DNA of 64,000 nucleotides, from positions 1 through 64,000 of the forward strand of contig SVMM01000019.1 in assembly GCA_015067435.1 (NCBI GenBank), read 5' to 3'. Under the pieces are notes generated by a model. It was given only the letters and a program-made list of their open reading frames with translations. It had not been told where the DNA came from and searched no databases. Shown one piece after another: positions 1-64,000 of this stretch. A program made the position numbers and the translations under genes. The stretch comes from Oscillospiraceae bacterium. GTDB lineage: Bacteria > Bacillota > Clostridia > Oscillospirales > Oscillospiraceae. The stretch's first letter is position 1, and every line of letters starts with the position of its first letter.

Positions 1-137
1 TTGTACTGCTCGTACAGCGCTTTGGAGAACGACATCTGCGTCTGGATCGACAGCAGCACGCTCAACGCAATAATCAGCGCGCCGCAGCCGATCATAATAC
101 TCCTGTTGATGGGATTTTTCTTCTTTTTTGCCGACAT
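1..137 (-). CDS. N-terminus of a membrane sensor protein (partial)
   Basis: Only the first 45 codons are in the window; the gene runs off the left edge. The start ATG lies at 135-137 and is preceded by an AGAGAGG ribosome site. The product begins with a lysine-rich cytoplasmic stretch (MSAKKKKNPINRS) followed by one hydrophobic helix (about residues 14-30). The layout, basic N-terminus then NRSI then a membrane helix, closely resembles the start of the GGDEF protein at 18956-20371 and is also like the PP2C protein at 13460-15091. A signalling sensor of that type is therefore likely, but the output domain is not visible. Confidence 0.6.
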   Translation of the reverse strand, partial: MSAKKKKNPINRSIMIGCGALIIALSVLLSIQTQMSFSKALYEQY

Positions 138-437
138 AAAAGCTTCCTCTCTTCTCTGACGGACTGATTAAACTGACGGTTGTGCCGAATGGAAAGCCCA
201 ATTTTTCTGCTTATAATATACTACTTCTTTCCGGATTTTTCAACCGTCGTTCAGCATTTTATTCTTTATTATGAATGATTATTTGCGCGGCTCCCCTTCC
301 CCCGGATCGCTCCGGACGGACGCCGCGTCTTTCGTCAAATCGGCGAAAACGCAAGCCGGACTATACAAATTGAGAAAAATCCTCTATAGTATAATTATTA
401 TGGAGTACCCATTTTCTTTTGAAAGGGAGACTATGTC
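138..437. other. AT-rich divergent intergenic region
   Basis: No gene is visible in these 300 bases. The region separates the leftward sensor gene from the rightward broken peptidase gene and should hold both promoters. On the plus strand a good -10 (TATAAT, 390-395) is present, with only a weak -35 upstream. On the minus strand an AT-rich stretch near 210-235 contains TATTAT/TATAAG-like -10 candidates. An AAAGGGAGA ribosome site precedes the plus-strand ATG at 438. Confidence 0.4.
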
Positions 438-2624
438 ATGAAGAAGACGCGTTTTCCTGCGCTTTTTTTGTGCCTTGTGATAGCGCTCGGCTTTCTGCCC
501 CCGCTCTCGCGAGCGTCGAACGAGATCGTCGCCTATGAGGCAACACGGATTTCGTCCTCTAAAGCTTTGTCTGGCAAACGGATCCCTTTTCCCTCACGGG
601 GCCGGCGGGCTATCACTACCCGGAGCAGGAGATCCGGATCAACAAATGGAAAGAGGTTTCGACCGGCGGGCTCGGCTCGGGCGGGATCGACGGGACGGAC
701 TTCTTCTTCCGCCGCATCATGGACTACGCGCCGCCCGATCAGCCTGCCCAGAAGGGCAAAGAATACACCATCAAGCGCGACAATTTCAGCTTCGGCAACG
801 ACTCCCCCAGCTTTTTCAAGAGATACGCGCAGTCCCCGGCAACGATCGTCGCGGGCGGCACCGTCTGGTTTTATGGGACCTACGGCTATCTGATGACGAT
901 TCGGCGTTCAGCGCGATGATGGCGGGGCGCACGCAAAGCCAGAAGGCGGAGCTGATCGCCATGCTGAACCGCGGATTTAGCGGATGCTGCCACGGCATGT
1001 CCCTCACCAGCGGCCTTTTGTTCGAGGAGCGCATCGCGCTTTCCCAGTTCGGCCCCGAAGCGGACGCGTTCAGCCTCAAAGCGCCCTTTGAGAACCCCGA
1101 GCTGGCGCGGACGCTGATTTTCTATCAGGTCTGTGGGAACTACGATGTTCTCGGCTATGAGAAGCGGCACAGCGCCGACCTTTCGGACAGCCGGAGCACG
1201 GCGCTGCGCATCGTCAAATCCCTGCAAAGCGAGCCGCAGCATCCCGTGCTCGTCGGCTTCTCCGCCACGGAAGACGGTGTCAGGTACAGCCACGCGGTGC
1301 TCGCCTTCAAGGTGGAGGACGCGAGCGGAAGCTACAAATATGACGTGAGCGTTTACGACCCGAACTATCCCGAAGAAGCGCGGCACCTCTATCTCACTGA
1401 GAGCGGCGAAGCCTCGTTCCCCTCCCACGATAATTCCCGTTTCAGGCTTGCCGACAAGGCGGACGTCCTGTACGACGCGACGCTCTCTTATCCCGCCGTC
1501 GCCAAAACCGAGGTGGACATCCGCACGAACGAGGGCGTGACGGTCGAGACAAACGGCAAAAGCGCGACCGTGGAGAACGGCAAGGTCACGGGCGATCTTC
1601 CGGTCACGGCGTACAAGCCGGAGGCAGGCAGCGGCGAATCGATCCTGATCGTTCCCGTGGAGTCGAACCAGCCCGTCCGCCTCCGCAGGCTGCATCCGAA
1701 CAGCGGTGGCTCGGCGAGCGTCCAGTCGAGCGGCACCTTCGCGCTCATCACCGGCGGCGCGAGCGAGGTGACGGTCAACCCCGACGGCAGCGTCACCGCC
1801 AAAACCAACAGCTCCGAGGGCGCGCTTGCCGTCGCGTCCGACACCACGCGCGGCGACCTCTTCGGCACGACGGTCACGACCCGGGCGGGCGAGGTCACGG
1901 TCACGCCGACGACGGACGGCGCGACCGTCCAGACCTCGGACGGCACGGCGGACGTCACCGTCTCCCGCGAGAAAAGCAGCGTGACATTCGACGATATTGA
2001 CACCTCGAAGGGCGTCGAGATCAAATCCAGCGGCAACAGCGCCACGCTCTCCTCCGGCGGGCAGGAGATCGCGAGGGGTACCGCGACCGCCGACGGCGGC
2101 ACAGCGCAAACCGCCTCCACGCAGCCGACCGCCGACACGCGCCAGATCGCGGAGAGCGCGCAGAAGAACGCTTCCGGCACCTCCGCGCAGATCGTCAGCC
2201 GTCGCCAGAACACAAGCGGCACGGTGGACGCCTTCCACTCACGCCGGAGAAGTGGAGCTGGGTCGCCGAGGGCGAGGGGTATGGCCGCAAATACTTCACC
2301 TCCGGCAAATATGTCCGTGACGACGGACGCGCCGTGATTTACCTTGACAGCAGCGACAGCGGCGACGGCTTTACCTATCAGATCTATGTGATGCCGGACG
2401 GCGGAAAACAGAGCAGCTACAGGATCTACGACGATGAGTATGACACGTACAATGTCTGGATGGATTATACAGACGAAACGCACGCCTATGACAGCGACGT
2501 CAAGCTATCTCTGCAAAGCCCCGGCAACGGCAGCCTGATCGTCAAGTCCGACTGGGACAGCGAGATGTATCTGCAATACGGTGCGCCGGACGGCGTCTAC
2601 AACCTCGTGAGAGAATTGAAGTGA
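438..2624 (+). pseudogene. Frameshifted secreted papain-like cysteine peptidase
   Basis: The reading frame is broken in at least three places. It starts at 438 with a signal peptide (MKKTRFPALFLCLVIALGFL, then PPLSRAS). It moves to another frame near 575-590, where an in-frame TAA is also present. It moves again near 880-890 and again near 2220-2240, and the last piece ends at 2624. Joined together, the pieces give a secreted protein of about 725 residues. The middle has a peptidase-like core: CCHGMSLTSGLLF (candidate catalytic Cys, near 980-1020) and later HAVLAFKVED followed by YDVSVYDPNYP (candidate His and Asp/Asn, near 1290-1375). This Cys ... HAV ... YDPN pattern is seen in papain-like and C39-like peptidases. 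A Thr/Ser-rich low-complexity stalk follows, then an acidic C-terminal domain. No other gene nearby is frameshifted, which favours true decay, but assembly error cannot be excluded. Confidence 0.65.
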
Positions 2625-2638
2625 ACGGAGGAAGCGCC

Positions 2639-3772
2639 ATGTCAGATTACACCGATTTCACCTATCTCGACTACCACAACAGCGACGAGGGACAGCGGCG
2701 CGTCGATTCCGACGCCATCGGCCGCGCGTTCTCGCAGGCGGGCGCGAGCTACTACGGCGACGGCAGCGAGTTCATCGTCGGTTACGACGCAAACGGCGGC
2801 GCGATGATCGACTCCGACGCCGTGCGCGCCGCCGCGCGGAGAAAGGCTGAGGAGGCCGCGGAGTCCCGGCGCGCGGAGGAATCGTTTATGCGCCTGCTGA
2901 TGCAGCAGCGTCAGGCGCAGGCAAGCTTCTACATTTATCACGGCAGGGATAAGATCTACTATCTGCGCGAGGGAGATCGCATCTATTGGACGCAGCTGCT
3001 CCACAAGAGCGGGAGCTGTCCATACCTGTTCGATTCAGCAAAACTCGGCCCGTTTCTGAACGAGATGGAAGCTGTGGTCCGCACGTTTGACCGCTTTGAC
3101 GTGAATTTTACGTCCTTCTGCCCGTACTGCTTCCGTCAGCCCGACACAGATGACGCGTGGGCCTTGAAAAAGGCGAACGCCATCCTCGCCGCGCTGAAAA
3201 GAGGCAAGTGGAAGAAGGAGTATTTCGAGCCGCCCGCGCCGCCCGCGAACGCGGCGAGGACGGCGGCTCCGGCGAAGAAGGCTTCGCCGGCGAAACCGGC
3301 AATCCCGAAGGAGAAGGTGACCCCGACTTACAAAAAGGAAGGAAGCAGTCTCTTGCTCAATCGCCCCGAAAAGGGGTCTCTGGCGTTCAAGAATTACGAG
3401 GTGGAGGTCTTCCGTGACATCGTCTGGCTGAATGTGGATTTTGTCTCGCCGCTTTCCATGCAGGAGGATTCCTATCTGAGCTTCACGCACAGCCTGAAGG
3501 TGTCCTACGTCAAGAGCGGTCTGTTTGGCTCCAAAACGGTTTCCGTCCTTCCCGGAGAGCTCACAGCGAAGAATGTCAAGGTCTATCTCAAGGACAAACA
3601 GGAAGGAGGCGGGTACGCCTGCCGGGTCAACATCCCGTATCGCAAATCTGAATTGAAGGCGCTCTGCGGCGCAGGGCATTATACCATTGAGGTGATGATC
3701 GACGACGAGAGCTTCGACGGGAAGCGCCAGTTTCGTGGCGAAGCCGACATGACCCCCGGCAATCACCGATGA
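2639..3772 (+). CDS. Unknown protein, tandem paralog A (CPYCF motif)
   Basis: This 377-residue soluble protein belongs to no family I recognise. The start at ATG 2639 is chosen because ACGGAGGAA lies just upstream; an in-frame GTG at 2621 overlaps the previous stop. The N-terminal 90 residues (SDYTDFTYLDY, GASYYGDGSEF, then a charged RAAARRKAEEA helix) match the next gene closely. A second shared block follows: SGSCPYLFDSAKLGPF and then FCPYCF near residues 165-170, a possible half zinc knuckle. A Pro/Ala/Lys linker (about 200-245) leads to a C-terminal beta-rich domain of about 125 residues that the paralog lacks. No signal peptide or membrane helix is seen. It follows the broken peptidase gene directly and probably shared its transcript. 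Confidence 0.75.
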   Translation: MSDYTDFTYLDYHNSDEGQRRVDSDAIGRAFSQAGASYYGDGSEFIVGYDANGGAMIDSDAVRAAARRKAEEAAESRRAEESFMRLLMQQRQAQASFYIYHGRDKIYYLREGDRIYWTQLLHKSGSCPYLFDSAKLGPFLNEMEAVVRTFDRFDVNFTSFCPYCFRQPDTDDAWALKKANAILAALKRGKWKKEYFEPPAPPANAARTAAPAKKASPAKPAIPKEKVTPTYKKEGSSLLLNRPEKGSLAFKNYEVEVFRDIVWLNVDFVSPLSMQEDSYLSFTHSLKVSYVKSGLFGSKTVSVLPGELTAKNVKVYLKDKQEGGGYACRVNIPYRKSELKALCGAGHYTIEVMIDDESFDGKRQFRGEADMTPGNHR

Positions 3773-3788
3773 CAGCGGAGGAAACAGC

Positions 3789-4925
3789 ATGTCCGACCAC
3801 ACCGATTTCAGCTATTCCGACTACCAGTACCGGGACGCGGACAGGCGCCGCGCGGACGCGGAGGCCGTAGCGCGTGAGTTTGCCAAATACGGCGCGGGCT
3901 ACTTCGGCAACGGCAGTGAGTTCGTCACCGGCCGCGACGAGTATGGCGGCGCGAAGCTCGACACGGGCTACATCCGCGCAGCCGCGAAGCGCAAGGCGGA
4001 GGAAACGGCGCGGGAGAAGCGCAACGACGAGGCGTTTTTGCGCCTGCTCGCAAAAAACACATCGGGACGGCGCGACAGCTCTTACCTCGACTTGGACGGC
4101 GAGACCGTCTACTTCCCGCACCGCGGCTCTGTCGCCGGCTTCCGGCTGATCCACCGCAGCGGCGCGGACTGCCGCTACGCCTTCTCCCCCGCGCGCGTCG
4201 GGCCGTTTCCGACCGATATGGACGGCCTCGGCGAAATCGGCGAGATCCGGGTCGAGCGGTATTACCCCTGCCCGTTCTGTTTCGCCGGAACCTCGGTCAT
4301 GGACGAGCTGGAGCGCGGCGACGCCGCACGCGTGGAGGTGATCCGCCGTTCCCTGCGCACGAACCAATGGCGCTGGGAGTGCTACATGAAGGGCGCGGAC
4401 AGCGCGCCGAGCGTGAGCGACAACGTTCAGATCGAGACCTCGTCGCTCTTTACGCCCTATGCGGAGTTTGTGCGGCTGCTCGGCGCAAATCCAGACATGG
4501 ACGGCGTCGTCATGTCGGGGGCGGACGTCGAGCGGCGTAAACTCGACAACGGGGTTGGCGACTACATCCGCGCGAAATTCGACTGCACGGCGAAGAAGCG
4601 CCCCGCGGAGGAGCTCGGCAGCGTGCTCATACAGCTCTCGCTGTTCCGCTACCGGAAGGCCATTCCCTTCGAGATGTTCCGCAAGCGGGCGAAAAGCGTT
4701 GTCTACGACGATTTTGAGAAGGTCTGCTCCGACCTGCATCTCGTCAACATGTGGGCGCAGAACGTCACGCGGATCGACGACGGCTGGGCGTTCGATCTCG
4801 TCGGCGGACTGATACCGAAGAATTTGCCTCGCGTCGCGGACGGCATCTACATGGTCTGCCTCGACGTCGGCGGCGCGCGGATGTACCGGGACGCCAAATT
4901 CGGCGTTTACGGTTTTATTGAATGA
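3789..4925 (+). CDS. Unknown protein, tandem paralog B (CPFCF motif)
   Basis: This 378-residue protein is a paralog of the preceding gene, starting 17 bases after its stop with a GCGGAGGAAACAGC ribosome site. The shared N-terminus (SDHTDFSYSDY, GAGYFGNGSEF, RAAAKRKAEET) is about half identical. The IHRSGADC ... ARVGPF block and CPFCF align with the LHKSGSC ... AKLGPF and CPYCF blocks of paralog A. The C-terminal 170 residues are unrelated to those of paralog A, so the pair keeps a common front and swaps its back half. No signal peptide, membrane segment or known catalytic motif is visible. Function is unknown; a two-domain architecture with a conserved N-terminal adaptor is inferred. An IS copy begins four bases after the stop codon. 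Confidence 0.75.
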   Translation: MSDHTDFSYSDYQYRDADRRRADAEAVAREFAKYGAGYFGNGSEFVTGRDEYGGAKLDTGYIRAAAKRKAEETAREKRNDEAFLRLLAKNTSGRRDSSYLDLDGETVYFPHRGSVAGFRLIHRSGADCRYAFSPARVGPFPTDMDGLGEIGEIRVERYYPCPFCFAGTSVMDELERGDAARVEVIRRSLRTNQWRWECYMKGADSAPSVSDNVQIETSSLFTPYAEFVRLLGANPDMDGVVMSGADVERRKLDNGVGDYIRAKFDCTAKKRPAEELGSVLIQLSLFRYRKAIPFEMFRKRAKSVVYDDFEKVCSDLHLVNMWAQNVTRIDDGWAFDLVGGLIPKNLPRVADGIYMVCLDVGGARMYRDAKFGVYGFIE

Positions 4926-4928
4926 AAA

Positions 4929-6028
4929 GGGCGCGTTGCAGAAAGAAAAATCTGCAACGCGTCCCTTTTCGCGCCGAAAAGGCGCCGGACGTGGAAAACA
5001 ACCGCCCAAAACGCGGCGCCTGCACATAGCAAAGCCAGCCCCGGAGCATTTTCCGGCGCTTTCTGTGGAGAATATTCAGTTTTTCAGGCTATGCGCTGTC
5101 GAGTTGCGAGAGATGCGTCTGCAACCGTCCGTTTTCCCGCTTCATCCACAGCTTTTTCAGATTGAATCCAAGCGCGAGAAAGAACAGCTCTGTCCGCACG
5201 TTCTTCCTGCCGCGCGTGAGAAATCTGCGAAAGCCAAAATCGGTTTTCAGCAGTCCAAATGCACCCTCCGCTTGAATGGAGCGGCACAGACGCAGATAGA
5301 CGCCACGCTCGGTAGAGATATTCTCCTGTGAGGCCTTGCGCAGCTCTTGCAGCGTCTTGTTTACGCGCAGTTCCTTCGGCTGCTCCGCGTCCTTTGCCTG
5401 ACAGCACTTTTCCCGCAGCGGGCAGCCCGTGCAGTCCTCGCAGCGATACCACGCGGTCGTCACCTCGCGCCTGTTTCGCAGCTCCGTGCACTCGCGGCGC
5501 AGCGGAAGTCTCCGCCCGTTGGCGCAGATATAGCAATCTTCGTCGGCGTCGTAGGTCATGTTTTCCATCCGGCCGAGCTGCTTCCTGAATTTCGGACTCT
5601 TTTGCTGCTCGTAGCTGGCAGGCTTGATAAAACTCATCTGCCCGTTGCGAATGTGGTCTTCCTTCATCCGCATAATCGTGGTGTCTGTGTCCGTCTTGGA
5701 ATCGCTGTTGCGTTCCTTGCCCATGACATCGAGCTTTTCCTCGTACTCTGCCCAGCGGCAACGCAGCTCGTCCAGCTTTTCCCAGTCCTTTTGTTCCGCG
5801 CTCTTGCGTTTGCCGCTGCCGTGGACAAAGTCGATGTTCTCGGCTGCCTGCGCAGTTTCGTGATCCAGCGCAAGTACCACTTGACCGTGACGCTCATACG
5901 TCGTATAGTGGTCTTGCGTTTTTGACTGTTTTTTCACACCTACAGCATAACGCAAAAAGCGAGGCCAGGAAACCCTTTTGGGGCTCCTGACCTCATCTTT
6001 TTTCAGCACGCTATTTTGCAACGCGCTC
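4929..6028 (-). mobile_element. IS1182-like element, internally deleted, copy 1 (1.1 kb)
   Basis: The ends are short inverted repeats, GGGCGCGTTGCAGA at 4929 and (reverse complement) GAGCGCGTTGCAAAAT at 6028. The left end also folds on itself: GCGTTGCAGA is followed eight bases later by TCTGCAACGC, a hairpin just past the transposase stop. The element carries a shortened IS1182-type transposase on the minus strand. A second, shorter copy lies in opposite orientation at 10742-11396 and matches both ends. I see no convincing target-site duplication. Confidence 0.8.
5089..6021 (-). pseudogene. IS1182-family transposase with internal deletions
   Basis: The open frame is 310 codons, whereas IS1182 transposases are usually about 450-550. 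The C-terminal half is clearly of this family: SFIKPASYEQQKS, the Cys-rich block (CYICANG ... CEDCTGCPLREKC), and the final EGAFGLLKTDFGFRRFLTRG helix pair. The front lacks the family's usual N-terminal domain. At MKEDHIRNGQ-MSFIKPASYE, two regions normally separated by a long stretch including the core of the catalytic domain are joined directly. The only start is a TTG inside the terminal repeat. The protein should not be an active transposase. The same junction is present in copy 2, so the deletion predates their divergence. Confidence 0.75.
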
Positions 6029-6054
6029 TTGTGTTTTGTTTCCGTACGCGCCGG

Positions 6055-8232
6055 TCACTGCGCCAGCAATTGGCAGTAACGCTGCATGATCGCCGAAACC
6101 TCGGCGCGGGTCGCGCTGTCCTTCGGGGCGAGCCTGCCGTCCTTTCCGTTGACGATGCCCTTCATGGTCACCCAGCACATCGGCTCATACGCCCACTCCG
6201 CAACGTCCGCCGCGTCGGGGAAATCGAGCGGGAACGCCCATGCGCCGGCGAAGCCGAAGCCCTTGCTCTGTGCATAGCGGTAGAGGATCGTAACAAGCTG
6301 CTCGCGGGTCAGGGGATCGTCAGGCCCGAACTGAAGCTTGTTGTAGCCCTTCATGACGTTCTGCTCCGTCACCCAGCGGATCGCGGGCACGTACCAGCCA
6401 TCCGGGACGACGTCGGTGTAGGCCAGCGCGACGGAAGAGGCGGGACGCCCCTCCAGGTTCCAGAGGATCTGCGCCATCTGCGCGCGGGTAATGATGCCGT
6501 TCGGCGCAAACAAATTATTGCCCATGCCCTGCATGATCCCGTGCTCCAGCACAAAATGCACGCCGTCGTGATACCATGCCCACTTATCCAGATCGGCGAA
6601 GCCGGTCATGGGACAGGTGTTGTCCCGCGGACAGCCATTCGAGCCGTTCGGGTCGCCCGTGCCCGCGGACGCCGCAGTCGTTTGGAACGTTCCCTTGACC
6701 CTTACGTCGCAGGCGGGCATCGTAAAGGTATATACGCCGCCGTTTTCCGTGAGCGGCAGCTTGTAGCCGCGGACGGCGGCGGTAACGGTCAGCGCGGCAA
6801 GGTCGTAGCCATCCTCCGGCTTGGCGGTCAGCGTGACCTTCGTTCCCTCCTCGGCGCGGATGTGATCCGACTCGACGGTTCCGAACGCCGTGCGCAGCAC
6901 CTCAACGTAATAACTTTTCGGTCCGTCATCTTGCTCGTGCGGCGGCGGGTTCGTGGGCGCGGGCGCGGGCGCGATCCTCTCCCTGGCGCCGGCGATCAAA
7001 TAGCCGGAGAAGTTATCCGCGTAGATATAGAGCAGCTTTGCGGCAGGGTCGAACACCCAGCCTTCTCTAGTGGCTGTGATCAAGCCGGTTTCGGTGTTGA
7101 CCAGTCTACGGGAGCCCAGCGGATTGAGCTCCGTAATATCGCCGCCGTGCTCACGGTAGACATGGAATTGCGTGTCCCCGTTCTTGATGGGGAGGATAAT
7201 CTCCAGCCTTTTGGGGAGCTTTTCCGTCAGCTGGGGTTTCGTCAGCTGGATGGTGGTCGTATCGGTGCTCCCGTAAGGGGTGACCTTGAGGTTGACGTTG
7301 ATCAGAAGCTCCGTCAGATGCGGGTCTTTGCCGAGATCGCTGCTCCTCGCGCGGCTTCTCATCTCGTCCATCGCGGCTGTTTCCGCGGCCGTAGCACCGC
7401 TGAACGGCTTCAACTCCATGTTCACTTCAACGTGGGACGAGGAAAGCACGAGTCCAAGGTCATTGAGCTGCGTGGTAAGCCAACTCCATCCGTTCAACGC
7501 TGCCGCCAGCTCGTCAAGCCCGCCGACCACGGTGTCCGCAACCTGCAGATCCGCCACGGAACTTGCGTCGGTTGCCGGCATGGTGATCGCTGTTGTGACC
7601 GCCTCGCCTTTCACGATGACCGCGGAGGTTTTAATCAATTCGGATGTTACGCTCGGGTAGTTAGTGGGATCAAACTGGTGATTCTGCGTCGCCACCAGAT
7701 TGTAGATGCCGTCCGGATTGCCGGGGAAGGTTACGGAGCCGCTACCCCTGCCGTTGTCGGAGTCGCTGATCGTGACAACCTTTTTTGCCAGCTCCTTGCC
7801 GCCGCGCATGAGCTGCAGCGTCACATCGCCCTGAAACGCGTCGATCGTCACCTCAATGTTATGGCCCCATTTGGCATAGAGGTCGAGATCGCCATTGACC
7901 CCGGCGCCGAAATCATACGGTATGGTGCAGGCCTCGTCCTTATACCAGCCGCCGAAAGAGAGACCGTCCTTGGTCGGATCGACTGGCTTGCTCGCCTGGC
8001 CGCCCTCCGTGACGTATTGCGGATTCGGATCGATCGCGCTGCCGCCGTTGGTATGGAAAGTGACGTTGTAGACCGTGCTCCCGTAAACGGCGGAGCGCCT
8101 GATTATTGAGCTGCCGTCCTCGCTCCATGTCTCCGCCATCGCGTTGAGCGGCAGCAGCCCCAGCGCCATGACCAGCGCCATGCAGAGCGACAGAAAACGC
8201 CGCTTTCTCGTTTGAATTGTCTGTTTGTCCAT
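6055..8232 (-). CDS. Secreted SLH-domain protein with an InlB-type repeat
   Basis: This 725-residue protein is probably attached to the cell wall. The ATG at 8232 is chosen because GGAGTGAGG lies seven bases upstream. A signal peptide covers about residues 1-34, ending LPLNAMA. It is followed by one InlB/Listeria-Bacteroides repeat (VTFHTNGGSAI ... GGWYKDEACTIPYDF ... DLYAKW), a long middle of unrecognised beta-rich modules, and a segment resembling the small beta repeats common in such proteins (VTLTAKPEDGYDLAALTV). Three SLH motifs close the protein (DLDKWAWYHDGVHF, YTDVVPDGWYVPAIRWV, FPDAADVAEWAYEPM), which in other bacteria bind pyruvylated secondary wall polymers. It is the last gene of a three-gene minus-strand operon with a glycosyltransferase and a membrane protein. 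Confidence 0.85.
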   Translation of the reverse strand: MDKQTIQTRKRRFLSLCMALVMALGLLPLNAMAETWSEDGSSIIRRSAVYGSTVYNVTFHTNGGSAIDPNPQYVTEGGQASKPVDPTKDGLSFGGWYKDEACTIPYDFGAGVNGDLDLYAKWGHNIEVTIDAFQGDVTLQLMRGGKELAKKVVTISDSDNGRGSGSVTFPGNPDGIYNLVATQNHQFDPTNYPSVTSELIKTSAVIVKGEAVTTAITMPATDASSVADLQVADTVVGGLDELAAALNGWSWLTTQLNDLGLVLSSSHVEVNMELKPFSGATAAETAAMDEMRSRARSSDLGKDPHLTELLINVNLKVTPYGSTDTTTIQLTKPQLTEKLPKRLEIILPIKNGDTQFHVYREHGGDITELNPLGSRRLVNTETGLITATREGWVFDPAAKLLYIYADNFSGYLIAGARERIAPAPAPTNPPPHEQDDGPKSYYVEVLRTAFGTVESDHIRAEEGTKVTLTAKPEDGYDLAALTVTAAVRGYKLPLTENGGVYTFTMPACDVRVKGTFQTTAASAGTGDPNGSNGCPRDNTCPMTGFADLDKWAWYHDGVHFVLEHGIMQGMGNNLFAPNGIITRAQMAQILWNLEGRPASSVALAYTDVVPDGWYVPAIRWVTEQNVMKGYNKLQFGPDDPLTREQLVTILYRYAQSKGFGFAGAWAFPLDFPDAADVAEWAYEPMCWVTMKGIVNGKDGRLAPKDSATRAEVSAIMQRYCQLLAQ

Positions 8233-8259
8233 GTTTGTCCTCACTCCTGTGTCGTCAGT

Positions 8260-8961
8260 TTATGAACTCTTTATGATAAACCGCAGATGGCGAAAGCCGT
8301 CGCGGATTGTGCGCAGTTTTGACGCTCTGTCCAGCGTGCAGCGCCGCAGACGCACGGGCACCTGACCGATGCGGAGCCCCGCTTTCGCCGCCGCGGCGAT
8401 CAGCTCGGTGGCGAACTCCATACCGTCCGAGCGCAGCGTCAGCTTTTGCGCCGCCTCGCGCGTCAGTCCCCGCAGCCCGCAGTGGAAGTCGTGTACGTCC
8501 GTGCGGAAGCGCACGCGCGCCAGCGCGGAGAGTGCCGCCACGCCGAGCTTGTGGGAAAGCGGCATCGCATCGCGCTCGATCCCGCCCGCAAAGCGGTCGC
8601 CGATCATCACGTCGAAGCGGCCGTCCGCCAGCGGCCGATACAGCGCGCCGAGCTGCATGAAATCGTAAGTCGTGTCGCAGTCGCCCATCAGGATGACGCC
8701 CGCGCTTGCCGCCGCAATGCCCGTGCGCAGTGCCATGCCGTAGCCGGGGCGGCTCTCACGGACGACCCGCGCGCCCTGCGCCGCCGCGATATCTCCCGAG
8801 CCGTCCACGGAGCCGTTGTCCACCACCAGCAGCTCGCCCCGCAGACCGTTCTCCGCCAGAAAGCGCCGCGCCTCGTCCAGACAGGCGGCCACGGCGGCTG
8901 CCTCGTTCCGGCAGGGAAGCACCAGCGTCAGGTCAGGCGTGTTTTCGTCGTTTGGCGACAT
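8260..8961 (-). CDS. Family 2 glycosyltransferase, DPM1-like
   Basis: This 233-residue cytoplasmic enzyme has a GT-A fold of the dolichyl/polyprenyl-phosphate sugar transferase type. Visible motifs are LTLVLPCRNEAAAV at the nucleotide-binding start, VVDNGSVDGSGDIAA, ILMGDCDTTYDFMQL (the metal-binding DxD is DCD) and GMEFATELIAAAAKAGL, the usual acceptor-side signature. No membrane helices follow the catalytic domain, unlike GtrB-type enzymes. The product is probably a lipid-linked sugar. The start follows AAGGAGACGCGGCA. It overlaps the end of the upstream membrane protein gene by 29 bases, suggesting translational coupling, and that polytopic protein may use the lipid-linked sugar. The exact sugar is not predictable. 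Confidence 0.85.
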   Translation of the reverse strand: MSPNDENTPDLTLVLPCRNEAAAVAACLDEARRFLAENGLRGELLVVDNGSVDGSGDIAAAQGARVVRESRPGYGMALRTGIAAASAGVILMGDCDTTYDFMQLGALYRPLADGRFDVMIGDRFAGGIERDAMPLSHKLGVAALSALARVRFRTDVHDFHCGLRGLTREAAQKLTLRSDGMEFATELIAAAAKAGLRIGQVPVRLRRCTLDRASKLRTIRDGFRHLRFIIKSS

Positions 8962-10216
8962 TGCCGCGTCTCCTTTTCGTCAACTCGTCCAAAATGAGCG
9001 CCGCAGCAAGCACGCTTGCCATCTGCGCACGGTAGGTGAAAAAGAAGTGCAGGAACGAATGGTTCCGCAGCGTCAGGTACCGCGCATAGGGGACGAGGCC
9101 GAGCAGCGCATAGGTCAGGATCAGCCGCTTGTCACAGCCCTTTTGGAGGTACACAAAGCCGACGTAAGCCGCGCCGACGAGCAGCGCCAGCCCCGTCAGC
9201 GCGCCGACAACGCCCCAGCCCAGCGGGAACAGGCAGAACACGTTGCGCCAGATCGCGCCCGATACGAGCCGGATCGGGCCGATGCCGGCGACTTCGCCGC
9301 TCAGGCGCTCGTCGATGTGCTCCGTCACGTAGGGCAGGACGTTTTCGCCCAGCACCGCACCGGCAAGCAGCCACTTCAAAAGCCACATGCCCACGTAGCC
9401 GCAACACCATGGGACCGCCGCCGTCCAAGCCGTGCGCACGGGGGACGCCGCCGCGTCCGCGCGCCGCCGCAGCCAGATCAAAAGCAGCAGTGGAACGAGC
9501 AGAGACAGCGTTTCTGTGGTGAGGAAGTCGAGGAAGCTTGTCACCATGCCGCTGATAAGAAATACAACGCCAGCACGCTCCCACTTCCCGCGGTCCGCGA
9601 GACGGAGGACGAACAGCGACCAGATCAGCGCCAGCAGGCAGGTCCACGTGTACTCCAGGCTCAGCGGCACGAACCAGAATGCCGCTGCAATCATGCCCGC
9701 CAGCATCCCCGCCGCCGGGAACCATGCCCTCCGGCGCAGGAGCAGCGCCGTCAGCAGCGCCGCCAGCGCCGCCAGCAGCACGCCGTTGAACACGTAGATT
9801 TGCCGCAGGCTGAGCACCGCGAGCAGCGGGCGCACGACGGCGATCGAACCGTGCCAGTAGCGCAGATACTGCTGGTTGGCGGGCTGATCGTTCGTCACCG
9901 CGTCGAGCAGGCTGTCAAGCACGTTCTGATTCGGCGCATGGCGGTATGCCGAGAGCATGACGGAACGTAGCGGTTTCGCTGCGTCATAGTGCCAAGCGAT
10001 GTTCAGCAGGATGGCGTCTGCGTAGCGATCGATCCGGCTGGCGTCCACGCCGGGCACCGCGAGGGGGTACGTCTCGCCCGCGGCAAGAAAACGCGCGGAT
10101 TCGCGCATATTGCCCTCGATCGCGCCGCGCGGGATGCACGCCGCGCCGACGAGCAGCGCCAGCATCAGCGCCGCGGCGATGCAAAAGGCGGCAAAATATT
10201 CAGCAATCCTTTTCAC
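8933..10216 (-). CDS. Polytopic membrane protein, glycosyltransferase partner
   Basis: This 427-residue protein has about ten hydrophobic segments and one large extracytoplasmic loop (about residues 30-120) between the first two. The GTG at 10216 is used as start because a good promoter lies at 10260-10287, so the longer upstream frame would lie in untranslated or promoter DNA; the ribosome site is weak. The overall layout, a first helix, an external loop and then many helices, is that of GT-C-type or GtrA/Wzy-like proteins acting with a lipid-linked sugar, and it overlaps the DPM1-like gene. I see no diagnostic motif, so a transferase role is inference from context only. Confidence 0.65.
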   Translation of the reverse strand: MKRIAEYFAAFCIAAALMLALLVGAACIPRGAIEGNMRESARFLAAGETYPLAVPGVDASRIDRYADAILLNIAWHYDAAKPLRSVMLSAYRHAPNQNVLDSLLDAVTNDQPANQQYLRYWHGSIAVVRPLLAVLSLRQIYVFNGVLLAALAALLTALLLRRRAWFPAAGMLAGMIAAAFWFVPLSLEYTWTCLLALIWSLFVLRLADRGKWERAGVVFLISGMVTSFLDFLTTETLSLLVPLLLLIWLRRRADAAASPVRTAWTAAVPWCCGYVGMWLLKWLLAGAVLGENVLPYVTEHIDERLSGEVAGIGPIRLVSGAIWRNVFCLFPLGWGVVGALTGLALLVGAAYVGFVYLQKGCDKRLILTYALLGLVPYARYLTLRNHSFLHFFFTYRAQMASVLAAALILDELTKRRRGNVAKRRKHA

Positions 10217-10259
10217 GCGGGACAACGACCACCCCAATATGATTCTACCATATGTAGTT

Positions 10260-10287
10260 AGTATACCACGAGCAGAGCACAAAGCAA
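10260..10287 (-). promoter_or_regulatory. Sigma-A-type promoter for the surface operon
   Basis: On the minus strand TTGCTT (10282-10287) is followed after 16 bases by TATACT (10260-10265). Transcription would begin near 10253, upstream of the GTG start at 10216, and read the membrane protein, glycosyltransferase and SLH genes. Confidence 0.6.
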
Positions 10288-10312
10288 GCTTTTTTTCATG
10301 CTCTGTGCCTGC

Positions 10313-10717
10313 TACGAGCAGCCGGATCTGAATATGGACAACCCGCTCGTGCGGGAAGAGGTGAAGAAGATCCTACGCTTCTGGCTGGACAAGGGCGTCG
10401 ACGAAATGGCAGAACGGTCTGGAGGGCAAGGCCTGGAACATGCTCTATCTGGAGAACCATGACCATCCCCGCGTCATCTCCCGCTACGGCAGCGAAAAGC
10501 TGCGCGAGTTGAGCGGGAAATCGCTTGCCGCGGCGTATTTGTTCCAAAAGGGCACGCCCTTCGTCTATCAGGGGCAGGAGATCGGCATGACCAACTGGTA
10601 TCCCGACGATCCGGAGAAGTACGAGGACGTGCAGACCCGCTGGCAATACTTCAACAAGCCCGACGCGCCCGAAGATACGCTGCGGCCCTATGAATGCCGA
10701 GTGTATCTCCGGAAGTG
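10313..10717 (+). pseudogene. Remnant of a GH13 alpha-glucosidase
   Basis: Two pieces of an oligo-1,6-glucosidase/trehalose-6-phosphate hydrolase type enzyme remain in different frames. The first, at 10313-10407, reads [20 protein letters not shown] ... FWLDKGVD and stops just before the conserved nucleophile region. The second, 10440-10717, contains [15 protein letters not shown] (GH13 region IV, ENHDxPR), LFQKGTPFVYQGQEIGMTN and YPDDPEKYEDV. The segment between, which would carry the nucleophile and the acid/base, is deleted, and both ends of the gene are gone. An IS copy starts 25 bases beyond the remnant. It cannot encode an active enzyme. Confidence 0.8.
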
Positions 10718-10741
10718 AAGCGTGCAAAGCCATAAAGGAAA

Positions 10742-11396
10742 GAGCGCGTTGCAAAATAGCGCGCTGAAAAAAGACGAGGTCAGGGGCCCAAAAGGGTTTC
10801 CTGGCCTCGCTTTTTGCGTTATGCTGTAGGTGTGAAACAACAACTTCAAACGCAAGACCACTATACGACGTACGAGCGTCATGGTCAAGTGGTACTTGCC
10901 CTGGATCACGAAACTGCGCAGGCAGCCGAGAACATCGACTTTGTCCACGGCAGCGGCAAACGCAAGAGCGCGGAACAAAAGGACTGGGAAAAGCTGGACG
11001 AGCTGCGTTGCCGCTGGGCAGAGTACGAGGAAAAGCTCGATGTCATGGGCAAGGAACGCAACAGCGATTCCAAGACGGACACAGACGCCACGATCATGCG
11101 GATGAAGGAAGACCATATGCGCAACGGACAGATGAGCTTTATCAAGCCCGCCAACTACGAGTACCAAAAGAGCGCGAAGTATAAGAAGCAACTCGGCCGG
11201 ATGGAAAACATGACCTACGACGCCGACGAAGATTGCTATATCTGCGCCAACGGGCGGAGACTGCCGCTGCGCCGCGAGTGCACGGAGCTGGCTTTGCTAT
11301 GCCCAGACGCCGCGTTTTGGGCGGTTGTTTTCCACATCCGCCTCCTTTCGGCGTAAAAAGGGACGCGCTGCAGATTTTTCTTTCTGCAACGCGCCA
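10742..11396 (+). mobile_element. IS1182-like element, doubly deleted, copy 2 (0.65 kb)
   Basis: This copy lies in opposite orientation to copy 1 and keeps both terminal inverted repeats (GAGCGCGTTGCAAAAT at 10742; reverse complement of GGCGCGTTGCAGAAAG at the right end) and the subterminal hairpin. It shares the NGQ-MSF internal junction of copy 1. It has a further deletion joining the codons of RRECTEL directly to the sequence just inside the right end (GCTTTGCTATG). A one-base loss near 10785-10800 also shifts the front of the frame. It is small, coding-defective and has intact ends, so it resembles an early MITE. Confidence 0.75.
10814..11356 (+). pseudogene. Transposase fragment of IS copy 2
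   Basis: The open frame begins at a TTG and gives 180 codons. The first 157 are more than 90 percent identical to copy 1 (HYTTYERHGQVVLALDHETA, KTDTDATIMRMKEDHMRNGQ, CYICANGRRLPLRRECTEL). The last 23 codons come from the non-coding right end after the second deletion. The conserved C-terminal helices (EGAFGLLK region) are absent, so it is not functional. Confidence 0.75.
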
Positions 11397-11414
11397 TTAA
11401 CTATTACGATATGC

Positions 11415-11443
11415 CCGGTCGATCTTTTGATCGTCGGTTTTTT
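11415..11443 (+). terminator. Orphan rho-independent terminator
   Basis: CCGGTCGATC pairs imperfectly with GATCGTCGG around a TTTT loop and is followed by TTTTTT on the plus strand. No intact plus-strand gene precedes it. It may be the original terminator of the alpha-glucosidase gene, now separated from it by the IS copy. Confidence 0.45.
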
Positions 11444-12806
11444 ACCCCACGTGGATGAACACGCACTCGTCGCCCGCGTGACCGGTATGGTCGTCCCATG
11501 TCATCTCGTTGTCGCCGCTGAGCACAAACGAGCCTTCCCCGTTTTCATACTGCACCGCGTCGGTATAGTCCGTATCCGTGGTGAATGTGCGGATGAAATG
11601 CTTCGCATTCCGATAGCTGAGCGTGCCGTCGCCGTTCCCAAAAGCCTCCATCTCCCAGATGTAGGTCTCGGCGGCGCCGTTCGCCCAGTCGATCGTGACG
11701 TTGTACTCGCCGGAGCCCGCGCCCCTTTCAAAGGTGATGACGCCGCGGCCCGCGGTCTCCTCCGCCCAGGTGCCCAGCAGCACATCCGTGGATACGGCGC
11801 CGCCGTTTGCAGTGACCAGCGCGTCATACCATGCCTGCATGATACCGCTCGCCGTGAGGTTCCCGTTCAGAAAGCTCGCGCGCATCAGCTGCTCGTTTTC
11901 GCCGTTCCAGACGGTACGGACATAGTTCTCCCCGCCCGGGGCAAGGAAGAAATCAAAGCGGATGTCTTCCGCGGGGATGCTGAGTACGATGTACTCGCCG
12001 TCGGGCGTTTCGGAGAGATCGGCTTCCTCATAGGAAACCCCGTTGCCGCCGATCAGCTTCTCTGCATACGCCGTCACGTCCATAGTGATGCGCGGAGCCA
12101 TGCTCCCATGCTCCAGCGAGCTGACCGTGTAGTCCGTTTCGTGCGCATAGGCGATGCGCGCAAGGTACATGTCAAGCGTGTTGTTGCTGCGCCAGAACTG
12201 GTCAAGCCCGTTTTCCAGCGTAAACGCGCCGATCACGCTTGCGGTCCAGTCCAGAAGCTTCTCCCATTTTTCCGTGTGCTGCTTTGCGGCGGCCTCGTCG
12301 CTCTCCAGAAAAATGCGCACGTCGGTGGGCGTGTTGAAGAGGTAATACTTCCCCGTGTTGTCCGCGGCAAAGACCTCCGTGCCGGACATATCCCAGCAGA
12401 GGATCTCATGCAGCTTCGCATCGTCCACGGCGCAGATGTCAAAAAGCCAGCCCGCACCGCCCACGTCGTAGCCCTGCTCCTGCGCCGCGAGGATGGACGC
12501 CCGGTCATAAACCGCAAAAAGCGCGCCGTCGGGGCTGTCCATCGGCGTTTCGATCTGCAGCAGCTCGTCGTACTCCGCCGGAATGGCAAGCCGCAGGCCT
12601 TTGTTCTCATAGACGCGATCGGCAGCCTTGGCGTTCTGCGCGCCGCTTTGCCCGGCAGAGGCGCCCTGCTGCGTGTTTTGGCCCGCGTCCTGTCCGGCGT
12701 TTGCATTTCCCGCGTCATCCTGCTGCTTTGCGCCGCACGCCGCGAACGACAAAATCATGGCAGCCGCAAGAAACGCGGCAAGTATCGCATTTTTGTTTGG
12801 TTTCAT
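11442..12806 (-). CDS. Predicted lipoprotein of unknown function
   Basis: This 454-residue protein begins with a lipoprotein signal (ILSFAAC, lipidated Cys24), then a Gln/Ala/Asn-rich linker to about residue 60, and two globular parts. The first (about 65-190) begins RVYENKGLRLAIPAEYDELL and looks like a ligand- or surface-binding fold. The last 110 residues (TDVLLGTWAEETAGRGVITF ... IWEMEAFGNGDGTLSYRNAK) resemble a small lipocalin-like beta-barrel, but I cannot assign a family. It is the last gene of the co-directional minus-strand block and starts 30 bases after the RsbW-like gene, so it is probably co-transcribed with the partner-switching module. Confidence 0.75.
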   Translation of the reverse strand: MKPNKNAILAAFLAAAMILSFAACGAKQQDDAGNANAGQDAGQNTQQGASAGQSGAQNAKAADRVYENKGLRLAIPAEYDELLQIETPMDSPDGALFAVYDRASILAAQEQGYDVGGAGWLFDICAVDDAKLHEILCWDMSGTEVFAADNTGKYYLFNTPTDVRIFLESDEAAAKQHTEKWEKLLDWTASVIGAFTLENGLDQFWRSNNTLDMYLARIAYAHETDYTVSSLEHGSMAPRITMDVTAYAEKLIGGNGVSYEEADLSETPDGEYIVLSIPAEDIRFDFFLAPGGENYVRTVWNGENEQLMRASFLNGNLTASGIMQAWYDALVTANGGAVSTDVLLGTWAEETAGRGVITFERGAGSGEYNVTIDWANGAAETYIWEMEAFGNGDGTLSYRNAKHFIRTFTTDTDYTDAVQYENGEGSFVLSGDNEMTWDDHTGHAGDECVFIHVG

Positions 12807-12836
12807 CTTTTTCCTTCCCTTTTGTTTTTCCTTTCA

Positions 12837-13259
12837 TCATCTGCCTTTTGATTGCAGTTTTTTCACGATGGTCAGGATGTTTTTTCCGCCTTCATAGGTG
12901 TACTGCACCTCGTCCATGGTCTTCTTGACGAGCAAAATGCCAAGTCCGCCCTCACGCTCCATCAGCACTTCCCGCGAGGTGTCGGCGTCCTCTCTCGCCA
13001 GCGGGTCGTACGGCCTGCCCCCGTCGAGAAACTGGATCACGACGCGCAACGGGTCCTGCAAGACCTCGCAGCGGATCTCCGCCTCGCCCTCCTTGGGCTT
13101 GTAGGCATAGCTCGCAATGTTGACGAAAATCTCCTCAACGGCAAGCTCGATCTCAAACTGCGCCTTCATCGGGCAGTCGTAGGCCTCAAGCTCGCCATTG
13201 ACAAAGGCGTTCACCTCATCCAGGCGATCCGTTTCTGCCGGAACGGTCAGGCTCTTCAT
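12837..13259 (-). CDS. RsbW-like anti-sigma serine kinase, copy 2
   Basis: This 140-residue protein is a GHKL-type ATPase of the RsbW/SpoIIAB class, which phosphorylates a STAS partner and holds a sigma factor or other target. The start at 13259 follows GGAGGAAACATCG. Motifs: ELAVEEIFVNIASYAY (N box), DGGRPYDPL (G1 box) and EGGLGILLVKKTMDEVQY (G2 box). It is nearly identical to copy 1 at 15170-15577 over the first 60 residues (MKSLTVPAE, DCPMKAQFEIELAVEEIFVN), so the pair arose by recent duplication. It has a SKGR tail lacking in copy 1. The STAS gene that should precede it has been reduced to a remnant, so its regulator may be the intact STAS protein at 15594-15896. Confidence 0.85.
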   Translation of the reverse strand: MKSLTVPAETDRLDEVNAFVNGELEAYDCPMKAQFEIELAVEEIFVNIASYAYKPKEGEAEIRCEVLQDPLRVVIQFLDGGRPYDPLAREDADTSREVLMEREGGLGILLVKKTMDEVQYTYEGGKNILTIVKKLQSKGR

Positions 13260-13275
13260 CGATGTTTCCTCCGCA

Positions 13276-13443
13276 TCAGGCAAATTCGAGCATTCCCGCA
13301 AAGCCCGTGATCTCAAAACCTCCATAGCCTGCTTCGGTTCTGTCAGGCACACATTCCGGACCGTGGCAAGCGTGTTGTGCAGGAAATGCGGCAATCACGT
13401 CAGCGCGGCATACAGCGCGATCAGCGTCTGGTCGTTTACGCTC
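13276..13443 (-). pseudogene. Probable eroded STAS (anti-anti-sigma) gene
   Basis: The last 14 codons (13276-13320) read GFEITGFAGMLEFA and then stop, matching the end of the intact STAS protein (VFEMTGFASLLKII). The stop lies 16 bases before the RsbW-like start, exactly as in the intact pair at 15.6 kb, and the spacer is recognisably similar. Upstream, an ATG at 13443 opens only 16 codons before a stop, and the rest has no continuous STAS frame. The match is short, so this is a tentative call. Confidence 0.5.
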
Positions 13444-13459
13444 ATGCTTTCACTTCCGT

Positions 13460-15091
13460 CTATTCTCCCGCGCCCTTGTACCACAGTCCCAGCATTGTGA
13501 TATCGTCAAACTGCGGCGCGTCCTTGACAAAGGCGTCGATCTGCGTGCGGACGTGCGGCAGCAGCTTTGTCGGTTCGGCCGACGGCGCACTTTCCATCGC
13601 GGCAAGCAGACGGTCCTCGCCAAACAGCACGTCGCTCGCATCCTTTGCCTCCGTCACGCCGTCCGTGTACTGGAAGACCGCATCGCCCGGCTTCAGCTGC
13701 ACGGTCTGGTTGTGGAACAGCTCCGTGCCCTCCATCAGCTCCAGATCCTCCGGATCGAGCACGGCGAGCGCCATGCCGCCCTTCTTGGGCAGGTAACTCC
13801 ACGCGCCGTCCTGATACAGCAGCAGCTTCTCATGCCCCGCGTCGGCACAGGTCAGCTCACCCGTCGAAATATCCAAAATGCCGAGCCATACCGTAACGAA
13901 CATGCTCTCCTTGTTGTTCTCCGAGAGCAGCGCGTTGACCTCCGTCAAGACCTGCGCGGGATCAGTTTTTGTCAGCGCCTGTGTTTTGAGCATGGTCTTC
14001 GAAATCATCGAAAACAGCGCCGCCGCCACGCCCTTGCCGGACACGTCCGCCACCACCATGGCGAGGCGGTCTTCCCCGATCATGAAGAAGTCGTAGAAAT
14101 CGCCGCCGACCTCCTTCGCCGGGTTCATTGTCGCGTAAATATCGAACTCCGTCCGCTCCGGGAACGCGGGGAATGTGTTCGGCAGCATGTCCATCTGAAT
14201 CTTTGCCGCCAGATTGAGCTCCGCGTCGATGCGTCCCTTCTCCTCCGTCACACGGCAGATTTCTCTATTATAAGTCTCCACGCGCTCCGTCATGTCGCTG
14301 AATGTCAGCGCCAGGTGCCGGATCTCGTCTTTCTTCCCGGTCAGGGACGCGTCGGGGACAAACCTGCCGTGCTCATAGGCGGCGACCTCCGTATCCAGCT
14401 TCTCGATCGGCTGGATGATGCTGCGCTTCATGAAGCCCATAATCAGCGCAAGCGCTACGATTATGAGCAGTATGAAGGCTATCGCGATCTGTGCGACCTG
14501 CGCGTTCAGATCTTCGTTGAACACCGGCAGGATGTAGTCCAGCTCCACCATGGCGCGCAGCTCGCCGCTTTTGTCAAACACGGGAAGCCACGTTGAAAGG
14601 CCCTCGCCGACCTCGGAGCGCATGTAAGTGATCTCCTCCCGCCCTCTCCTGGCTTCCACATCGGGGACGAGATACTTGTACTCGAATTCGGTGTAATCGA
14701 ACGTATCCCCCCAGTGGGAGATCTTTGTCGGATCGTCTCCTGGGACGGTCGCCTCCAGCAGGTAGGTCAGGCTGTGTTCGCCGGGGATAAAGAGATAGAT
14801 GTAGATATTCGACGCGGCGTTTGCCTTCATGCTGTTGTAGATGTCGATCTGCTCCTGCGCATATTCGTCAATCTCTCCGGTCTCGGCATAATGCTCCAGC
14901 TTTTCCCAGTCCGTCCGATCCGCCAGAAAACCGATCATTATTTTCGCCTTTTCGCTGTAAAAACGGATATAGGTGGTTCTGAACGTATAATAACCGATCA
15001 CACACAAAATGACAGCCATGGTCAGCATGGACGCCAGCAGCACGACCGATACCCGGCGGTTCAGTCCCTGAGAGATTTCTTCGTCCTTCAT
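13460..15091 (-). CDS. Membrane-bound HAMP-PP2C phosphatase (RsbU/SpoIIE-like)
   Basis: This 543-residue transmembrane phosphatase should dephosphorylate the STAS protein and so release the RsbW-bound partner. Layout: first membrane helix (about 15-40), an extracytoplasmic sensor loop of about 160 residues, second helix (about 205-225), HAMP linker (IQPIEKLDTEVAAYEHGRF ... DEIRHLALTFSDMTERV), a coiled segment (AELNLAAKIQMDMLP) and a C-terminal PP2C domain. Metal-binding motifs are present: EVGGDFYDFF, VVADVSGKGVAAALF and QFDDITMLGL. LNLAAKIQMDMLPNTFP is typical of the RsbU-type helix before the catalytic domain. It sits between the two RsbW-like genes on the same strand. Confidence 0.9.
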   Translation of the reverse strand: MKDEEISQGLNRRVSVVLLASMLTMAVILCVIGYYTFRTTYIRFYSEKAKIMIGFLADRTDWEKLEHYAETGEIDEYAQEQIDIYNSMKANAASNIYIYLFIPGEHSLTYLLEATVPGDDPTKISHWGDTFDYTEFEYKYLVPDVEARRGREEITYMRSEVGEGLSTWLPVFDKSGELRAMVELDYILPVFNEDLNAQVAQIAIAFILLIIVALALIMGFMKRSIIQPIEKLDTEVAAYEHGRFVPDASLTGKKDEIRHLALTFSDMTERVETYNREICRVTEEKGRIDAELNLAAKIQMDMLPNTFPAFPERTEFDIYATMNPAKEVGGDFYDFFMIGEDRLAMVVADVSGKGVAAALFSMISKTMLKTQALTKTDPAQVLTEVNALLSENNKESMFVTVWLGILDISTGELTCADAGHEKLLLYQDGAWSYLPKKGGMALAVLDPEDLELMEGTELFHNQTVQLKPGDAVFQYTDGVTEAKDASDVLFGEDRLLAAMESAPSAEPTKLLPHVRTQIDAFVKDAPQFDDITMLGLWYKGAGE

Positions 15092-15169
15092 GCAGCTCTT
15101 TTCCTCCCCTGATCGGGCAAATTCGATGGATACCCATGCGCGGGCGCAGGATCGTGTGACGTCGCCAAA

Positions 15170-15577
15170 CTACAGTTTCTTCAGGATCGTCAGAATGTTT
15201 TTCCCGTTCTCATAGGCATACTGTACGTCGTCCATTGTCTTTTTGACCAGCAAAATGCCAAGCCCGCCCTCGCGCGCTTCGAGCGCTTCCACGGACGTAT
15301 CCGCGTCCTCCTTTGCAAGCGGGTCGTAGGGTCTCCCGCCGTCGAGAAACTGGATGACGACGCGCAGCGGATCCCGCAGCACCTCGCAGCGGATCTCCGC
15401 CTCGCCGTCCGCAGGCTTGTAGGCATAGCTCGCAATGTTGACGAAAATCTCCTCAACGGCAAGCTCGATCTCAAACTGCGCCTTCATCGGGCAGTCGTAG
15501 GCCTCAAGCTCGCCATTGACAAAGGCGGTCACCTCATCCAGACGTCCGGCTTCCGCAGGAACTGTCAGGCTCTTCAT
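15170..15577 (-). CDS. RsbW-like anti-sigma serine kinase, copy 1
   Basis: This 135-residue GHKL ATPase of the RsbW/SpoIIAB type starts after GGAGGGGACGTCG, 16 bases past the STAS stop. It shows the N box (EEIFVNIASYAY), DGGRPYDPLAKE, and EGGLGILLVKKTMDDVQY for ATP-lid binding. It should phosphorylate the adjacent STAS protein and, when free, sequester its target. No sigma-B/F-type factor is encoded in the window: the only sigma factor (27.6 kb) is an ECF type with its own zinc-binding anti-sigma factor. The target may lie elsewhere or may not be a sigma factor. Confidence 0.88.
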   Translation of the reverse strand: MKSLTVPAEAGRLDEVTAFVNGELEAYDCPMKAQFEIELAVEEIFVNIASYAYKPADGEAEIRCEVLRDPLRVVIQFLDGGRPYDPLAKEDADTSVEALEAREGGLGILLVKKTMDDVQYAYENGKNILTILKKL

Positions 15578-15593
15578 CGACGTCCCCTCCGGC

Positions 15594-15896
15594 TCAGATG
15601 ATTTTCAGCAGGCTTGCGAATCCCGTCATCTCAAAAACATCCATGACCGACTTGTTCACGTTTTTCACCGCAAGCGTTCCGCCCTTACGGCGCATGGCCA
15701 TATGGGCAATCTTGATCACGCGCAGTCCGGCGCTTGAAACATAATCCAGCTGCGACAGGTCAAGGACCAGGCTGTTAAAGCGTCCGGCCAGATCTGTCAA
15801 AATTCTTTCCGCTTCCGGCGCGGTGTTGGTGTCGAGGCGGCCGCTCAGTTGCAGCTCGGCCTCCGCGTTGCGAGTGACCAGTCTTGTGTCCAGCAT
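15594..15896 (-). CDS. STAS-domain anti-anti-sigma factor
   Basis: This 100-residue single-domain STAS protein resembles SpoIIAA/RsbV. The hallmark loop is LDLSQLDYVSSAGLRVI, where one of Ser54/Ser55 is the expected phosphorylation site. The STAS N-terminus (ELQLSGRLDTNTAPEAERIL) also fits. Unphosphorylated protein would bind the RsbW-like kinase; the PP2C protein encoded downstream would reset it. It lies 202 bases after the YbjN-like gene on the same strand and may be co-transcribed with it. Confidence 0.9.
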   Translation of the reverse strand: MLDTRLVTRNAEAELQLSGRLDTNTAPEAERILTDLAGRFNSLVLDLSQLDYVSSAGLRVIKIAHMAMRRKGGTLAVKNVNKSVMDVFEMTGFASLLKII

Positions 15897-16098
15897 GTTC
15901 GTTACCTTCTTTTTTTTCGATAATATCCCGCTGATTCAGATTGTTTAAGTCTTGGCAGAGTCGTTTCCTGCTGTCTCATCGGCGTGGATGCAACAGCGGC
16001 TCGGAATGTCAATCACATCCCGCACCGCTGTCATCTGGCAATTGGCCTTGCGATGCGGCGTCACATTCCGCTGCCTTATCCTTGATTTGCAGGAACGC

Positions 16099-16578
16099 TC
16101 AATCCCCGCCCTTGGTGATCCGGTAGGCCTCTTTGTACTTCCGGGAGACAATATCATAGAGCATCGTCATGAGCAGCCACGCGTTCTCCGACAGCTCCTC
16201 CGGCTCAAGCTCCGGGTCAAAGGGGACGCTGTACTTGAAAAAGAGCTGCTTCACCCCCTGCTCCTCGTTGTCAAAGACGCCGAACGCGCCCAGGGGACAG
16301 TGCAGGTTCCACTCGTGCAGAATGCGGAGCAGTTCCTCGTATCCCGTGTTGATCTTGGCGATCACGGTGAAATAGAAGATCAAAAGATCCGCGTCCTCCG
16401 CATAGGGAACGGTCATGATCTCCAACAGGGACGCGTCGCCCTCGTCCGTCACGGGCATCAGGACCCGCAGGGTCTCATTCATGCCGTCATGGGGCGGGAC
16501 AAGAACCGTCTCCATGCCGCCCTTCCGGATCTCCGCTTCCAATTTCTCAAAAAACTGCGCCAGACCGGTATGATCCAT
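16099..16578 (-). CDS. YbjN-like protein (type III chaperone-like fold)
   Basis: This 159-residue acidic protein starts at 16578 after AGGAGGTGCGCTT. The pattern, an N-terminal helix (LAQFFEKLEAEIR), a beta-hairpin sheet (VLVPPHDGMNETLRVLMPV ... LLEIMTVPY), a central helix (YEELLRILHEWNLHCPLGAFGV) and a C-terminal helix (ENAWLLMTMLYDIVSRKYKEAY), is that of the YbjN family, whose fold is shared with type III secretion chaperones. It lies 66 bases downstream of the DUF4157 gene on the same strand. A role as chaperone or sorting partner for that protein is inference from fold and neighbourhood. Alternatively it is a stand-alone regulatory YbjN protein. Confidence 0.7.
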   Translation of the reverse strand: MDHTGLAQFFEKLEAEIRKGGMETVLVPPHDGMNETLRVLMPVTDEGDASLLEIMTVPYAEDADLLIFYFTVIAKINTGYEELLRILHEWNLHCPLGAFGVFDNEEQGVKQLFFKYSVPFDPELEPEELSENAWLLMTMLYDIVSRKYKEAYRITKGGD

Positions 16579-16644
16579 AAGCGCACCTCCTGACATTTCT
16601 TTTCTTTGCCGCTTTTGCAGCGTCTCCGCCGGAGCGTATGCCGG

Positions 16645-18693
16645 TTACTTCCAGAACTGCCACCACTTCTTCTTTCCCGAATCTTCCTGCTTCGCCTTTG
16701 CGGCCTGTTCCGCCTTCGCCTTCTTTTCGGCCTCTTCCTTGGCCTTTGCGGCCCGGTTCTCCTCCGCTTTCTTTTTGAAGATGTTGTTGCCCGCAAAGTA
16801 TTCGGGATCGATGTTTTGATAGCCCATCTTCCGTGCGACGCCGGCGGTGGAGTAGCCCTGCTTTCCTCCCCCGAGATCCACCTTGCTCAGGAACATATCC
16901 TTCATCATGCCGATTTCTTCCTCGCCGCCCTCGTTGGCTCTCTTCGTCAGCGCTCTGGCGCGGTTCTTGGTGATCTGGTTGAACGCCTCCTTGTACTTGC
17001 CGCTCTTGAAGCCCATGGACTTGAGGATGATGTGCTTCGCCTCGCTTCTGGACAGGTTGGAGGCCTGTTCCGCGTTCAGTCCGAGCTTTTTGTAAAACGC
17101 CGGGTCTCCGCCTCGGAGCGCGTCGATCTTCTGCTCGATGTTGAGCTCCTTGTTGACCGTGTCCTTTCGCATCGCTTTCTTCTGGTCTCCGATGATCGAG
17201 TTGCCGATCCCGCTGGAGATCGCGCTCAGGACCGTGCCGCCGAGGCTGACAGCCGTACCGGTCAGCGTGCCAAGACCCGGGATCACAAAATCGCCCGCCT
17301 TGGCCATTCCGCCCAGCGTGTCGCCCGCCGCCTGAATGGACTGCGCAACGCCGTTGTTGATCCCCTCGTGCTTGCGGATGCGCGAGGCTTCGCGAATCTG
17401 CTCCATCGACCGGTTCCGGCTCAGCTTATAGCGATCCTCCTCGCTGATCTCGTCCGGGTTCATGGCCTCCAGCGCCTTGGTCTCATCCGCATGAGCCTCC
17501 ACGCGCTTGTTCATCTTGCTTTGTGTCCTGCCGTTTCCGATGGCGGAGCCGAACTCGCTGGCGGCCCTGTCAATGTCCACGCCCGCGTTGATAAAGTTTG
17601 ATACGGCGCCCAGGCCAGGAACGAAGCCCAGACCGAAGGTGGCAAGGTTGGCGGCGTGTCCCACCGTATCTATGCTTTCTTTATACCCGCTTCCGAGATT
17701 GCCCTCATCGATGTCCTGCTCCATGTTCTTTTTACCGGAAAGCAGACCCGTGGCGCTCTTGATCACAGAGACACCCGTCGGCTCCGCTCTGGCTGCCGGC
17801 ATATCCGATTCGTCGTCGGCCGCGGGATTGGGGCCCTGCTTTCCGGCGGCGTCGCCCAGATCTTTGGCGCTCCACATGCCGGCCAGCTTCGCGGCCTCTT
17901 CGTCTTCCTTCTGTCTTGCCGCGTTGCGCTCAGCCGTTTCCTGTTTGGAGGTATCGCCGCCGCCTCTCATCCATGCCAGAGGATTCGCGGCAGCCCACTT
18001 GAACCTCTCCCAGCGGCTCATGTCCTTGAAATCTTCCGTTGCGTTATTATAGTGATCCACCGCCCTGCGGTGCGCCTTCACCATTCCCGATCCGTTCCAC
18101 TTCTTTTTCGTCCAGTTCCACATTCTCGATAATGTGCCGGTGCGTTCGCCCCTGCCCTTGCTGCCGATCATATCCCAGCCCTGCACGGCGCCGGCGGGGA
18201 CGCTTGTGACGGCGGCGGCCGTCGCCTGTACCGCGCCCGTCTGGAGGGTGTGAACCATCTCATGCGCGGCAATCATGGGATCGAATCCGCCGCCCATATA
18301 GATGTCTTTTCCGGCGGTGAAGGAATCCTCCGCCGTGGGCGCTTTCGCCGCCGCCTCGGCGCCGGTGTGGAAGCGGACGGCGGAGAAGTCCGCCCCCAGC
18401 TCGGAGCCCATCCGCGCCTTCAGGTCTTCCACTCCGGACGCGTCGGCAAAGCGGCTGCCGATCCGATCCGCCTCCGCCTCCGCGCGCGGATTGATATAGG
18501 CCGACCCGAACTGGCTGGCCATCTTGCTCCGCATGGCCTGCCGCAGGGCGTCCATGCCCATGCCGCCGTCCAGTGCGCCCGGGTAGGCAGAGTTGGGGGC
18601 GTACCCGCTCTGCACGTGCCTGACGGACGATGCGTTCTTCTCCGGCGTCGGTCCCTGGCTTTTCCGGCGGTTCTGATACGTGTTGTAACCCAT
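16645..18693 (-). CDS. DUF4157-domain protein with HExxH motif, candidate effector
   Basis: This 682-residue protein has no signal peptide. An unstructured N-terminus (about 1-65) leads to AEAEADRIGSRF and a DUF4157 domain (about 90-155): LGADFSAVRFHTGAEA, DSFTAGKDIYMGGG and HEMVH at 144-148, the family's metallopeptidase-like motif. DUF4157 proteins are repeatedly found with contractile injection systems and polymorphic toxin loci. The remainder contains charged linkers, two Gly/Ala-rich hydrophobic stretches (about 370-395 and 480-520) that could insert in membranes, and a Lys/Ala/Glu-rich C-terminal coil ending KKKWWQFWK, an amphipathic tail. No sheath, tube or spike genes are in the window. 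The neighbouring YbjN-like gene may encode its chaperone. The effector role is inferred. Confidence 0.75.
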   Translation of the reverse strand: MGYNTYQNRRKSQGPTPEKNASSVRHVQSGYAPNSAYPGALDGGMGMDALRQAMRSKMASQFGSAYINPRAEAEADRIGSRFADASGVEDLKARMGSELGADFSAVRFHTGAEAAAKAPTAEDSFTAGKDIYMGGGFDPMIAAHEMVHTLQTGAVQATAAAVTSVPAGAVQGWDMIGSKGRGERTGTLSRMWNWTKKKWNGSGMVKAHRRAVDHYNNATEDFKDMSRWERFKWAAANPLAWMRGGGDTSKQETAERNAARQKEDEEAAKLAGMWSAKDLGDAAGKQGPNPAADDESDMPAARAEPTGVSVIKSATGLLSGKKNMEQDIDEGNLGSGYKESIDTVGHAANLATFGLGFVPGLGAVSNFINAGVDIDRAASEFGSAIGNGRTQSKMNKRVEAHADETKALEAMNPDEISEEDRYKLSRNRSMEQIREASRIRKHEGINNGVAQSIQAAGDTLGGMAKAGDFVIPGLGTLTGTAVSLGGTVLSAISSGIGNSIIGDQKKAMRKDTVNKELNIEQKIDALRGGDPAFYKKLGLNAEQASNLSRSEAKHIILKSMGFKSGKYKEAFNQITKNRARALTKRANEGGEEEIGMMKDMFLSKVDLGGGKQGYSTAGVARKMGYQNIDPEYFAGNNIFKKKAEENRAAKAKEEAEKKAKAEQAAKAKQEDSGKKKWWQFWK

Positions 18694-18855
18694 CGATACC
18701 TCCTTGCTGTCCCTACGCTCCTGTACGAACCCGCCCGCTGCCGTGCGGGACGGAACGGAAACGCTTCAAGCGGCGCGTCAGAAAGCCGCTGCCGCTAATT
18801 TGTATAATTCAAACAACAACCTTTCCCGGAAATCGGCAATAATACTATAAATATT

Positions 18856-18884
18856 ATAATACTATATTCTGTCGATGATTGCAA
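18856..18884 (-). promoter_or_regulatory. Candidate promoter for the DUF4157 block
   Basis: On the minus strand TTGCAA (18879-18884) is separated by 17 bases from TATTAT (18856-18861). It would give a leader of about 155 bases before the ATG at 18693. The surrounding 18790-18900 stretch is markedly more AT-rich than the genes. Confidence 0.45.
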
Positions 18885-18955
18885 TACAGATTTATTATCG
18901 TCATTGCGGCTGCCGGCACAAGGCGGTGCCTTCCGGCCCGTCGCTCAGCGGCGCC

Positions 18956-20371
18956 TCAGAACACATTCTCCGCCTGCGTTTTGCCTTTTTCCTCCTTTTT
19001 TGTGCTGACCATATTGGAAACCGCGCGGGTATAGACATATTTTGCACTCGGATCCCTGCCCGGGAGGTATTCGGACATGCCGATGGTGCCCGAATAGCAC
19101 AGCCACGGCTGCTTGGTCATCGTTCTGGAAGGCGACTGTTCAAAGTCCTTCTTCAACGACGTCACCAGCGCTTCTCTGTCCCGATAGTCCCGGCCCTCCA
19201 GAACCACGGCAAACTCGTCTCCGCCCACGCGGTACACCGGCGAGTGCTGAAACGCGTTGCAGACCAGCAGGCAGGACCCCGCGATGTATTCGTCGCCCTT
19301 TTTGTATCCATACTTGTTGTTAATATCGCCCGTGTCGTCCAGATCCACAATGACAACGGCAAATTCGGCTACGCCGTCCGCGATCTTGCGATCCAGCTTT
19401 TGCTCCATCTTCACATAGGCTGCCTCAAGATTCACATGGGTCAGCTCGTCTCTGGCAACCGAGTCGCGCAGCTCCTGAACCGTCTTCTCCGCCTCCACCA
19501 GACCCTGCGCATAGTCCTTCATGTCGGTCGTCATCTTCGACACGGCAAGGTTCAGCGACTGCACTTCGTTGTTGATTTTGATCTCCGGCGGTGTGAACAG
19601 CAGCTCGTCCGGATCGCGCTTCCCGTGCGAGGAGGCGGCAAACGCCGTTACGCTGGCTTCCAGCTGGCGGATCGGGTCTGTAACGCAGGCGCGCATCCAT
19701 AGGACCAGCATAATGTTGAACAAGGCACCGAGCGCCAAGATCAGCCCGATGCAGACGCGCGTGTTCCGATTGATGGTATTGCGGATCGCGTCGATGGAGT
19801 TGTCCACGCACAATACGCCGTAATGCTCTCCCGCCGCATTGGTCAGGGGTCTTGCCAGCGTATAATCCAGGCCCCATTCCGACTGATCCACAAAGAAAAC
19901 GTCCTCGTTCCCGTTCTGGATCTCTTCGATCACCTTGATGACCTCGCCCGAATACCAGCTCGCCGCACCGTCGCCGAGGTGCAGGATTGTCTCCGGCGTA
20001 TTCGCTTTTTCGTAGGCGGTGCTGGCGGAGCAAACGCTGCGGATGTTCAGCGAGTCGCCCGATTCCGTCGCCTTCATGATATACAGGTAATGCAGATCGC
20101 TGTAATGATCGACGAAATTGTCGAACGCCGCCTGCGTCTCGCGGTACTTGTCCGTCTCCACGTAGGTTTTGGCGCAAACTGCCATATCCTCATTGTCAAT
20201 AAAGGTCTGGGCATAGTCCATTATGCTCGTCATCTGTTCCTGATATCTGCGGTACATGGCGTTCGAAAACAAACGATAGGTTGCCACAGACAGTATGGTG
20301 CTCAGCAGCAAAAAGATGATGGCGCACGCAATCGTGATGCTTCGGTTCAGCGGTCTATATTTCTTTTCCAT
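18956..20371 (-). CDS. Membrane-bound GGDEF diguanylate cyclase
   Basis: This 471-residue protein is predicted to make c-di-GMP at the membrane. Layout: cytoplasmic N-terminus (MEKKYRPLNRS), helix (about 12-32), extracytoplasmic sensor region of about 165 residues (Cache-like in position, not assigned), second helix (about 205-225, GLILALGALFNIMLVLWM), a linker coil, and a GGDEF domain from about residue 310 (RDELTHVNLEAAYVKME). DLDDTGDINNKYGYKKGD matches the metal/substrate loop, and the active-site GGDEF is intact (YRVGGDEFAVVL). The product-inhibition I-site (RxxD just upstream) is absent, being FQHS here. It lies upstream of the DUF4157 gene on the same strand with a 262-base gap. Confidence 0.88.
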   Translation of the reverse strand: MEKKYRPLNRSITIACAIIFLLLSTILSVATYRLFSNAMYRRYQEQMTSIMDYAQTFIDNEDMAVCAKTYVETDKYRETQAAFDNFVDHYSDLHYLYIMKATESGDSLNIRSVCSASTAYEKANTPETILHLGDGAASWYSGEVIKVIEEIQNGNEDVFFVDQSEWGLDYTLARPLTNAAGEHYGVLCVDNSIDAIRNTINRNTRVCIGLILALGALFNIMLVLWMRACVTDPIRQLEASVTAFAASSHGKRDPDELLFTPPEIKINNEVQSLNLAVSKMTTDMKDYAQGLVEAEKTVQELRDSVARDELTHVNLEAAYVKMEQKLDRKIADGVAEFAVVIVDLDDTGDINNKYGYKKGDEYIAGSCLLVCNAFQHSPVYRVGGDEFAVVLEGRDYRDREALVTSLKKDFEQSPSRTMTKQPWLCYSGTIGMSEYLPGRDPSAKYVYTRAVSNMVSTKKEEKGKTQAENVF

Positions 20372-20608
20372 GCAGGAATCTCCTCCGGTCTGATTCGGCA
20401 GTGCAGATCACGTTCAAGGTGATATTTCCCCCATGTTATTTATGATAACACAGAGCGTTGCAAAAGCGCAACCTGAAAGCAAAAAATCGGGCAAAAACCC
20501 GTTGGGGTATTGGTTGGGGTATATGGCGCACACGCAGACGTAAACAAGCGTTATAAGTTGCGATAGATATAATAAAAGCTCCGAAATCATAATGATTTCG
20601 GAGCTTTT
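20372..20608. other. Intergenic region between GGDEF gene and tRNA
   Basis: No convincing gene is seen. The region holds a small inverted repeat (CGGG-CAAAAA-CCCG near 20487-20501), a pair of GGTTGGGGTAT-like repeats near 20500-20522, and the terminator of the tRNA gene at its right end. Short open frames here overlap the tRNA and are not credible. Confidence 0.4.
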
Positions 20609-20609
20609 T
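20574..20609 (-). terminator. Bidirectional terminator downstream of tRNA-Gln
   Basis: AAAAGCTCCGAAATCAT pairs with ATGATTTCGGAGCTTTT around a very short loop. On the minus strand it follows the tRNA CCA end directly and is followed by a T-rich run, so it should end the tRNA transcript. Confidence 0.8.
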
Positions 20610-20682
20610 GGCAGCGGGTGAAGGATTCGAACCCTCACAAACGGAGTCAGAGTCCGGTGTGCTACCATTACACAAACCCGCT
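20609..20682 (-). tRNA. tRNA-Gln (anticodon CUG), CCA encoded
   Basis: The 74-base cloverleaf is clear: acceptor AGCGGGT/ACCCGCT, D arm with AATGGTAG, anticodon loop CTCTGAC (anticodon CTG, reading CAG), T arm GAGGG-TTCGAAT-CCTTC, discriminator G and an encoded CCA. The outer pair of the anticodon stem (C27-T43) is mismatched, the one irregularity. Confidence 0.93.
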
Positions 20683-20762
20683 ATCTGTTCGCTTGCGAAC
20701 ATTTACATTATACAGATACCGCAGGATTTGTCAAGTATTTTTTTCGGGTTATTCCGATTTTT

Positions 20763-22316
20763 TTACATCCAGATCGCAAACAGCCGCAAAAACGGCTCCG
20801 CGAGACGGCGATACCACCTGCGAGCGCGCCACTCGTCCAGCGTGACCGGATGGCTCTTCTCCACGATGTCGTCCATGTCCTCCAGCAGCTCTTCGATCGC
20901 GCTGCTGCCGTAGAGGACGACGCCGTCCTCATAATGCAGCTCGAAGCTGCGGTAATCCATATTGACCGAGCCGATGAACGCGATCTCCCGGTCAACCATG
21001 ACACTTTTCCCGTGGAGAAATCCCGGCGTGTAGCGATAGACCTTTACATGATGCTTCAACAGCTCGCCGAAGTAGGATTCTGCGACGAGATAGGCGAAGC
21101 GTTTGTCCGGAATACCCGGCAGCATCAGCCGCACGTCCACCCCGCCGTCGCCCGCGATGCACAGCGCGCGCAGCACCGTGTCGTCCGGGATGAAATACGG
21201 CGTCGTAAGGTAGAGGAAGCGCTTGGCGTTCGAAATGAGCTGGATGTAGACGTCCTCCGCGGGGTTGTCGGGGTTGTTCTGCGGTCCGTCGGTGAACGGC
21301 TGGCACCAGCCCTCGGCGCGCGTGTCGCCGTGCGGGCGGTAGTAGTCGCGCTCATGGTGCACGCTGCCGCCGAGGAACGCGAGCATTTCGAGGAAGCTCG
21401 TCGTCAGCCCCCACGCGCCATCCCCGTCCAGCCGCACGCCGGAGTCCTTCCAGTAGCCGAAGCGCGTGGTGATGTTGGCGTACTCGTCGGCGATGTTCGC
21501 GCCGCCGGTATAGGCGGTGTCGCCGTCGACGCAGGCGATCTTGCGGTGGTCGCGGTAGTTGAAGTACAGGCGGTTGACGTAGCGGTGCACGGGGTTGAAG
21601 ACAAAGACCTCCACGCCGGCGGCGCGCAGCTGCTCGATCGTCTCGCCGCGGAAGCGCTTGATGTTGCCGAAGTCGTCAAAGATGACGCAAACCTCCACGC
21701 CGGCGCGCGCCCTGTCGCAGAGGATGGCAAACAGCCGGTCCCAGAGCTTTCCCTCCGCGAGGATGAAGTATTCGAGGAAGATGAAGCGCTCCGCGTGCTC
21801 ACAGCAGAGGAGCAAGTCCTCCAGCAGCGCCTTCCCCTCGGCAAAATAAGTCGTCTTCGTGTTCTGGTACACCGGGAAGCCGCGGCTTTTCAGGCTGTTC
21901 ATCAGCCGCGCCCAGCACGGGGCGGCGCGCGCGAGCTTTTCCGCGCTCAGCTCGTCGCGCATCCGCACGCTCTCCGGCTCCTCCGCGCGCCGCGTCTCCC
22001 TGCGGGAAAGGCGCCTGCGCTGCATCTCCCCGCTCCACAGCAGATAGAGGATCAGCCCGATGACGGGCGCGGCGAGGATCAGCATGATCCAAGTGAATTT
22101 GTACATCACGTCGCCCTCGCTGCTGTATATCGAGATCGCCATGATGATCCCCGCGATCTGAAGCGCCGCGTAGACGATGGCGGCGTTCTGCTGCAAAAAG
22201 TAGGCGAGCAGCACAACGACAGCGACTTGCAGCGCGAGCAGCATCACGACAAGCGCGATGCGCAGCGCCGCGGCGATGCGGCGCTCCCCTCTTTGCTGCA
22301 AGCTGTTGTTCCTCAT
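20763..22316 (-). CDS. cls: Cardiolipin synthase (phospholipase D family)
   Basis: This 517-residue enzyme joins two phosphatidylglycerol molecules to cardiolipin in the membrane. Two or three N-terminal hydrophobic segments (within about residues 15-85) are followed by two PLD domains with complete HKD motifs: HRKIACVDGDTAYTGGANIADEY and HGKSVMVDREIAFIGSVNMDYRSF. The EYFILAEGKLWDRLFAIL block and overall length match bacterial Cls. It starts 28 bases after the stop of pncB on the same strand and probably shares its transcript. Another PLD protein with a different architecture is encoded at 28156-29265. Confidence 0.93.
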   Translation of the reverse strand: MRNNSLQQRGERRIAAALRIALVVMLLALQVAVVVLLAYFLQQNAAIVYAALQIAGIIMAISIYSSEGDVMYKFTWIMLILAAPVIGLILYLLWSGEMQRRRLSRRETRRAEEPESVRMRDELSAEKLARAAPCWARLMNSLKSRGFPVYQNTKTTYFAEGKALLEDLLLCCEHAERFIFLEYFILAEGKLWDRLFAILCDRARAGVEVCVIFDDFGNIKRFRGETIEQLRAAGVEVFVFNPVHRYVNRLYFNYRDHRKIACVDGDTAYTGGANIADEYANITTRFGYWKDSGVRLDGDGAWGLTTSFLEMLAFLGGSVHHERDYYRPHGDTRAEGWCQPFTDGPQNNPDNPAEDVYIQLISNAKRFLYLTTPYFIPDDTVLRALCIAGDGGVDVRLMLPGIPDKRFAYLVAESYFGELLKHHVKVYRYTPGFLHGKSVMVDREIAFIGSVNMDYRSFELHYEDGVVLYGSSAIEELLEDMDDIVEKSHPVTLDEWRARRWYRRLAEPFLRLFAIWM

Positions 22317-22344
22317 GCCCTCGCCCTTTCCCTGCTCTGATTTG

Positions 22345-23805
22345 TTACTCTAATTTGCTGCCGTTCTCGTGCAGCAGCTCCTGCTTGATGTCGTACAGCT
22401 TCTGCGACAGGTCGACCTTGTAGGTCTGCGGGTTCTCAAAGCGCTTGTACTCGTCCCAGAGCGTATCGACCTGCTCCTTGCAGTACGCCTTGATCTCGTT
22501 GATGGAGGGGCGCTGGTAGACAAGCTTTCCGCCCTGATAGATCGGCACCAGCAGCTCGCGCGCCTCGAAGTCGTAGACCTCCTTGCGCTTCCACGTCGCC
22601 TCCGGATCGAAGATCTCCAGCGTGCCGGTGTCGTCCACCGTCTCGTCGTAGACGCACAGATAGTCCGCGATTGCCTTGTGCGTGTCGCGCCCGATCAGGC
22701 GGTAGATCTTCTTGAAGTGCGGCGTCGTGATCTTGCCGACATTCTCGCTGATCTTGATCTTGGGGATGACCTTGCCGTTGTCGTCCTCGACGGCGACGAG
22801 CTTGTAGACGCCGCCGAACACCGGCTCGCTCTTCGCAGTGATGAGACGCTCGCCCACGCCGAACGCGTCGATCTTCGCGTCCTGGATCCACAGGTCGCGG
22901 ATCAGGTACTCGTCCAGCGAGTTCGAGACCGTGATGGTGCAGGTCTCCCAGCCCGCCGCGTCGAGCATCTTGCGCGCCTCGCGCGTGAGGTAGGCGATGT
23001 CGCCGGAGTCGAGGCGGATGCCGCACTTCGTGATGCCCTGCGGCTTCAACACCTCGTCAAACACGCGGATGGCGTTGGGGATGCCGGATTTGAGCGTGTT
23101 ATAGGTGTCGACCAGCAACACCGCGTTCGTGGGATAGAGCTTGCAGTAGGTCTTGAACGCCTCGTACTCGCTGTCGAACATCTGCACCCACGCGTGCGCC
23201 ATCGTACCGAGCGCCGGCGTCTTGTAGAGCTGGTCGGAGATCGTGCATGCCGTGCCCACGCAGCCCGCGATGTACGCGGCGCGCGCGCCGTCGATGGCGG
23301 CGGCGCTGCCCTGCGCGCGGCGGGAGCCGAACTCCATCACCGCCTTGCCCTTCGCGGCGCGGACGATGCGGTTCGCCTTCGTGGCGATCAGGCTCTGGTG
23401 GTTGATGGTCAGAAGCGTAAAGGTCTCGATGAGCTGCGCCTCGATGGCGCGGGCGCGGACCGTGACCATCGGCTCGCGCGGAAACACGGGCGTGCCCTCC
23501 GGGATCGCCCAGATGTCGCCGGTGAAGCGGAAATCGCGGAGGTATTCGAGGAACTTCTCGCTGAACAGCTTCCGCGAACGGAGGTATTCGATGTCCTCCT
23601 CCGTGAAGTGGAGATCCTCAATGTAGTCGATCAGCTGCTCCAGCCCTGCCGCGATGGCAAAGCCGCCCTTGTCGGGGACCGAACGGAAAAACGCGTCGAA
23701 ATACGTGATCCGGTCGGCATAGCCGCTTTCAAAATACCCGTTGGCCATGGTCAGCTCGTAGAAGTCGCACAGCATGGTCATGTTCAGCTTCTGATCCGTT
23801 TTCAT
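22345..23805 (-). CDS. pncB: Nicotinate phosphoribosyltransferase
   Basis: This 486-residue enzyme converts nicotinate and PRPP to nicotinate mononucleotide in NAD salvage. The ATG at 23805 is chosen because GAAGG precedes it; an ATG seven codons upstream lacks a ribosome site. Family signatures are strong: MTMLCDFYELTMANGYF at the start, VMEFGSRRAQGSAAAIDGAR, LLVDTYNTLKSGIPNAI and CGIRLDSGDIAYLTREARKM (phosphate-binding), then FGVGERLITAKSEPVFGGVYKL. The length and the C-terminal zinc-less extension fit the long bacterial form. It is the first gene of a two-gene operon with the cardiolipin synthase gene. Confidence 0.95.
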   Translation of the reverse strand: MKTDQKLNMTMLCDFYELTMANGYFESGYADRITYFDAFFRSVPDKGGFAIAAGLEQLIDYIEDLHFTEEDIEYLRSRKLFSEKFLEYLRDFRFTGDIWAIPEGTPVFPREPMVTVRARAIEAQLIETFTLLTINHQSLIATKANRIVRAAKGKAVMEFGSRRAQGSAAAIDGARAAYIAGCVGTACTISDQLYKTPALGTMAHAWVQMFDSEYEAFKTYCKLYPTNAVLLVDTYNTLKSGIPNAIRVFDEVLKPQGITKCGIRLDSGDIAYLTREARKMLDAAGWETCTITVSNSLDEYLIRDLWIQDAKIDAFGVGERLITAKSEPVFGGVYKLVAVEDDNGKVIPKIKISENVGKITTPHFKKIYRLIGRDTHKAIADYLCVYDETVDDTGTLEIFDPEATWKRKEVYDFEARELLVPIYQGGKLVYQRPSINEIKAYCKEQVDTLWDEYKRFENPQTYKVDLSQKLYDIKQELLHENGSKLE

Positions 23806-23924
23806 CGATCCTTCAACCTTTCTCATTCGTCGCGCCGGAGCCGCAGTCGCGCGCTCCGCGCCGTACTGTGGTTATTATAGACAGGGCGGGCGGATAAAGC
23901 AAGCATTTTCGTCCTTTTTCCCGC

Positions 23925-23953
23925 TTGACTTCCGAACCGTTCTAACCTATGAT
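23925..23953 (+). promoter_or_regulatory. Sigma-A-type promoter for degV
   Basis: TTGACT (23925-23930), 17-base spacer, TATGAT (23948-23953), placing the start about 35 bases before the degV ATG. Confidence 0.65.
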
Positions 23954-23993
23954 TGAATGTACACAAACGATTCCTGACAAAGGAGGGACCGCC

Positions 23994-24875
23994 ATGTCCT
24001 TCGCGATCGTCACCGACACCTCGGCCAATCTGCCGAGCGACCTGATTCAAAAATATGCGCTGACCATTGTGCCGTTTACCTTTTATATCAATGGCGCCGA
24101 GCACGTCGATATGGACGCCGAGCTCTTCGACGCCGCCAACTTCTTCGCCGCCATGCGCGCGGGCGTCAAGGTCACGACCTCCCAGATCCCGCCCCAGCGG
24201 TATATCGACTGCTTCGAGCCGCTGCTGCAGGCGGGTAACGACGTGCTGTATGTCGGCATGTCCTCCGGCATCAGCGGTTCCTACGCCTCGTCCGAGATCG
24301 CGGCAGCGGAGATGCGGGAAAAATATCCCGGCAGGAAGCTCCGCTGCATAGATACGTATGGCGCGTCTTTGGGCGAGGGCTTGCAGGTACTGCGTGCCTG
24401 CGAGCTGCGCGAGGCCGGCAAGTCGGTTGACGAAGCAGCCGACATCCTGCTTGAAGAGCGCAAGCGCATGTGCCAGGTCTTCACGGTCGGTGATCTCAAA
24501 TACCTGCGCGCGACGGGGCGCCTGTCCGGCGTGGCGACCATCGTGGGCACAATGCTGAGCATCAAGCCCGTGCTCAAGGGCAACGAACTGGGCCAGATCG
24601 TGCTCTCGGGCAAGGTTCGCGGCCGCCGGCAGGTCATCGAGGACCTTGCCGCGCGTTATGCCGCCGACGTCCGCTCCCCCGAGACGCAGGCCATCGGCAT
24701 CGCCCACTGCGACTGCCGCGCCGACGCAGATATGCTCATCAAGCTCATCCACCAGAGCGGCAAGGTCCCGAAGGAGATTCTCCTCGTCGACTATGAGCCG
24801 GTCACCGGCTCGCACCTTGGGCCGAATTCGCTCGCGCTCTTCTTCTGGAGCGACGATACCGTGCGTTCCCGTTGA
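23994..24875 (+). CDS. DegV family fatty-acid-binding protein
   Basis: This 293-residue cytoplasmic protein is of the DegV/FakB type, which binds a fatty acid and presents its carboxylate to a kinase such as FakA. The start at 23994 follows AAAGGAGGGACC; the longer in-frame start is rejected. The N-terminal motif FAIVTDTSANLPSDL, the central MSSGISGSYASSEIAA carboxylate-binding loop, and KLIHQSGKVPKEILLVDYEPVTGSHLGPNSLALFF at the end are characteristic. No FakA-like gene is nearby. The stop codon lies inside the stem of the following terminator. Confidence 0.9.
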   Translation: MSFAIVTDTSANLPSDLIQKYALTIVPFTFYINGAEHVDMDAELFDAANFFAAMRAGVKVTTSQIPPQRYIDCFEPLLQAGNDVLYVGMSSGISGSYASSEIAAAEMREKYPGRKLRCIDTYGASLGEGLQVLRACELREAGKSVDEAADILLEERKRMCQVFTVGDLKYLRATGRLSGVATIVGTMLSIKPVLKGNELGQIVLSGKVRGRRQVIEDLAARYAADVRSPETQAIGIAHCDCRADADMLIKLIHQSGKVPKEILLVDYEPVTGSHLGPNSLALFFWSDDTVRSR

Positions 24876-24899
24876 GGCAAAACCTCAACGGGTTTTTTT
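24868..24899 (+). terminator. Terminator of degV
   Basis: CCCGTTGAGG pairs perfectly with CCTCAACGGG around CAAAA and is followed by seven T. The degV TGA stop (24873-24875) is part of the left arm. Confidence 0.9.
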
Positions 24900-24921
24900 C
24901 GTCAAATTCCGCAAAAAATGC

Positions 24922-24950
24922 TTGACAAGCCGAAATCTCACCGTTATACT
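24922..24950 (+). promoter_or_regulatory. Strong promoter of the rplU-prp-rpmA operon
   Basis: Consensus TTGACA (24922-24927), 17-base spacer, TATACT (24945-24950). It gives a leader of about 88 bases before the rplU ATG. Confidence 0.85.
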
Positions 24951-24956
24951 AGGAAA

Positions 24957-25044
24957 GCCGCTTTGAATGGGCACGAAAGCGTTGGCCTCCGCCGACCGCC
25001 CCCGACAGCGAGTCCGTAATAAAGGAAAGAGGTGCAACAACCAC
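24957..25044 (+). promoter_or_regulatory. 5' leader of rplU, possible L21 leader RNA
   Basis: The transcribed leader contains GC-rich segments (GGCCTCCGCCGACCGCCCCCGA) able to fold before the AAAGGAAAGAGGTG ribosome site. Firmicutes rplU operons often carry an autoregulatory L21 leader in this position. The assignment rests on position only; I did not recognise the consensus structure. Confidence 0.35.
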
Positions 25045-25356
25045 ATGCAGGCTATCATCGTTACCGGCGGTAAGCAGTACAACGTCGCGGAGGGCGACAC
25101 GCTGTTTATCGAGAAGCTGCCCGTCGAGGCGGGCGACGACGTCACGTTCGACGAGGTCCTCGCCATCGTCGACGGCGAGAACACCAAGTTCGGCGCTCCC
25201 ACTGTCAAGGGCGCGAGCGTTTCCGCCAAGGTCGTCAAGAACGGTAAGGGCAAGAAGATCCGCGTCTTCAAGTATCTCCCCAAGAAGGGCTACCGCAAGC
25301 GTCAGGGTCATCGCCAGCCCTACACCAAGGTCGAGATCGGCAAGATCAGCGTCTGA
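25045..25356 (+). CDS. rplU: 50S ribosomal protein L21
   Basis: This 103-residue protein has the normal L21 length. [20 protein letters not shown] at the start and [20 protein letters not shown] near the end are the family's signatures; the latter is the basic rRNA-binding loop. The ATG at 25045 follows AAAGAGGTG; an in-frame upstream ATG would lie in the leader. The stop overlaps the prp start (ATGA), as usual in this operon. Confidence 0.97.
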
Positions 25357-25685
25357 TGACAACGGCAAAGTTCCTCACAGAGGGTAAGCGCATCACCGGC
25401 TTCGACGTCTCCGGACACAGCGGCTACGCGGAGGAGGGCGCGGACATCGTCTGCGCCGCCGTCACGAGCGCCGTGCGGCTGACGGAAGCCACGATCAACG
25501 ACGTGCTCGGCCTTGCCGCGAACGTCAAGATGCGCGAAAAATCCGGCTCGATCTCGCTCCGCATCCCCGGCGGTCTCTCCGACCGGGACGAGCACGCGGT
25601 CCAGGGACTTCTCTCGGGACTGATGCTCTATTTCACGGAGCTGCACGACGAGTATCCGGACAACATCGAGGTCATGGAAGCGTAA
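25356..25685 (+). CDS. prp: Ribosomal-processing cysteine protease Prp
   Basis: This 109-residue protease removes the N-terminal extension of L27 in Firmicutes and related bacteria. The catalytic pair is visible in [20 protein letters not shown]: His21 and Cys33. It starts inside the rplU stop (ATGA overlap), so translation is coupled, and the substrate gene rpmA follows 34 bases later. The L27 encoded here carries the matching cleavage motif. Confidence 0.95.
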
Positions 25686-25719
25686 GCTTCTGATTCTACA
25701 GAAAGGATGGCACCAAATC

Positions 25720-26004
25720 ATGCTGAACATCGGTCTTCAGTTCTTCGCTCATAAAAAAGGTATGGGCTCGACCAAGAACGGCCGTGACTCCAAGTCCAAG
25801 CGTCTCGGCGCCAAGCGTGCCGACGGCCAGTTCGTCCTCGCGGGCAACATTCTCGTTCGCCAGCGCGGCACCCGCATCCATCCCGGCGTCAATGTCGGCA
25901 TCGGCTCCGACGACACGCTGTACGCCAAGGAGAGCGGCGTGCTCCGTTTCGAGCGTCTCGGCAAGGATCGCAAGCAGGCTTGCGTCTATCCCACCGAGGA
26001 GTAA
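25720..26004 (+). CDS. rpmA: 50S ribosomal protein L27 with cleavable N-terminal extension
   Basis: This 94-residue protein contains [14 protein letters not shown] at its start. The first ten residues are the Firmicutes extension removed by Prp between Ala10 and His11, leaving the mature N-terminus that reaches the peptidyl transferase centre. [40 protein letters not shown] and the [11 protein letters not shown] segment are standard L27. The ribosome site is AGAAAGGATGGCACC. Confidence 0.97.
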
Positions 26005-26010
26005 GATATC

Positions 26011-26045
26011 AAAAAATCCCGCAGCGATCGCTGCGGGATTTTTTT
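26011..26045 (+). terminator. Terminator of the L21-L27 operon
   Basis: AAAAAATCCCGCAGCGA pairs with TCGCTGCGGGATTTTTTT, a perfect hairpin with flanking A and T runs. Confidence 0.93.
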
Positions 26046-26062
26046 ATAAGGAGGGTTCTTTT

Positions 26063-26572
26063 ATGAACATCGAAACGCCGCGCCTGATGATCCGCGCGTT
26101 TCTCCCGGCGGACGCCGCCGCGCTGCACGAGATTTTCGGCGACGCGGAGGCCATGGAATACTGCGAGCCGCCCTACAGCATGGAGCAGACAGAGGAATTC
26201 CTCAACGATTTCTGCATCGAACGCAGCGGCGGTCTGGCGGTCACGCTCCGCGACGGCGGCAGGCTGATCGGATATCTTCTGTTCAACGAGACGGAGGACG
26301 GCGTGTACGAGCTCGGCTTCTTTTTTAACCGCGCCTTCTGGCGGCAGGGCTTCGCCTATGAGGCGAGCCGTGCCGTGCTCAACTATGCCTTCGACGGGCT
26401 GCACGCGCACAAGGTCTTTGCCGAGACCTGCGACGCGCAGCGCGCCGCTCCCCTGCTCGACAAGCTTGGCATGCGGCTCGAAGGCGTGCAGCGCAGCCAC
26501 ACGACGGACAACCACGGCAACTGGCTCGATATGTTCCTCTACGGCATGCTGCCGGAGGATCGCGGCGAATGA
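26063..26572 (+). CDS. GNAT-family N-acetyltransferase (RimJ/RimL-like)
   Basis: This 169-residue cytoplasmic acetyltransferase starts after ATAAGGAGGGTTC. The opening ETPRLMIRAFLPADAAALHEIF is typical of the RimJ/RimL branch. The acetyl-CoA loop region is ELGFFFNRAFWRQGFAYEASRAV, followed by HAHKVFAETCDAQRAAPLLDKLGMRLEGVQR. The substrate is not predictable from sequence. It stands alone between two terminators. Confidence 0.88.
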   Translation: MNIETPRLMIRAFLPADAAALHEIFGDAEAMEYCEPPYSMEQTEEFLNDFCIERSGGLAVTLRDGGRLIGYLLFNETEDGVYELGFFFNRAFWRQGFAYEASRAVLNYAFDGLHAHKVFAETCDAQRAAPLLDKLGMRLEGVQRSHTTDNHGNWLDMFLYGMLPEDRGE

Positions 26573-26578
26573 TAGACG

Positions 26579-26607
26579 AAAGCCCTGCGGCGCCGCCGCA
26601 GGGCTTT
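26579..26607. terminator. Bidirectional terminator between convergent genes
   Basis: AAAGCCCTGCGGCG pairs with CCGCCGCAGGGCTTT; T-rich runs follow on the plus strand. It separates the GNAT gene from the anti-sigma gene read on the minus strand. Confidence 0.85.
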
Positions 26608-26618
26608 TGTTTCAATCG

Positions 26619-27602
26619 TCAGAAGGTTTTCAGCTCCACCCTGCGGATCAGGTCTTCGAGCGCCTTCGGACTTTCACCGATGGTCTTGATGTCCTGCCCG
26701 AGCAGCTTGGAGTAATACTCCGCCGAAAACGTATAATGAATGAAAGAGCCGTTGTAGTCGTATTCAACCTCCAACGTGTCGAGATTGCCGATCGCCGCGA
26801 ATAAGACGCAGGCGATCTGCTCCATCTCGTCCGCCAGCATGACTCCGTCAAGCCCGCCAAGGTCGTTTTGGAATCGGATCGTCCAGCAATAGGGCGGTTT
26901 CGAGGTGTGCAGCTCGTTTTCATACGGGCCGAACCTCTCTCCGATCCCGAGCGCGTCCGCCGTGGCCTTGTTCGCGGGCATGTCGCCCACGTAGTCGTGG
27001 CGCGTCAGATAGACGTCGGAGGCGAGCCTGCTGATTGCCTCCCCGTCCGCCCAGTAGATGCGCTCCGGCATACGCACCTGCCGGATCGGCTCGGACGCCG
27101 TGTATTCCGCCCGCGCGCCCGGCCCGTGCAGAAAGCTCACCAGCACGCCGCGCGCGCGCAGCGTCACGACGCCGTCCTGTTCCTCATAGTACACCTCGGA
27201 GATGACGCGGGCGCTGTCCATACAGTCCAGATCCGCCGTGAGGTGGTTCCCCTCGACGCGGATATTCCGCGGGACGACGCTGCCATAGCTCAGCTCCTCC
27301 CCGATGACAAATACCCGCATAAACAGCACCGCGAACGCCAGCGCCAGCGCTCCGGCAAGGCTCAGGAGCAGCACCTTGCGGTTGTGGCGCTTGTTCTTTT
27401 TGAGATAGTCGATTTCCTTTTCCTTCCCGCCGGACGCCCCGTCCGGCTCCGCCTCCGGCGCGCGCATGGCGGCAAGCGCCGCGCGGCAGGGCGCGCAGCT
27501 CTCGATGTGCGCATCGACCAGCTCGTTCGTCGTTTCGCACGTCAGGCCGTCCACATAGGACGGCAGCAGGTCGCGCACGACCTCGCACGGGAGCTCATGC
27601 AT
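26619..27602 (-). CDS. Zinc-binding anti-sigma factor, membrane-anchored
   Basis: This 327-residue protein should hold the adjacent ECF sigma factor at the membrane. The N-terminal ZAS domain has H32-x3-C36-x2-C39 (HIESCAPC) after DLLPSYVDGLTCETTNELV. One membrane helix follows (about 76-98, VLLLSLAGALALAFAVLFMRV), then an extracytoplasmic region of about 225 residues of an unassigned sensor type (possibly DUF4825-like near its end). Its start overlaps the sigma gene stop by eight bases, typical of co-translated sigma/anti-sigma pairs. Confidence 0.88.
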   Translation of the reverse strand: MHELPCEVVRDLLPSYVDGLTCETTNELVDAHIESCAPCRAALAAMRAPEAEPDGASGGKEKEIDYLKKNKRHNRKVLLLSLAGALALAFAVLFMRVFVIGEELSYGSVVPRNIRVEGNHLTADLDCMDSARVISEVYYEEQDGVVTLRARGVLVSFLHGPGARAEYTASEPIRQVRMPERIYWADGEAISRLASDVYLTRHDYVGDMPANKATADALGIGERFGPYENELHTSKPPYCWTIRFQNDLGGLDGVMLADEMEQIACVLFAAIGNLDTLEVEYDYNGSFIHYTFSAEYYSKLLGQDIKTIGESPKALEDLIRRVELKTF

Positions 27603-28065
27603 CCTCGTCCACTTCCTTTCTCAACAGTTCCTTGCCCCGGTAGAACGTCACGCGCGCCCAGTTCTCGGTCTTGCCCTGCACCTCGCCGATCTCGCGGAAT
27701 GATAGTCCGCCGAACGCGCGCAGATACAGCACCTCGCGATAGGGCTCGCGCAGCGCGTGGAGCTTTTTCAGCAGTTCCAGCCGTCCCACCTCGGAGACGG
27801 CGTCCTCCTCCGCCGAGGCGGTTGGGAGTATCTGCTCGTCCACGTCCTCGGCGGCGGGGTGCTTGCGGCGATAGGTCGCGAGCACGTTCTTCGCGATGGC
27901 GCACAACCACGTGGAGACCGCGCAGCTGCCGTCGAAGCGGTCGCTGGATCGGATCGCCTGATAGAACGTCTCCTGCGTCAGCTCCTCCGCCAGATCGTCG
28001 TCGCGCGTCAGCGTCAGCAGATAGCGGTAGACCGTCCGCGCGTGCCGGCGGTACACCTCTTCCAT
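27595..28065 (-). CDS. ECF-type RNA polymerase sigma factor
   Basis: This factor of about 156 residues carries region 2 (VYRYLLTLTRDDDLAEELTQETFYQAI ... VSTWLCAIAKNVLATYRRK) and region 4 (LREPYREVLYLRAFGGLSFREIGEVQGKTENWARVTFYRGKELL). The start is uncertain: ATG 28065 is used here, but TTG at 28074 is better spaced from a GGAGG and would add three residues. The alternating-current anti-sigma gene overlaps its end. A palindromic GAAACGTTTC at 28118-28127 upstream could be part of an autoregulated -35 region. Confidence 0.9.
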   Translation of the reverse strand: MEEVYRRHARTVYRYLLTLTRDDDLAEELTQETFYQAIRSSDRFDGSCAVSTWLCAIAKNVLATYRRKHPAAEDVDEQILPTASAEEDAVSEVGRLELLKKLHALREPYREVLYLRAFGGLSFREIGEVQGKTENWARVTFYRGKELLRKEVDEDA

Positions 28066-28155
28066 CGGCTGCAAGCCCTCACCTCCTCCGTCCGTTCTGA
28101 TCCGTTGATGCAAATCGGAAACGTTTCGTTACAGATCATCGCAAATTTTTTCGCG

Positions 28156-29265
28156 TCACATGAGCAGGCTCTCCAGCGCCGCGACCGCCCTGCTGTACCG
28201 CAGCGCCGACGCATCCGTCACCGGATGCGAGAGCGCGACCGTCTCCTCCACGCTCGCGCGGACCGCGCGAGCGAACGTCCCGTCGTCGTTCGGCAAAAAA
28301 ACGTTCAACTCGTCGAGCTGCCGGAACGCCTTTTTGGAGATGTTACACGAGCCGATTGTGATCTCCCTCTCGCTCATGAGCAGCTTGGCGTGGAGCATCC
28401 GATCCGTCAGGTGCAGCGCGACACCCGGGCAGCCGAGCAGCGAGCGCAGGACGCGCTTGTTGCCCGCGTCGGTGAAGTTCGCCCGCGCGGGCATCACCAG
28501 CCGTACCGCCGCGCCGCGCGCGGCGGCGCGGCGGATCGCGTCCGTGATCTCCCTGTCAGGCGCAAAGTACGCCATCAGGATCGTCAGCTCATGCTCCGCG
28601 CCGCCAATCAGCCGCAGGTAACGGTTCTTGAGCTCGAAGCAGCGCCGCGGCTCCTTGCGGTTGAACGCGAACAGGTCGTCCGCGTCAGGCCCCGCCGCCT
28701 CGCGTCTCTCCCAAAAGCGCCGCACGGCATCCGCGCCGCGCAGCTCGACCATGTAGTCGCGGTAGCGCCGCCCTGCGCGGTCGGCGCCGTTCTCCTTGTC
28801 CTCGACATTGACGCCGCCGAGGATGAGGATCTCGTCGTCGAACACCCAGAACTTCGAGTGGTCGCGGCGGAACTTGTCCGCGGAGACGGTGACGTTCGGG
28901 TGAGCGCGGAGCGCGCGGCAGAGCGCGTTTTCCTGTCCCGTCCGCTCGCGAAAGAGCAGGTCGCTGCCGTAGAGCAGCTCCAGCGTCCAGATCGACACGC
29001 GCTCCGCCGGACACAGGTTCGGGTGGAAGAACGAGCGCTGTCCCTCCTCGGCGTACTCGCAGAGGGCGCCGTAGCGGTCCTTGACGATCCCGACGCGCAC
29101 GCCGCGCTCCGCCGAGCGCAGCAGCTCCCGGGCGAGCGCGCCGCCGATCGCGTCGTCGCGCCAGATGAACATGTTGACATAGACGCTGCGCTCCGATGCT
29201 CGGATACGCCGGATGATCTCCGGAAACGCTTCCGCGCCGTCGACCAGCAGCCGCGGCTCCTCCAT
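28156..29265 (-). CDS. Phospholipase D-family protein, soluble
   Basis: This 369-residue protein has two PLD domains but no membrane helices, unlike the Cls at 20.8 kb. The first motif is intact: DHSKFWVFDDEILILGGVNVEDK (HxKxxxxD). The second is LHAKLLMSEREITIGSCNISKKA, in which the last Asp is Glu (HxKxxxxE). VYVNMFIWRDDAIGGALARELL at the front is typical of the minor cardiolipin synthases (ClsB/C-like). GTGAGGGAGT precedes the ATG. Cardiolipin or phosphatidyl transfer is likely but not proven; a nuclease role is less likely. It stands alone, divergent from obg. Confidence 0.82.
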   Translation of the reverse strand: MEEPRLLVDGAEAFPEIIRRIRASERSVYVNMFIWRDDAIGGALARELLRSAERGVRVGIVKDRYGALCEYAEEGQRSFFHPNLCPAERVSIWTLELLYGSDLLFRERTGQENALCRALRAHPNVTVSADKFRRDHSKFWVFDDEILILGGVNVEDKENGADRAGRRYRDYMVELRGADAVRRFWERREAAGPDADDLFAFNRKEPRRCFELKNRYLRLIGGAEHELTILMAYFAPDREITDAIRRAAARGAAVRLVMPARANFTDAGNKRVLRSLLGCPGVALHLTDRMLHAKLLMSEREITIGSCNISKKAFRQLDELNVFLPNDDGTFARAVRASVEETVALSHPVTDASALRYSRAVAALESLLM

Positions 29266-29362
29266 ACTCCCTCACCCCTATCCTATTACACCACTGCGGC
29301 GCGGCGCGCGCAACACATTTTTTCAATCGCCGCCAAAAATCGCACCGACGCGCCGATCCCGC

Positions 29363-29391
29363 TTGACGCGGCGGCAAAAAACGGGTAAACT
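29363..29391 (+). promoter_or_regulatory. Promoter of obg
   Basis: TTGACG (29363-29368), 17-base spacer, TAAACT (29386-29391). The start of transcription would be about 25 bases before the obg ATG at 29424. Confidence 0.7.
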
Positions 29392-29423
29392 ATCGAAAAA
29401 TAACACCATCGGAGGTATCCCCA

Positions 29424-30704
29424 ATGGCAGCAGCATTCATTGACACCGCGCGCATCAGCGTCCACGCCGGCAAGGGCGGCAACGGCGCGGTCGCGTTCCA
29501 CCGTGAGAAATACGTCGCGGCGGGCGGCCCCGACGGCGGCGACGGCGGCGCGGGCGGCAACATCGTGCTTCAGGCAGACGACAACATGTCAACGCTCATG
29601 GATTTCCGCTACAAGCGCAAATATGTCGCGGAAAACGGCGCCGACGGGCAGGGCAACCGCAAAAACGGCAAAAGCGGCAAGCCGCTCGTCATCCGCGTGC
29701 CGCGCGGCACGCTGGTGCGCGACGCCGAGACAAACGAGATCATCAAGGACGTGTCCGACGGCGAGCCCTTCGTTCTGTGCAGGGGCGGGCGCGGCGGCTG
29801 GGGCAACGCTCACTTCGCGACGCCCACGCGTCAGGTGCCCCGCTTCGCCAAGGCAGGGCTGGAGGGCGAGAGCCACGACGTCATTCTGGAGCTCAAGCTG
29901 CTCGCGGACGTGGGGCTCATCGGCTTCCCGAACGTGGGAAAATCGACGCTTCTGTCCGTCGTTTCCAAGGCGCAGCCGAAAATCGCCAACTATCACTTCA
30001 CGACGCTCTTCCCCAACCTCGGCGTCGTGTACGTCAACGAGGAGAGCAGCTTCGTAATGGCGGACATCCCCGGCATCATCGAGGGCGCGAGCGAGGGCGC
30101 GGGCCTCGGGCACGATTTCCTGCGCCATATCGACCGCTGCCGCCTGCTCGTCCACGTCGTTGACGTGTCGGGCAGCGAGGGACGCGATCCCGCGGCGGAC
30201 TTTGACGCGATCAACGCGGAGCTTGCCCAGTGGTCGCCGGAGCTTGCCGCGCGGCCGCAGATCGTCGTCGCGAACAAGACCGACATCATGCCGGACGAGA
30301 GCCTGCTGGACGCGCTGCGCGCTCATGTGGAGCCGCTCGGCTTCCCTGTCCTGCCCCTCTCCGCCGCCGGACACAGCGGCACGCGGGAGCTGGTGCAGCT
30401 CGTCGCCGAAAAGCTCTCCACCCTGCCGCCGGTCACGGTTTACGAGCCGACGTTCGTCCCGCGCCCGCCCGTCATCGACGCGGACGAGCCGCTGGAGATC
30501 GAAACCGAGGACGGCGTGTGGTACGTCGCCGGCAAATGGCTGGAGCGCCTGATGGCGAACGTCAACTTCTCCGACTACGAAAGCCGCATGTTCTTCGACA
30601 AGGCTCTGCGGGAAAACGGCGTTTTCGCCAAATTGGAGGAGCTTGGCATAAAAGATGGCGACACCGTCGATCTTTATGGCTTGCAATTCGAGTATCAACG
30701 GTGA
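29424..30704 (+). CDS. obg: GTPase Obg (CgtA)
   Basis: This 426-residue ribosome-assembly and stress GTPase is preceded by TCGGAGGTATCC. The glycine-rich Obg fold occupies about residues 1-158 (SVHAGKGGNGAVAFHREKYV, GPDGGDGGAGGN). The G domain follows: GFPNVGKSTLLS (G1), DIPGIIEGASEGAGLG (G3), NKTD (G4) and a serine-alanine G5. A C-terminal OCT domain (about 345-426, WYVAGKWLERLMANVNFSDYES) completes the Firmicutes form. A 56-residue ORF follows 43 bases downstream. Confidence 0.97.
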   Translation: MAAAFIDTARISVHAGKGGNGAVAFHREKYVAAGGPDGGDGGAGGNIVLQADDNMSTLMDFRYKRKYVAENGADGQGNRKNGKSGKPLVIRVPRGTLVRDAETNEIIKDVSDGEPFVLCRGGRGGWGNAHFATPTRQVPRFAKAGLEGESHDVILELKLLADVGLIGFPNVGKSTLLSVVSKAQPKIANYHFTTLFPNLGVVYVNEESSFVMADIPGIIEGASEGAGLGHDFLRHIDRCRLLVHVVDVSGSEGRDPAADFDAINAELAQWSPELAARPQIVVANKTDIMPDESLLDALRAHVEPLGFPVLPLSAAGHSGTRELVQLVAEKLSTLPPVTVYEPTFVPRPPVIDADEPLEIETEDGVWYVAGKWLERLMANVNFSDYESRMFFDKALRENGVFAKLEELGIKDGDTVDLYGLQFEYQR

Positions 30705-30747
30705 TATAATATTCTTAACCAATCAAAATTGAAAAGGAGAGATTACC

Positions 30748-30918
30748 ATGACCGACAAAGAGTTGCGTGCGCACGACCTTGCTGTTGTCGTCGCCCAGAA
30801 CCTCCACCCCGACATGAGCAAGCAGTTGGATTCCAGCACACTGGAATTCCTCTGCCAGACCTTCAAGGAAGACTACGAGTCGGCATTTGAATACTTCAAA
30901 ACGCACCTGCAAGAGTAA
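30748..30918 (+). CDS. Small acidic protein of 56 residues downstream of obg
   Basis: A short ORF begins at ATG 30748 after AAAAGGAGAGATTACC, a strong ribosome site, and ends with TAA at 30918 just before a terminator. The product starts MTDKELRAHDLAVVVAQNLH and has two predicted amphipathic helices (AHDLAVVVAQNL; TLEFLCQTFKEDYESAFEYF). No signal or membrane segment is seen. It probably shares the obg transcript. Position, ribosome site and terminator make it a real gene; I do not recognise a family. Confidence 0.75.
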   Translation: MTDKELRAHDLAVVVAQNLHPDMSKQLDSSTLEFLCQTFKEDYESAFEYFKTHLQE

Positions 30919-30928
30919 AAAAAGCACA

Positions 30929-30966
30929 AAAAAGTTGCAGCGGATCGCTCCGCTGCAACTTTTTTA
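30929..30966. terminator. Bidirectional terminator between small ORF and CAP gene
   Basis: AAAAAGTTGCAGCGGA pairs with TCCGCTGCAACTTTTTT, with A and T runs on the two sides. The stop codon of the convergent CAP-domain gene lies in its right arm. Confidence 0.88.
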
Positions 30967-31773
30967 TCCGATAAACTCCTGCGTCCAGTAACCGCCGTCC
31001 GCCACAAAACCGACGCCGATCGTCGTATAGGACGCGTTGAGGATGTTTGCGCGGTGCCCCGGCGAATTCATCCACGCGGCGACCACCGCCTCCGGCGTCC
31101 GGTAGCCCATGGCGATGTTCTCCCCCGCCGTGCGGTACGTAATGCCGAAGGAGCGCAGCATCTGGAACGGCGTTCCATAGGCCGGGCTGTTGTGGTCGAA
31201 GTAGCCTCGGTCCCGCATGTCCCGCGACTTGAGCCGCGCGATGCGGGAAAGCTCCCCGTCCTCCGTGAGCGGCGCAACGCCTGCCTTCGCCCGTTCCTCG
31301 TTCACAAGGCGCACGACCTCCCGCTCATAGGCGCGTTCGGAGGCGTCTGCGGCAGGTGTCTCTTGCTGTAAAGTCGTTTCGCTTTGCGATGGTCTTTCCT
31401 GCTGTGTCGATGTCCCCTGTCCGGCGGGTGCTTCCGGCTGTTCAGGCGTTCCTGCCTGTGCGGGCGCATCCGGCACCGGCGGCACTTCCGGCCGCGCAGG
31501 CTTTTCTGTCTGCGCGGGCGCCTCCGGTTCCGTGGTCGTCTCCTGCTGCAAACGGCAGCGTGAGAGCAGCGTGCCGAGCAGGGAATCGAGATCGATCGCC
31601 GCGCAGCCCTCCCGCGCCGCGGCGGCGTCCGCGCAGGCGGCGATGAACCGGTACGGCAGAGCGCTCCCGCACGCCGAACGCACCGGCGTCCGGCAGTCCG
31701 CCGCACGGACGGGCACGCTGACAGCGAGCATCAGGGCAATGGCAATCAGACGGCTGGAACATTTGTGTTTCAT
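30964..31773 (-). CDS. Secreted CAP-domain (SCP/PR1, YkwD-like) protein
   Basis: This 269-residue protein starts at 31773 after AAAGGGAGGTTATACC. A signal peptide (RLIAIALMLAVSVPVRAADC) is followed by a Cys-containing region, then a Pro/Gln/Glu/Thr linker (about 80-145) and a CAP domain (about 150-269). Domain motifs: VVRLVNEERAKAGVAPLTED, SRDMRDRGYFDHNSPAYGTP, TAGENIAMGYRTPEAVVAAWMNSPGHRANILN and IGVGFV. This is the bacterial CAP family often linked to spore coat or cell-surface roles. The biochemical activity is unknown. Confidence 0.9.
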   Translation of the reverse strand: MKHKCSSRLIAIALMLAVSVPVRAADCRTPVRSACGSALPYRFIAACADAAAAREGCAAIDLDSLLGTLLSRCRLQQETTTEPEAPAQTEKPARPEVPPVPDAPAQAGTPEQPEAPAGQGTSTQQERPSQSETTLQQETPAADASERAYEREVVRLVNEERAKAGVAPLTEDGELSRIARLKSRDMRDRGYFDHNSPAYGTPFQMLRSFGITYRTAGENIAMGYRTPEAVVAAWMNSPGHRANILNASYTTIGVGFVADGGYWTQEFIG

Positions 31774-31868
31774 AGGTATAACCTCCCTTTCATGTCTGAT
31801 TGTAACCATTTTGTTACCATTTTGGCAATGCAAAATGATTTCCAGAAAAGGGAGATTTTACCGGTGGA

Positions 31869-32615
31869 TCAGAAGAAGAACTGGTCGATCGAGTTGATGA
31901 TCTCCTCCTTGCCCTGCGACTTGAGCAGGTAGCCCTCCGGCTTGAGCCGCATGACGCGCATCACGCTCTCGCGGTCGGATTTCGCGGTCAGGAAAATGAC
32001 GGGGATGCCGGCGGAGTTGGGCTCGCTCCGGATCATCTCCAGAAGCTGCGGCCCCGGCGTAATGGGCATGTCGTAGTCCAGCAGGATGAGGTCCGGCGTA
32101 TGCGCGCCGATGAAGGTGATCGCCTGCATACCGGACTTGACCACCGTGACGCGATAGCGCGCCGAGAGCCATTTTTGCATCATTTGCAGGAAGGTGACGT
32201 CGTCGTCCACCAGCAGCAGATGGCGCTTCTTCGTCCTTGCCCGCTTTTCACGCATGATCTGGTGCATATCCTTGGAGAGGATCTTGACGTCGATGGGGCG
32301 CTCGAACTCCTTCTCGATCAGGCTCTTGGGAATGACCTCCTCGATCTCGGTGATCTCCTTGCTGTAGCCGACGATACAGAGCACCTTTTCCTCGCCGAAA
32401 CACAGATCCTTAAGATAGACAAGGACCTCCGGCGACTCGTAGATGAAATCCCCCGCAAACAGCAGGAAGACGTCCGCGTCGTTCTTGACCTTGCCGATCT
32501 TGTCGACAGCGGGCTCCGTCAAAAGGATCTCGATCTTCTCGCTGCGCAGGTTCGCCGCCAGCGCGTCGGTCAGCATCGCCGTCTTATTGTTGATGATAAG
32601 CACCTTGTCCGCCAT
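31869..32615 (-). CDS. Response regulator with degenerate N-terminal receiver
   Basis: This 248-residue protein has a C-terminal receiver domain (about 128-248): RHLLLVDDDVTFLQMMQKWL with the acidic pair, LILLDYDMPITPG with the phospho-acceptor Asp, IPVIFLTAKSD and a conserved Lys in GYLLKS. The N-terminal half (KVLIINNKTAMLTDALAANL ... FLLFAGDFIYESPEVLVYL) folds like a receiver by pattern but lacks the acidic residues. There is no DNA-binding output domain. It follows the hybrid kinase gene by 44 bases on the same strand, so the kinase HPt domain is its likely phosphate donor. Confidence 0.85.
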   Translation of the reverse strand: MADKVLIINNKTAMLTDALAANLRSEKIEILLTEPAVDKIGKVKNDADVFLLFAGDFIYESPEVLVYLKDLCFGEEKVLCIVGYSKEITEIEEVIPKSLIEKEFERPIDVKILSKDMHQIMREKRARTKKRHLLLVDDDVTFLQMMQKWLSARYRVTVVKSGMQAITFIGAHTPDLILLDYDMPITPGPQLLEMIRSEPNSAGIPVIFLTAKSDRESVMRVMRLKPEGYLLKSQGKEEIINSIDQFFF

Positions 32616-32659
32616 GTTATTCCTTCTTTCTGTGGTTAAAACGCCAGTTCACGCAGGCG

Positions 32660-35600
32660 TCATGCGAGTATTTCGCCAATGCGGTCCCAGTCGAAGTTCT
32701 CCGCTGCGCGTTTGAGCTGTCCGCAGCGCTCGCGCTCGGCGTCCGGCAGGTCAAACCCGTCCAGCGATTCGATCATGGACGCCGCCCGGTCATATTCAAA
32801 CTCCTCCGTGAGCGCACGGATCATATCGTAGGTTTCCCGAAGCTGTTCGTCGGAGATGGCGCGCAGCGTGCGCGCTTCACTCTCCCGCTCCAGTCCCATC
32901 CTCTCGGACAGCTGCGCGCCCAGCGCGCGATAGCGGGCAAGCAGGCCGTCCAGCTCTTCGTCCAGCGGTCTTGTGTCCCCCGCCTTGCCGGAGAGCTCCA
33001 GCCTCTCGGCAAATGTGCTGAGTCCGACGGCGCCGATGGCGCGCGACGTGCTCTTGAGCGCGTGTACCTTCACGATCACGCTGCCCGTGTCGCCCTCGCG
33101 GTAGCTCGCCGCGATCTCGTCGGCAAACGACGCCGCGTTTTTCGCGTAGATCTCAAGGGTTTCCAGATACGTCTCCGGCGTGGCGCAGAACCGGAGCCCG
33201 TCCGCCACGCTCAGCTCGTCCACCTGTCCCAGCCATTCGGGCAGGGCGCCCGCCCGGTCCGGCGCGGACGGCGGAGCGCCCTCGGCGGGCAGCACCTTTT
33301 CCGCGGGCAGATAGCGTGCTAGCATCTCCTCCAGCTCGATGCTCTGAATGGGCTTGGACAGATAGTCCGTGAAGCCCTCCGCAAGATAGCTCTCCCGCGC
33401 GCCGGAGACGGCGTTCGCGGTCAGCACGATCACGGGGACGCCGGCGCAGCGGTTCTCCGCCAGCTCGTTCATGCGGTGCAGCGTCTCGATGCCGTCCATC
33501 TCCGGCATCAGATGGTCCATCAAAATGATGTCGTACGCGTTCGCGCCGACCAGCTTCAGGCACTCCTTGCCGCTCTCGCACACGGTGAGCTTCACCTCCG
33601 TGCGCCGGAGCAGCGCCTGCAGCAGCCTGCGGTTGATGGCGTTGTCGTCCACGGCGAGGACTGTCGTCTCCGGGGCGCGGAACACGCCCTGCGCGCTCTG
33701 CACCTCGTCGTTTTCTTTGCGGAGCACCGCGAACGAGCCGCTTTTCTCCCCGCTCGGAAGCTCCTGCGGGATTATCAGAGTGAACTGCGTGCCGACGCCG
33801 TAGACACTCTTGACCAGCAGGCTGCCGTTCATCAGCTGAACCAGCGTGCTGACAATGGACAGTCCCAGCCCCGTCCCCTGCACGCCCGCGTTCAGCACGG
33901 GGTCGAGGCGCTGAAAGCTCTCAAACAGGCGGGGCATATCCTCCTCGCGGATGCCGTTGCCGGAATCGCGAACCACCATGCGCAGATAGACGGGCGAAGT
34001 GATCTCCGTCGGCGGGCCGCTGACGGCGGCGTCCCTGCTCAGCAGATACGCCTCCTCCTCCGAAATGGTGTCCACGGAAAAATCAACGTAGCCGCGTTTG
34101 GTGTATTTCACCGCGTTGTTGAGCAGATTGATGGCGATCTGCCGGATGCGGAACGAATCGCCGATGAGCTTGCCGGGCATCATATCCTGCACGCGCGTCT
34201 CAAACCGGAGCTTCTTTTCATCCGCCTGCACCTGAATGAGGTCGGAAATGTCCGTCAGCAGCGCAGCCACGTCGTAGGCGCTGTTTGAGATCTCCACGTG
34301 TCCGGACTCGATGCGCGAGAAATCCAGAATGTTGTTGATGATATTGAGCAAATGCCGCCCCGCCCGCTGGATGTCCGCCGCATAGCCCAGCACGGTGGCG
34401 TCCTTCGCTTCGCGCAGGATCATCTCGTCCATGCCGAGCACTGCGTTGATCGGCGTGCGTATCTCGTGGGACATACTCGCCAGGAAATCGCTCTTGGCGC
34501 GGTTCTCCATCTCTGCGCGCCGAGTCTGCTCGATGAGCCTCCGCTGCGTGCCGAACTGCTCGAAGGTCAGGCCGAAGGTGTAGAGCAGCAGTCCGACGGA
34601 CATGAACAGGCCCTTGAAGCGGTCCCGAAGGACGAACATATCCAGATACTCCAGGAAGCCGAACAGGAACAAGACGCCGTAGGAGAACACCGTGCTGCGC
34701 AGGGAGCGGAACAGCTCAACGTCCGTTCCGGCAATGATGGCCAGGCTGACGACGATAAACACCGCCGTCACGACCAGCGTGAGAAGGATCAGCCACAGGA
34801 GGCTCAGCAGGTTGTAGCCGTCGATCAGCACCAGTCCCATGATGGCAAGATCCGCCAGCAGGATCAGCACGCAAAGATAGTGCGCCGCGACGTTGAACCG
34901 CTTCTTTTCAGAGTAGTTGACCGACAGGATGATCGGCACGGGGAGCATCATCAGCGTGAAAAACTCCATGTTTCGCACGAAGGGCAGATTCCCGAAGAAC
35001 AGCTGCCGGACGTCCGACTTGTAGATCACCCACATGGAGAGGAACAGGAGCACCAGACCGATGTGCAGGTTCCGATAGCCCAGCTCGCGGCGCATGGGCG
35101 CAAACATCTGCCGCGCGAGGAAGAACGTTCCCATCACAAAGGCTATGAGCGCGCAAAGCAGCGGCAGCGCCGACCGGGACGCGAGGGCAAAGATGATATC
35201 CGCGCGGTCGCCGAGGTAGATCTCGCTCACCGTGACCGACTCATCGTCCTGCAGGCGCGTGAGCGACAGCTCTATGACGGAGCCGTTCCAATCGTCCTTC
35301 ATTTGCAGGCAGAGCCACTGCGTGGGCGGGAAATCCGCGTCAAAGCGGTTGGCCGCCCAGAACTGATAGCGATAGACCTCCTCGCCGTCGATCCGCACAA
35401 GCACCGTCTGGTGGTTGGACCGGATGAACAGCACCGGGCTGTCGACCAGAAACAATGCGGGCAGACGCCTGCGAATGACGATCTCCTCCCCGACCTTGTC
35501 ATTGAAGTCGGCGGGAAGCAGCGGGATCTCCTCCTCGCTTCCGTCCGGGTACACCCGCACCCACGCCTTTGACAGCGTAACATAGGACTTCGTATTGAAC

Positions 35601-35734
35601 CCTCCGTTGACGTAGGAGACGGAATAGCTGAATACGGAAAAAACGATCAGCAGCGCGAGCATGGCAAAATAGACGCACGTCGACAGCCTCTCGGTCGAAA
35701 TATGGCGATCAAGGCTTTTTTTCAGCTTGTTCAT
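32660..35734 (-). CDS. Hybrid sensor histidine kinase with receiver and HPt domains
   Basis: This protein of about 1024 residues is a multistep phosphorelay kinase. Layout: first helix (about 20-40); an extracytoplasmic domain (about 45-195); about seven helices resembling 7TMR-DISM (about 200-400); HisKA (SDFLASMSHEIRTPINAVLG); HATPase (NLLNNAVKYTKRG, DSGNGIREEDMPRLFESFQR, GTGLGLSIV); a receiver (VLAVDDNAINRRLLQALLRR, DIILMDHLMPEMDG, LTANAVSG, LSKPI); and an HPt domain (VKVHALKSTSRAIGAVGLS) with a further helical tail. The ATG at 35734 (MNKLKKS) is preferred; GGAGG lies 15 bases upstream, a long spacing, and an in-frame longer start exists. It shares a strand with the response regulator that follows. 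Confidence 0.9.
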   Translation of the reverse strand: MNKLKKSLDRHISTERLSTCVYFAMLALLIVFSVFSYSVSYVNGGFNTKSYVTLSKAWVRVYPDGSEEEIPLLPADFNDKVGEEIVIRRRLPALFLVDSPVLFIRSNHQTVLVRIDGEEVYRYQFWAANRFDADFPPTQWLCLQMKDDWNGSVIELSLTRLQDDESVTVSEIYLGDRADIIFALASRSALPLLCALIAFVMGTFFLARQMFAPMRRELGYRNLHIGLVLLFLSMWVIYKSDVRQLFFGNLPFVRNMEFFTLMMLPVPIILSVNYSEKKRFNVAAHYLCVLILLADLAIMGLVLIDGYNLLSLLWLILLTLVVTAVFIVVSLAIIAGTDVELFRSLRSTVFSYGVLFLFGFLEYLDMFVLRDRFKGLFMSVGLLLYTFGLTFEQFGTQRRLIEQTRRAEMENRAKSDFLASMSHEIRTPINAVLGMDEMILREAKDATVLGYAADIQRAGRHLLNIINNILDFSRIESGHVEISNSAYDVAALLTDISDLIQVQADEKKLRFETRVQDMMPGKLIGDSFRIRQIAINLLNNAVKYTKRGYVDFSVDTISEEEAYLLSRDAAVSGPPTEITSPVYLRMVVRDSGNGIREEDMPRLFESFQRLDPVLNAGVQGTGLGLSIVSTLVQLMNGSLLVKSVYGVGTQFTLIIPQELPSGEKSGSFAVLRKENDEVQSAQGVFRAPETTVLAVDDNAINRRLLQALLRRTEVKLTVCESGKECLKLVGANAYDIILMDHLMPEMDGIETLHRMNELAENRCAGVPVIVLTANAVSGARESYLAEGFTDYLSKPIQSIELEEMLARYLPAEKVLPAEGAPPSAPDRAGALPEWLGQVDELSVADGLRFCATPETYLETLEIYAKNAASFADEIAASYREGDTGSVIVKVHALKSTSRAIGAVGLSTFAERLELSGKAGDTRPLDEELDGLLARYRALGAQLSERMGLERESEARTLRAISDEQLRETYDMIRALTEEFEYDRAASMIESLDGFDLPDAERERCGQLKRAAENFDWDRIGEILA

Positions 35735-35956
35735 GGCAGGTTTCTCTTTCCTCCTGTCATTTGCGCCATCCGGATGCTTCCAGTCCATATTACCGATTTC
35801 CATGATATCAGAGTTTTGTATCCAATGCAATACAAACGCTTCAATCGACCGATAAACCGTGATAAGTCACAAAAAACAGTCTCCAACTCTGTGAAATTGC
35901 ATCCCGTCTAATAGATTCCGCAACTCCGCGGTAAAAATAGGATCGTCCCCGCATAG

Positions 35957-35993
35957 AAAAGGTTTCCGGCGCACAAGCTACCGGAAACCTTTT
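35957..35993 (+). promoter_or_regulatory. Hairpin in the leader of the FAD/Rieske gene
   Basis: AAAAGGTTTCCGG (35957-35969) pairs perfectly with CCGGAAACCTTTT (35981-35993) around an 11-base loop. It ends five bases before the AAGGAGG ribosome site. It resembles a terminator with a short T run, so it could act as an attenuator or a translation switch; no upstream plus-strand gene needs terminating here. Confidence 0.5.
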
Positions 35994-36006
35994 CCGCAAG
36001 GAGGCT

Positions 36007-37452
36007 ATGATGGGTTCATCCGCAAACACGCTGAGCGCCTTTCCGCGCCTCAGCGAGCGTCTGATCGCCGACGCCGCCGTCATCGGCGGGGGCATGGCGG
36101 GCATCCTGACCGCCTTTGCCCTGCGCGAGGCGGGGCTGCGCGTCGTGCTGCTGGAGGAGGATCGCCTCGCCGGCGGCGCGACCGCGCGTACCACGGCGCG
36201 CATCTCGGCGCAGCACGGGCTCTTCTGCGAAAGGCTGCTGCACGACTTTGGCGAGCATCTGGCGCGTCAGTATCTTTCCGCGCAAAAACACGCCGTCAGG
36301 CAATACCGCGATCTGATCGCCTCGCGCGGCATCGACTGCGCGCTGCGGGAGCACGTCTCCCGCGTCTATACCGCGCCGGACGGGCCCGACCTCTCGCGGG
36401 AGCTTGCCTGCGCCCTGCTGCTGGGCGCGGACGCGGAGCTGCAAGCGGTCGACGGCCTGCCCTTTCCCGTGCGGGAGGCGCTGTGCTTCCCGCATCAGGC
36501 GTCGTTCGAGCCGATTCCCTTTCTCGCCGCGCTGCTGCCCGGCATCGAAGTCTACGAGCACTCCCCCGTCCGGGATATCCGGGGCCATGTCGTGCGCTGC
36601 GACGGCGGCAGCGTCGAGGCGGCGCACATCGTCGTCGCCACGCGCTATCCGATGCTGGAGCGCTGGGGCCTCTATCACCTGCGGCTGCGGCAGGAACAGG
36701 GATATCTTCTTGCGCTGCGCGGCGCACCGCCGCTGGACGGCTGGTATCTGGACGCGGACACGCGCGGCTGGAGCCTCCAGCAGCGCGGCGACGAGCTGAT
36801 CCTCAGCGGCGGCGTCCATCGCTGCGGCGAGAACCGTGGCGACAGCTACGAGCGCCTGCGCGCGCAGGCAAAGCTGTGGTTCCCGACGGCGCAGGAGGTC
36901 CGCGCGTGGTCGTCACAGGACTGCGTCACGATGGACGGCATACCGTACATCGGCCGCTACGGCGCCGCGACGCCGCACTTGCATGTCGCCGCCGGCTTCG
37001 GGCGCTGGGGCATGACGAACAGCATGGTCGCCGCGACGCTGCTGACCGCCGAAATACTCGGAAAGCACTACCCCTACGCCGACGTTTTCTCGCCCGACCG
37101 CTTTTTCCCCTCCGCGTCCATCGAAACGATGATGGAGGGCGCGCTGTACGCCGTGCGCGGCAAGGCGCGCCGCCTGTTCACTGCCGCGGCGGCGGAGACG
37201 GACGCCATCGCGCCGGGGCACGCGGGCGTCGTGCGGCACCACGGCAGGCAGTACGGCGTCTACCGCGACGAGCACGGCGCCCTGTACGCTGTCTCACCCG
37301 TCTGCCCGCACCGGGGCTGCGCGCTCGTGTGGAACGACGACGAAAAGACATGGGACTGCCCCTGCCACGGTTCCCGCTTCGACTATACCGGCCATCGCCT
37401 GTTCCACCCGGCGAAATCGGCGCTGAAACGGTACGACGCCACGCTGATATAA
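36007..37452 (+). CDS. FAD-dependent oxidoreductase with C-terminal Rieske domain
   Basis: This 481-residue protein combines a DAO-type FAD domain with a Rieske [2Fe-2S] domain. The dinucleotide-binding start is AAVIGGGMAGILTAFALREAG ... RVVLLEEDRLAGGATARTTA, and a second flavin-contact region is VAAGFGRWGMTNSMVAATLL. The Rieske cluster ligands are C433-x-H435 and C451-x-x-H454 (CPHRGC ... CPCHGSRFD). This architecture is known from Firmicutes oxidoreductases whose substrate is mostly untested. AAGGAGGCT precedes the ATG. It is a single-gene unit with a leader hairpin and a strong terminator. Confidence 0.9.
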   Translation: MMGSSANTLSAFPRLSERLIADAAVIGGGMAGILTAFALREAGLRVVLLEEDRLAGGATARTTARISAQHGLFCERLLHDFGEHLARQYLSAQKHAVRQYRDLIASRGIDCALREHVSRVYTAPDGPDLSRELACALLLGADAELQAVDGLPFPVREALCFPHQASFEPIPFLAALLPGIEVYEHSPVRDIRGHVVRCDGGSVEAAHIVVATRYPMLERWGLYHLRLRQEQGYLLALRGAPPLDGWYLDADTRGWSLQQRGDELILSGGVHRCGENRGDSYERLRAQAKLWFPTAQEVRAWSSQDCVTMDGIPYIGRYGAATPHLHVAAGFGRWGMTNSMVAATLLTAEILGKHYPYADVFSPDRFFPSASIETMMEGALYAVRGKARRLFTAAAAETDAIAPGHAGVVRHHGRQYGVYRDEHGALYAVSPVCPHRGCALVWNDDEKTWDCPCHGSRFDYTGHRLFHPAKSALKRYDATLI

Positions 37453-37483
37453 AACAAAGCGCCGCTTTGCGGCGCTTTGTTTT
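37451..37483. terminator. Bidirectional terminator between convergent genes
   Basis: AAAACAAAGCGCCG pairs with CGGCGCTTTGTTTT around a CTTTG loop. The FAD/Rieske gene stop and the stop of the convergent 105-residue protein gene lie in or beside its arms. Confidence 0.9.
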
Positions 37484-37799
37484 ATATGTTCGTAAAGGAT
37501 TTCAGCTTGTCGATCATATCCTTGCGGTCGGCGTAGGTGCAATTGCGGCTGTCGCAGGTTTCCAACACGTTTTTGAACGCTTCCTCCATCGCCGCTGTGT
37601 TGATCCCCTGCTGCCGGTAGATCATCGTCAGGCTGTCCTTGGCGTTGCGCACAATGCTCAGCACGATCCCGTCGATTGCGATCTTTCCGGAAAGTGACGG
37701 GTCCTCCAGCATATGCGAATTGATGTTGCGCTTCGCATAATCCAGACGATTGCGGATTTCCTGAAGCTGGTTCTGTACGATCTGATCCTCATTGCTCAT
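37482..37799 (-). CDS. Small helical protein of unknown function
   Basis: This 105-residue cytoplasmic protein appears almost entirely helical (DQIVQNQLQEIRNRLDYAKR, AMEEAFKNVLETCDSRNCTY, RKDMIDKLKSF). It has two cysteines and no recognised motif. It begins five bases after the stop of the acyltransferase-like gene, so the two are almost certainly co-transcribed and possibly co-translated. A partner or regulator of that protein is conceivable, but there is no direct evidence. Confidence 0.75.
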   Translation of the reverse strand: MSNEDQIVQNQLQEIRNRLDYAKRNINSHMLEDPSLSGKIAIDGIVLSIVRNAKDSLTMIYRQQGINTAAMEEAFKNVLETCDSRNCTYADRKDMIDKLKSFTNI

Positions 37800-37804
37800 G
37801 GCTC

Positions 37805-38680
37805 TTACGCTCCTTCTTCATCGTTTGTCCTGTTTCCGTTGTTCTTCTCCGTCAGCTCCGGATGACGCAGGTAGCGGCTGAAGCTCACCCAGAACTGGGC
37901 GTACTCAACGCCGGAGCAGATCCGCTCGTCCATCACGCAGGAGAGCGGCAGCAGCTTTTTTCGATACTCGCCGTGGATGTAGTTCGCCACGGGCTTGCCC
38001 ATGCACAAAAACACGCTCGTCGTGCCGAATTCATAGGTGTGGTGGAAGATGTGCGTGGTATTGATGCTCGCAAGGTTCGTGATGAACAGGCTCGTGTGGA
38101 ACGGGCTGAGGTCGATGATGAACTTCGGCAGAATGCCCCAGCGGTCAAGCAGGCGCGCGACCCCCACCACGACATCCGGCAGCAGCGGCACGGAGAACAT
38201 AAAGTTCGCGAACTTGTCCGTTGCGTTGTCGTGCTTCGCGTTTTCGTTCTCCGCGATGATGTCCTCGATCTTTTTGTTGATGGAGAGCACGTCGTCGCCC
38301 GGCTCGAAGAACACCTTGAGCGTCGTCTCGTCCGGCGTACCGTCCGCGCGCTTCTTGAGCATGACGAAGCTGACGCAGAAATGGGAGCGCTGGAAGATCC
38401 GCTTGTTCATGACAAACCGGTTGATCTTCGGATTCTCCAGATATGCCATATAATATGCCGCCAGCACCAGCGCCATGTAGGAGATGCGCACGCCCTCCTT
38501 GCGCTTGCGGTGGATGTACTCGCGCAAGACCTCCATGTCCGTGTACTCCGTGACCATATTCATCGCGTCATAGCGATGCGGCATGATGTACGGCGTGACG
38601 GCGACATAGGGGCTTTCGTTTTTCACGCGTTTTCCGTCGGTCCTGATGGGATCACTTCCTTGTTGTATAAACTTTAACAT
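37805..38680 (-). CDS. E2/CAT-like acyltransferase homologue with altered catalytic motif
   Basis: This 291-residue protein matches the catalytic domain of 2-oxoacid dehydrogenase E2 and chloramphenicol acetyltransferase (the CAT fold) without lipoyl or peripheral-subunit domains. The C-terminal motif that carries the catalytic His in E2 (DHRxxxG) reads DERICSG at 251-257, so His is replaced by Glu252. IDLSPFHTSLFITNLASINT and GKPVANYIHGEYRKKLLPL fit the domain. It may be inactive as an acyltransferase or use another residue. No E1 or E3 gene is nearby. The start lacks a clear ribosome site; GTG at codon 19 is an alternative. Confidence 0.75.
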   Translation of the reverse strand: MLKFIQQGSDPIRTDGKRVKNESPYVAVTPYIMPHRYDAMNMVTEYTDMEVLREYIHRKRKEGVRISYMALVLAAYYMAYLENPKINRFVMNKRIFQRSHFCVSFVMLKKRADGTPDETTLKVFFEPGDDVLSINKKIEDIIAENENAKHDNATDKFANFMFSVPLLPDVVVGVARLLDRWGILPKFIIDLSPFHTSLFITNLASINTTHIFHHTYEFGTTSVFLCMGKPVANYIHGEYRKKLLPLSCVMDERICSGVEYAQFWVSFSRYLRHPELTEKNNGNRTNDEEGA

Positions 38681-38780
38681 TTATTCTACACGCTCTTCAC
38701 GGCGGATGCAACCATTTTATCGGAATACTTTTTCCGGCAAAATCTTTTTTTGGCTTCAATAAATTTTTTGTATTTTGGGG

Positions 38781-38809
38781 TTGTCTTTTTGTGAAGCCTG
38801 TACTATACT
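38781..38809 (+). promoter_or_regulatory. Promoter of serC-serA
   Basis: TTGTCT (38781-38786), 17-base spacer, TATACT (38804-38809). Transcription should start about 28 bases before the serC ATG. Confidence 0.7.
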
Positions 38810-38843
38810 CAGTATGCAATCATTATAAAGGAGGACGCGCGCC

Positions 38844-39932
38844 ATGAACTATGATCGTGTGTATAATTTTTCGGCAGGTCCCGCAATGATGCCGGAGCCC
38901 GTGTTGGAGGAGATCCGTGACGAGATGATGAACTACCGCGGCAGCGGTATGTGCGTCATGGAGATGTCTCACCGCTCCGCGGTCTTTCAGAAGATCGTCG
39001 ACGAGGCGGAGGCCGATCTCCGCGAGCTGATGGGCATTCCGGACAACTACAAGGTGCTGTTCATCCAGGGCGGCGCAACGCTGCAATTCGCCGCGATTCC
39101 CTGGAACCTGATGAAGAACGGCAAGGCGGTCTACATCGAGACCGGCGCCTGGTCGAAGAAGGCGATCGCCGAGGCGAAGAAGTACGGCGAGGTCATCGTC
39201 GCCGCCAGCAGCAAGGATAAGAACTACAGCTATATCCCCGACTGCTCCGACCTCGACATCCCCGACGACACCGATTACGTCTATATCTGCGAGAACGAGA
39301 CGATCCACGGCGTCACGTGGCAGAAGCTGCCCAACACCAAGGGTCATGTCCTCGTCTCCGACCAGAGCTCCATGTTCCTCTCCAAGCCTTGCAACGTCAA
39401 GGACTACGGCCTCATCTACGCGGGCGTGCAGAAGAACGTCGGCCCCGCCGGCATGAGCATCGTCATCATCCGCGAAGACCTCATCCGTGAGGATCTCGAT
39501 CCCAAGATGCCGATCTATATGCGCTATGACACCCACGCCAACAACGGCTCGATGTACAACACGCCCAACTGCTGGGACATCTACTGCTGCGGCAAGGTGT
39601 TCAAGTACCTCAAGAGCATCGGCGGCCTGAAGGAAATGGAGCGCCGCAACATCGAGAAGGCAAAGATCCTCTACGACTTCCTCGACTCGTCCAAGATGTT
39701 CAAGGGCACCGTCGTTCCCGAGGTTCGCAGTCTGATGAACGTCCCGTTCGTCACCGAGAGCGCGGAGCTGGACGCCGAGGTCGTCAAGGCGACCAAGGCG
39801 GCGGGCTACGACAACCTCAAGGGCCACAAGAGCGTCGGCGGCCTGCGCGCCTCCATCTACAACGCCATGCCCAAGGAGGGCGTCCAGGCGCTGGTCGACT
39901 TCCTCACGAAGTTCGAGGCGGAGCACAAATAA
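38844..39932 (+). CDS. serC: Phosphoserine aminotransferase
   Basis: This 362-residue PLP enzyme converts 3-phosphohydroxypyruvate to phosphoserine in serine synthesis. AAAGGAGGACGCG precedes the ATG. Family signatures: YNFSAGPAMMPEPVLEEI at the start, FIQGGATLQFAAIPWNLM, and YAGVQKNVGPAGMSIVIIRE, where the Lys of QKN carries PLP. GGLRASIYNAMPKEGVQALV is the usual end. The next gene, serA, encodes the preceding pathway step. Confidence 0.97.
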   Translation: MNYDRVYNFSAGPAMMPEPVLEEIRDEMMNYRGSGMCVMEMSHRSAVFQKIVDEAEADLRELMGIPDNYKVLFIQGGATLQFAAIPWNLMKNGKAVYIETGAWSKKAIAEAKKYGEVIVAASSKDKNYSYIPDCSDLDIPDDTDYVYICENETIHGVTWQKLPNTKGHVLVSDQSSMFLSKPCNVKDYGLIYAGVQKNVGPAGMSIVIIREDLIREDLDPKMPIYMRYDTHANNGSMYNTPNCWDIYCCGKVFKYLKSIGGLKEMERRNIEKAKILYDFLDSSKMFKGTVVPEVRSLMNVPFVTESAELDAEVVKATKAAGYDNLKGHKSVGGLRASIYNAMPKEGVQALVDFLTKFEAEHK

Positions 39933-39938
39933 CACACC

Positions 39939-39966
39939 GGAAAGGGGGAGGCTTCTCCCCCTTTCC
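39939..39966 (+). other. Intercistronic hairpin between serC and serA
   Basis: GGAAAGGGGGAG pairs perfectly with CTCCCCCTTTCC around GCTT, seven bases past the serC stop. No T run follows. It may adjust the serC/serA ratio or stabilise the serC message. Confidence 0.55.
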
Positions 39967-39999
39967 AAGCGAATATGATAAAGGATGGTTTTGAAGGAC

Positions 40000-40905
40000 A
40001 TGAGAATACTTGTGACGGACGGAATGGATAAGACCGCGCTCGCCAAGCTCAGGGAACTCGGACACGAGGTCGTCGAGCAGTTCTATGAGCCCGAGGAGCT
40101 CGGCAAGGCGCTGCGCGACTTCGACGCGGTGGTCGTGCGCTCCAAGACCAAGGTGCGCGCCAACCACATCGACGAGGCGAAGGGCGGCAAGCTCAAGCTC
40201 ATCATCCGCGGCGGCGTGGGCGTGGACAACATCGACGTCAAGTACGCCGAGGAAAACGGCATCACCGTGCGCAACACGCCCAACGCGTCCAGCCAGTCGG
40301 TGGCGGAGTGCGCCATGGCGCACATGTTTGCCTGCGCGCGCTACGTCTCCATCGCGGGCAGCACCATGCGCGAGGACAAGTGGGAGAAGAAGGCTTACGC
40401 CAAGGGCATCGAGCTGCAGGGCAAGACGCTCGGCATCGTCGGCTTCGGCCGCATCGGCGCGCATCTGGGCGTGATGGCGAAGGCGATCGGCATGGACGTC
40501 ATCGCCACGCGCGCGTCCCGCACCTCCGGTACGGACGAGGCGACGGGCATCCCCTATGTCACGCTCGACGAGCTGCTTGCCAAGTCCGACTTCATCTCCC
40601 TGCACGCACCGGCGCTCGCCGGCGGTCCGCTGGTCAACGCGGAGACCATCGCGAAGATGAAGGACGGCGTCTGCATTATTAATACCTCCCGCGGCGGCAA
40701 CGTGGACGAGAACGCGCTGCTCGAAGCGCTGAACTCCGGCAAGGTCCGCGCGGCGGGCCTCGACGTCTGGGCGGAGGAGCCGTCGAAGGACCACGACCTC
40801 TACTCCCACCCGATGGTGTCCTGCACGCCGCACATCGGCGCGCAGACCGTCGAGGCGCAGAAGCGCATCGGCGCGGAGATCGTGGAGATCATCTCCGCGT
40901 TCTGA
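40000..40905 (+). CDS. serA: D-3-phosphoglycerate dehydrogenase, short form
   Basis: This enzyme of about 301 residues oxidises 3-phosphoglycerate to 3-phosphohydroxypyruvate with NAD. The Rossmann motif is LGIVGFGRIGAHLGVMAKAI; catalytic residues are the Arg of RGGVGVDNID, a Glu in the PSKDHDLYSH region and the His of TPHIGAQT. There is no C-terminal ASB or ACT domain, so serine feedback through ACT is not expected. Start: ATG 40000 (MRILVTDG) is used; ATG 39985 in the same frame is an alternative. The downstream hairpin is a terminator and part of a 30-bp repeat. Confidence 0.95.
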   Translation: MRILVTDGMDKTALAKLRELGHEVVEQFYEPEELGKALRDFDAVVVRSKTKVRANHIDEAKGGKLKLIIRGGVGVDNIDVKYAEENGITVRNTPNASSQSVAECAMAHMFACARYVSIAGSTMREDKWEKKAYAKGIELQGKTLGIVGFGRIGAHLGVMAKAIGMDVIATRASRTSGTDEATGIPYVTLDELLAKSDFISLHAPALAGGPLVNAETIAKMKDGVCIINTSRGGNVDENALLEALNSGKVRAAGLDVWAEEPSKDHDLYSHPMVSCTPHIGAQTVEAQKRIGAEIVEIISAF

Positions 40906-40926
40906 AAAACACCAACCGAATATCCT

Positions 40927-40956
40927 GCGAGGGCGGGCCGCTTCACGGCTCGCCCT
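40927..40956 (+). repeat. 30-bp direct repeat, left copy
   Basis: Thirty bases beginning GCGAGGGCGGGCCG and ending GGCTCGCCCT are identical to 44365-44394. The two copies bracket the pilin-InlB-Hint gene. This copy forms the serA terminator. Confidence 0.9.
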
Positions 40957-40960
40957 TTTT
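40927..40960 (+). terminator. Terminator of serA, containing repeat unit 1
   Basis: GAGGGCGGGCCG pairs with CGGCTCGCCCT (one mismatch) around CTTCA and is followed by TTTTT. The first 30 bases are repeated exactly at 44365-44394. Confidence 0.8.
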
Positions 40961-41002
40961 GTTACCGCTTTCAAATTTCTTTTCCTTTTTTTGCAATTCT
41001 GT

Positions 41003-41031
41003 TTGCATTTGATGTACTGCTATGATATAAT
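41003..41031 (+). promoter_or_regulatory. Promoter of the pilin-InlB-Hint gene
   Basis: TTGCAT (41003-41008), 17-base spacer, perfect TATAAT (41026-41031). A leader of about 88 bases follows, containing a small CCCAT/ATGGG hairpin near 41052-41068 and the GGGAGG ribosome site. Confidence 0.8.
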
Positions 41032-41126
41032 GGTTATGCGTAGAATTATACCCATGATAGATAATGGGAGAGAATTGGATCATATTACGCCACATTCAAC
41101 AGGTCAGACTGATTGGGAGGTACTGC

Positions 41127-44100
41127 ATGATGAATACTCGAAGGCGGCACGGGGGCTTCTCCCTCGGTGAAGTAGCCATTGTTGTTGCGATCATAGCCAT
41201 TTTGATCGCCGTGGCGATCCCTACTTATTTCAGGCAGCTGGAGCAGAATCGGGACGCCGCGACGGTGAGCAATCTCCGTCTTGCCTATGCCGAGGCGAGT
41301 GCCGACTACATCAAACACGGATCCGCGACAACGGGCGAGTACGTGGTTGTCGTCGATGAAGTGCGCTTTGAAAGCAAGGACGCCACTCTCGATTATTCGG
41401 GAGACGAGCTCCCCTTTGATATCAACAGCGAAATCCCGGGGCCCGGCGTGCACAAGGTTGCGTTCCATTTCAACACCGGCACAAGGGATTATATCACAAT
41501 CGACGGAGAAGAGGCCTCCACCACGCCGACTGCTCCCACAGAGGAAAAATATTGGACGGTGACGTTCCACGCCGCGCCAAACGGCCGCATCGGCGGTCAG
41601 GAGACGAAATCGGTCAAGGTCAAGGACGGCGAGACTGTGAGCTCGCTGACGCCCAGCCCCGCATCGGCGGAATACACCTTTGACGGTTGGAAGACAGTAA
41701 GTGCCGATGGCGCAAGTTACCTCTTTACAAGTGCGGTTACAGCTGATCTGGATCTTTACGCCCACTATACCAAGGAGGAAACCTGGAATGTGACGTTCCA
41801 CGCGGGCGAACATGGACATTTCTCTGAGGGCGCGACCAGAGTGGTCCCGGTCAAAAAAGACGGTTCTCTGGGCAAGCCCGCCGGCCTGATCTGCGATCCC
41901 GGTTGGGAGCTTGCCGAATGGCAGCTGAGCAGCACCGCCGTCACTTGGCCCATCGAAAAGGTCACCAGCAATCTTGAATTGACCGCCACCTATAAGAAAG
42001 CGGAATGGACTGTGACGCTCAACACCGGAGACCACGGTGAGTTCTCTGACGGTCAAAAGCAGCATGTGCTTCAAGTTGAAAAGGGCAGTAAACTTACTGC
42101 GCCGGAGCTGAATATCGAGGACGGATGGGTTATTGATGCCTGGAAATCCGGAACCTCCAGCATCACTTTCCCGATCGAAGTCAACGGCGATCTTTCTCTG
42201 ACCGCTACCTACACGCGGGAAAAATGCACCGTGCGGTTCAACGGCCTCGGCGGCAGGTTCTCCGACGGCTTCACCTCGATGACGAAGGAGGTCGAAAAGG
42301 GCGGCAAGGTTGATAAACCGGCTTATGCCGCACCGGCGGGAACCACCTTTGTTTGTTGGGCAAAGCAGGACGGCAGCGACATCGGAGATTTGGAGTGGCC
42401 GATCACCGTCACCGAAAACATGAACCTGTCCGCCGTTTACAGCTGGACTGTGACCTTCCATGCCGAACCCGGCGGCAAGTTCCCGGACGGTGAAGAGACG
42501 AAGACGGTTCAGGTCCGGCACGGCAAAGAACTGAGCGAACTACCGGCGGATCCTGTTTCCAATGTCGAAGATTCCTCCTTCCTGGGGTGGAAGACCGGCA
42601 GCTCCTCCGGCCCGGACTACTCATTTGAGAAGAAGGTCACCAGTGCCTTCGACCTCTACGCTGCGTACAGCGAAGTATACTACGACGTGACGTTCAACGG
42701 CAACGGAGGAAAGTTCTCGGACGGCTCACTCACCAAGACGTATAGCATCCTGAAGGGCACCGAACTGAGTGAGCCGACGAACTATACACATCCGGCGGGC
42801 TCTAAATTTAAGGGCTGGGAATTGAACGGCTCCATCGTCGAGAATTGGCCGATCGCCGTCAACAGCCATCTCAATTTTATCGCTGTCTACGAATGGCCGG
42901 TGACATTCAAGGCAGGCAACGGCAAGTTCCAGGACGGCTCGAACACAAAGACGGAGTATTATCTGCCCGGACAATGTGTGGTTGATACTCCAAAGCCCTC
43001 CTCTCTGAACGGAATGACCTTTGCCAATTCGTGGAAACCGGAGGGTAACTATACGATCGACGATGAGATCGACGGCCCGCGTGAATTTACCGCTGTGTAC
43101 AAATGGAAGGTGACGCTTAATCCGAAGAGCGGAAGTTTGACAGGCGATAAAACGCTCTATTTCGATAACAACGCGAGCATGAGCAAGCCGAGCTACACCG
43201 CGCCGAGCGTGAACAACGTCAAGGCTGAATTTGTCGGCTGGGCGAAGAACGGCAATTATAACGATATCATCACAAGTTGGCCGATCAATGTCACCGGAAA
43301 TCTCGATTTGACTGCGGTCTATCAGTGGACAGTAACGTTTAACGCCGGCACGGATGGCAGAATTACAGGAAACAAGCCCAACCCAGTGAAGGTATATGAC
43401 GGCAGTAATATAACCAAGGAACAATATCCGGGCAATCCTACGCCATACGATTCAGATTATGTTTTTGTCGGCTGGGAGTATAACGGCAAAACATACGAGG
43501 ATGCAGATGATATTAGCGCTATCCAAGTCACCAGTCCGATCACTTTTAAAGCCAAGTATAGGGATGATGGCGGATGCTTTGCCTCGGGAACGCTGATTAC
43601 GTTGGCGGACGGAAGCCGGAAACCGGTGGAGGAACTCACCTTCGATGATATGCTCCTGGTGTGGAACTTCTTCGATGGCAGCTATTCCGCAAGCCCTGCT
43701 GTTGCTCTGGTCGATCATGGCGAGGATGACTACACTGTAGCGAAGCTCCTGTTCTCGGATGGAACGCAGCTCAGCATCATCGGGGATCACGGCGTGTTTG
43801 ACTACGATCTAAACCGCTTTGTCTTCCTTACGCCCGCCATCGGTGCGGACTACATCGGTCACCGCTTCGTTCGCGCCGATGTGGATGGCACATATGATGT
43901 AGTCACGTTGGAGAGCATCGTGGTTTCGCAAGAGCGGACGCACGCTTGGAGTATCGTAAGCGCCGGTGCGCTCAACGCCTTTGCGTCCGACATGCTGACG
44001 CTGGCTCCTCCGTCGGAGGCCTTCAACTGGATTCCCATGGGAGAAAAGCTGCATTATGATGTCGAGCAGCTCCAGCGTGAGATCGCCGAGCACGGAACCT

Positions 44101-44249
44101 TCGAGTATGCGCAGTTTGCTGATCTGGTCACGGAGGAGCAATTCGAAGCTCTCAACGGCAGATATCTGAAGGTCGTTGTGGACAAGGGACTCATGAGTGT
44201 GGATGATCTTTGCGAAATGGTGAAGACGTATCTCCCGTTCATGCAGTAA
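41127..44249 (+). CDS. Type IV prepilin-InlB repeat-Hint fusion protein
   Basis: This 1040-residue protein starts at 41127 after GATTGGGAGGTACTGC. Residues 1-35 are a type IV prepilin signal: basic leader, cleavage after Gly10 (RRHGG then FSLGEVAIVVAIIAILIAVA), with conserved Glu at mature position 5. A pilin-like head (about 35-155) leads to nine tandem InlB/Listeria-Bacteroides repeats of 65-80 residues (about 160-813), each with WTVTF or similar, F-W and AxY signatures. At Cys817 a Hint domain begins: CFASGTLITLADGSRKPVEE, then IIGDHGVFDYD and a THAWSIVSAGALNAFASDML end. The intein-type His-Asn plus nucleophile end is absent, as in hedgehog-like or type B bacterial intein-like domains. A tail of about 80 residues follows. 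PilD at 51 kb should process it. Base composition is more AT-rich than the neighbours. Confidence 0.9.
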   Translation: MMNTRRRHGGFSLGEVAIVVAIIAILIAVAIPTYFRQLEQNRDAATVSNLRLAYAEASADYIKHGSATTGEYVVVVDEVRFESKDATLDYSGDELPFDINSEIPGPGVHKVAFHFNTGTRDYITIDGEEASTTPTAPTEEKYWTVTFHAAPNGRIGGQETKSVKVKDGETVSSLTPSPASAEYTFDGWKTVSADGASYLFTSAVTADLDLYAHYTKEETWNVTFHAGEHGHFSEGATRVVPVKKDGSLGKPAGLICDPGWELAEWQLSSTAVTWPIEKVTSNLELTATYKKAEWTVTLNTGDHGEFSDGQKQHVLQVEKGSKLTAPELNIEDGWVIDAWKSGTSSITFPIEVNGDLSLTATYTREKCTVRFNGLGGRFSDGFTSMTKEVEKGGKVDKPAYAAPAGTTFVCWAKQDGSDIGDLEWPITVTENMNLSAVYSWTVTFHAEPGGKFPDGEETKTVQVRHGKELSELPADPVSNVEDSSFLGWKTGSSSGPDYSFEKKVTSAFDLYAAYSEVYYDVTFNGNGGKFSDGSLTKTYSILKGTELSEPTNYTHPAGSKFKGWELNGSIVENWPIAVNSHLNFIAVYEWPVTFKAGNGKFQDGSNTKTEYYLPGQCVVDTPKPSSLNGMTFANSWKPEGNYTIDDEIDGPREFTAVYKWKVTLNPKSGSLTGDKTLYFDNNASMSKPSYTAPSVNNVKAEFVGWAKNGNYNDIITSWPINVTGNLDLTAVYQWTVTFNAGTDGRITGNKPNPVKVYDGSNITKEQYPGNPTPYDSDYVFVGWEYNGKTYEDADDISAIQVTSPITFKAKYRDDGGCFASGTLITLADGSRKPVEELTFDDMLLVWNFFDGSYSASPAVALVDHGEDDYTVAKLLFSDGTQLSIIGDHGVFDYDLNRFVFLTPAIGADYIGHRFVRADVDGTYDVVTLESIVVSQERTHAWSIVSAGALNAFASDMLTLAPPSEAFNWIPMGEKLHYDVEQLQREIAEHGTFEYAQFADLVTEEQFEALNGRYLKVVVDKGLMSVDDLCEMVKTYLPFMQ

Positions 44250-44307
44250 TCTTCCGTTAATTCAGGAAATACTCTCCATACCGCATCGCGACACCTCAAC
44301 CAAGCAG

Positions 44308-44340
44308 AAAGCGGCCGACCCTGACGGGTCGGTCGCTTTT
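44308..44340 (+). terminator. Terminator of the pilin-InlB-Hint gene
   Basis: AAAGCGGCCGACCC pairs with GGGTCGGTCGCTT around TGAC and is followed by TTTTCCTTT. Confidence 0.85.
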
Positions 44341-44364
44341 CCTTTCGCGACAGCGCGTTACGAA

Positions 44365-44394
44365 GCGAGGGCGGGCCGCTTCACGGCTCGCCCT
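44365..44394 (+). repeat. 30-bp direct repeat, right copy
   Basis: Identical to 40927-40956. This copy contains the last codons and the TGA stop (44381-44383) of the convergent OB-fold gene and forms a hairpin that could terminate that gene. Confidence 0.9.
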
Positions 44395-44992
44395 CGTCGT
44401 CTGTGAGCTGCATGATCGACACCTCGAACGCGACGCGCTCGACCGGGCCGCTGTCCAGCATTTTGGTGTACGTGCGGCTCTGCACCCTGCCCTCCAGCGA
44501 CAGCCGGTCGCCCACGGACATCCGCACCACCTCGCCCGCGACCTGTCCCCACGCGATGCAGGGCAGATAATCCGCGCGGCCATAGTGCCGGTTGACGGCG
44601 AGAATGACGTCGCAGATGCTGCGCCCCAGCGGCGTGCGTCGCAGATACGGTTGCTTGCACAGCACGCCGGAGAGCTCGATGCGGTTGAAGGAGCCGCCGT
44701 CGCCCGCGCCGAGCTCCTGCGCGAGCACAGTGATGACCAGACGGCTCCCCTGCCCGCTCTTGTTGTTGAACGAGCGCAGCTGTCCCACGACGCGCACCGG
44801 CTGCCGCGCCTTCACGGGAAAACGCCGCAGCAGATTTTCGCTCGCGACGACGACCGGCACGTCCGTCTGTCCGGACAGGCGCTCGACGCGCAGCGGAAAT
44901 TTGAAAAAACGTTGTCCGTGGTTTTCGTGCGACAGGACCGGCTCCGCGTCCGCGACGCCCCACAGCTCCACATAGTTCCGGCTGACTTCCAT
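44381..44992 (-). CDS. Tandem OB-fold, SSB-like protein
   Basis: This 203-residue protein has two OB-fold domains. The ATG at 44992 (MEVSRNYVEL) is chosen over a longer frame that would cross the divergent promoter. Domain 1 (about 1-95) has FPLRVERLSGQTDVPVVVAS and VRVVGQLRSFNNK. Domain 2 (about 100-203) is clearly SSB-like: NRIELSGVLCKQPYLRRTPL, CDVILAVNR, DYLPCIAWGQVAGEVVRMSV and LEGRVQSRTYTK. The acidic end is short (DDEGEP) and not the canonical DDDIPF tip, so it is unlikely to be the replicative SSB. A role in DNA binding for recombination or plasmid functions is possible. Confidence 0.8.
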   Translation of the reverse strand: MEVSRNYVELWGVADAEPVLSHENHGQRFFKFPLRVERLSGQTDVPVVVASENLLRRFPVKARQPVRVVGQLRSFNNKSGQGSRLVITVLAQELGAGDGGSFNRIELSGVLCKQPYLRRTPLGRSICDVILAVNRHYGRADYLPCIAWGQVAGEVVRMSVGDRLSLEGRVQSRTYTKMLDSGPVERVAFEVSIMQLTDDEGEP

Positions 44993-45057
44993 AGCTTTTC
45001 TTACCCCTCGTTCGTTTCGTTGTTCCATCCTATGAACGAAAACCGTCCGGTATGCCG

Positions 45058-45086
45058 TTGACGCGCGCGCAGTTTTTCCGTATAAT
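45058..45086 (+). promoter_or_regulatory. Promoter of the GH1-like gene
   Basis: TTGACG (45058-45063), 17-base spacer, perfect TATAAT (45081-45086), about 34 bases before the ATG. Confidence 0.8.
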
Positions 45087-45119
45087 GCAGGCAAACGGAC
45101 GAACAAAGGAGGGCTTCGC

Positions 45120-46364
45120 ATGGAGCCGTTTACGTTGAAGGGCGATCTGCTGACCGGCGCGGCGCTGGACGCCACGCAATGCCTCGGCGGCGAGATCGAG
45201 AGCAGCTGGATCTACTGGTGGGGGCTGGGTTACATTCGCGACCACGCCTCCCCCGCCGTCGCCGCGCAGCACGCGGAGCATTGGCGGGAGGATGTGGAGC
45301 TGCTGCGTGAGCTCGGCGTGCAGGCTGTGCGCCTCGGCGTGGACTGGACGCGCGTGGAGCCGGAGGAGGAGAGCTTTGACGAGCAGGAGCTTGCGCGCAT
45401 CCGCGACGAGCTTACCGCGCTGCGCGACGCGGGCGTCCGCGTGACGCTGGTGCTGCACCAGTTCACAAACTCCGCGTGGTTTGAGGAAAAGGGCGGATTC
45501 GAGCGGCAGGAGAACCTGTCCTGTTACCTCTCCTATATTGAGCACGTCGCGGCGGCGCTGGGCAGCCTCGCCGGCGACTACCTGACGTTTGCCGAGCCAA
45601 ACGCCTATGCGGTGGGCGGCTATCTCGGCGGCGACTATCCGCCGGGCCGGAACGATCCCTCCGCCTGCTTCCGCGTGCTCACGCACATGGCGCAGTGCCA
45701 CATCCTCGCCTATGACCTGCTGCACCAGCTGCACGAGGCGATGGCGTATCCGCCCTGCCGCGTCAGCGTCTCGCTGCGCGCACGGCAGATCGTGCCGCTC
45801 GATCCGCGCAGCCGTGCGCACAAGCTGCTGTGCGCCGCGGCGGAGCGCACGTTTGACGCGGCTTTCCGCGCGTTTTACCTCGGCGAGACGCACTTGCCCA
45901 TGAAGTATGACCGCTTCGTCAAGCCCGGACGCTGGTGCGACTTTCTTGCGCTGGACTGGTACGGGCGCGCGGACGTCTCCGAGCCGCTTGACCTCACGCC
46001 CTTCGCCAGGCGCAGCGGCATAGGGCATCCCAATGCGCTGCTTGCACGGCTTCAAACGCTGCACGCGCTCGCGCCGCTGCCGATCCACGTAACGCTCGCG
46101 GGCGTGGCGGACGGCAATCGCGTTGAATACCTCGCGTCGAACCTCGACGCGCTCTCCCGGAGCGAGCTGCCTGTCGAGCGCTGCATGTATGCTCCCCTGC
46201 TCGACGGCTTTGAGCTGCTGGACGGCAATACGCACCGGCTGGGGCTGGTGCACGTCGACTTTGACACACAGAAGCGCACCGTCAAGCCCTCCGGCGAATT
46301 CTTCCGCGCCGTTGCCGCCGCGCACGGCGCGGACAGGTTGCTGCTGGAGCAGTATTTCGCATAA
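45120..46364 (+). CDS. GH1 beta-glucosidase homologue lacking the nucleophile
   Basis: This 414-residue protein is a full TIM-barrel homologue of family 1 glycosidases: CLGGEIESSW near the start, VDWTRVEPEEESFDEQELA, VTLVLHQFTNSAWFEEKGGF, and FEL ... RLGLVHVDFDTQKRTVKPSG at the end. The acid/base position reads TFAEPN (Glu159 kept; the preceding Asn of NEP is Ala158). The nucleophile motif TENG reads VTLAG, with Leu326 in place of Glu. It therefore should not hydrolyse glycosides by the normal mechanism. A binding, sensor or altered catalytic role is inferred. AAAGGAGGGC precedes the ATG. It is a single-gene unit between its own promoter and terminator. Confidence 0.85.
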   Translation: MEPFTLKGDLLTGAALDATQCLGGEIESSWIYWWGLGYIRDHASPAVAAQHAEHWREDVELLRELGVQAVRLGVDWTRVEPEEESFDEQELARIRDELTALRDAGVRVTLVLHQFTNSAWFEEKGGFERQENLSCYLSYIEHVAAALGSLAGDYLTFAEPNAYAVGGYLGGDYPPGRNDPSACFRVLTHMAQCHILAYDLLHQLHEAMAYPPCRVSVSLRARQIVPLDPRSRAHKLLCAAAERTFDAAFRAFYLGETHLPMKYDRFVKPGRWCDFLALDWYGRADVSEPLDLTPFARRSGIGHPNALLARLQTLHALAPLPIHVTLAGVADGNRVEYLASNLDALSRSELPVERCMYAPLLDGFELLDGNTHRLGLVHVDFDTQKRTVKPSGEFFRAVAAAHGADRLLLEQYFA

Positions 46365-46394
46365 AAAAATTGCCGCTCTCGCGGCAATTTTTTT
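46363..46394. terminator. Bidirectional terminator between GH1-like gene and glmS
   Basis: AAAAAAATTGCCGC pairs with GCGGCAATTTTTTT around TCTC. It serves the two convergent genes. Confidence 0.9.
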
Positions 46395-46398
46395 GTGA

Positions 46399-48237
46399 TT
46401 ATTCCACTGTGACCGACTTCGCCAGATTCCGCGGCTTGTCGATGTCGCAGCCGCGTTGGAGCGCCACATAGTACGCGAAGAGCTGCAACGGCACAACGCC
46501 GAGGCTGGGCAGCAGCATGGTCGCCGTGTCGGGGATGGTCAGCACGTTCGACACGGTCTTCTCCAGCTCCGCGCGGTGCTTTTCGGTGGTCAGCGCCAGC
46601 ACGTCCGCGCCGCGCGCCTTGACCTCGATGATATTGCTCAGCGCCTTGTCGAACAGCTTGCCGTAGGTGCCGAGCGCCACGACGAGCGTGCCTTCCTCAA
46701 TGAGCGAGATCGTGCCGTGCTTGAGCTCGCCGGAGGCGTACGCCTCGGAATGGATGTAGGAGATCTCCTTGAGCTTGAGCGAGCCCTCCAGTCCCAGCGC
46801 AAAGTCAAGGTTGCGCCCGATGAAGAAGATCGAGTTGTGGTTGAAATGCTGCGCGGCGTACTTTTGGATATCCTCGTGGTTTTTGAGCACCGTCTCCATC
46901 TTCTCCGGCAGCCTTTCCAGCTCGGCGACGACCTCGTCGTACTCCGCGCTGTCCACCGTACCCAGCGCCTCGCCGAAGACGAGCCCGATCATATCCAGCA
47001 CGGCAAGCTGCGTCGAATACGCCTTGGTGGTGGCAACGGCGATCTCCGGCCCCGCCCAGGTGTAGAGCACGTCGTCCGACTCGCGCGCGATGGACGAACC
47101 GACCACGTTGACGATGGAGAGAATGTACGCCCCGCGCGCCTTCGCCTCACGCAGCGCCGCCATGGTGTCCAGCGTCTCGCCGGACTGGCTGATGACGATG
47201 ACCAGCGTGTTCTTGTCCACGATGGGGTCGGCGTAGCGGAACTCAGAGGCAAGGCAGACCTCGACGCTGCGGCGCGTCAGGTGCTCCAGCGTGTACTTGC
47301 CGAGCATACCCACGTGGTACGACGAGCCGCAGGCGACGATAAACACGCGCGTGAACGCGCGGATCTGCTCCGGCGTGAGCTTCATGTCGTCGAATACGAT
47401 CTTTCCTTCCTTCAGGCGCGGGGAGATGGCGCGGCGCAGCGCCTCCGGCTGCTCGAAGATCTCCTTGAGCATAAAATGCGGATAGCCGCCTTTCTCCGCG
47501 GCGGAGACCTCCCAGTCGATGTGATGGCGCTCCTTGGCAACGGGCTGCTGCAGCGCGTCGAAGACCTCGATGCCCTCCCGCGTCAGGACCGCGACCTCGC
47601 CGTCCTCCATGTAGGCGACCTCGCGCGTATGCTTGATGATGGCGGTGACGTCGGAGGCGATAAAGTTCTCGCCCTCGCCGTAGCCCAGCAGCAGCGGCGC
47701 GTCCTTGCGCGCGGCGATAATGCGGTCAGGGCAGTCGGCGCAGAGCATTCCCAGCGCATACGCGCCCTCGATGCGGCGCAGCACACGGCCCACTGCCTCA
47801 AAAAAGTCATGGCACTCATTGTAATAGAACTCCAGAAGCTGCGCAACGACCTCGGAATCCGTCTCCGAACGGAAGGTAACACCCTGATTGATGAGGAATT
47901 CCTTGATCTCGACGTAGTTCTCGATGATGCCGTTGTGGATAACAGCAAATTTGCCGCCCTCGCTGAGGTGCGGGTGGGAGTTGACGTCGCTCGGCGCACC
48001 GTGCGTCGCCCAGCGGGTGTGTCCGATACCGATCGTGCCGTGCAGATCCGCGCCGCCGTGGATCAGCGCGCTGAGCTCCTTAACATAGCCCTTGGTCTTC
48101 TCGACCTGGATCTCATACTGCGGCGAGACCACCGCAACACCCGCGGAGTCATATCCGCGATATTCCAGACGGGTCAGTCCATCCAGCAAAACCGGCGCCG
48201 CCTCCTGCGCGCCGACAAATCCGACAATTCCGCACAT
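46399..48237 (-). CDS. glmS: Glutamine-fructose-6-phosphate aminotransferase
   Basis: This 612-residue enzyme makes glucosamine-6-phosphate, the first step of amino-sugar synthesis for the wall. The glutaminase domain begins MCGIVGFVGAQEAAPVLLDG (Cys2 becomes N-terminal and catalytic), with LTRLEYRGYDSAGVAV and HTRWATHGAPSDVNSHPH. Two SIS domains follow (ACGSSYHVGMLGKYTLE, ISQSGETLDTMAALREAKAR, LGVVPLQLFAYYVALQRGCD), and DKPRNLAKSVTVE is the standard C-terminus. The leader is only about 43 bases, too short for a glmS ribozyme. Confidence 0.97.
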   Translation of the reverse strand: MCGIVGFVGAQEAAPVLLDGLTRLEYRGYDSAGVAVVSPQYEIQVEKTKGYVKELSALIHGGADLHGTIGIGHTRWATHGAPSDVNSHPHLSEGGKFAVIHNGIIENYVEIKEFLINQGVTFRSETDSEVVAQLLEFYYNECHDFFEAVGRVLRRIEGAYALGMLCADCPDRIIAARKDAPLLLGYGEGENFIASDVTAIIKHTREVAYMEDGEVAVLTREGIEVFDALQQPVAKERHHIDWEVSAAEKGGYPHFMLKEIFEQPEALRRAISPRLKEGKIVFDDMKLTPEQIRAFTRVFIVACGSSYHVGMLGKYTLEHLTRRSVEVCLASEFRYADPIVDKNTLVIVISQSGETLDTMAALREAKARGAYILSIVNVVGSSIARESDDVLYTWAGPEIAVATTKAYSTQLAVLDMIGLVFGEALGTVDSAEYDEVVAELERLPEKMETVLKNHEDIQKYAAQHFNHNSIFFIGRNLDFALGLEGSLKLKEISYIHSEAYASGELKHGTISLIEEGTLVVALGTYGKLFDKALSNIIEVKARGADVLALTTEKHRAELEKTVSNVLTIPDTATMLLPSLGVVPLQLFAYYVALQRGCDIDKPRNLAKSVTVE

Positions 48238-48286
48238 TTTGTTCTTTCTCCTTCCGAAAGCGCAATATCATGTGTTCCCTTCTATT

Positions 48287-48315
48287 ATATTAGTGTCCCG
48301 TTGTCCATTTGTCAA
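48287..48315 (-). promoter_or_regulatory. Promoter of glmS
   Basis: On the minus strand perfect TTGACA (48310-48315), 17-base spacer, TAATAT (48287-48292). It leaves a leader of about 43 bases with GGAAGGAG before the ATG. Confidence 0.85.
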
Positions 48316-48331
48316 CCGAAAAAGCGCGTGA

Positions 48332-48361
48332 AAACGGCACGGCGGGAACGCCGTGCCGTTT
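48332..48361 (-). terminator. Terminator of the pilus operon
   Basis: AAACGGCACGGCG pairs perfectly with CGCCGTGCCGTTT around a four-base loop, about 30 bases past the pilO stop; a T-containing run follows on the minus strand. Confidence 0.75.
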
Positions 48362-48392
48362 ATGTTTAAAATCGGGTTGTTATCGTCGCGCC

Positions 48393-48989
48393 TCAGCCTG
48401 CAACAACGGAAGAGTCAATGGGCAGTCCAGCGTCGGGCGTGCCGCCGACCATCGTCTCATAGAACGTAGCAGTCAGCGAAATATTGACAAAGGACTCACC
48501 GGTTGATGAATCAACACCGTTGGTATAGCTCATATCGCCAAGCAGGCAACGGTATTGGCTGGCTGTCAGCTTTGTAAGGATCCGGCGTGCGGACTCAAAA
48601 TTTTCCGTGGTAAAGTCCAGCGAGAAGTTGCGGCGGATCTGGTTGCCGTTGCGTGTCAGATTCGTAAACGAAATGTTGTACGAATTGGCATCCATCAGGC
48701 AGTTGTTGAGCAGGGAAATCTCAGCCTTGGCATTGTTGTAGCTTTCCATACGGTCTGCGTCCATGCCGATTTCGTCCAGCTCATCCTGCATCTTTTGCAG
48801 CTGCGAAACCTTACCCTGCGCCTGCATGACCTCAAGCTCCAACTCGTCGCGGCGCTTATTCGCCTCCGCGATCTGCGTGGTCGTCGGCTCATACACGTAG
48901 CGGTAATAGGCAAGGCCCACCAGGACGATCATCGCGAAGAAAATCAGCACAACGTCTCTTGCCTTGATCGCTTTATCCATTTTTTTCAT
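48393..48989 (-). CDS. pilO: PilO-like type IV pilus alignment protein
   Basis: This 198-residue bitopic protein has a short cytoplasmic start (MKKMDKAIKARD), one helix (VVLIFFAMIVLVGLAYYRYV), a coiled-coil (about 38-90, QIAEANKRRDELELEVMQAQ) and a ferredoxin-like periplasmic-type domain (NFSLDFTTENFESARRILTK ... YRCLLGDMSY). In other bacteria PilO pairs with PilN to link the PilM ring to the pilus base. It starts two bases after the pilN stop. The assignment rests on architecture and gene order; sequence similarity in PilO is always low. Confidence 0.8.
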   Translation of the reverse strand: MKKMDKAIKARDVVLIFFAMIVLVGLAYYRYVYEPTTTQIAEANKRRDELELEVMQAQGKVSQLQKMQDELDEIGMDADRMESYNNAKAEISLLNNCLMDANSYNISFTNLTRNGNQIRRNFSLDFTTENFESARRILTKLTASQYRCLLGDMSYTNGVDSSTGESFVNISLTATFYETMVGGTPDAGLPIDSSVVAG

Positions 48990-48991
48990 GG

Positions 48992-49702
48992 TTACTCCAC
49001 CTGTGCCTTTCCGCTGAACTGCACGACAATGTTGGCGGTGACCGCGTCGCTGTCGGGCTCCTCAACCGGCGCCGGAGGAAGCTCCTCGCCGTTCTCTCCG
49101 ATCACGGCAGGGGCGGGCAAAACCGGCTGGTCACTCTTTTCATTCGTCTTTGCCGTATTGACGTTGCAGAAAGCGACCTCGTCCTCCGCCAGCAGAAGCT
49201 GCACGACAACGTTGATCTCCTGCAGCGTGCGGCCGTTGATGTCGATGCTCATCTGGTTCCCGCTCACGCGCCAGCCGTCAGCCGGCGTATTCGGTGTAAC
49301 CACACGCTCGATCAGATCCATCATGGCGACGCGGTCGGCGCGCGTGAGTTCCTCTTCCGTCATATCGGAATAGGTGTAGTGTCCGTAGATGTCATTGAGC
49401 TCGCCGAAGCTCTCGATCTTCGTGTTATACATGAGCAGCTCATTTTCCAGATTGCTCACTTCTCCCTGGGCGCGGTTCACCGCATCATAGCGATCCATGA
49501 CGGCAAACTTGGCAAATGCCGCGGCGACGACAACGATCAGCAGGATCAGCGGCAACGCGAGGAGCCAGTTGATCTTCTGCTGGTTGACGGTGGCAAGGTT
49601 GATGGTCCGCTTATCCGGCAGCTTACCGCGCACCTTCGCCGCCTTTTTGCCCTCCTCGGGCAGAGCGGCATCATTCGTTGACTTCTTCTCTAAAACCGGC
49701 AC
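48992..49702 (-). CDS. pilN: PilN-like type IV pilus alignment protein
   Basis: This 236-residue bitopic protein carries the short PilM-binding motif region near its N-terminus (DKRTINLATVNQQKINWLLA, compare the INL motif of PilN), one helix (about 48-68), a coiled stretch (about 75-105, QGEVSNLENELLMYNTKI) and a small alpha/beta domain (VSGNQMSIDINGRTLQEINV). A Pro/Glu-rich insert (about 190-215) is unusual. It lies between pilM and pilO, the standard order. Confidence 0.8.
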   Translation of the reverse strand: MPVLEKKSTNDAALPEEGKKAAKVRGKLPDKRTINLATVNQQKINWLLALPLILLIVVVAAAFAKFAVMDRYDAVNRAQGEVSNLENELLMYNTKIESFGELNDIYGHYTYSDMTEEELTRADRVAMMDLIERVVTPNTPADGWRVSGNQMSIDINGRTLQEINVVVQLLLAEDEVAFCNVNTAKTNEKSDQPVLPAPAVIGENGEELPPAPVEEPDSDAVTANIVVQFSGKAQVE

Positions 49703-49717
49703 TTTGCTTTCCCCCTC

Positions 49718-50710
49718 TCAGTCCAAGGTAACGGCGACCGCCATGGCGTAATCGCCGAGGTTTGCGATCTCCGGCGAGGAGCCGCCCGGCATCAGCTCGG
49801 AGATGGGATGCACCTTCATTTCCAGCGTGTTGGCGATGGCGTCGCACAGGCCGGGGATCTCCGCGCCGCCGCCGCAGAGCCACACGTCGTTCAGCTGGCT
49901 ATCGCGGTTGCTGAACCGGTAAAAGTTCATCGCGCGCATCAGCTCGGTCGCGATATTGTTGTACGCGCTGACGCAGGCCTCCTGCTCCTGGCAGTTCTCG
50001 TAGTTGCTCTCCAGGTATGTCTTTGCCAGATGCGTTTCAACGTTCATCGCTTCGGCGACGCTGTCCACCAGATTGCGAATGCCGATGTCCAGCAGGCGCG
50101 TGACCACGTGGCGGTCGCTGTTGTACATGAACATGCGGATCGCGCGATAGCCGAGGTCGAGGATGCAGTACTCGCGCTCCGTCATGTTCTCCTTCTGGTA
50201 CTGGCGGATCAGCGAGATATACGCATACTCCACGGGCGCCGCCTTTACCAGCTTGAGTCCCGCCCTTGAGAAGTAGGTCCGCGACTCGTCGATAATGGCA
50301 GACGGCATGGCGACCGCCATCATCTCCATCGGCGCATCCGGATTCTCCTTGGGATTGGAGATCATCGCGTAGTCGAAGATGTAGTTTTTCAGCTCGTCGA
50401 CAATATAGTCGTTAAACTCGAAAGGAATGTTGTAAGCGAGCTGATCGGCGGCCATGGGAGGCATCGTCACATTGCGGACGTAACTCACCTCATTCGGCAG
50501 CACCATGGCAGCTGCGGACGCGCTGATCTTGTTCTTCTTCATGGTGGACTTGATAAGCTCGCCCATCGCGTCCACGGACGTGATGCGGTTCTCCTTCATC
50601 AGGTTCACCGGCATCGGTTCCGTCGCCGCCTTCTTGACCTTGCCGTCCTTGCACAGCGCAATCTTGAGGGAATCGAAGCCGATGTCCACACCCAAAATCG
50701 TTTTCCCCAT
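49718..50710 (-). CDS. pilM: Type IV pilus assembly protein PilM
   Basis: This 330-residue cytoplasmic actin-like ATPase has the phosphate-1 loop ILGVDIGFDSLKIALC, the connecting CILDLGYRAIRMFMYN segment and the adenosine motif DVWLCGGGAEIPGLCDAIAN. MPPMAADQLAYNIPFEFNDYI matches the PilM signature region. In other systems it binds the PilN tail and organises the motor under the membrane. AGGAGAGT lies before the start. It is followed by pilN and pilO in the expected order. Confidence 0.92.
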   Translation of the reverse strand: MGKTILGVDIGFDSLKIALCKDGKVKKAATEPMPVNLMKENRITSVDAMGELIKSTMKKNKISASAAAMVLPNEVSYVRNVTMPPMAADQLAYNIPFEFNDYIVDELKNYIFDYAMISNPKENPDAPMEMMAVAMPSAIIDESRTYFSRAGLKLVKAAPVEYAYISLIRQYQKENMTEREYCILDLGYRAIRMFMYNSDRHVVTRLLDIGIRNLVDSVAEAMNVETHLAKTYLESNYENCQEQEACVSAYNNIATELMRAMNFYRFSNRDSQLNDVWLCGGGAEIPGLCDAIANTLEMKVHPISELMPGGSSPEIANLGDYAMAVAVTLD

Positions 50711-50749
50711 ACTCTCCTCCCATACGTCACACGAATCAAATTCGCAGAA

Positions 50750-51544
50750 TCAATAACCCAAAAGGCCCAGATACCACCGGATCACGCCTCCGCCGTACAG
50801 CAGCACGAGCGCCGCGGCGGCGGCGATAGCGGGACCGAACGGGAACGCCTGCCCCGCCTTCTTTTTCATGGCAGCCGCCAGCAGCAGCCCCAGCACGCAG
50901 GCAAGAAGCAGCGCCATCAGCGTACCCACGAAGCCCAGATACAACCCGACCACGGCGAGCAGCTTGATATCCCCGCCGCCGAGGGTGTCCTTTTGCAAAA
51001 TCTTGTCCATCACGAGCGACACGCACAATATGCCGCCGCCAAAGACCAGTCCCGCGCCGACGCACCGGAGCACGTCTCCCCAGCCGGCGCCGGAAAACGG
51101 CGCGGCGGCGAGCCACGCCAGCGCGGCGATGATCAGGCAGCCGTCCGGAATGATCTGCACGTCGAGATCGACCAGCGACAGGCAGAACAGGCACATCAGA
51201 AACACAAGGTTCCGCGCCGCGATGATCGTAAAGCCAAAGCGCAGAAGGCACGCGAGCGTCAGCGCCGCGCACAGCAGCTCGGTGAGCGGGTAGCGCACGG
51301 AGACCTTTTCGCCGCAGTAGCGGCAGCGGCCGCGCAGGAACACCCAGCTGAGCACCGGGACAAGATCGAGCGCGCCCAAATCATGCCCGCACTTCGGGCA
51401 GCGGCTGCGGCCCTTCGTAAAATCCTCGTCGCGGGCGATGCGCCACGCCGTGCAGTTGAGGAACGAGCCCATGCACGCCCCGAGGATCACGGCAAGCACA
51501 CCCGAATATATCATGAGCGTGCGCCCAAGTTCGGTAAACGTCAT
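50750..51544 (-). CDS. pilD: Prepilin peptidase PilD
   Basis: This 264-residue membrane aspartic protease cleaves prepilin leaders after Gly and methylates the new N-terminus. It starts at 51544, overlapping the upstream stop (ATGA). The N-terminal methylase segment has GSFLNCTAWRIARDEDFTKG and two CxxC pairs (CPKC, CRYC) that bind zinc. Two catalytic Asp motifs are present: LSLVDLDVQIIPDG and LGGGDIKLLAVVG. About eight helices are visible. Its substrates in the window should be the pilin, three minor pilins and the pilin-InlB-Hint protein. Confidence 0.95.
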   Translation of the reverse strand: MTFTELGRTLMIYSGVLAVILGACMGSFLNCTAWRIARDEDFTKGRSRCPKCGHDLGALDLVPVLSWVFLRGRCRYCGEKVSVRYPLTELLCAALTLACLLRFGFTIIAARNLVFLMCLFCLSLVDLDVQIIPDGCLIIAALAWLAAAPFSGAGWGDVLRCVGAGLVFGGGILCVSLVMDKILQKDTLGGGDIKLLAVVGLYLGFVGTLMALLLACVLGLLLAAAMKKKAGQAFPFGPAIAAAAALVLLYGGGVIRWYLGLLGY

Positions 51545-52275
51545 GACCAGCTGTCCCCCGTCCAGCCGACGCCGAGATTCCAAACGGCACAATGCTCCTC
51601 GTCGGCGTAGAAGAAATATTGCAGCGTCTCCCCGTTCACGAGGTAAAACGCGATCACGCCGTCGTAGTTCGAGGCGTATTTCGTGCCGCGCGAGAGCCCG
51701 ATATCGGAGTTCGTGCGCGCGGCGTCCAGAGCCTTCCCGTTCAGCGTGACGCGAATCGCCTTCGGAACCTCACGGCCTTGCAGACGCTCCGTGTCCAACT
51801 TCTTCTGAATCTGCTCAAACGCGCTCTCCGCGTTCAGGCGGGTGCGCTGTTTTTCGTCCGGATCGTGCAGCGCGCAGACGACGGTGAAATAACCGTCCTT
51901 GTCCGGCAGGAGGTAACAATCCCCGCCGCCGGGGCAGAGCTGCGACCACGGCTTGGTATCCTGCGTCGCCGCCAGCTTTGCCTCCTCCTCGGAAATGCCG
52001 CCGCCGGCGTTCACCTCGGCGTTGACGATCTTGCGCTGCGCCTCGTTGACCGCGATCCGGCATCCCTCCGTCTCGGCGATCTCCCGATGGCGCCGCACGA
52101 AGGAGACGCCCGCGGTGAGCATCAATGCCAGCACAGCCAGCGCAAACGCGGCAGCCGCGCCCAGACGCAGCAGCTTTTTCCGCTTATCCCGCCGCTTCTG
52201 CTCCAGCAAGCACGCCAGCTTCTCCGCCTGCGCGATCTGTTGCTCGTTCGTCAGCTCGTCCACAGCGGATCCCAT
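51541..52275 (-). CDS. Unknown membrane-anchored protein of the pilus operon
   Basis: This 244-residue protein has a basic cytoplasmic segment (AEKLACLLEQKRRDKRKKL), one helix (about 45-67, LGAAAAFALAVLALMLTAGV) and an extracytoplasmic domain of about 175 residues with two close cysteines (LCPGGGDCYLLPDKDGYFTV). Although the CPGGG ... PDKDGYF stretch recalls the C-terminal part of some pilins, there is no prepilin peptidase site. The start at 52275 is preferred to an in-frame one 15 codons upstream; neither has a strong ribosome site. It lies between the pilin and pilD with an ATGA overlap to pilD. Function is unknown; a pilus-specific assembly factor is plausible. Confidence 0.7.
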   Translation of the reverse strand: MGSAVDELTNEQQIAQAEKLACLLEQKRRDKRKKLLRLGAAAAFALAVLALMLTAGVSFVRRHREIAETEGCRIAVNEAQRKIVNAEVNAGGGISEEEAKLAATQDTKPWSQLCPGGGDCYLLPDKDGYFTVVCALHDPDEKQRTRLNAESAFEQIQKKLDTERLQGREVPKAIRVTLNGKALDAARTNSDIGLSRGTKYASNYDGVIAFYLVNGETLQYFFYADEEHCAVWNLGVGWTGDSWS

Positions 52276-52366
52276 CCTATGTTTTATTATCGGGCTTCTC
52301 TGCTCGCGGGCAGAAAGCAAAGCTCCTCCGGAGAGAAGTCCTGCTTTGCGTCCGCAAGGGGTTTCC

Positions 52367-52396
52367 CCGCGCCGGGTCTCCCGGAACCCGGCGCGG
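52367..52396 (-). other. Strong hairpin downstream of the pilin gene
   Basis: CCGCGCCGGGT pairs perfectly with ACCCGGCGCGG around an eight-base loop, between the pilin stop (52410) and the next gene. There is no T run. It may protect the 3' end of a processed pilin message or reduce read-through. Confidence 0.6.
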
Positions 52397-52409
52397 AGAT
52401 TGCTGTGAA

Positions 52410-52763
52410 TCAGTTGATTTGCACGTTAGAGGGGTCAAACTTGATAACCGCAGAACCATCGACGCCAGTCTTGGTAATAGTAATAGTACCGGCAGTATTA
52501 TTAATCGCAAGGGATGTATCAGAATACGTTCTTGCACCTGCCAGCGTACCCTGGCTAATAGTGATAGATCCGCCGTCGTTGTTCATCATCGCATCAGCAA
52601 CGAGCTCGGCATACTTGGAGCGGATGTTCGCCTCGTCGGTCGCGAACTGCGCCTTCTTGAGCTGAGCGCCGAAGGTGGGGATAGCGATGGCGATCAGGAC
52701 CGCGATGATCGCGACCACGATCAGCATTTCTGCCATGGTAAAGCCTTTGTTGTTCTTCTTCAT
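52410..52763 (-). CDS. Major type IV pilin
   Basis: This 117-residue prepilin has the leader MKKNNKG, cleaved before FTMAEMLIVVAIIAVLIAIA with Glu at mature position 5. It is short and simple: the helix (to about residue 55) is followed by a Thr/Ser/Ile-rich beta domain (GSITISQGTLAGARTYSDTS ... ITITKTGVDGSAVIKFD). No cysteines, so no disulfide loop. It sits between pilC and the unknown membrane gene, with AAGGAAGCACAG upstream. Size, position and the downstream hairpin make it the likely major subunit. Confidence 0.9.
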   Translation of the reverse strand: MKKNNKGFTMAEMLIVVAIIAVLIAIAIPTFGAQLKKAQFATDEANIRSKYAELVADAMMNNDGGSITISQGTLAGARTYSDTSLAINNTAGTITITKTGVDGSAVIKFDPSNVQIN

Positions 52764-52883
52764 GATTCTCTGTGCTTCCTTTCAGATTTTGGAGTGGTGC
52801 CAATGCTTCTCCGGACAAAGCACTGGCGGGGTTTATGGACTATATTTCCAGCCGCCGGGACGGCAAGAAACCGGATTACAAAT

Positions 52884-54098
52884 TTACATCATGCTGTACA
52901 TGTCGAACATCGCGGTGAACACCGCCATCACGATGAAGCCGACGATCACGGCAAGCACGATCAGCAGCGTGGGCTCCAGCTTGGCGACCGCCGCCTTCGT
53001 CGCCTCCTCCAGCTCGGTGTCATAGTAGTTGGCGGTCAGGCCGAGCGTGCGCTCCGGTTCACCGGAGCTTTCGCCGACGCCGACCATGTCGATCAGGATA
53101 TCGGGATAGTCCGTGATGTCGCGCATGGAGGCACTGAGCGACCGGCCGGATTCCAGCTGCGCCACGAGCCTGCCCGTCTGCCCGCTGAGGTAATAGTTGC
53201 TGATGACCTTGGTCGTGATGGTCACGGCGCGCACGATTGGAAGGCCCGCGCCGAGCATGGCTGCCATCGTGTTGGCGAACTGGCTGGCGGCGTTGAGCTC
53301 CTCGATCTTGCCGAAGACCGGCATCTTGAGCCGGAGATGCGCGAGATTCGTCTTCCCCGTCTCTGTCAGCCCGTAGACTCTGACAATGATGATGCAGATC
53401 AGAACGATCACGACCATCAGCATAATATTGCGGGTAAAGAATTCGGAGATCGCGATCAGGATGCGCATCAAAATCGGAACCTCGCCGCCCATTTCGGTGA
53501 ACATGCTGGTGAACACCGGCACGACGCGAACCATCAGGACCGCGACGACGACGACGGCGACGACCAGAACGAAGATCGGGTAGCTGAGCGCGCTCTTGAC
53601 CTTGGACTTCATCTGGCTGTCCTTCTCATAATGCTCCTGCATGGAGCGGAAGGAGCCCGCCAGATTGCCCGTCGCCTCGCCGGCACGCAGAGTCTCGATG
53701 AACGTGATGGGGATATAGCCGCTGCCATGCTCATCAAACGAGGTGGAGAGGTTGCGTCCGCCCTCCACGTCCGCCGCGACCTTGTCGAGCAGCTTGTGCA
53801 TCTTCTTGTCTTCCGCCTTGTCGGCGACCAGCTTGACGACACGCGCAAGCGGGATACCGGCGTCAAGCATAATGGCAAACTGGCTGCACATCATGCTGAA
53901 CGCCTTGGAATCCATCTTGCTGCCGCCGACCTCCATGTCAAAGAAGCCGCCTTTGCGTTCCTTGACCTCCTGCAGCTTGACGATCAGCTCGCAGTTTTCC
54001 TTGATGCGGCGCACCGCATCCATCTCGTTGAATGCCTCGACGACGCCGTTGACCTTGGAGCCGCCGTGCGTCATAGCTGTGTACTTAAAATGTGCCAA
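52884..54098 (-). CDS. pilC: Type IV pilus inner-membrane platform protein PilC
   Basis: This 404-residue GspF-family protein has two cytoplasmic repeats and three helices. Repeat 1 includes AFSMMCSQFAIMLDAGIPLARVV and FIETLRAGEATGNLAGSFRS; repeat 2 includes ASQFANTMAAMLGAGLPIVRAV and DMVGVGESSGEPERTLGLTA. The final helix is LEPTLLIVLAVIVGFIVMAV. It is the platform on which PilB and PilT act. The gene follows pilT with a spacing of 36 bases. Confidence 0.95.
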   Translation of the reverse strand: MAHFKYTAMTHGGSKVNGVVEAFNEMDAVRRIKENCELIVKLQEVKERKGGFFDMEVGGSKMDSKAFSMMCSQFAIMLDAGIPLARVVKLVADKAEDKKMHKLLDKVAADVEGGRNLSTSFDEHGSGYIPITFIETLRAGEATGNLAGSFRSMQEHYEKDSQMKSKVKSALSYPIFVLVVAVVVVAVLMVRVVPVFTSMFTEMGGEVPILMRILIAISEFFTRNIMLMVVIVLICIIIVRVYGLTETGKTNLAHLRLKMPVFGKIEELNAASQFANTMAAMLGAGLPIVRAVTITTKVISNYYLSGQTGRLVAQLESGRSLSASMRDITDYPDILIDMVGVGESSGEPERTLGLTANYYDTELEEATKAAVAKLEPTLLIVLAVIVGFIVMAVFTAMFDMYSMM

Positions 54099-54134
54099 AG
54101 GCGCTCACTCCTCTGCTGCGCAAGTCTTTTTCCC

Positions 54135-55187
54135 TTAAAGGGCGTTCTTTTTGATGTACTCCGCGTCGTGGGCGTAGTGGATCGCCATATCCTTGGTAAT
54201 GGTGCCGGAACGCACCAGACGAACCAGCGCCTGGTCCATGCTCTGGCCGCCGATGCCGGAGGAGGTGGCGACCGCGTTGGCAATCTGCGGGGTGTTGCCC
54301 GCGCGGATCATGTTGCGGATAGCGTCGGTGACGATCATGAATTCGCACGCCAACACGCGTCCGCCGTTTTTCTTGGGGATCAGCTGCTGCGTCAGCACCG
54401 CCTGCAGCGTCATGGACAGCTGCAAACGGATCTGCGTCTGCGCGTCAGCCGGGAACACCTGCACCATACGGTCGATGGAGTCCGCCGCGCTGCCGGTGTG
54501 CAGCGTGCCGAACACAAGGTGTCCGGTTTCGGCTGCGGTGATCGCGGTTTCGATGGTGTCGCGGTCACGCATTTCGCCGATCAGAATGACGTTCGGGTCT
54601 TCACGCAGTGTCGCGCGCAAGCCCATCGCGAAGCTCTGGGTATCCTTGCCGACCTCGCGCTGGTTGATGGCGCAGAGATCGGGCTTGTAGATGTACTCAA
54701 CGGGGTCCTCCAGCGTGACGATGTGCGCGCGCTGGGTGTGGTTGATGGAGTCGAGCAGCGCCGCCAGCGTCGTGGACTTACCGGAGCCGGTTTCGCCCGT
54801 GACAAGCACGATGCCCTTGTGGAGATTGATGAGCTTGGGCACCTCCGGCGGCAGGCCGAGGTTGTTGACGTTGGGAATCTCGTCGCGCAGCAGACGCAGC
54901 GCCACGCTGGGCACGCCCTGCTGTTTGAAGATGTGGATACGGCAGCGGTTGTCGGCGTAGGTCTCCGCCGCGTCCAGCTCACCCGTGTCTTCGAGGAACT
55001 TATATTCCTTCTCGTTTCCGGCGAGGAAGCGCGCGACCGCAAAGCAGTCGTCCGGGGTCATGATCGCGGTGTCCATGTCCTGCAGCTGGCCGTCCTTGCG
55101 GTACTTGGGAGGCAGGCCGCAAATCAGATGAATATCCGACGCGCCGTCGGCCTTCGCCTTGGCGACCAGTTCTTCAACTGTCATCAT
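54135..55187 (-). CDS. pilT: Pilus retraction ATPase PilT
   Basis: This 350-residue hexameric ATPase powers pilus retraction. Motifs: ASDIHLICGLPPKYRKDGQL at the N-terminus, Walker A VTGETGSGKSTTLAALLDSI, the Asp box LEDPVEYIY, Walker B NVILIGEMRDRDTIETAITA, the His box GHLVFGTLHTGSAADSIDRM, and the PilT-specific AIRNMIRAGNTPQIANAV. GGAGGAGCACCC precedes the ATG. It lies between pilB and pilC. Confidence 0.95.
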   Translation of the reverse strand: MMTVEELVAKAKADGASDIHLICGLPPKYRKDGQLQDMDTAIMTPDDCFAVARFLAGNEKEYKFLEDTGELDAAETYADNRCRIHIFKQQGVPSVALRLLRDEIPNVNNLGLPPEVPKLINLHKGIVLVTGETGSGKSTTLAALLDSINHTQRAHIVTLEDPVEYIYKPDLCAINQREVGKDTQSFAMGLRATLREDPNVILIGEMRDRDTIETAITAAETGHLVFGTLHTGSAADSIDRMVQVFPADAQTQIRLQLSMTLQAVLTQQLIPKKNGGRVLACEFMIVTDAIRNMIRAGNTPQIANAVATSSGIGGQSMDQALVRLVRSGTITKDMAIHYAHDAEYIKKNAL

Positions 55188-55202
55188 AATGGGTGCTCCT
55201 CC

Positions 55203-56918
55203 TCAGCTCTCCTCGTTGACGATGCGGCGGACCTCATCCGGCGAGGTGGTTCCCTCCAGCATCAGGCGCATGGCGTTTTCACGCAGGGAAACAAAGTTGT
55301 TTTCGGGCTTGCGAAGCTCATTCTCGATAGCGTCATGGCCGCGCTGCTCGTAGATGAGCGCACGGATGGCGCGCGTGACGGGCAGCATCTCAAACACGGC
55401 GATACGGCCGCGATAACCTGTGTTGAAGCAGTCGGGGCAGCCGCGGCCGCGGTAGAACTTGAGGTCGGGCACGTCCTGCATATCGAACTCCTCCGCCTCT
55501 TCGCGGGTGGGCGTGTACGCCTCGCGGCAGGAGGGGCAGATGCGGCGCACAAGGCGCTGGGAAATGACGCCCTTGAGCGCGCCGGCGATGATGTACGGCT
55601 CCACGCCGATGTCGCGCAGACGGTCGATCGAGCCGATGGCGTCGTTCGTGTGGATGGTCGAGAGCACCACGTGGCCCGTGATGGCGGAGCGCATGGCGAT
55701 CTCGGCGGTTTCGCCGTCACGGATCTCGCCGATGGCGATGATATCCGGGTCCTGACGCAGAATCGCGCGCAGGCCGTTGGCGAAGGTCATGCCGGTCTTT
55801 TCGTTGATCTGCACCTGGTTGATGCCGTCGATATTGTACTCGACAGGGTCTTCCAGCGTGACGAGGTTGACGTCCGGCGTATTGAGCTGGTTAATCATGG
55901 CGTACATGGTCGTGGTCTTACCACTTCCGGTGGGGCCGACCAGCAGCAGCACGCCGTTTCGCAGCTTGAGCATCTCGTCGTACTTTTCCAGATCCGGTCC
56001 GGTCAGGCCGACGGCGTCCTTCGTGACGCGTCCGCCGGACTTGTCGAGGATACGGGCGACGATCTTCTCGCCATAGACCGTCGGCAGCGTGGAAACACGC
56101 ATGTCGTAGTCGTTGCTCTTGATGCGCACGTTGAAGCGGCCGTCCTGCGGGATACGGTGCTCCGCGATATCAAGGCCGCTCATGATCTTGATACGGGAGA
56201 TAACAGCCGCCTGAATGTCCTTCGGCACGGTGAGGATCTCGCGCATGACGCCGTCGATACGCATACGAACCTGCATCTGATCCTCGCGCGGCTCCATGTG
56301 GATATCGCTCGCGCGCTCGTTGATCGCGCGCTCCAGCACGGAGTTGACCAGACGGATCGCGGGCGCGCTGTTCGCGTCCTCGCCGCCGAGCTGCGTGGAC
56401 ATGAAGTTGTTCTCGACAACCGTCGTGCCCTCGCCCGTGGAGCCGACCTCGCGCTTCATGTCGGCGATCGCCTTTGCCGCGCCTTCGTTGCTGTAGAGCA
56501 CCTGGATCGCATGCTCGATGCCGGCGCTCGTCGCCACCATCTGCACGATCTTGCGCTTGGACGCGCGGCGCGCCTCCTCAGCAGCATAGAAGTTCAGCGG
56601 GTCCGCCATGGCAAGGTACAGTTCGTCCTTGACCATGCGTACCGGCACGACGTTGTACTGCTTGGCAATGTTCTTCGGCAGTACCTGCGCCATTTCGGTG
56701 GGGATGTTGACCTTCGTCAGATCGATGAACTCGATGCCGAGCTGCATTTGCAGCGCCTCGATCAGGTCGTTTTCGGTGATAATGCCGTTTTGGATCAGCA
56801 CCGTACCGAGACGCTCCTTCGTCCCCTTCTGCAGCTCGATGCCGCGTTCCAGATCCTCCTGCGTCATGATTCCGGCGTTGATCAGCAGCTCGCCAAGATG
56901 CATATAACCCATAATCAT
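55203..56918 (-). CDS. pilB: Pilus extension ATPase PilB with MshEN domain
   Basis: This 571-residue assembly ATPase has an N-terminal MshEN module: GYMHLGELLINAGIMTQEDL and then KERLGTVLIQNGIITENDLIEALQMQLG, matching the two-part RLG ... G ... L ... Q pattern that binds c-di-GMP in MshE and some PilB proteins. The ATPase core has GPTGSGKTTTMYAMINQL (Walker A), TLEDPVEYNI, PDIIAIGEIRDGETAEIAMR (Walker B) and a tetracysteine zinc motif (CPSC ... CPDC). It is the first gene of the operon, with the promoter at 56964-56992. Confidence 0.95.
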   Translation of the reverse strand: MIMGYMHLGELLINAGIMTQEDLERGIELQKGTKERLGTVLIQNGIITENDLIEALQMQLGIEFIDLTKVNIPTEMAQVLPKNIAKQYNVVPVRMVKDELYLAMADPLNFYAAEEARRASKRKIVQMVATSAGIEHAIQVLYSNEGAAKAIADMKREVGSTGEGTTVVENNFMSTQLGGEDANSAPAIRLVNSVLERAINERASDIHMEPREDQMQVRMRIDGVMREILTVPKDIQAAVISRIKIMSGLDIAEHRIPQDGRFNVRIKSNDYDMRVSTLPTVYGEKIVARILDKSGGRVTKDAVGLTGPDLEKYDEMLKLRNGVLLLVGPTGSGKTTTMYAMINQLNTPDVNLVTLEDPVEYNIDGINQVQINEKTGMTFANGLRAILRQDPDIIAIGEIRDGETAEIAMRSAITGHVVLSTIHTNDAIGSIDRLRDIGVEPYIIAGALKGVISQRLVRRICPSCREAYTPTREEAEEFDMQDVPDLKFYRGRGCPDCFNTGYRGRIAVFEMLPVTRAIRALIYEQRGHDAIENELRKPENNFVSLRENAMRLMLEGTTSPDEVRRIVNEES

Positions 56919-56963
56919 TTACCTCGCCCGAATAAAAATGCGCACAATCTCAAAATCATAATA

Positions 56964-56992
56964 AGTGTACTACTCGCAACCGTTCACGTCAA
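56964..56992 (-). promoter_or_regulatory. Promoter of the pilB operon
   Basis: On the minus strand TTGACG (56987-56992), 17-base spacer, TACACT (56964-56969). Transcription would start about 40 bases before the pilB start codon. Confidence 0.65.
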
Positions 56993-57190
56993 GCACAATC
57001 GTTCATTTTTTCTTAATAATTTTATAATAATTTGACGAAAACCATCGTTCACGCTTTGAGCAGCAGTTTTGCGTTAAAAAATGCCGTTTTTGCTTTCGTA
57101 CGCTGTCATAGCAGCGTGTTTTCTCGCTGCCGTATGTCGATTCCCCACGCTCGTGCGTTCGGCGCATCGACGCGCGTGAAATCTACAGAA

Positions 57191-57217
57191 ATACGCGCGC
57201 CGGGAAGGCGCGCGTAT
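57191..57217 (-). terminator. Terminator of the minor pilin/adhesin block
   Basis: ATACGCGCGCC pairs perfectly with GGCGCGCGTAT around five bases; a weak TATTTCTGT follows on the minus strand. It is 44 bases past the last minor pilin stop. Confidence 0.6.
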
Positions 57218-57261
57218 GATATTGTTGCTCCGGGGTGTTTCATGCGCGGTATCGTGCGTGT

Positions 57262-57894
57262 TCACGCAGACGCCGCATTCATGATGATCGGCTTAACCGA
57301 GAACTTGTTCTGTGCGACGACCTCAGTTCCGTCATAGATGGTGATCGTCACGTCAAATCTCTTCTGACCGTCTACATATACTATATTGTGCGTTTCCGTC
57401 AGATTCTTGCGGCCGACATAGGACGCATTGCTGACCGCCCTGACCGAGCCAACTTGCGTAAACCCGTCGCTCCCAGTGCAGATCAAGGCAAGATAGCCGC
57501 CGACAGTAGTCGGCGCAGGTGCGCCTTCCGTCGGTTCGGCCGGCGCCGCAATGGGTACCCCGTCTGCGTCAACGCTAATAAAGGAGCAACCCGAACCAAA
57601 GCCCTGCACCCTTTCGGTAAACGTACCGGTCGAGTTATCATAATCGCTGGCATAGGTCAACTCGTTCTGCACAAACAGCGAGAGCGACGAGCAAAGCAGC
57701 TGTGCGTCACTGTCCTGCGTGGTCACGCGAAATTCCTTGCTCGCGATATCCACGGTGGAGATCACGACGACGCCAACCAGGGAAATCAGCAAGACGACCG
57801 CCATCATCTCAGCCAGCGTAAAACCGCCGCGCGAACGCAGCTTGCGCGCCGAAAGTGACGCCTCGCATTCAACAGGATGATCACTTTTTCTCAT
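57262..57894 (-). CDS. Minor type IV prepilin (PilW-like position)
   Basis: This 210-residue prepilin starts at ATG 57894, overlapping the upstream minor pilin gene by 14 bases. The leader is long and basic (MRKSDHPVECEASLSARKLR), cleaved in RSRGG before FTLAEMMAVVLLISLVGVVV, with Glu at mature position 5. The C-terminal domain of about 150 residues has a Pro/Ala-rich insert (IAAPAEPTEGAPAPTTVGG) and a beta-rich end (HNIVYVDGQKRFDVTITIYD). It is the last gene of the upstream pilus block. A role in priming assembly or presenting the giant protein at the tip is inferred. Confidence 0.85.
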   Translation of the reverse strand: MRKSDHPVECEASLSARKLRSRGGFTLAEMMAVVLLISLVGVVVISTVDIASKEFRVTTQDSDAQLLCSSLSLFVQNELTYASDYDNSTGTFTERVQGFGSGCSFISVDADGVPIAAPAEPTEGAPAPTTVGGYLALICTGSDGFTQVGSVRAVSNASYVGRKNLTETHNIVYVDGQKRFDVTITIYDGTEVVAQNKFSVKPIIMNAASA

Positions 57895-58213
57895 AGTAGT
57901 ACATCTTCCCCTCTGAGGTGGTATCATTCAGATTTCCGGGCACCTTGAAGAGCCTGACATCAACCGGCACTGTTTCATCCGTATCGCCGCATTTGTATGT
58001 CACATTCATGCTTGCTGTCTTTGTTTCCGCCTCGAGCCCGCTATAGCTGGGGAACGTTGCCATTTTGGCGGTGTTTGCGTTGATGTGCGTGGCGGAGAGG
58101 ATCGCTCCGGCGAGGATCATGCCCGCCATCGTGATGATCATCATCGCGACCATCACCTCGATCAGGGATTCGCCGCGGCTGTCTTTCAGCCTTGTCACAA
58201 AGCGTTGAATCAT
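57881..58213 (-). CDS. Minor type IV prepilin (PilV/GspI-like)
   Basis: This 110-residue small prepilin has the leader MIQRFVTRLKDSRG, cleaved before ESLIEVMVAMMIITMAGMIL. Mature residue 1 is Glu instead of the usual Phe, while Glu5 is kept, a known variant of minor pilins. The short C-terminal domain contains one cysteine. Its stop overlaps the next prepilin gene, so translation is coupled. Confidence 0.85.
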   Translation of the reverse strand: MIQRFVTRLKDSRGESLIEVMVAMMIITMAGMILAGAILSATHINANTAKMATFPSYSGLEAETKTASMNVTYKCGDTDETVPVDVRLFKVPGNLNDTTSEGKMYYYEKK

Positions 58214-58218
58214 ATTCC

Positions 58219-58929
58219 TCAGCCTCCCGCTGCAGCGCCGCTGGACGCGCGTATCAACTCGGTATTGAACGAGACCGTATACTCATACGAGTGATTCTTA
58301 ACGACGAGCTCGCCTTCCTCTGTCACATCATATTCGAGCTTTTCCGACAGGAATATCGGCTGCACGTTCGGAATGGTGACCGTCATCATTGTGTAAGGCG
58401 AGCCTTCCGCGCGGAACTGTGCGGTGATTTTCCCGCTCTTTTTTGTTTTCAGGGCAAACGGTTCAAGGGAAAGATCAGCTGTCACCGCCGGGATTATATC
58501 GTCTTCCTGTGGGGTCACACCCTCTCCGGACGGCCCGGCGACGACTTGGTCGAACCTCAGCGACGCGAGCTTTGAGCCGGTCGTATCCGTGGTCTCCCAA
58601 TACATCATATCCTTCACAAGCTGCATCTGCAAATCGGACACCTCGCCGACCGCTACTGGAGCCAAAAGCTTATTGGAAGGATTACCGTCTTTGTATACCT
58701 CGTACGTGAGCTTCACCGTACCGCCGAGCTGTTTGGAAAGCAGCGTCACGGCAGAGTTGACGGCAAGATACTGCCGCTGATCACTCTGCTGTCCCCTGAC
58801 GCGCTGCATGTTGTTTGCCGCTGTGGCGACCATGGTCAGCGCGGCGATCGTCGCCACCAAAAGCCCGGCAACGGCAAAGATGAGCGTCGCCCCAACGTCG
58901 CTCTGTAATTTTCGTTTGATGAGACGCAC
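58219..58929 (-). CDS. PilX/GspK-like pilus-associated protein
   Basis: This 236-residue protein has a short basic start (MRLIKRKLQSDVG) and a pilin-like helix (ATLIFAVAGLLVATIAALTM) without the Glu5 of pilins, as in PilX/GspK-type components. GTG at 58929 is preferred: GGGGGAGGAACGCGAG precedes it, and the longer frame (ATG 59001) would run through a strong GC hairpin that reads as a Pro/Gly/Arg-rich stretch. The rest is a beta-rich domain of about 185 residues. It lies between the giant adhesin and the two minor prepilins. Confidence 0.75.
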   Translation of the reverse strand: MRLIKRKLQSDVGATLIFAVAGLLVATIAALTMVATAANNMQRVRGQQSDQRQYLAVNSAVTLLSKQLGGTVKLTYEVYKDGNPSNKLLAPVAVGEVSDLQMQLVKDMMYWETTDTTGSKLASLRFDQVVAGPSGEGVTPQEDDIIPAVTADLSLEPFALKTKKSGKITAQFRAEGSPYTMMTVTIPNVQPIFLSEKLEYDVTEEGELVVKNHSYEYTVSFNTELIRASSGAAAGG

Positions 58930-58953
58930 CTCGCGTTCCTCCCCCGTTCCGTC

Positions 58954-58977
58954 CCTCCCCCGGTTTCCCGGGGGAGG
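58954..58977 (-). other. GNRA-loop hairpin downstream of the giant adhesin gene
   Basis: CCTCCCCCGG pairs perfectly with CCGGGGGAGG around GAAA on the minus strand. It lies between the giant adhesin stop (59005) and the preferred start of the next gene. It may protect the upstream message or, because GGGGGAGG is in the stem, influence ribosome loading. Confidence 0.55.
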
Positions 58978-59004
58978 TTGTTGTTTTTCTGCCGTCTTCA
59001 TGCC

Positions 59005-62000
59005 TTATTCAGCCCACTGCGCGTAGAGCGTGACTGCGCCGGAATTCACAGCCGCTTTGAAGGTTTCGAGATTGATAAACTGCTGATGCAGCGTGCGATC
59101 CGGGTTGACGAGGATATTTCTATTTCCGCCTGTCGCCGCGTCGAAGAAGCCCATAAACTTTTCCATGGTCTTTCCTTCGGGCATGAGCTCTGTTTCAATC
59201 ATGGTTCTCAGTTCCTCGTCGCTGATTCCCAGAAGGCTGGCAAACTGGGTCGAGCCGGCCGTCAGGCCAAGCTGGGTGAACGTACCGTCATCATTCTTCT
59301 TGTAGAACTGTCCGTCTTTCAGGCAGTAGTACGGGGATTCATACGGCTCAGCCTTGCCGTCAAGCGTCACGCTCACCTTTTTGTAGACGTTGACCGTTGC
59401 GGAGCTCGCGGGTTCCATAAAGGTGTAGATCGGCTCAGCGGTGCCGACGCGGTACAGCTCGACCTTTACCTCCGTGCTGTAGACGCCGGGGACGATCGTG
59501 CCCGTGGTCACGACCTGCTCATTGGGGAACGGCGTCTTGTTGTTGGTATCCGGCTGGGACGTACGCGTCTCGGTGAAGACGACGCTCCCGTCCTTGCTGT
59601 AGGTCGTCGTTGTCACCCAATAGCATCTGGTCGCACTGTTGTCAAGGCTGAGCAATGCTTCGCCATAGGCATTGACCGCGAACAGATCCGTCGGGCGTCC
59701 ACCCACACCATCGGCGAGATCCCAGTCGCGCGTACCGCCCTGCACGTCAATCACGCCGCTGCTGAGCGTATACTCGAAGGACACTTTCCCCTTTTCTCCC
59801 TCGGTGGTGGGTCTCAAGATTGAAATCACTTCCTGATTCGGTTCAAGTGCATAGCCCAGGAAACTGATCGAGGGCGCCTTTGCGTTGAAGTTTGCCTTTG
59901 TGGTCGTTTCAAACGTGTGGTAGAACACGACAGGCACGTTTGCGAACTTCACAATGCCCTGAACCTCGCAGCTCCAGGGAACCTGCATGTAATAGAGAAT
60001 TTCCACGGTGCAATAGTCCGCCGTAAGATCGCACGCGTTTCCGTCCTTCTCCAAATTAGCCAGGGCACTCATCGCGTCATACTGGGTGAGCTCTGCCAGC
60101 GGGTGATTCTCCGGATAGAGTTCATCGGTGTAGGGGTTCTTGCCATAAGTGGGCACTTTCACCTGAAGATGCGCACCGATCGGCGCCCTGGGGAACCCGC
60201 ACTGGTCGCTGGTTAGGGTCATATACGTAATATTGTCTTCGAGATCCTTCAGAGCAAAGCGGATGTTGTATGCCATTTTTCCCGCGGTCTGCTTCCAGCA
60301 CGCAACCAGATACATTTCCGTTCCACTGACCGCAACGGGCGAGTTCGCGTTGAACGCCAGCTCAAGATTGCCCGGGCTGGTATACTCCAGGCTGGTCGGG
60401 TCGGAGACGCTGACCTGCTGTGCGGTGGCGATACGCCAACCGGCGAACTCAAACGCGTCGCCGTTCTCGTTTGTCACCGTTGCGGGAATACCAAGCTCCT
60501 TGAGCTGCTCATCGATCGTATAGCCGACCAACGTCTTGATGGAAACCTCCTTGGCCTGATTGTAGCGTTCCGTGATCTGAGTTTGGTCGTCCTCCGTGTA
60601 CATCATCGTGTAGCAGTGCACGGTAACCTCGCTGTTCGACCAAATGGCAAAGACCGTCAGGTCACCGGCGGGCATCTTCACGCTGTGTGGGTTCTTGGCA
60701 TCCTCCGGCACGGAACCCTCGTGCGCGATCAGCGTGCCCGTCTGCCACTTGTCGTAAGTCCCGCTGGCGGCTCGGTCGCTCTGCGTGGTGCCGCTTTCCC
60801 ATGTCCACCACTCGCCCTTGCCGTCGCTCCGCGTGTTCCAGCCGACAAAGTGGTAATCCGCGCTCAGATTGATGGGCATGTCGGCGGAAGTCACATCCGG
60901 CAGGCTGTCCAACGTCGCGCCGTACAGATAGGTGTCCTCTTTGTCGTTGAGCAGACCCTTGAAGTACACGTTGTACATCTCGCGCGTGTTGAAGATACTC
61001 ACATTGGCAGGGAGAGAAGCGCCGGAGTATGTACTCGAGAACGAGGTCGTGTTGCCGGTGTTGTACAGATTTGCCGAATACCCGGTGTACTTATTGTTGT
61101 TGTTAAAACCAGTTGCATTGTTTCTGACAACATACTCCGGGTTGAACTTGAACATCTTGCGTTCGTAGTAATCTGAGCCCCAACTGAGCGATTGATTCCC
61201 GTTGAGTTTCGTCCTCAGATTGGTGTCTCGATCGTTATCGGTCTTTTCCAGATAGAAGGAGACATAGTTGCTGGCCGAACTGGTTCTAGTGCCCTTAATA
61301 TTGAAGACCGTTGAACCAGCATAATCATCGTCCTTGATCCAGCTCTCAAAGAAGAAGCCGTCCAGCGTGGTAAGGGTTGAATTGCCTATCACATGATTTT
61401 TGTTCTCGCTCGGATACATTTTCCACAAATACATACCGTTGCCCGGCCAGACATACCCATTCGGCCACTTAGCGCTTTGATAAGTGGAGAACGGTGCCTC
61501 ATACAGGCCGACAAAGGTGGGAAGTGTGGCGACCTTCATCAGGCCGCCGTCCTGCCAGCTGTATCCTCTGTCGTCGCCGGTGCCGGTTCGCGTCAGGGCA
61601 TTTACCTCGGTCGTGGTGTAGAACGGGATCAGGACACAGTGCGAGGGACTTCCGCTGATGGGAACCAGCTGTCCAAAGACATAATTCGAGCCGCCCGTTC
61701 TATAGTAGAATATATCTTCGTGTTCACTGGCAAGGAGTTTGGTTTCCAGCGAAGAGTCCTTTGTATACCATCCGTCCGTTGTTGCATCATCAAAATACTT
61801 GTCAAAAGCCTTGTCAAAATCGGACGTAAATTCATCAATGACAGCATTATTGTCGATCACATAGATCTTGCAGTCGGTGCCATACAGTTTTTTCGTGAAT
61901 TTACCGCTGCTGCCGGAAATACTCTGCTGAATATATCCGCCGTACGGCAGCACACCGCCTGTTTTGGGCGCCTGATCGGAAAAGCTGCCCGATTCCATCA

Positions 62001-64000
62001 AGAAGTTGAACGTAATTTTGTTTCGGGTGAAGTACAGCTTGATAACCGCAGTGTTGGAGCCGCCCACCTCAAAATCAAAGTCGTAATATTTTACGCCTTT
62101 ATCGTCCGTGAATTCGCTCTTGGCGCTGTTGTAGGTCAGCTGCGGGCATTTCTTCGTGCCGTCGTCCTTATTCAGATATTCACGCGGATCATCTTTGCTG
62201 TTGATCGTATGCAGGCACGTCCTTTTGGTATCTTTGTACACCTTATTCATCAGTTCGGAGTACGTGTTATTCGCCACCTTCGTATAGTTAGAGACGGTCA
62301 CCTCCTTGTCGATGAAATAGTAGTTGTACAGATAGTAGTGCTCGGTTCCCTTCGTGGCCGCGTCCACCGGATCCGTAACGTCCTGAACATAGATCTCCAG
62401 ACGGATCTTCGCCATTGTCACCGGCTCCCACTGCGCCACCGCGATGTAGTCGCCCGGTTGCATCAGCTTATTCTCTACCACATAGCCGTAATTCGTCGTA
62501 TCGGACGCATTCATATTGACCGTAAGCTTAAGATCCGGATCAGCACCGGCTTTGTAGTTTTCGATCTTGTACAGATACCACCCGGAAAGCTGATAGTTCA
62601 TGCGGAACACAGTGTCCGCGGGGATGTCCGTAATGCCGTCCAGATTGGTGGCGCCGCTCGCCTTAAACTTCGCGGTGATATCGTAGCCGCGCTTCAGGCA
62701 GTCCTTCAGAAGCTTGCCATAATACACGGGGAGCGGCTCGATAACGCCCGTTCTGGAGGTGCCGTCGTAGTAGATACCGCCGTTAAGGTCAAAGTTGAGC
62801 GTGTACTCGTCGCGCTCATAGAAAACACTCAACGGGTTGGTCGCCATCGTAGAGGGGTCGACGATCGTGTTCTCGATCTTCTTGAGCGTAAAGCCGTCGA
62901 ATTTGAGCGCACTGACGTAAGGCCACACCGAAACACCCTGCGGGAAGTTCATTGCGACGACCGCTTTGTACTTATTCGTAACGCTGTCGATGTTCGTATA
63001 ATCGACGTTGTCGTAGTCGATCGCGGTGGTATCATCCACGTACTGCACGTCTTTCAGCTTGGTGTTGATCTGCTGGGCAAGCTGCGCAAGCGTCTTTTCG
63101 GCGTCCTCATACTTATCCGAGCCGGTCGTGGAGTGCAGGAAGTAGAAATTGCCCGTAACGGGGACGGGGCGCGAATCGAACAGCACGCTGTAGGTATACG
63201 CCTTGGAGATATCGACCGTGACCTTGCGATTGGTGTAGTCGGCAATGGAGATTTTCTTCATCTCATCGCTGGTAAACGGCGTTTTGCTGTCCTTAAAGCC
63301 CCAGATCGGCGCAATGCCCGTGTAGGCTTCGGTATAGTACGTCTTCAGTATTTCGTCAGTAATGATCTCGAAGTCAGGTTCGCCCTTATCATTCTCAAGC
63401 TTGTCAAGCGTCAGCGTCTTGTAGGGATAATCGGGTTCGTTGCGCTCGACAATGGGGTCGACCTCATAGACATAGATGGGGTGCGGGATGCGGTCGGCGT
63501 AATAGTAGCGATCCAGATACTTCTGGGTAGTCATCGTCAGATCCGGGTTGCCGACGCTGTCCTGGAAATTCTCGACCTCAAAGCGGTTGTAGAGGATAAC
63601 AACGTCGAACCGCTGCGTCTCACGATAGAGCGCATAGAGCTTATCCGCGCTGGCGGGGAGAGTCACCTTCTCGTTCTGCGTATTCGGATCTTCGGGAAGG
63701 GTGCTGCTCAGCGCAGTCTGTCCCTGCACCGACGCAATTCTCGTGGTGTCATCCTCGATGTTTGTGACATACCACCAATATTTCTTGGAGATCTTCAGGT
63801 TCGAAGTATTGTCGATCGCGTTCGCCCAGTCGTCGGCATGTGCCTCGGCTTCCCTGATCTGTGCCGCTGTGAACCAGCCGACAAAGACCTGATCCTGCGC
63901 GAGACGCGAATCCGCTCTCGCCAGCACGACAGAGCCGTTGCGATAGCCGTCGAAGGTATCGATCGTGGAGATACTCGCCGTCTCGCCCGTACCGCCGAGC
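59005..64000 (-). CDS. Giant InlB-repeat surface protein of the pilus locus (partial)
   Basis: At least 1664 residues are in the window; the frame is open to the right edge, so the N-terminus is missing. The visible part has a series of InlB/Listeria-Bacteroides repeats and longer beta modules: LYALYRETQRFDVVILYNRF, EYTLNFDLNGGIYYDGTSRT, YHFVGWNTRSDGKGEWWTWE, VTVHCYTMMYTEDDQTQITE and a final NSGAVTLYAQWAE. It ends four bases before the frame of the PilX-like protein. No sortase motif, SLH or membrane anchor is at the C-terminus, so retention via the pilus (N-terminal prepilin signal off the window, or minor pilins) is the likely mode. Function as an adhesin is inference. Confidence 0.85.
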   Translation of the reverse strand, partial: LGGTGETASISTIDTFDGYRNGSVVLARADSRLAQDQVFVGWFTAAQIREAEAHADDWANAIDNTSNLKISKKYWWYVTNIEDDTTRIASVQGQTALSSTLPEDPNTQNEKVTLPASADKLYALYRETQRFDVVILYNRFEVENFQDSVGNPDLTMTTQKYLDRYYYADRIPHPIYVYEVDPIVERNEPDYPYKTLTLDKLENDKGEPDFEIITDEILKTYYTEAYTGIAPIWGFKDSKTPFTSDEMKKISIADYTNRKVTVDISKAYTYSVLFDSRPVPVTGNFYFLHSTTGSDKYEDAEKTLAQLAQQINTKLKDVQYVDDTTAIDYDNVDYTNIDSVTNKYKAVVAMNFPQGVSVWPYVSALKFDGFTLKKIENTIVDPSTMATNPLSVFYERDEYTLNFDLNGGIYYDGTSRTGVIEPLPVYYGKLLKDCLKRGYDITAKFKASGATNLDGITDIPADTVFRMNYQLSGWYLYKIENYKAGADPDLKLTVNMNASDTTNYGYVVENKLMQPGDYIAVAQWEPVTMAKIRLEIYVQDVTDPVDAATKGTEHYYLYNYYFIDKEVTVSNYTKVANNTYSELMNKVYKDTKRTCLHTINSKDDPREYLNKDDGTKKCPQLTYNSAKSEFTDDKGVKYYDFDFEVGGSNTAVIKLYFTRNKITFNFLMESGSFSDQAPKTGGVLPYGGYIQQSISGSSGKFTKKLYGTDCKIYVIDNNAVIDEFTSDFDKAFDKYFDDATTDGWYTKDSSLETKLLASEHEDIFYYRTGGSNYVFGQLVPISGSPSHCVLIPFYTTTEVNALTRTGTGDDRGYSWQDGGLMKVATLPTFVGLYEAPFSTYQSAKWPNGYVWPGNGMYLWKMYPSENKNHVIGNSTLTTLDGFFFESWIKDDDYAGSTVFNIKGTRTSSASNYVSFYLEKTDNDRDTNLRTKLNGNQSLSWGSDYYERKMFKFNPEYVVRNNATGFNNNNKYTGYSANLYNTGNTTSFSSTYSGASLPANVSIFNTREMYNVYFKGLLNDKEDTYLYGATLDSLPDVTSADMPINLSADYHFVGWNTRSDGKGEWWTWESGTTQSDRAASGTYDKWQTGTLIAHEGSVPEDAKNPHSVKMPAGDLTVFAIWSNSEVTVHCYTMMYTEDDQTQITERYNQAKEVSIKTLVGYTIDEQLKELGIPATVTNENGDAFEFAGWRIATAQQVSVSDPTSLEYTSPGNLELAFNANSPVAVSGTEMYLVACWKQTAGKMAYNIRFALKDLEDNITYMTLTSDQCGFPRAPIGAHLQVKVPTYGKNPYTDELYPENHPLAELTQYDAMSALANLEKDGNACDLTADYCTVEILYYMQVPWSCEVQGIVKFANVPVVFYHTFETTTKANFNAKAPSISFLGYALEPNQEVISILRPTTEGEKGKVSFEYTLSSGVIDVQGGTRDWDLADGVGGRPTDLFAVNAYGEALLSLDNSATRCYWVTTTTYSKDGSVVFTETRTSQPDTNNKTPFPNEQVVTTGTIVPGVYSTEVKVELYRVGTAEPIYTFMEPASSATVNVYKKVSVTLDGKAEPYESPYYCLKDGQFYKKNDDGTFTQLGLTAGSTQFASLLGISDEELRTMIETELMPEGKTMEKFMGFFDAATGGNRNILVNPDRTLHQQFINLETFKAAVNSGAVTLYAQWAE

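What the first reader, a model, noticed from the sequence alone, without database searches (positions are those of the whole stretch)
41127..44249. Type IV prepilin fused to nine InlB repeats and a C-terminal Hint domain
The sequence shows one continuous 1040-residue frame. It has a PilD-type cleavage site (after Gly10, Glu at +5), a pilin helix, nine tandem InlB-type repeats and, from Cys817, a Hint domain (CFASGTLITLADGSRKPVEE ... IIGDHGVF). Hint domains of inteins and hedgehog proteins make an N-S acyl shift at the first Cys. Here the intein-type His-Asn and +1 nucleophile are missing, as in hedgehog or type B bacterial intein-like domains, where cleavage or ester/amide transfer to another molecule occurs. 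Inference: after export through the pilus machinery, the pilin-InlB stalk could be released from, or covalently attached to, a nucleophile such as a neighbouring pilin or a wall component. I know of no described pilin with this architecture.
Basis: partly seen in the sequence, partly recalled or inferred. Interest (0 to 1): 0.92.

Follow-up and report, generated by a model that had tools for sequence, protein, structure and literature searches.

The report
Pilin ending in hedgehog-like autoprocessing module
A bacterium makes a pilus protein whose far end carries a domain shaped like the self-cutting part of animal Hedgehog proteins and of inteins, and the same ending is found on many other exported bacterial proteins, so it may be an unstudied way for bacteria to cut or chemically cap their surface proteins.

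Summary
Window 41127-44249 (+) is one 1040-aa frame: a type IV prepilin N-terminus, nine InlB-type repeats (143-812) and, from Cys817, a Hint fold (AlphaFold2 pLDDT 94.5; 1.8 A over 139 residues to fly Hedgehog). I used 38 copies from 30 genomes of the window's class and one further record; each ends its protein. The 28 with both ends readable look exported or membrane-held by eye, with unrelated N-termini (pilin, SipW/TasA type, SLH, subtilase, Ig-like, InlB). One phage lineage carries it beside its portal gene. Cys817 (36 of 36) and His888 (37 of 38) are kept; the intein His-Asn end is absent. By the tree, pilin and module were joined at least twice. Best reading: a self-acting module, laid out like a Hedgehog "Hog" domain, makes a thioester at Gly816-Cys817 that water or an acceptor held by the tail resolves, so the pilus adhesin is cut and possibly capped or attached. 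No chemistry was tested; the acceptor is unknown. I place it as a new variant of the Hint superfamily.

The parts
41127..44249 (+). whole gene, 1040 aa prepilin-InlB-Hint-tail protein
   Evidence: open frame; GGGAGG before ATG
41127..41156 (+). prepilin leader, residues 1-10, predicted cleavage after Gly10
   Evidence: N_methyl; 45% identity over 60 residues to the own pilin
41157..41552 (+). mature pilin part, residues 11-142 (hydrophobic helix with Glu5, then a part taken to be globular)
   Evidence: sequence; no model made of this part
41553..43562 (+). nine InlB-type (Flg_new) repeats, residues 143-812
43563..43574 (+). short linker DDGG before Cys817
   Evidence: the 12 residues before Cys1 are Ser/Gly-rich in the family: 0.417 against 0.17 upstream, higher in 30 of 35
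43575..44012 (+). Hint domain, residues 817-962; Cys817 at 43575-43577, His888 at 43788-43790, His912 at 43860-43862
44013..44246 (+). C-terminal helical tail, residues 963-1040, conserved with the Hint
   Evidence: no PDB match
50750..51592 (-). prepilin peptidase (PilD type), expected to cut the leader
   Evidence: Pfam A24_N_bact 1.6e-31 and Peptidase_A24 3.5e-12
52410..52763 (-). ordinary small type IV pilin of the same genome
   Evidence: N_methyl E 1.3e-8
54135..56918 (-). two T2SSE ATPases (54135-55187 and 55203-56918, PilT and PilB type) of the pilus cluster
   Evidence: PF00437 E 8.2e-49 and 9.9e-133; names PilT and PilB are my reading

Best explanation
A pilus adhesin subunit that ends in a self-acting Hog-like module. 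Shown by sequence or model: prepilin leader, a type IV pilus cluster with prepilin peptidase nearby, a stalk of nine repeats, a Hint fold with kept Cys817 and His888, and a conserved helical tail. Inferred: the leader is cut and the subunit enters a pilus with the repeats and module outside the cell. There the Hint turns the Gly816-Cys817 peptide bond into a thioester (N-S acyl shift; His888 as the block-B His). A nucleophile then resolves it with the tail's help, freeing Hint+tail and leaving the adhesin's C-terminus at Gly816 either free (water) or carrying an acceptor. The tail takes the place of the sterol or adduct recognition region of Hog proteins and would bind the acceptor or place the module at a surface. 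The acceptor is unknown.
Against: The block-B Thr (TxxH), in the Hedgehog active site, is Ile, Val or Leu in 37 of 37 rows. In the window's own subfamily the aligned Asp position is Val or Ile and only its neighbours are Asp/Asn/Ser and His. Sequence does not choose Hog over intein: NCBIfam intein-bearing models touch as many members (27 of 38, best 5e-7), and fold scores for intein, BIL and Hog are near ties. In the PDB profile search two non-Hog rows (a designed protein, 6g6o, and 8w20) scored better than Hedgehog. The tail has no sequence or fold match in the PDB, so its likeness to the SRR/ARR is one of place and helicity only. A phage copy sits in a gene beside the portal, not in an evidently exported protein. 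The ATPase contrast weakens with the two strict prepilins only (p 0.048) and at the search's own limit of 1e-20 (p 0.018; strict 0.15); the 1e-100 line was drawn after seeing the hits. Nothing shows that the gene is expressed or that any bond is cut.
Confidence: 0.5

Rival explanations
1. Plain hydrolytic autocleavage: the Hint makes the thioester and water resolves it, so the module is a removable cap that is shed from the adhesin; the tail only helps folding or keeps the module inert until export.
For: Same conserved residues as above. Hedgehog without its SRR was crystallised after hydrolytic cleavage, and type-B BIL domains cleave at their N-terminal side (passages). No general partner gene is seen.
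Against: The tail is strongly conserved and ends the protein in all 38 copies, give or take up to 42 residues, which is more than a cap seems to need.
Confidence: 0.25
2. The Hint is catalytically dead and is a stable end domain for binding or assembly, such as a tip cap or a binding part.
For: Block-B Thr lost in 37 of 37 rows; Pfam Hint models stay under cut-off for the window protein.
Against: Cys1 in 36 of 36 and block-B His in 37 of 38 rows; an inactive scaffold would not be expected to keep exactly these.
Confidence: 0.15
3. Protein-protein cross-linking: the adhesin's new C-terminus is passed to a Lys of a neighbouring pilin, of a wall or host protein, or of the tail itself (Lys1015 in 33 of 38 rows, Lys1020 in 37 of 38).
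For: Conserved tail lysines. Thioester chemistry is used for covalent binding by a Gram-positive adhesin (PMC4450167, abstract). Cargoes with an N-terminal hold (pilin, SLH) would profit from a reactive far end (inference).
Against: No direct evidence; the lysines may be structural.
Confidence: 0.08
4. Intein or BIL-type splicing or excision.
For: Same fold; intein N-terminal model TIGR01445 touches 21 of 38 members and an intein-bearing model 27 of 38.
Against: No C-terminal His-Asn and no room for a C-extein: at most 42 residues follow the module in the 38 copies.
Confidence: 0.02

Closest known systems
Hedgehog / Hog autoprocessing domain (Pfam PF01079 Hint plus SRR or ARR)
   Same: Hint fold 1.8 A over 139 residues; exported N-terminal partner; Cys1 and block-B His; extra helical region directly after the Hint at the C-terminus; PF01079 is the Pfam model touched by most members (29 of 38 at E <= 1, best 2.2e-7)
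   Different: Bacterial; block-B Thr lost; tail without a sequence or fold match; Pfam score of the window under cut-off; no known acceptor
Bacterial intein-like domains, types A and B (C. thermocellum BIL 2lwy; T. thermophila BUBL BIL2 6y75)
   Different: No C-terminal His-Asn (type A); the module ends the protein and has its own conserved tail; type-B motifs not tested
Secreted bacterial proteins with a divergent C-terminal Hint (subgroup of Buerglin 2008, seen earlier by Dassa and Pietrokovski)
   Same: C-terminal Hint on bacterial proteins, some with signal peptides, set apart from intein, Hog and BIL (PMC2362128, passages)
   Different: Those listed are from Myxococcus, Stigmatella, Reinekea, Photorhabdus, Serratia and Yersinia and share an upstream region; here the N-termini are unrelated. 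Sequence relation not tested.
Thioester-domain adhesins of Gram-positive bacteria (TED)
   Same: A thioester in a surface adhesin used as a covalent hook (PMC4450167, abstract)
   Different: TEDs use an internal Cys-Gln thioester in another fold and are not cleaved off (recalled)
Type IV pilins
   Same: Leader, Gly|Phe, Glu5, hydrophobic helix; machinery in the same locus
   Different: About 900 residues added: repeats and an autoprocessing-type module

Membership tests
Hint superfamily | Hint fold | tested here: met
Hint superfamily | Cys/Ser at position 1 and block-B His | tested here: met
   C 36 of 36, H 37 of 38
Hint superfamily | block-B Thr (TxxH); usual, not known to me to be obligatory | tested here: not met
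   Ile/Val/Leu in 37 of 37
Hog domain (Hedgehog type) | exported N-terminal partner | tested here: met
   window and, by eye, 28 of 28 frames with both ends; not evident for the phage copy
Hog domain (Hedgehog type) | C-terminal helical SRR/ARR after the Hint | tested here: inconclusive
   A conserved helical tail is there, but no relation to SRR/ARR could be tested; the SRR had no homologues in the PDB according to PMC7906309 (passages)
Hog domain (Hedgehog type) | Asp or His activating the acceptor (fly Asp303) | tested here: inconclusive
   Aligned Asp invariant in 14 of 14 of one subfamily (E 0.59); window subfamily has V-D-H shifted by one or two
Hog domain (Hedgehog type) | PF01079 score over the gathering cut-off | tested here: not met
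   window 12.5 against 29.7 bits; L029 21.4; phage copy 21.4
Hog domain (Hedgehog type) | ester transfer to a sterol or other adduct | not testable with these tools
   needs protein chemistry
BIL type A | C-terminal His-Asn | tested here: not met
   absent in the 38-row alignment A2
BIL type B | type-B C-terminal motifs | not tested
   no type-B model in the libraries used
Intein | C-terminal Asn and +1 nucleophile with a C-extein | tested here: not met
Type IV pilin | prepilin leader with Gly|Phe and Glu5 | tested here: met
   N_methyl 24.2 bits against 21.2, (18.2 on the whole protein)
Type IV pilin | prepilin peptidase and assembly ATPase in the genome | tested here: met
Type IV pilin | found in assembled pili | not testable with these tools
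   needs experiment
InlB / Flg_new repeat protein | PF09479 repeats over cut-off | tested here: met
   112.4 bits against 27

The most novel reading that the evidence does not exclude
These bacteria and some phages own a bacterial counterpart of the Hedgehog Hog system: a portable Hint+tail module that cuts exported filament and adhesin proteins and joins their new C-terminus to an acceptor picked by the tail (an envelope lipid, glycan or neighbouring protein), a covalent capping or anchoring route without sortase.
Probability: 0.3. Interest if true: 0.9.

Novelty: new variant of a known kind. Interest (0 to 1): 0.66.

Why it matters
If active, it would give these bacteria a self-contained way to cut and cap or attach exported proteins; 13 of 23 tested module genomes have no sortase hit at E <= 1e-5 (no background rate was measured, and the window's own genome does have one). 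It would also put a Hog-like plan in bacteria, bearing on a question left open in PMC2362128 (passages): where Hog domains came from. It can be tested with one protein and one Cys-to-Ala change.

Full report
What is there. The frame at 41127-44249 (+) is open for 1040 codons with a ribosome-binding-like GGGAGG before the ATG. It starts MMNTRRRHGG|FSLGEVAIVVAIIAILIAVAIP, a type IV prepilin start with Gly before and Glu at +5. Residues 5-64 are 45% identical to the small pilin of the same window. A pilus cluster lies 4-22 kb away on the other strand, with a prepilin peptidase, two T2SSE ATPases, the small pilin and three further prepilin-motif proteins. Nine InlB-type repeats span 143-812. The neighbours on either side read as housekeeping genes (by eye), so the gene seems to stand alone.

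It is a module. With the 226-aa Hint+tail as query, one-sequence searches hit 2 of 250 genomes of the family and, with the G080 copy, 2 of 18 of the genus, the window's own genome included each time. The first profile hit 20 of 394 of the order (17 of them at E < 1e-40) and 22 of 391 of the class (14 at E < 1e-40), the own genome again included. The broader profile at E <= 1e-10 hit only the window's own genome among 398 drawn from the phylum. One MAG contig labelled Bacteroidales carries it too (L003, 52%; misbinning possible). The 38 copies used come from 30 genomes plus that record. The module ends the protein in all 38 (at most 42 residues follow). The 28 frames with both ends run from 732 to 4500 aa, counted stop to stop, and by eye all 28 have a signal peptide, a prepilin-like start or a membrane segment ahead of the module; no signal-peptide predictor was run. 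What precedes the module differs: prepilin (window, L030), a prepilin-like GVTL(V/I)ALV start without Glu5 and without an N_methyl hit, followed by Big_2 domains (L081, L082), SLH (L029), subtilase (L075 by Pfam; L080 by eye), InlB repeats (L005), SipW/TasA-type starts (L033 just under cut-off; L031, L038, L032, L041 by eye), and a TIR-like region with transmembrane segments (L039, by eye). The 12 residues before Cys1 are rich in Ser and Gly (0.417 against 0.17 upstream; higher in 30 of 35). No neighbour gene is general.

Joining to pilins. In the tree of 38 rows (the window, 36 other copies including L003, and one phage copy; L043 dropped as too short) the window lies in a supported clade of 11 (96/98) and the pilin-borne L030 in another (14 rows, 99/96); the GVTL pair (L081, L082) is a third place. 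The tree is unrooted and exchange of N-termini in either direction would look alike, but the pairing arose more than once. In G579 the L030 gene follows another prepilin gene. PilB-type ATPase at E < 1e-100 is present in 7 of 30 module genomes: all 4 with a prepilin or prepilin-like module and 3 of 26 others (p 0.0013). With the two strict prepilins alone it is 2 of 2 against 5 of 28 (p 0.048). At the search's own limit of 1e-20 it is 4 of 4 against 8 of 26 (p 0.018), strict 2 of 2 against 10 of 28 (p 0.15). The 1e-100 line was chosen after seeing the hits. So the starts are likely, not certainly, genuine pilin starts.

Active-site reading. Cys817 is kept in 36 of 36 rows that cover it and His888 in 37 of 38, while members are 30-53% identical to the window. 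Family marks are His912 (34 of 37) and Asp892 (36 of 37). The Thr of TxxH is replaced by Ile, Val or Leu in 37 of 37, which counts against a fully Hedgehog-like site (hSHH active site D243, T267, H270: PMC7906309, passages). In one subfamily (DSDPE, 14 rows) an invariant Asp aligns with position 46 of 1at0, which is fly residue 303 by the chain numbering. That this residue activates cholesterol is recalled, with a general statement on 'Asp or His' in PMC7765530 (passages). The match behind that alignment is weak (E 0.59), and the window's own subfamily has V-D-H there. I take this as a lead. Pfam leans to the Hedgehog Hint model (29 of 38), NCBIfam to intein-bearing models (27 of 38), so sequence does not decide the kinship.

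Mechanism. The kept Cys and His, the absent His-Asn and the conserved helical region after the Hint fit a Hog-like plan: thioester at Gly816-Cys817, then attack by water or by an acceptor held by the tail. Which of the two, and what acceptor, cannot be told from sequence. I put 0.5 on an active Hog-like module in which the tail takes part, 0.25 on plain hydrolysis with the tail having no acceptor role, 0.15 on a dead scaffold, 0.08 on protein cross-linking and 0.02 on splicing. The phage copy (L119 and two contigs with the same gene order whose module is 96-100% identical), in a 767-aa protein between the portal and a polyvalent nuclease/ART protein, warns that export may not be a condition for the module.

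Novelty. Hint, Hog, BIL, InlB repeats and pilins are known. A further subgroup of secreted bacterial proteins with C-terminal Hints was noted in 2008 (PMC2362128, passages); its sequence relation to this family was not tested. I found no paper on this Hint+tail family or on a pilin with a Hint (listings), but the library lacks most subscription papers. Hence 'new variant of a known kind', with a bolder reading kept open.

Noticed in passing
window 59005-64000 (-) and on to contig position 66537: A second giant prepilin fusion of 2510 aa (motif RSG|VTLAEVLIVIAIIG) beside the pilus cluster; no Hint module at its C-terminus.
   Followed up: partly
L119 4384-6687 (IMG/VR contig; same gene order in L118 and L120): Phage gene after terminase and portal ends in the same Hint+tail module, next to a polyvalent protein of at least 1994 aa with PBECR and ART domains.
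   Followed up: partly
L039 5235-9671 (reverse-strand coordinates): A protein with a TIR-like N-terminal region (by eye), transmembrane segments and the Hint+tail module at its C-terminus.
   Followed up: no
L076, L077, L078: Two to three neighbouring genes with the module in one family (f69), suggesting local duplication.
   Followed up: no
L042 and L043: Truncated copies: L042 lacks the Cys block, L043 keeps only the end of the Hint and the tail.
   Followed up: no
window 7870-8070 (-): Another InlB-repeat protein, 734-aa frame.
   Followed up: no
L003: Contig labelled Bacteroidales carries the module followed by a gene that looks camelysin/TasA-like; possibly misbinned DNA.
   Followed up: no
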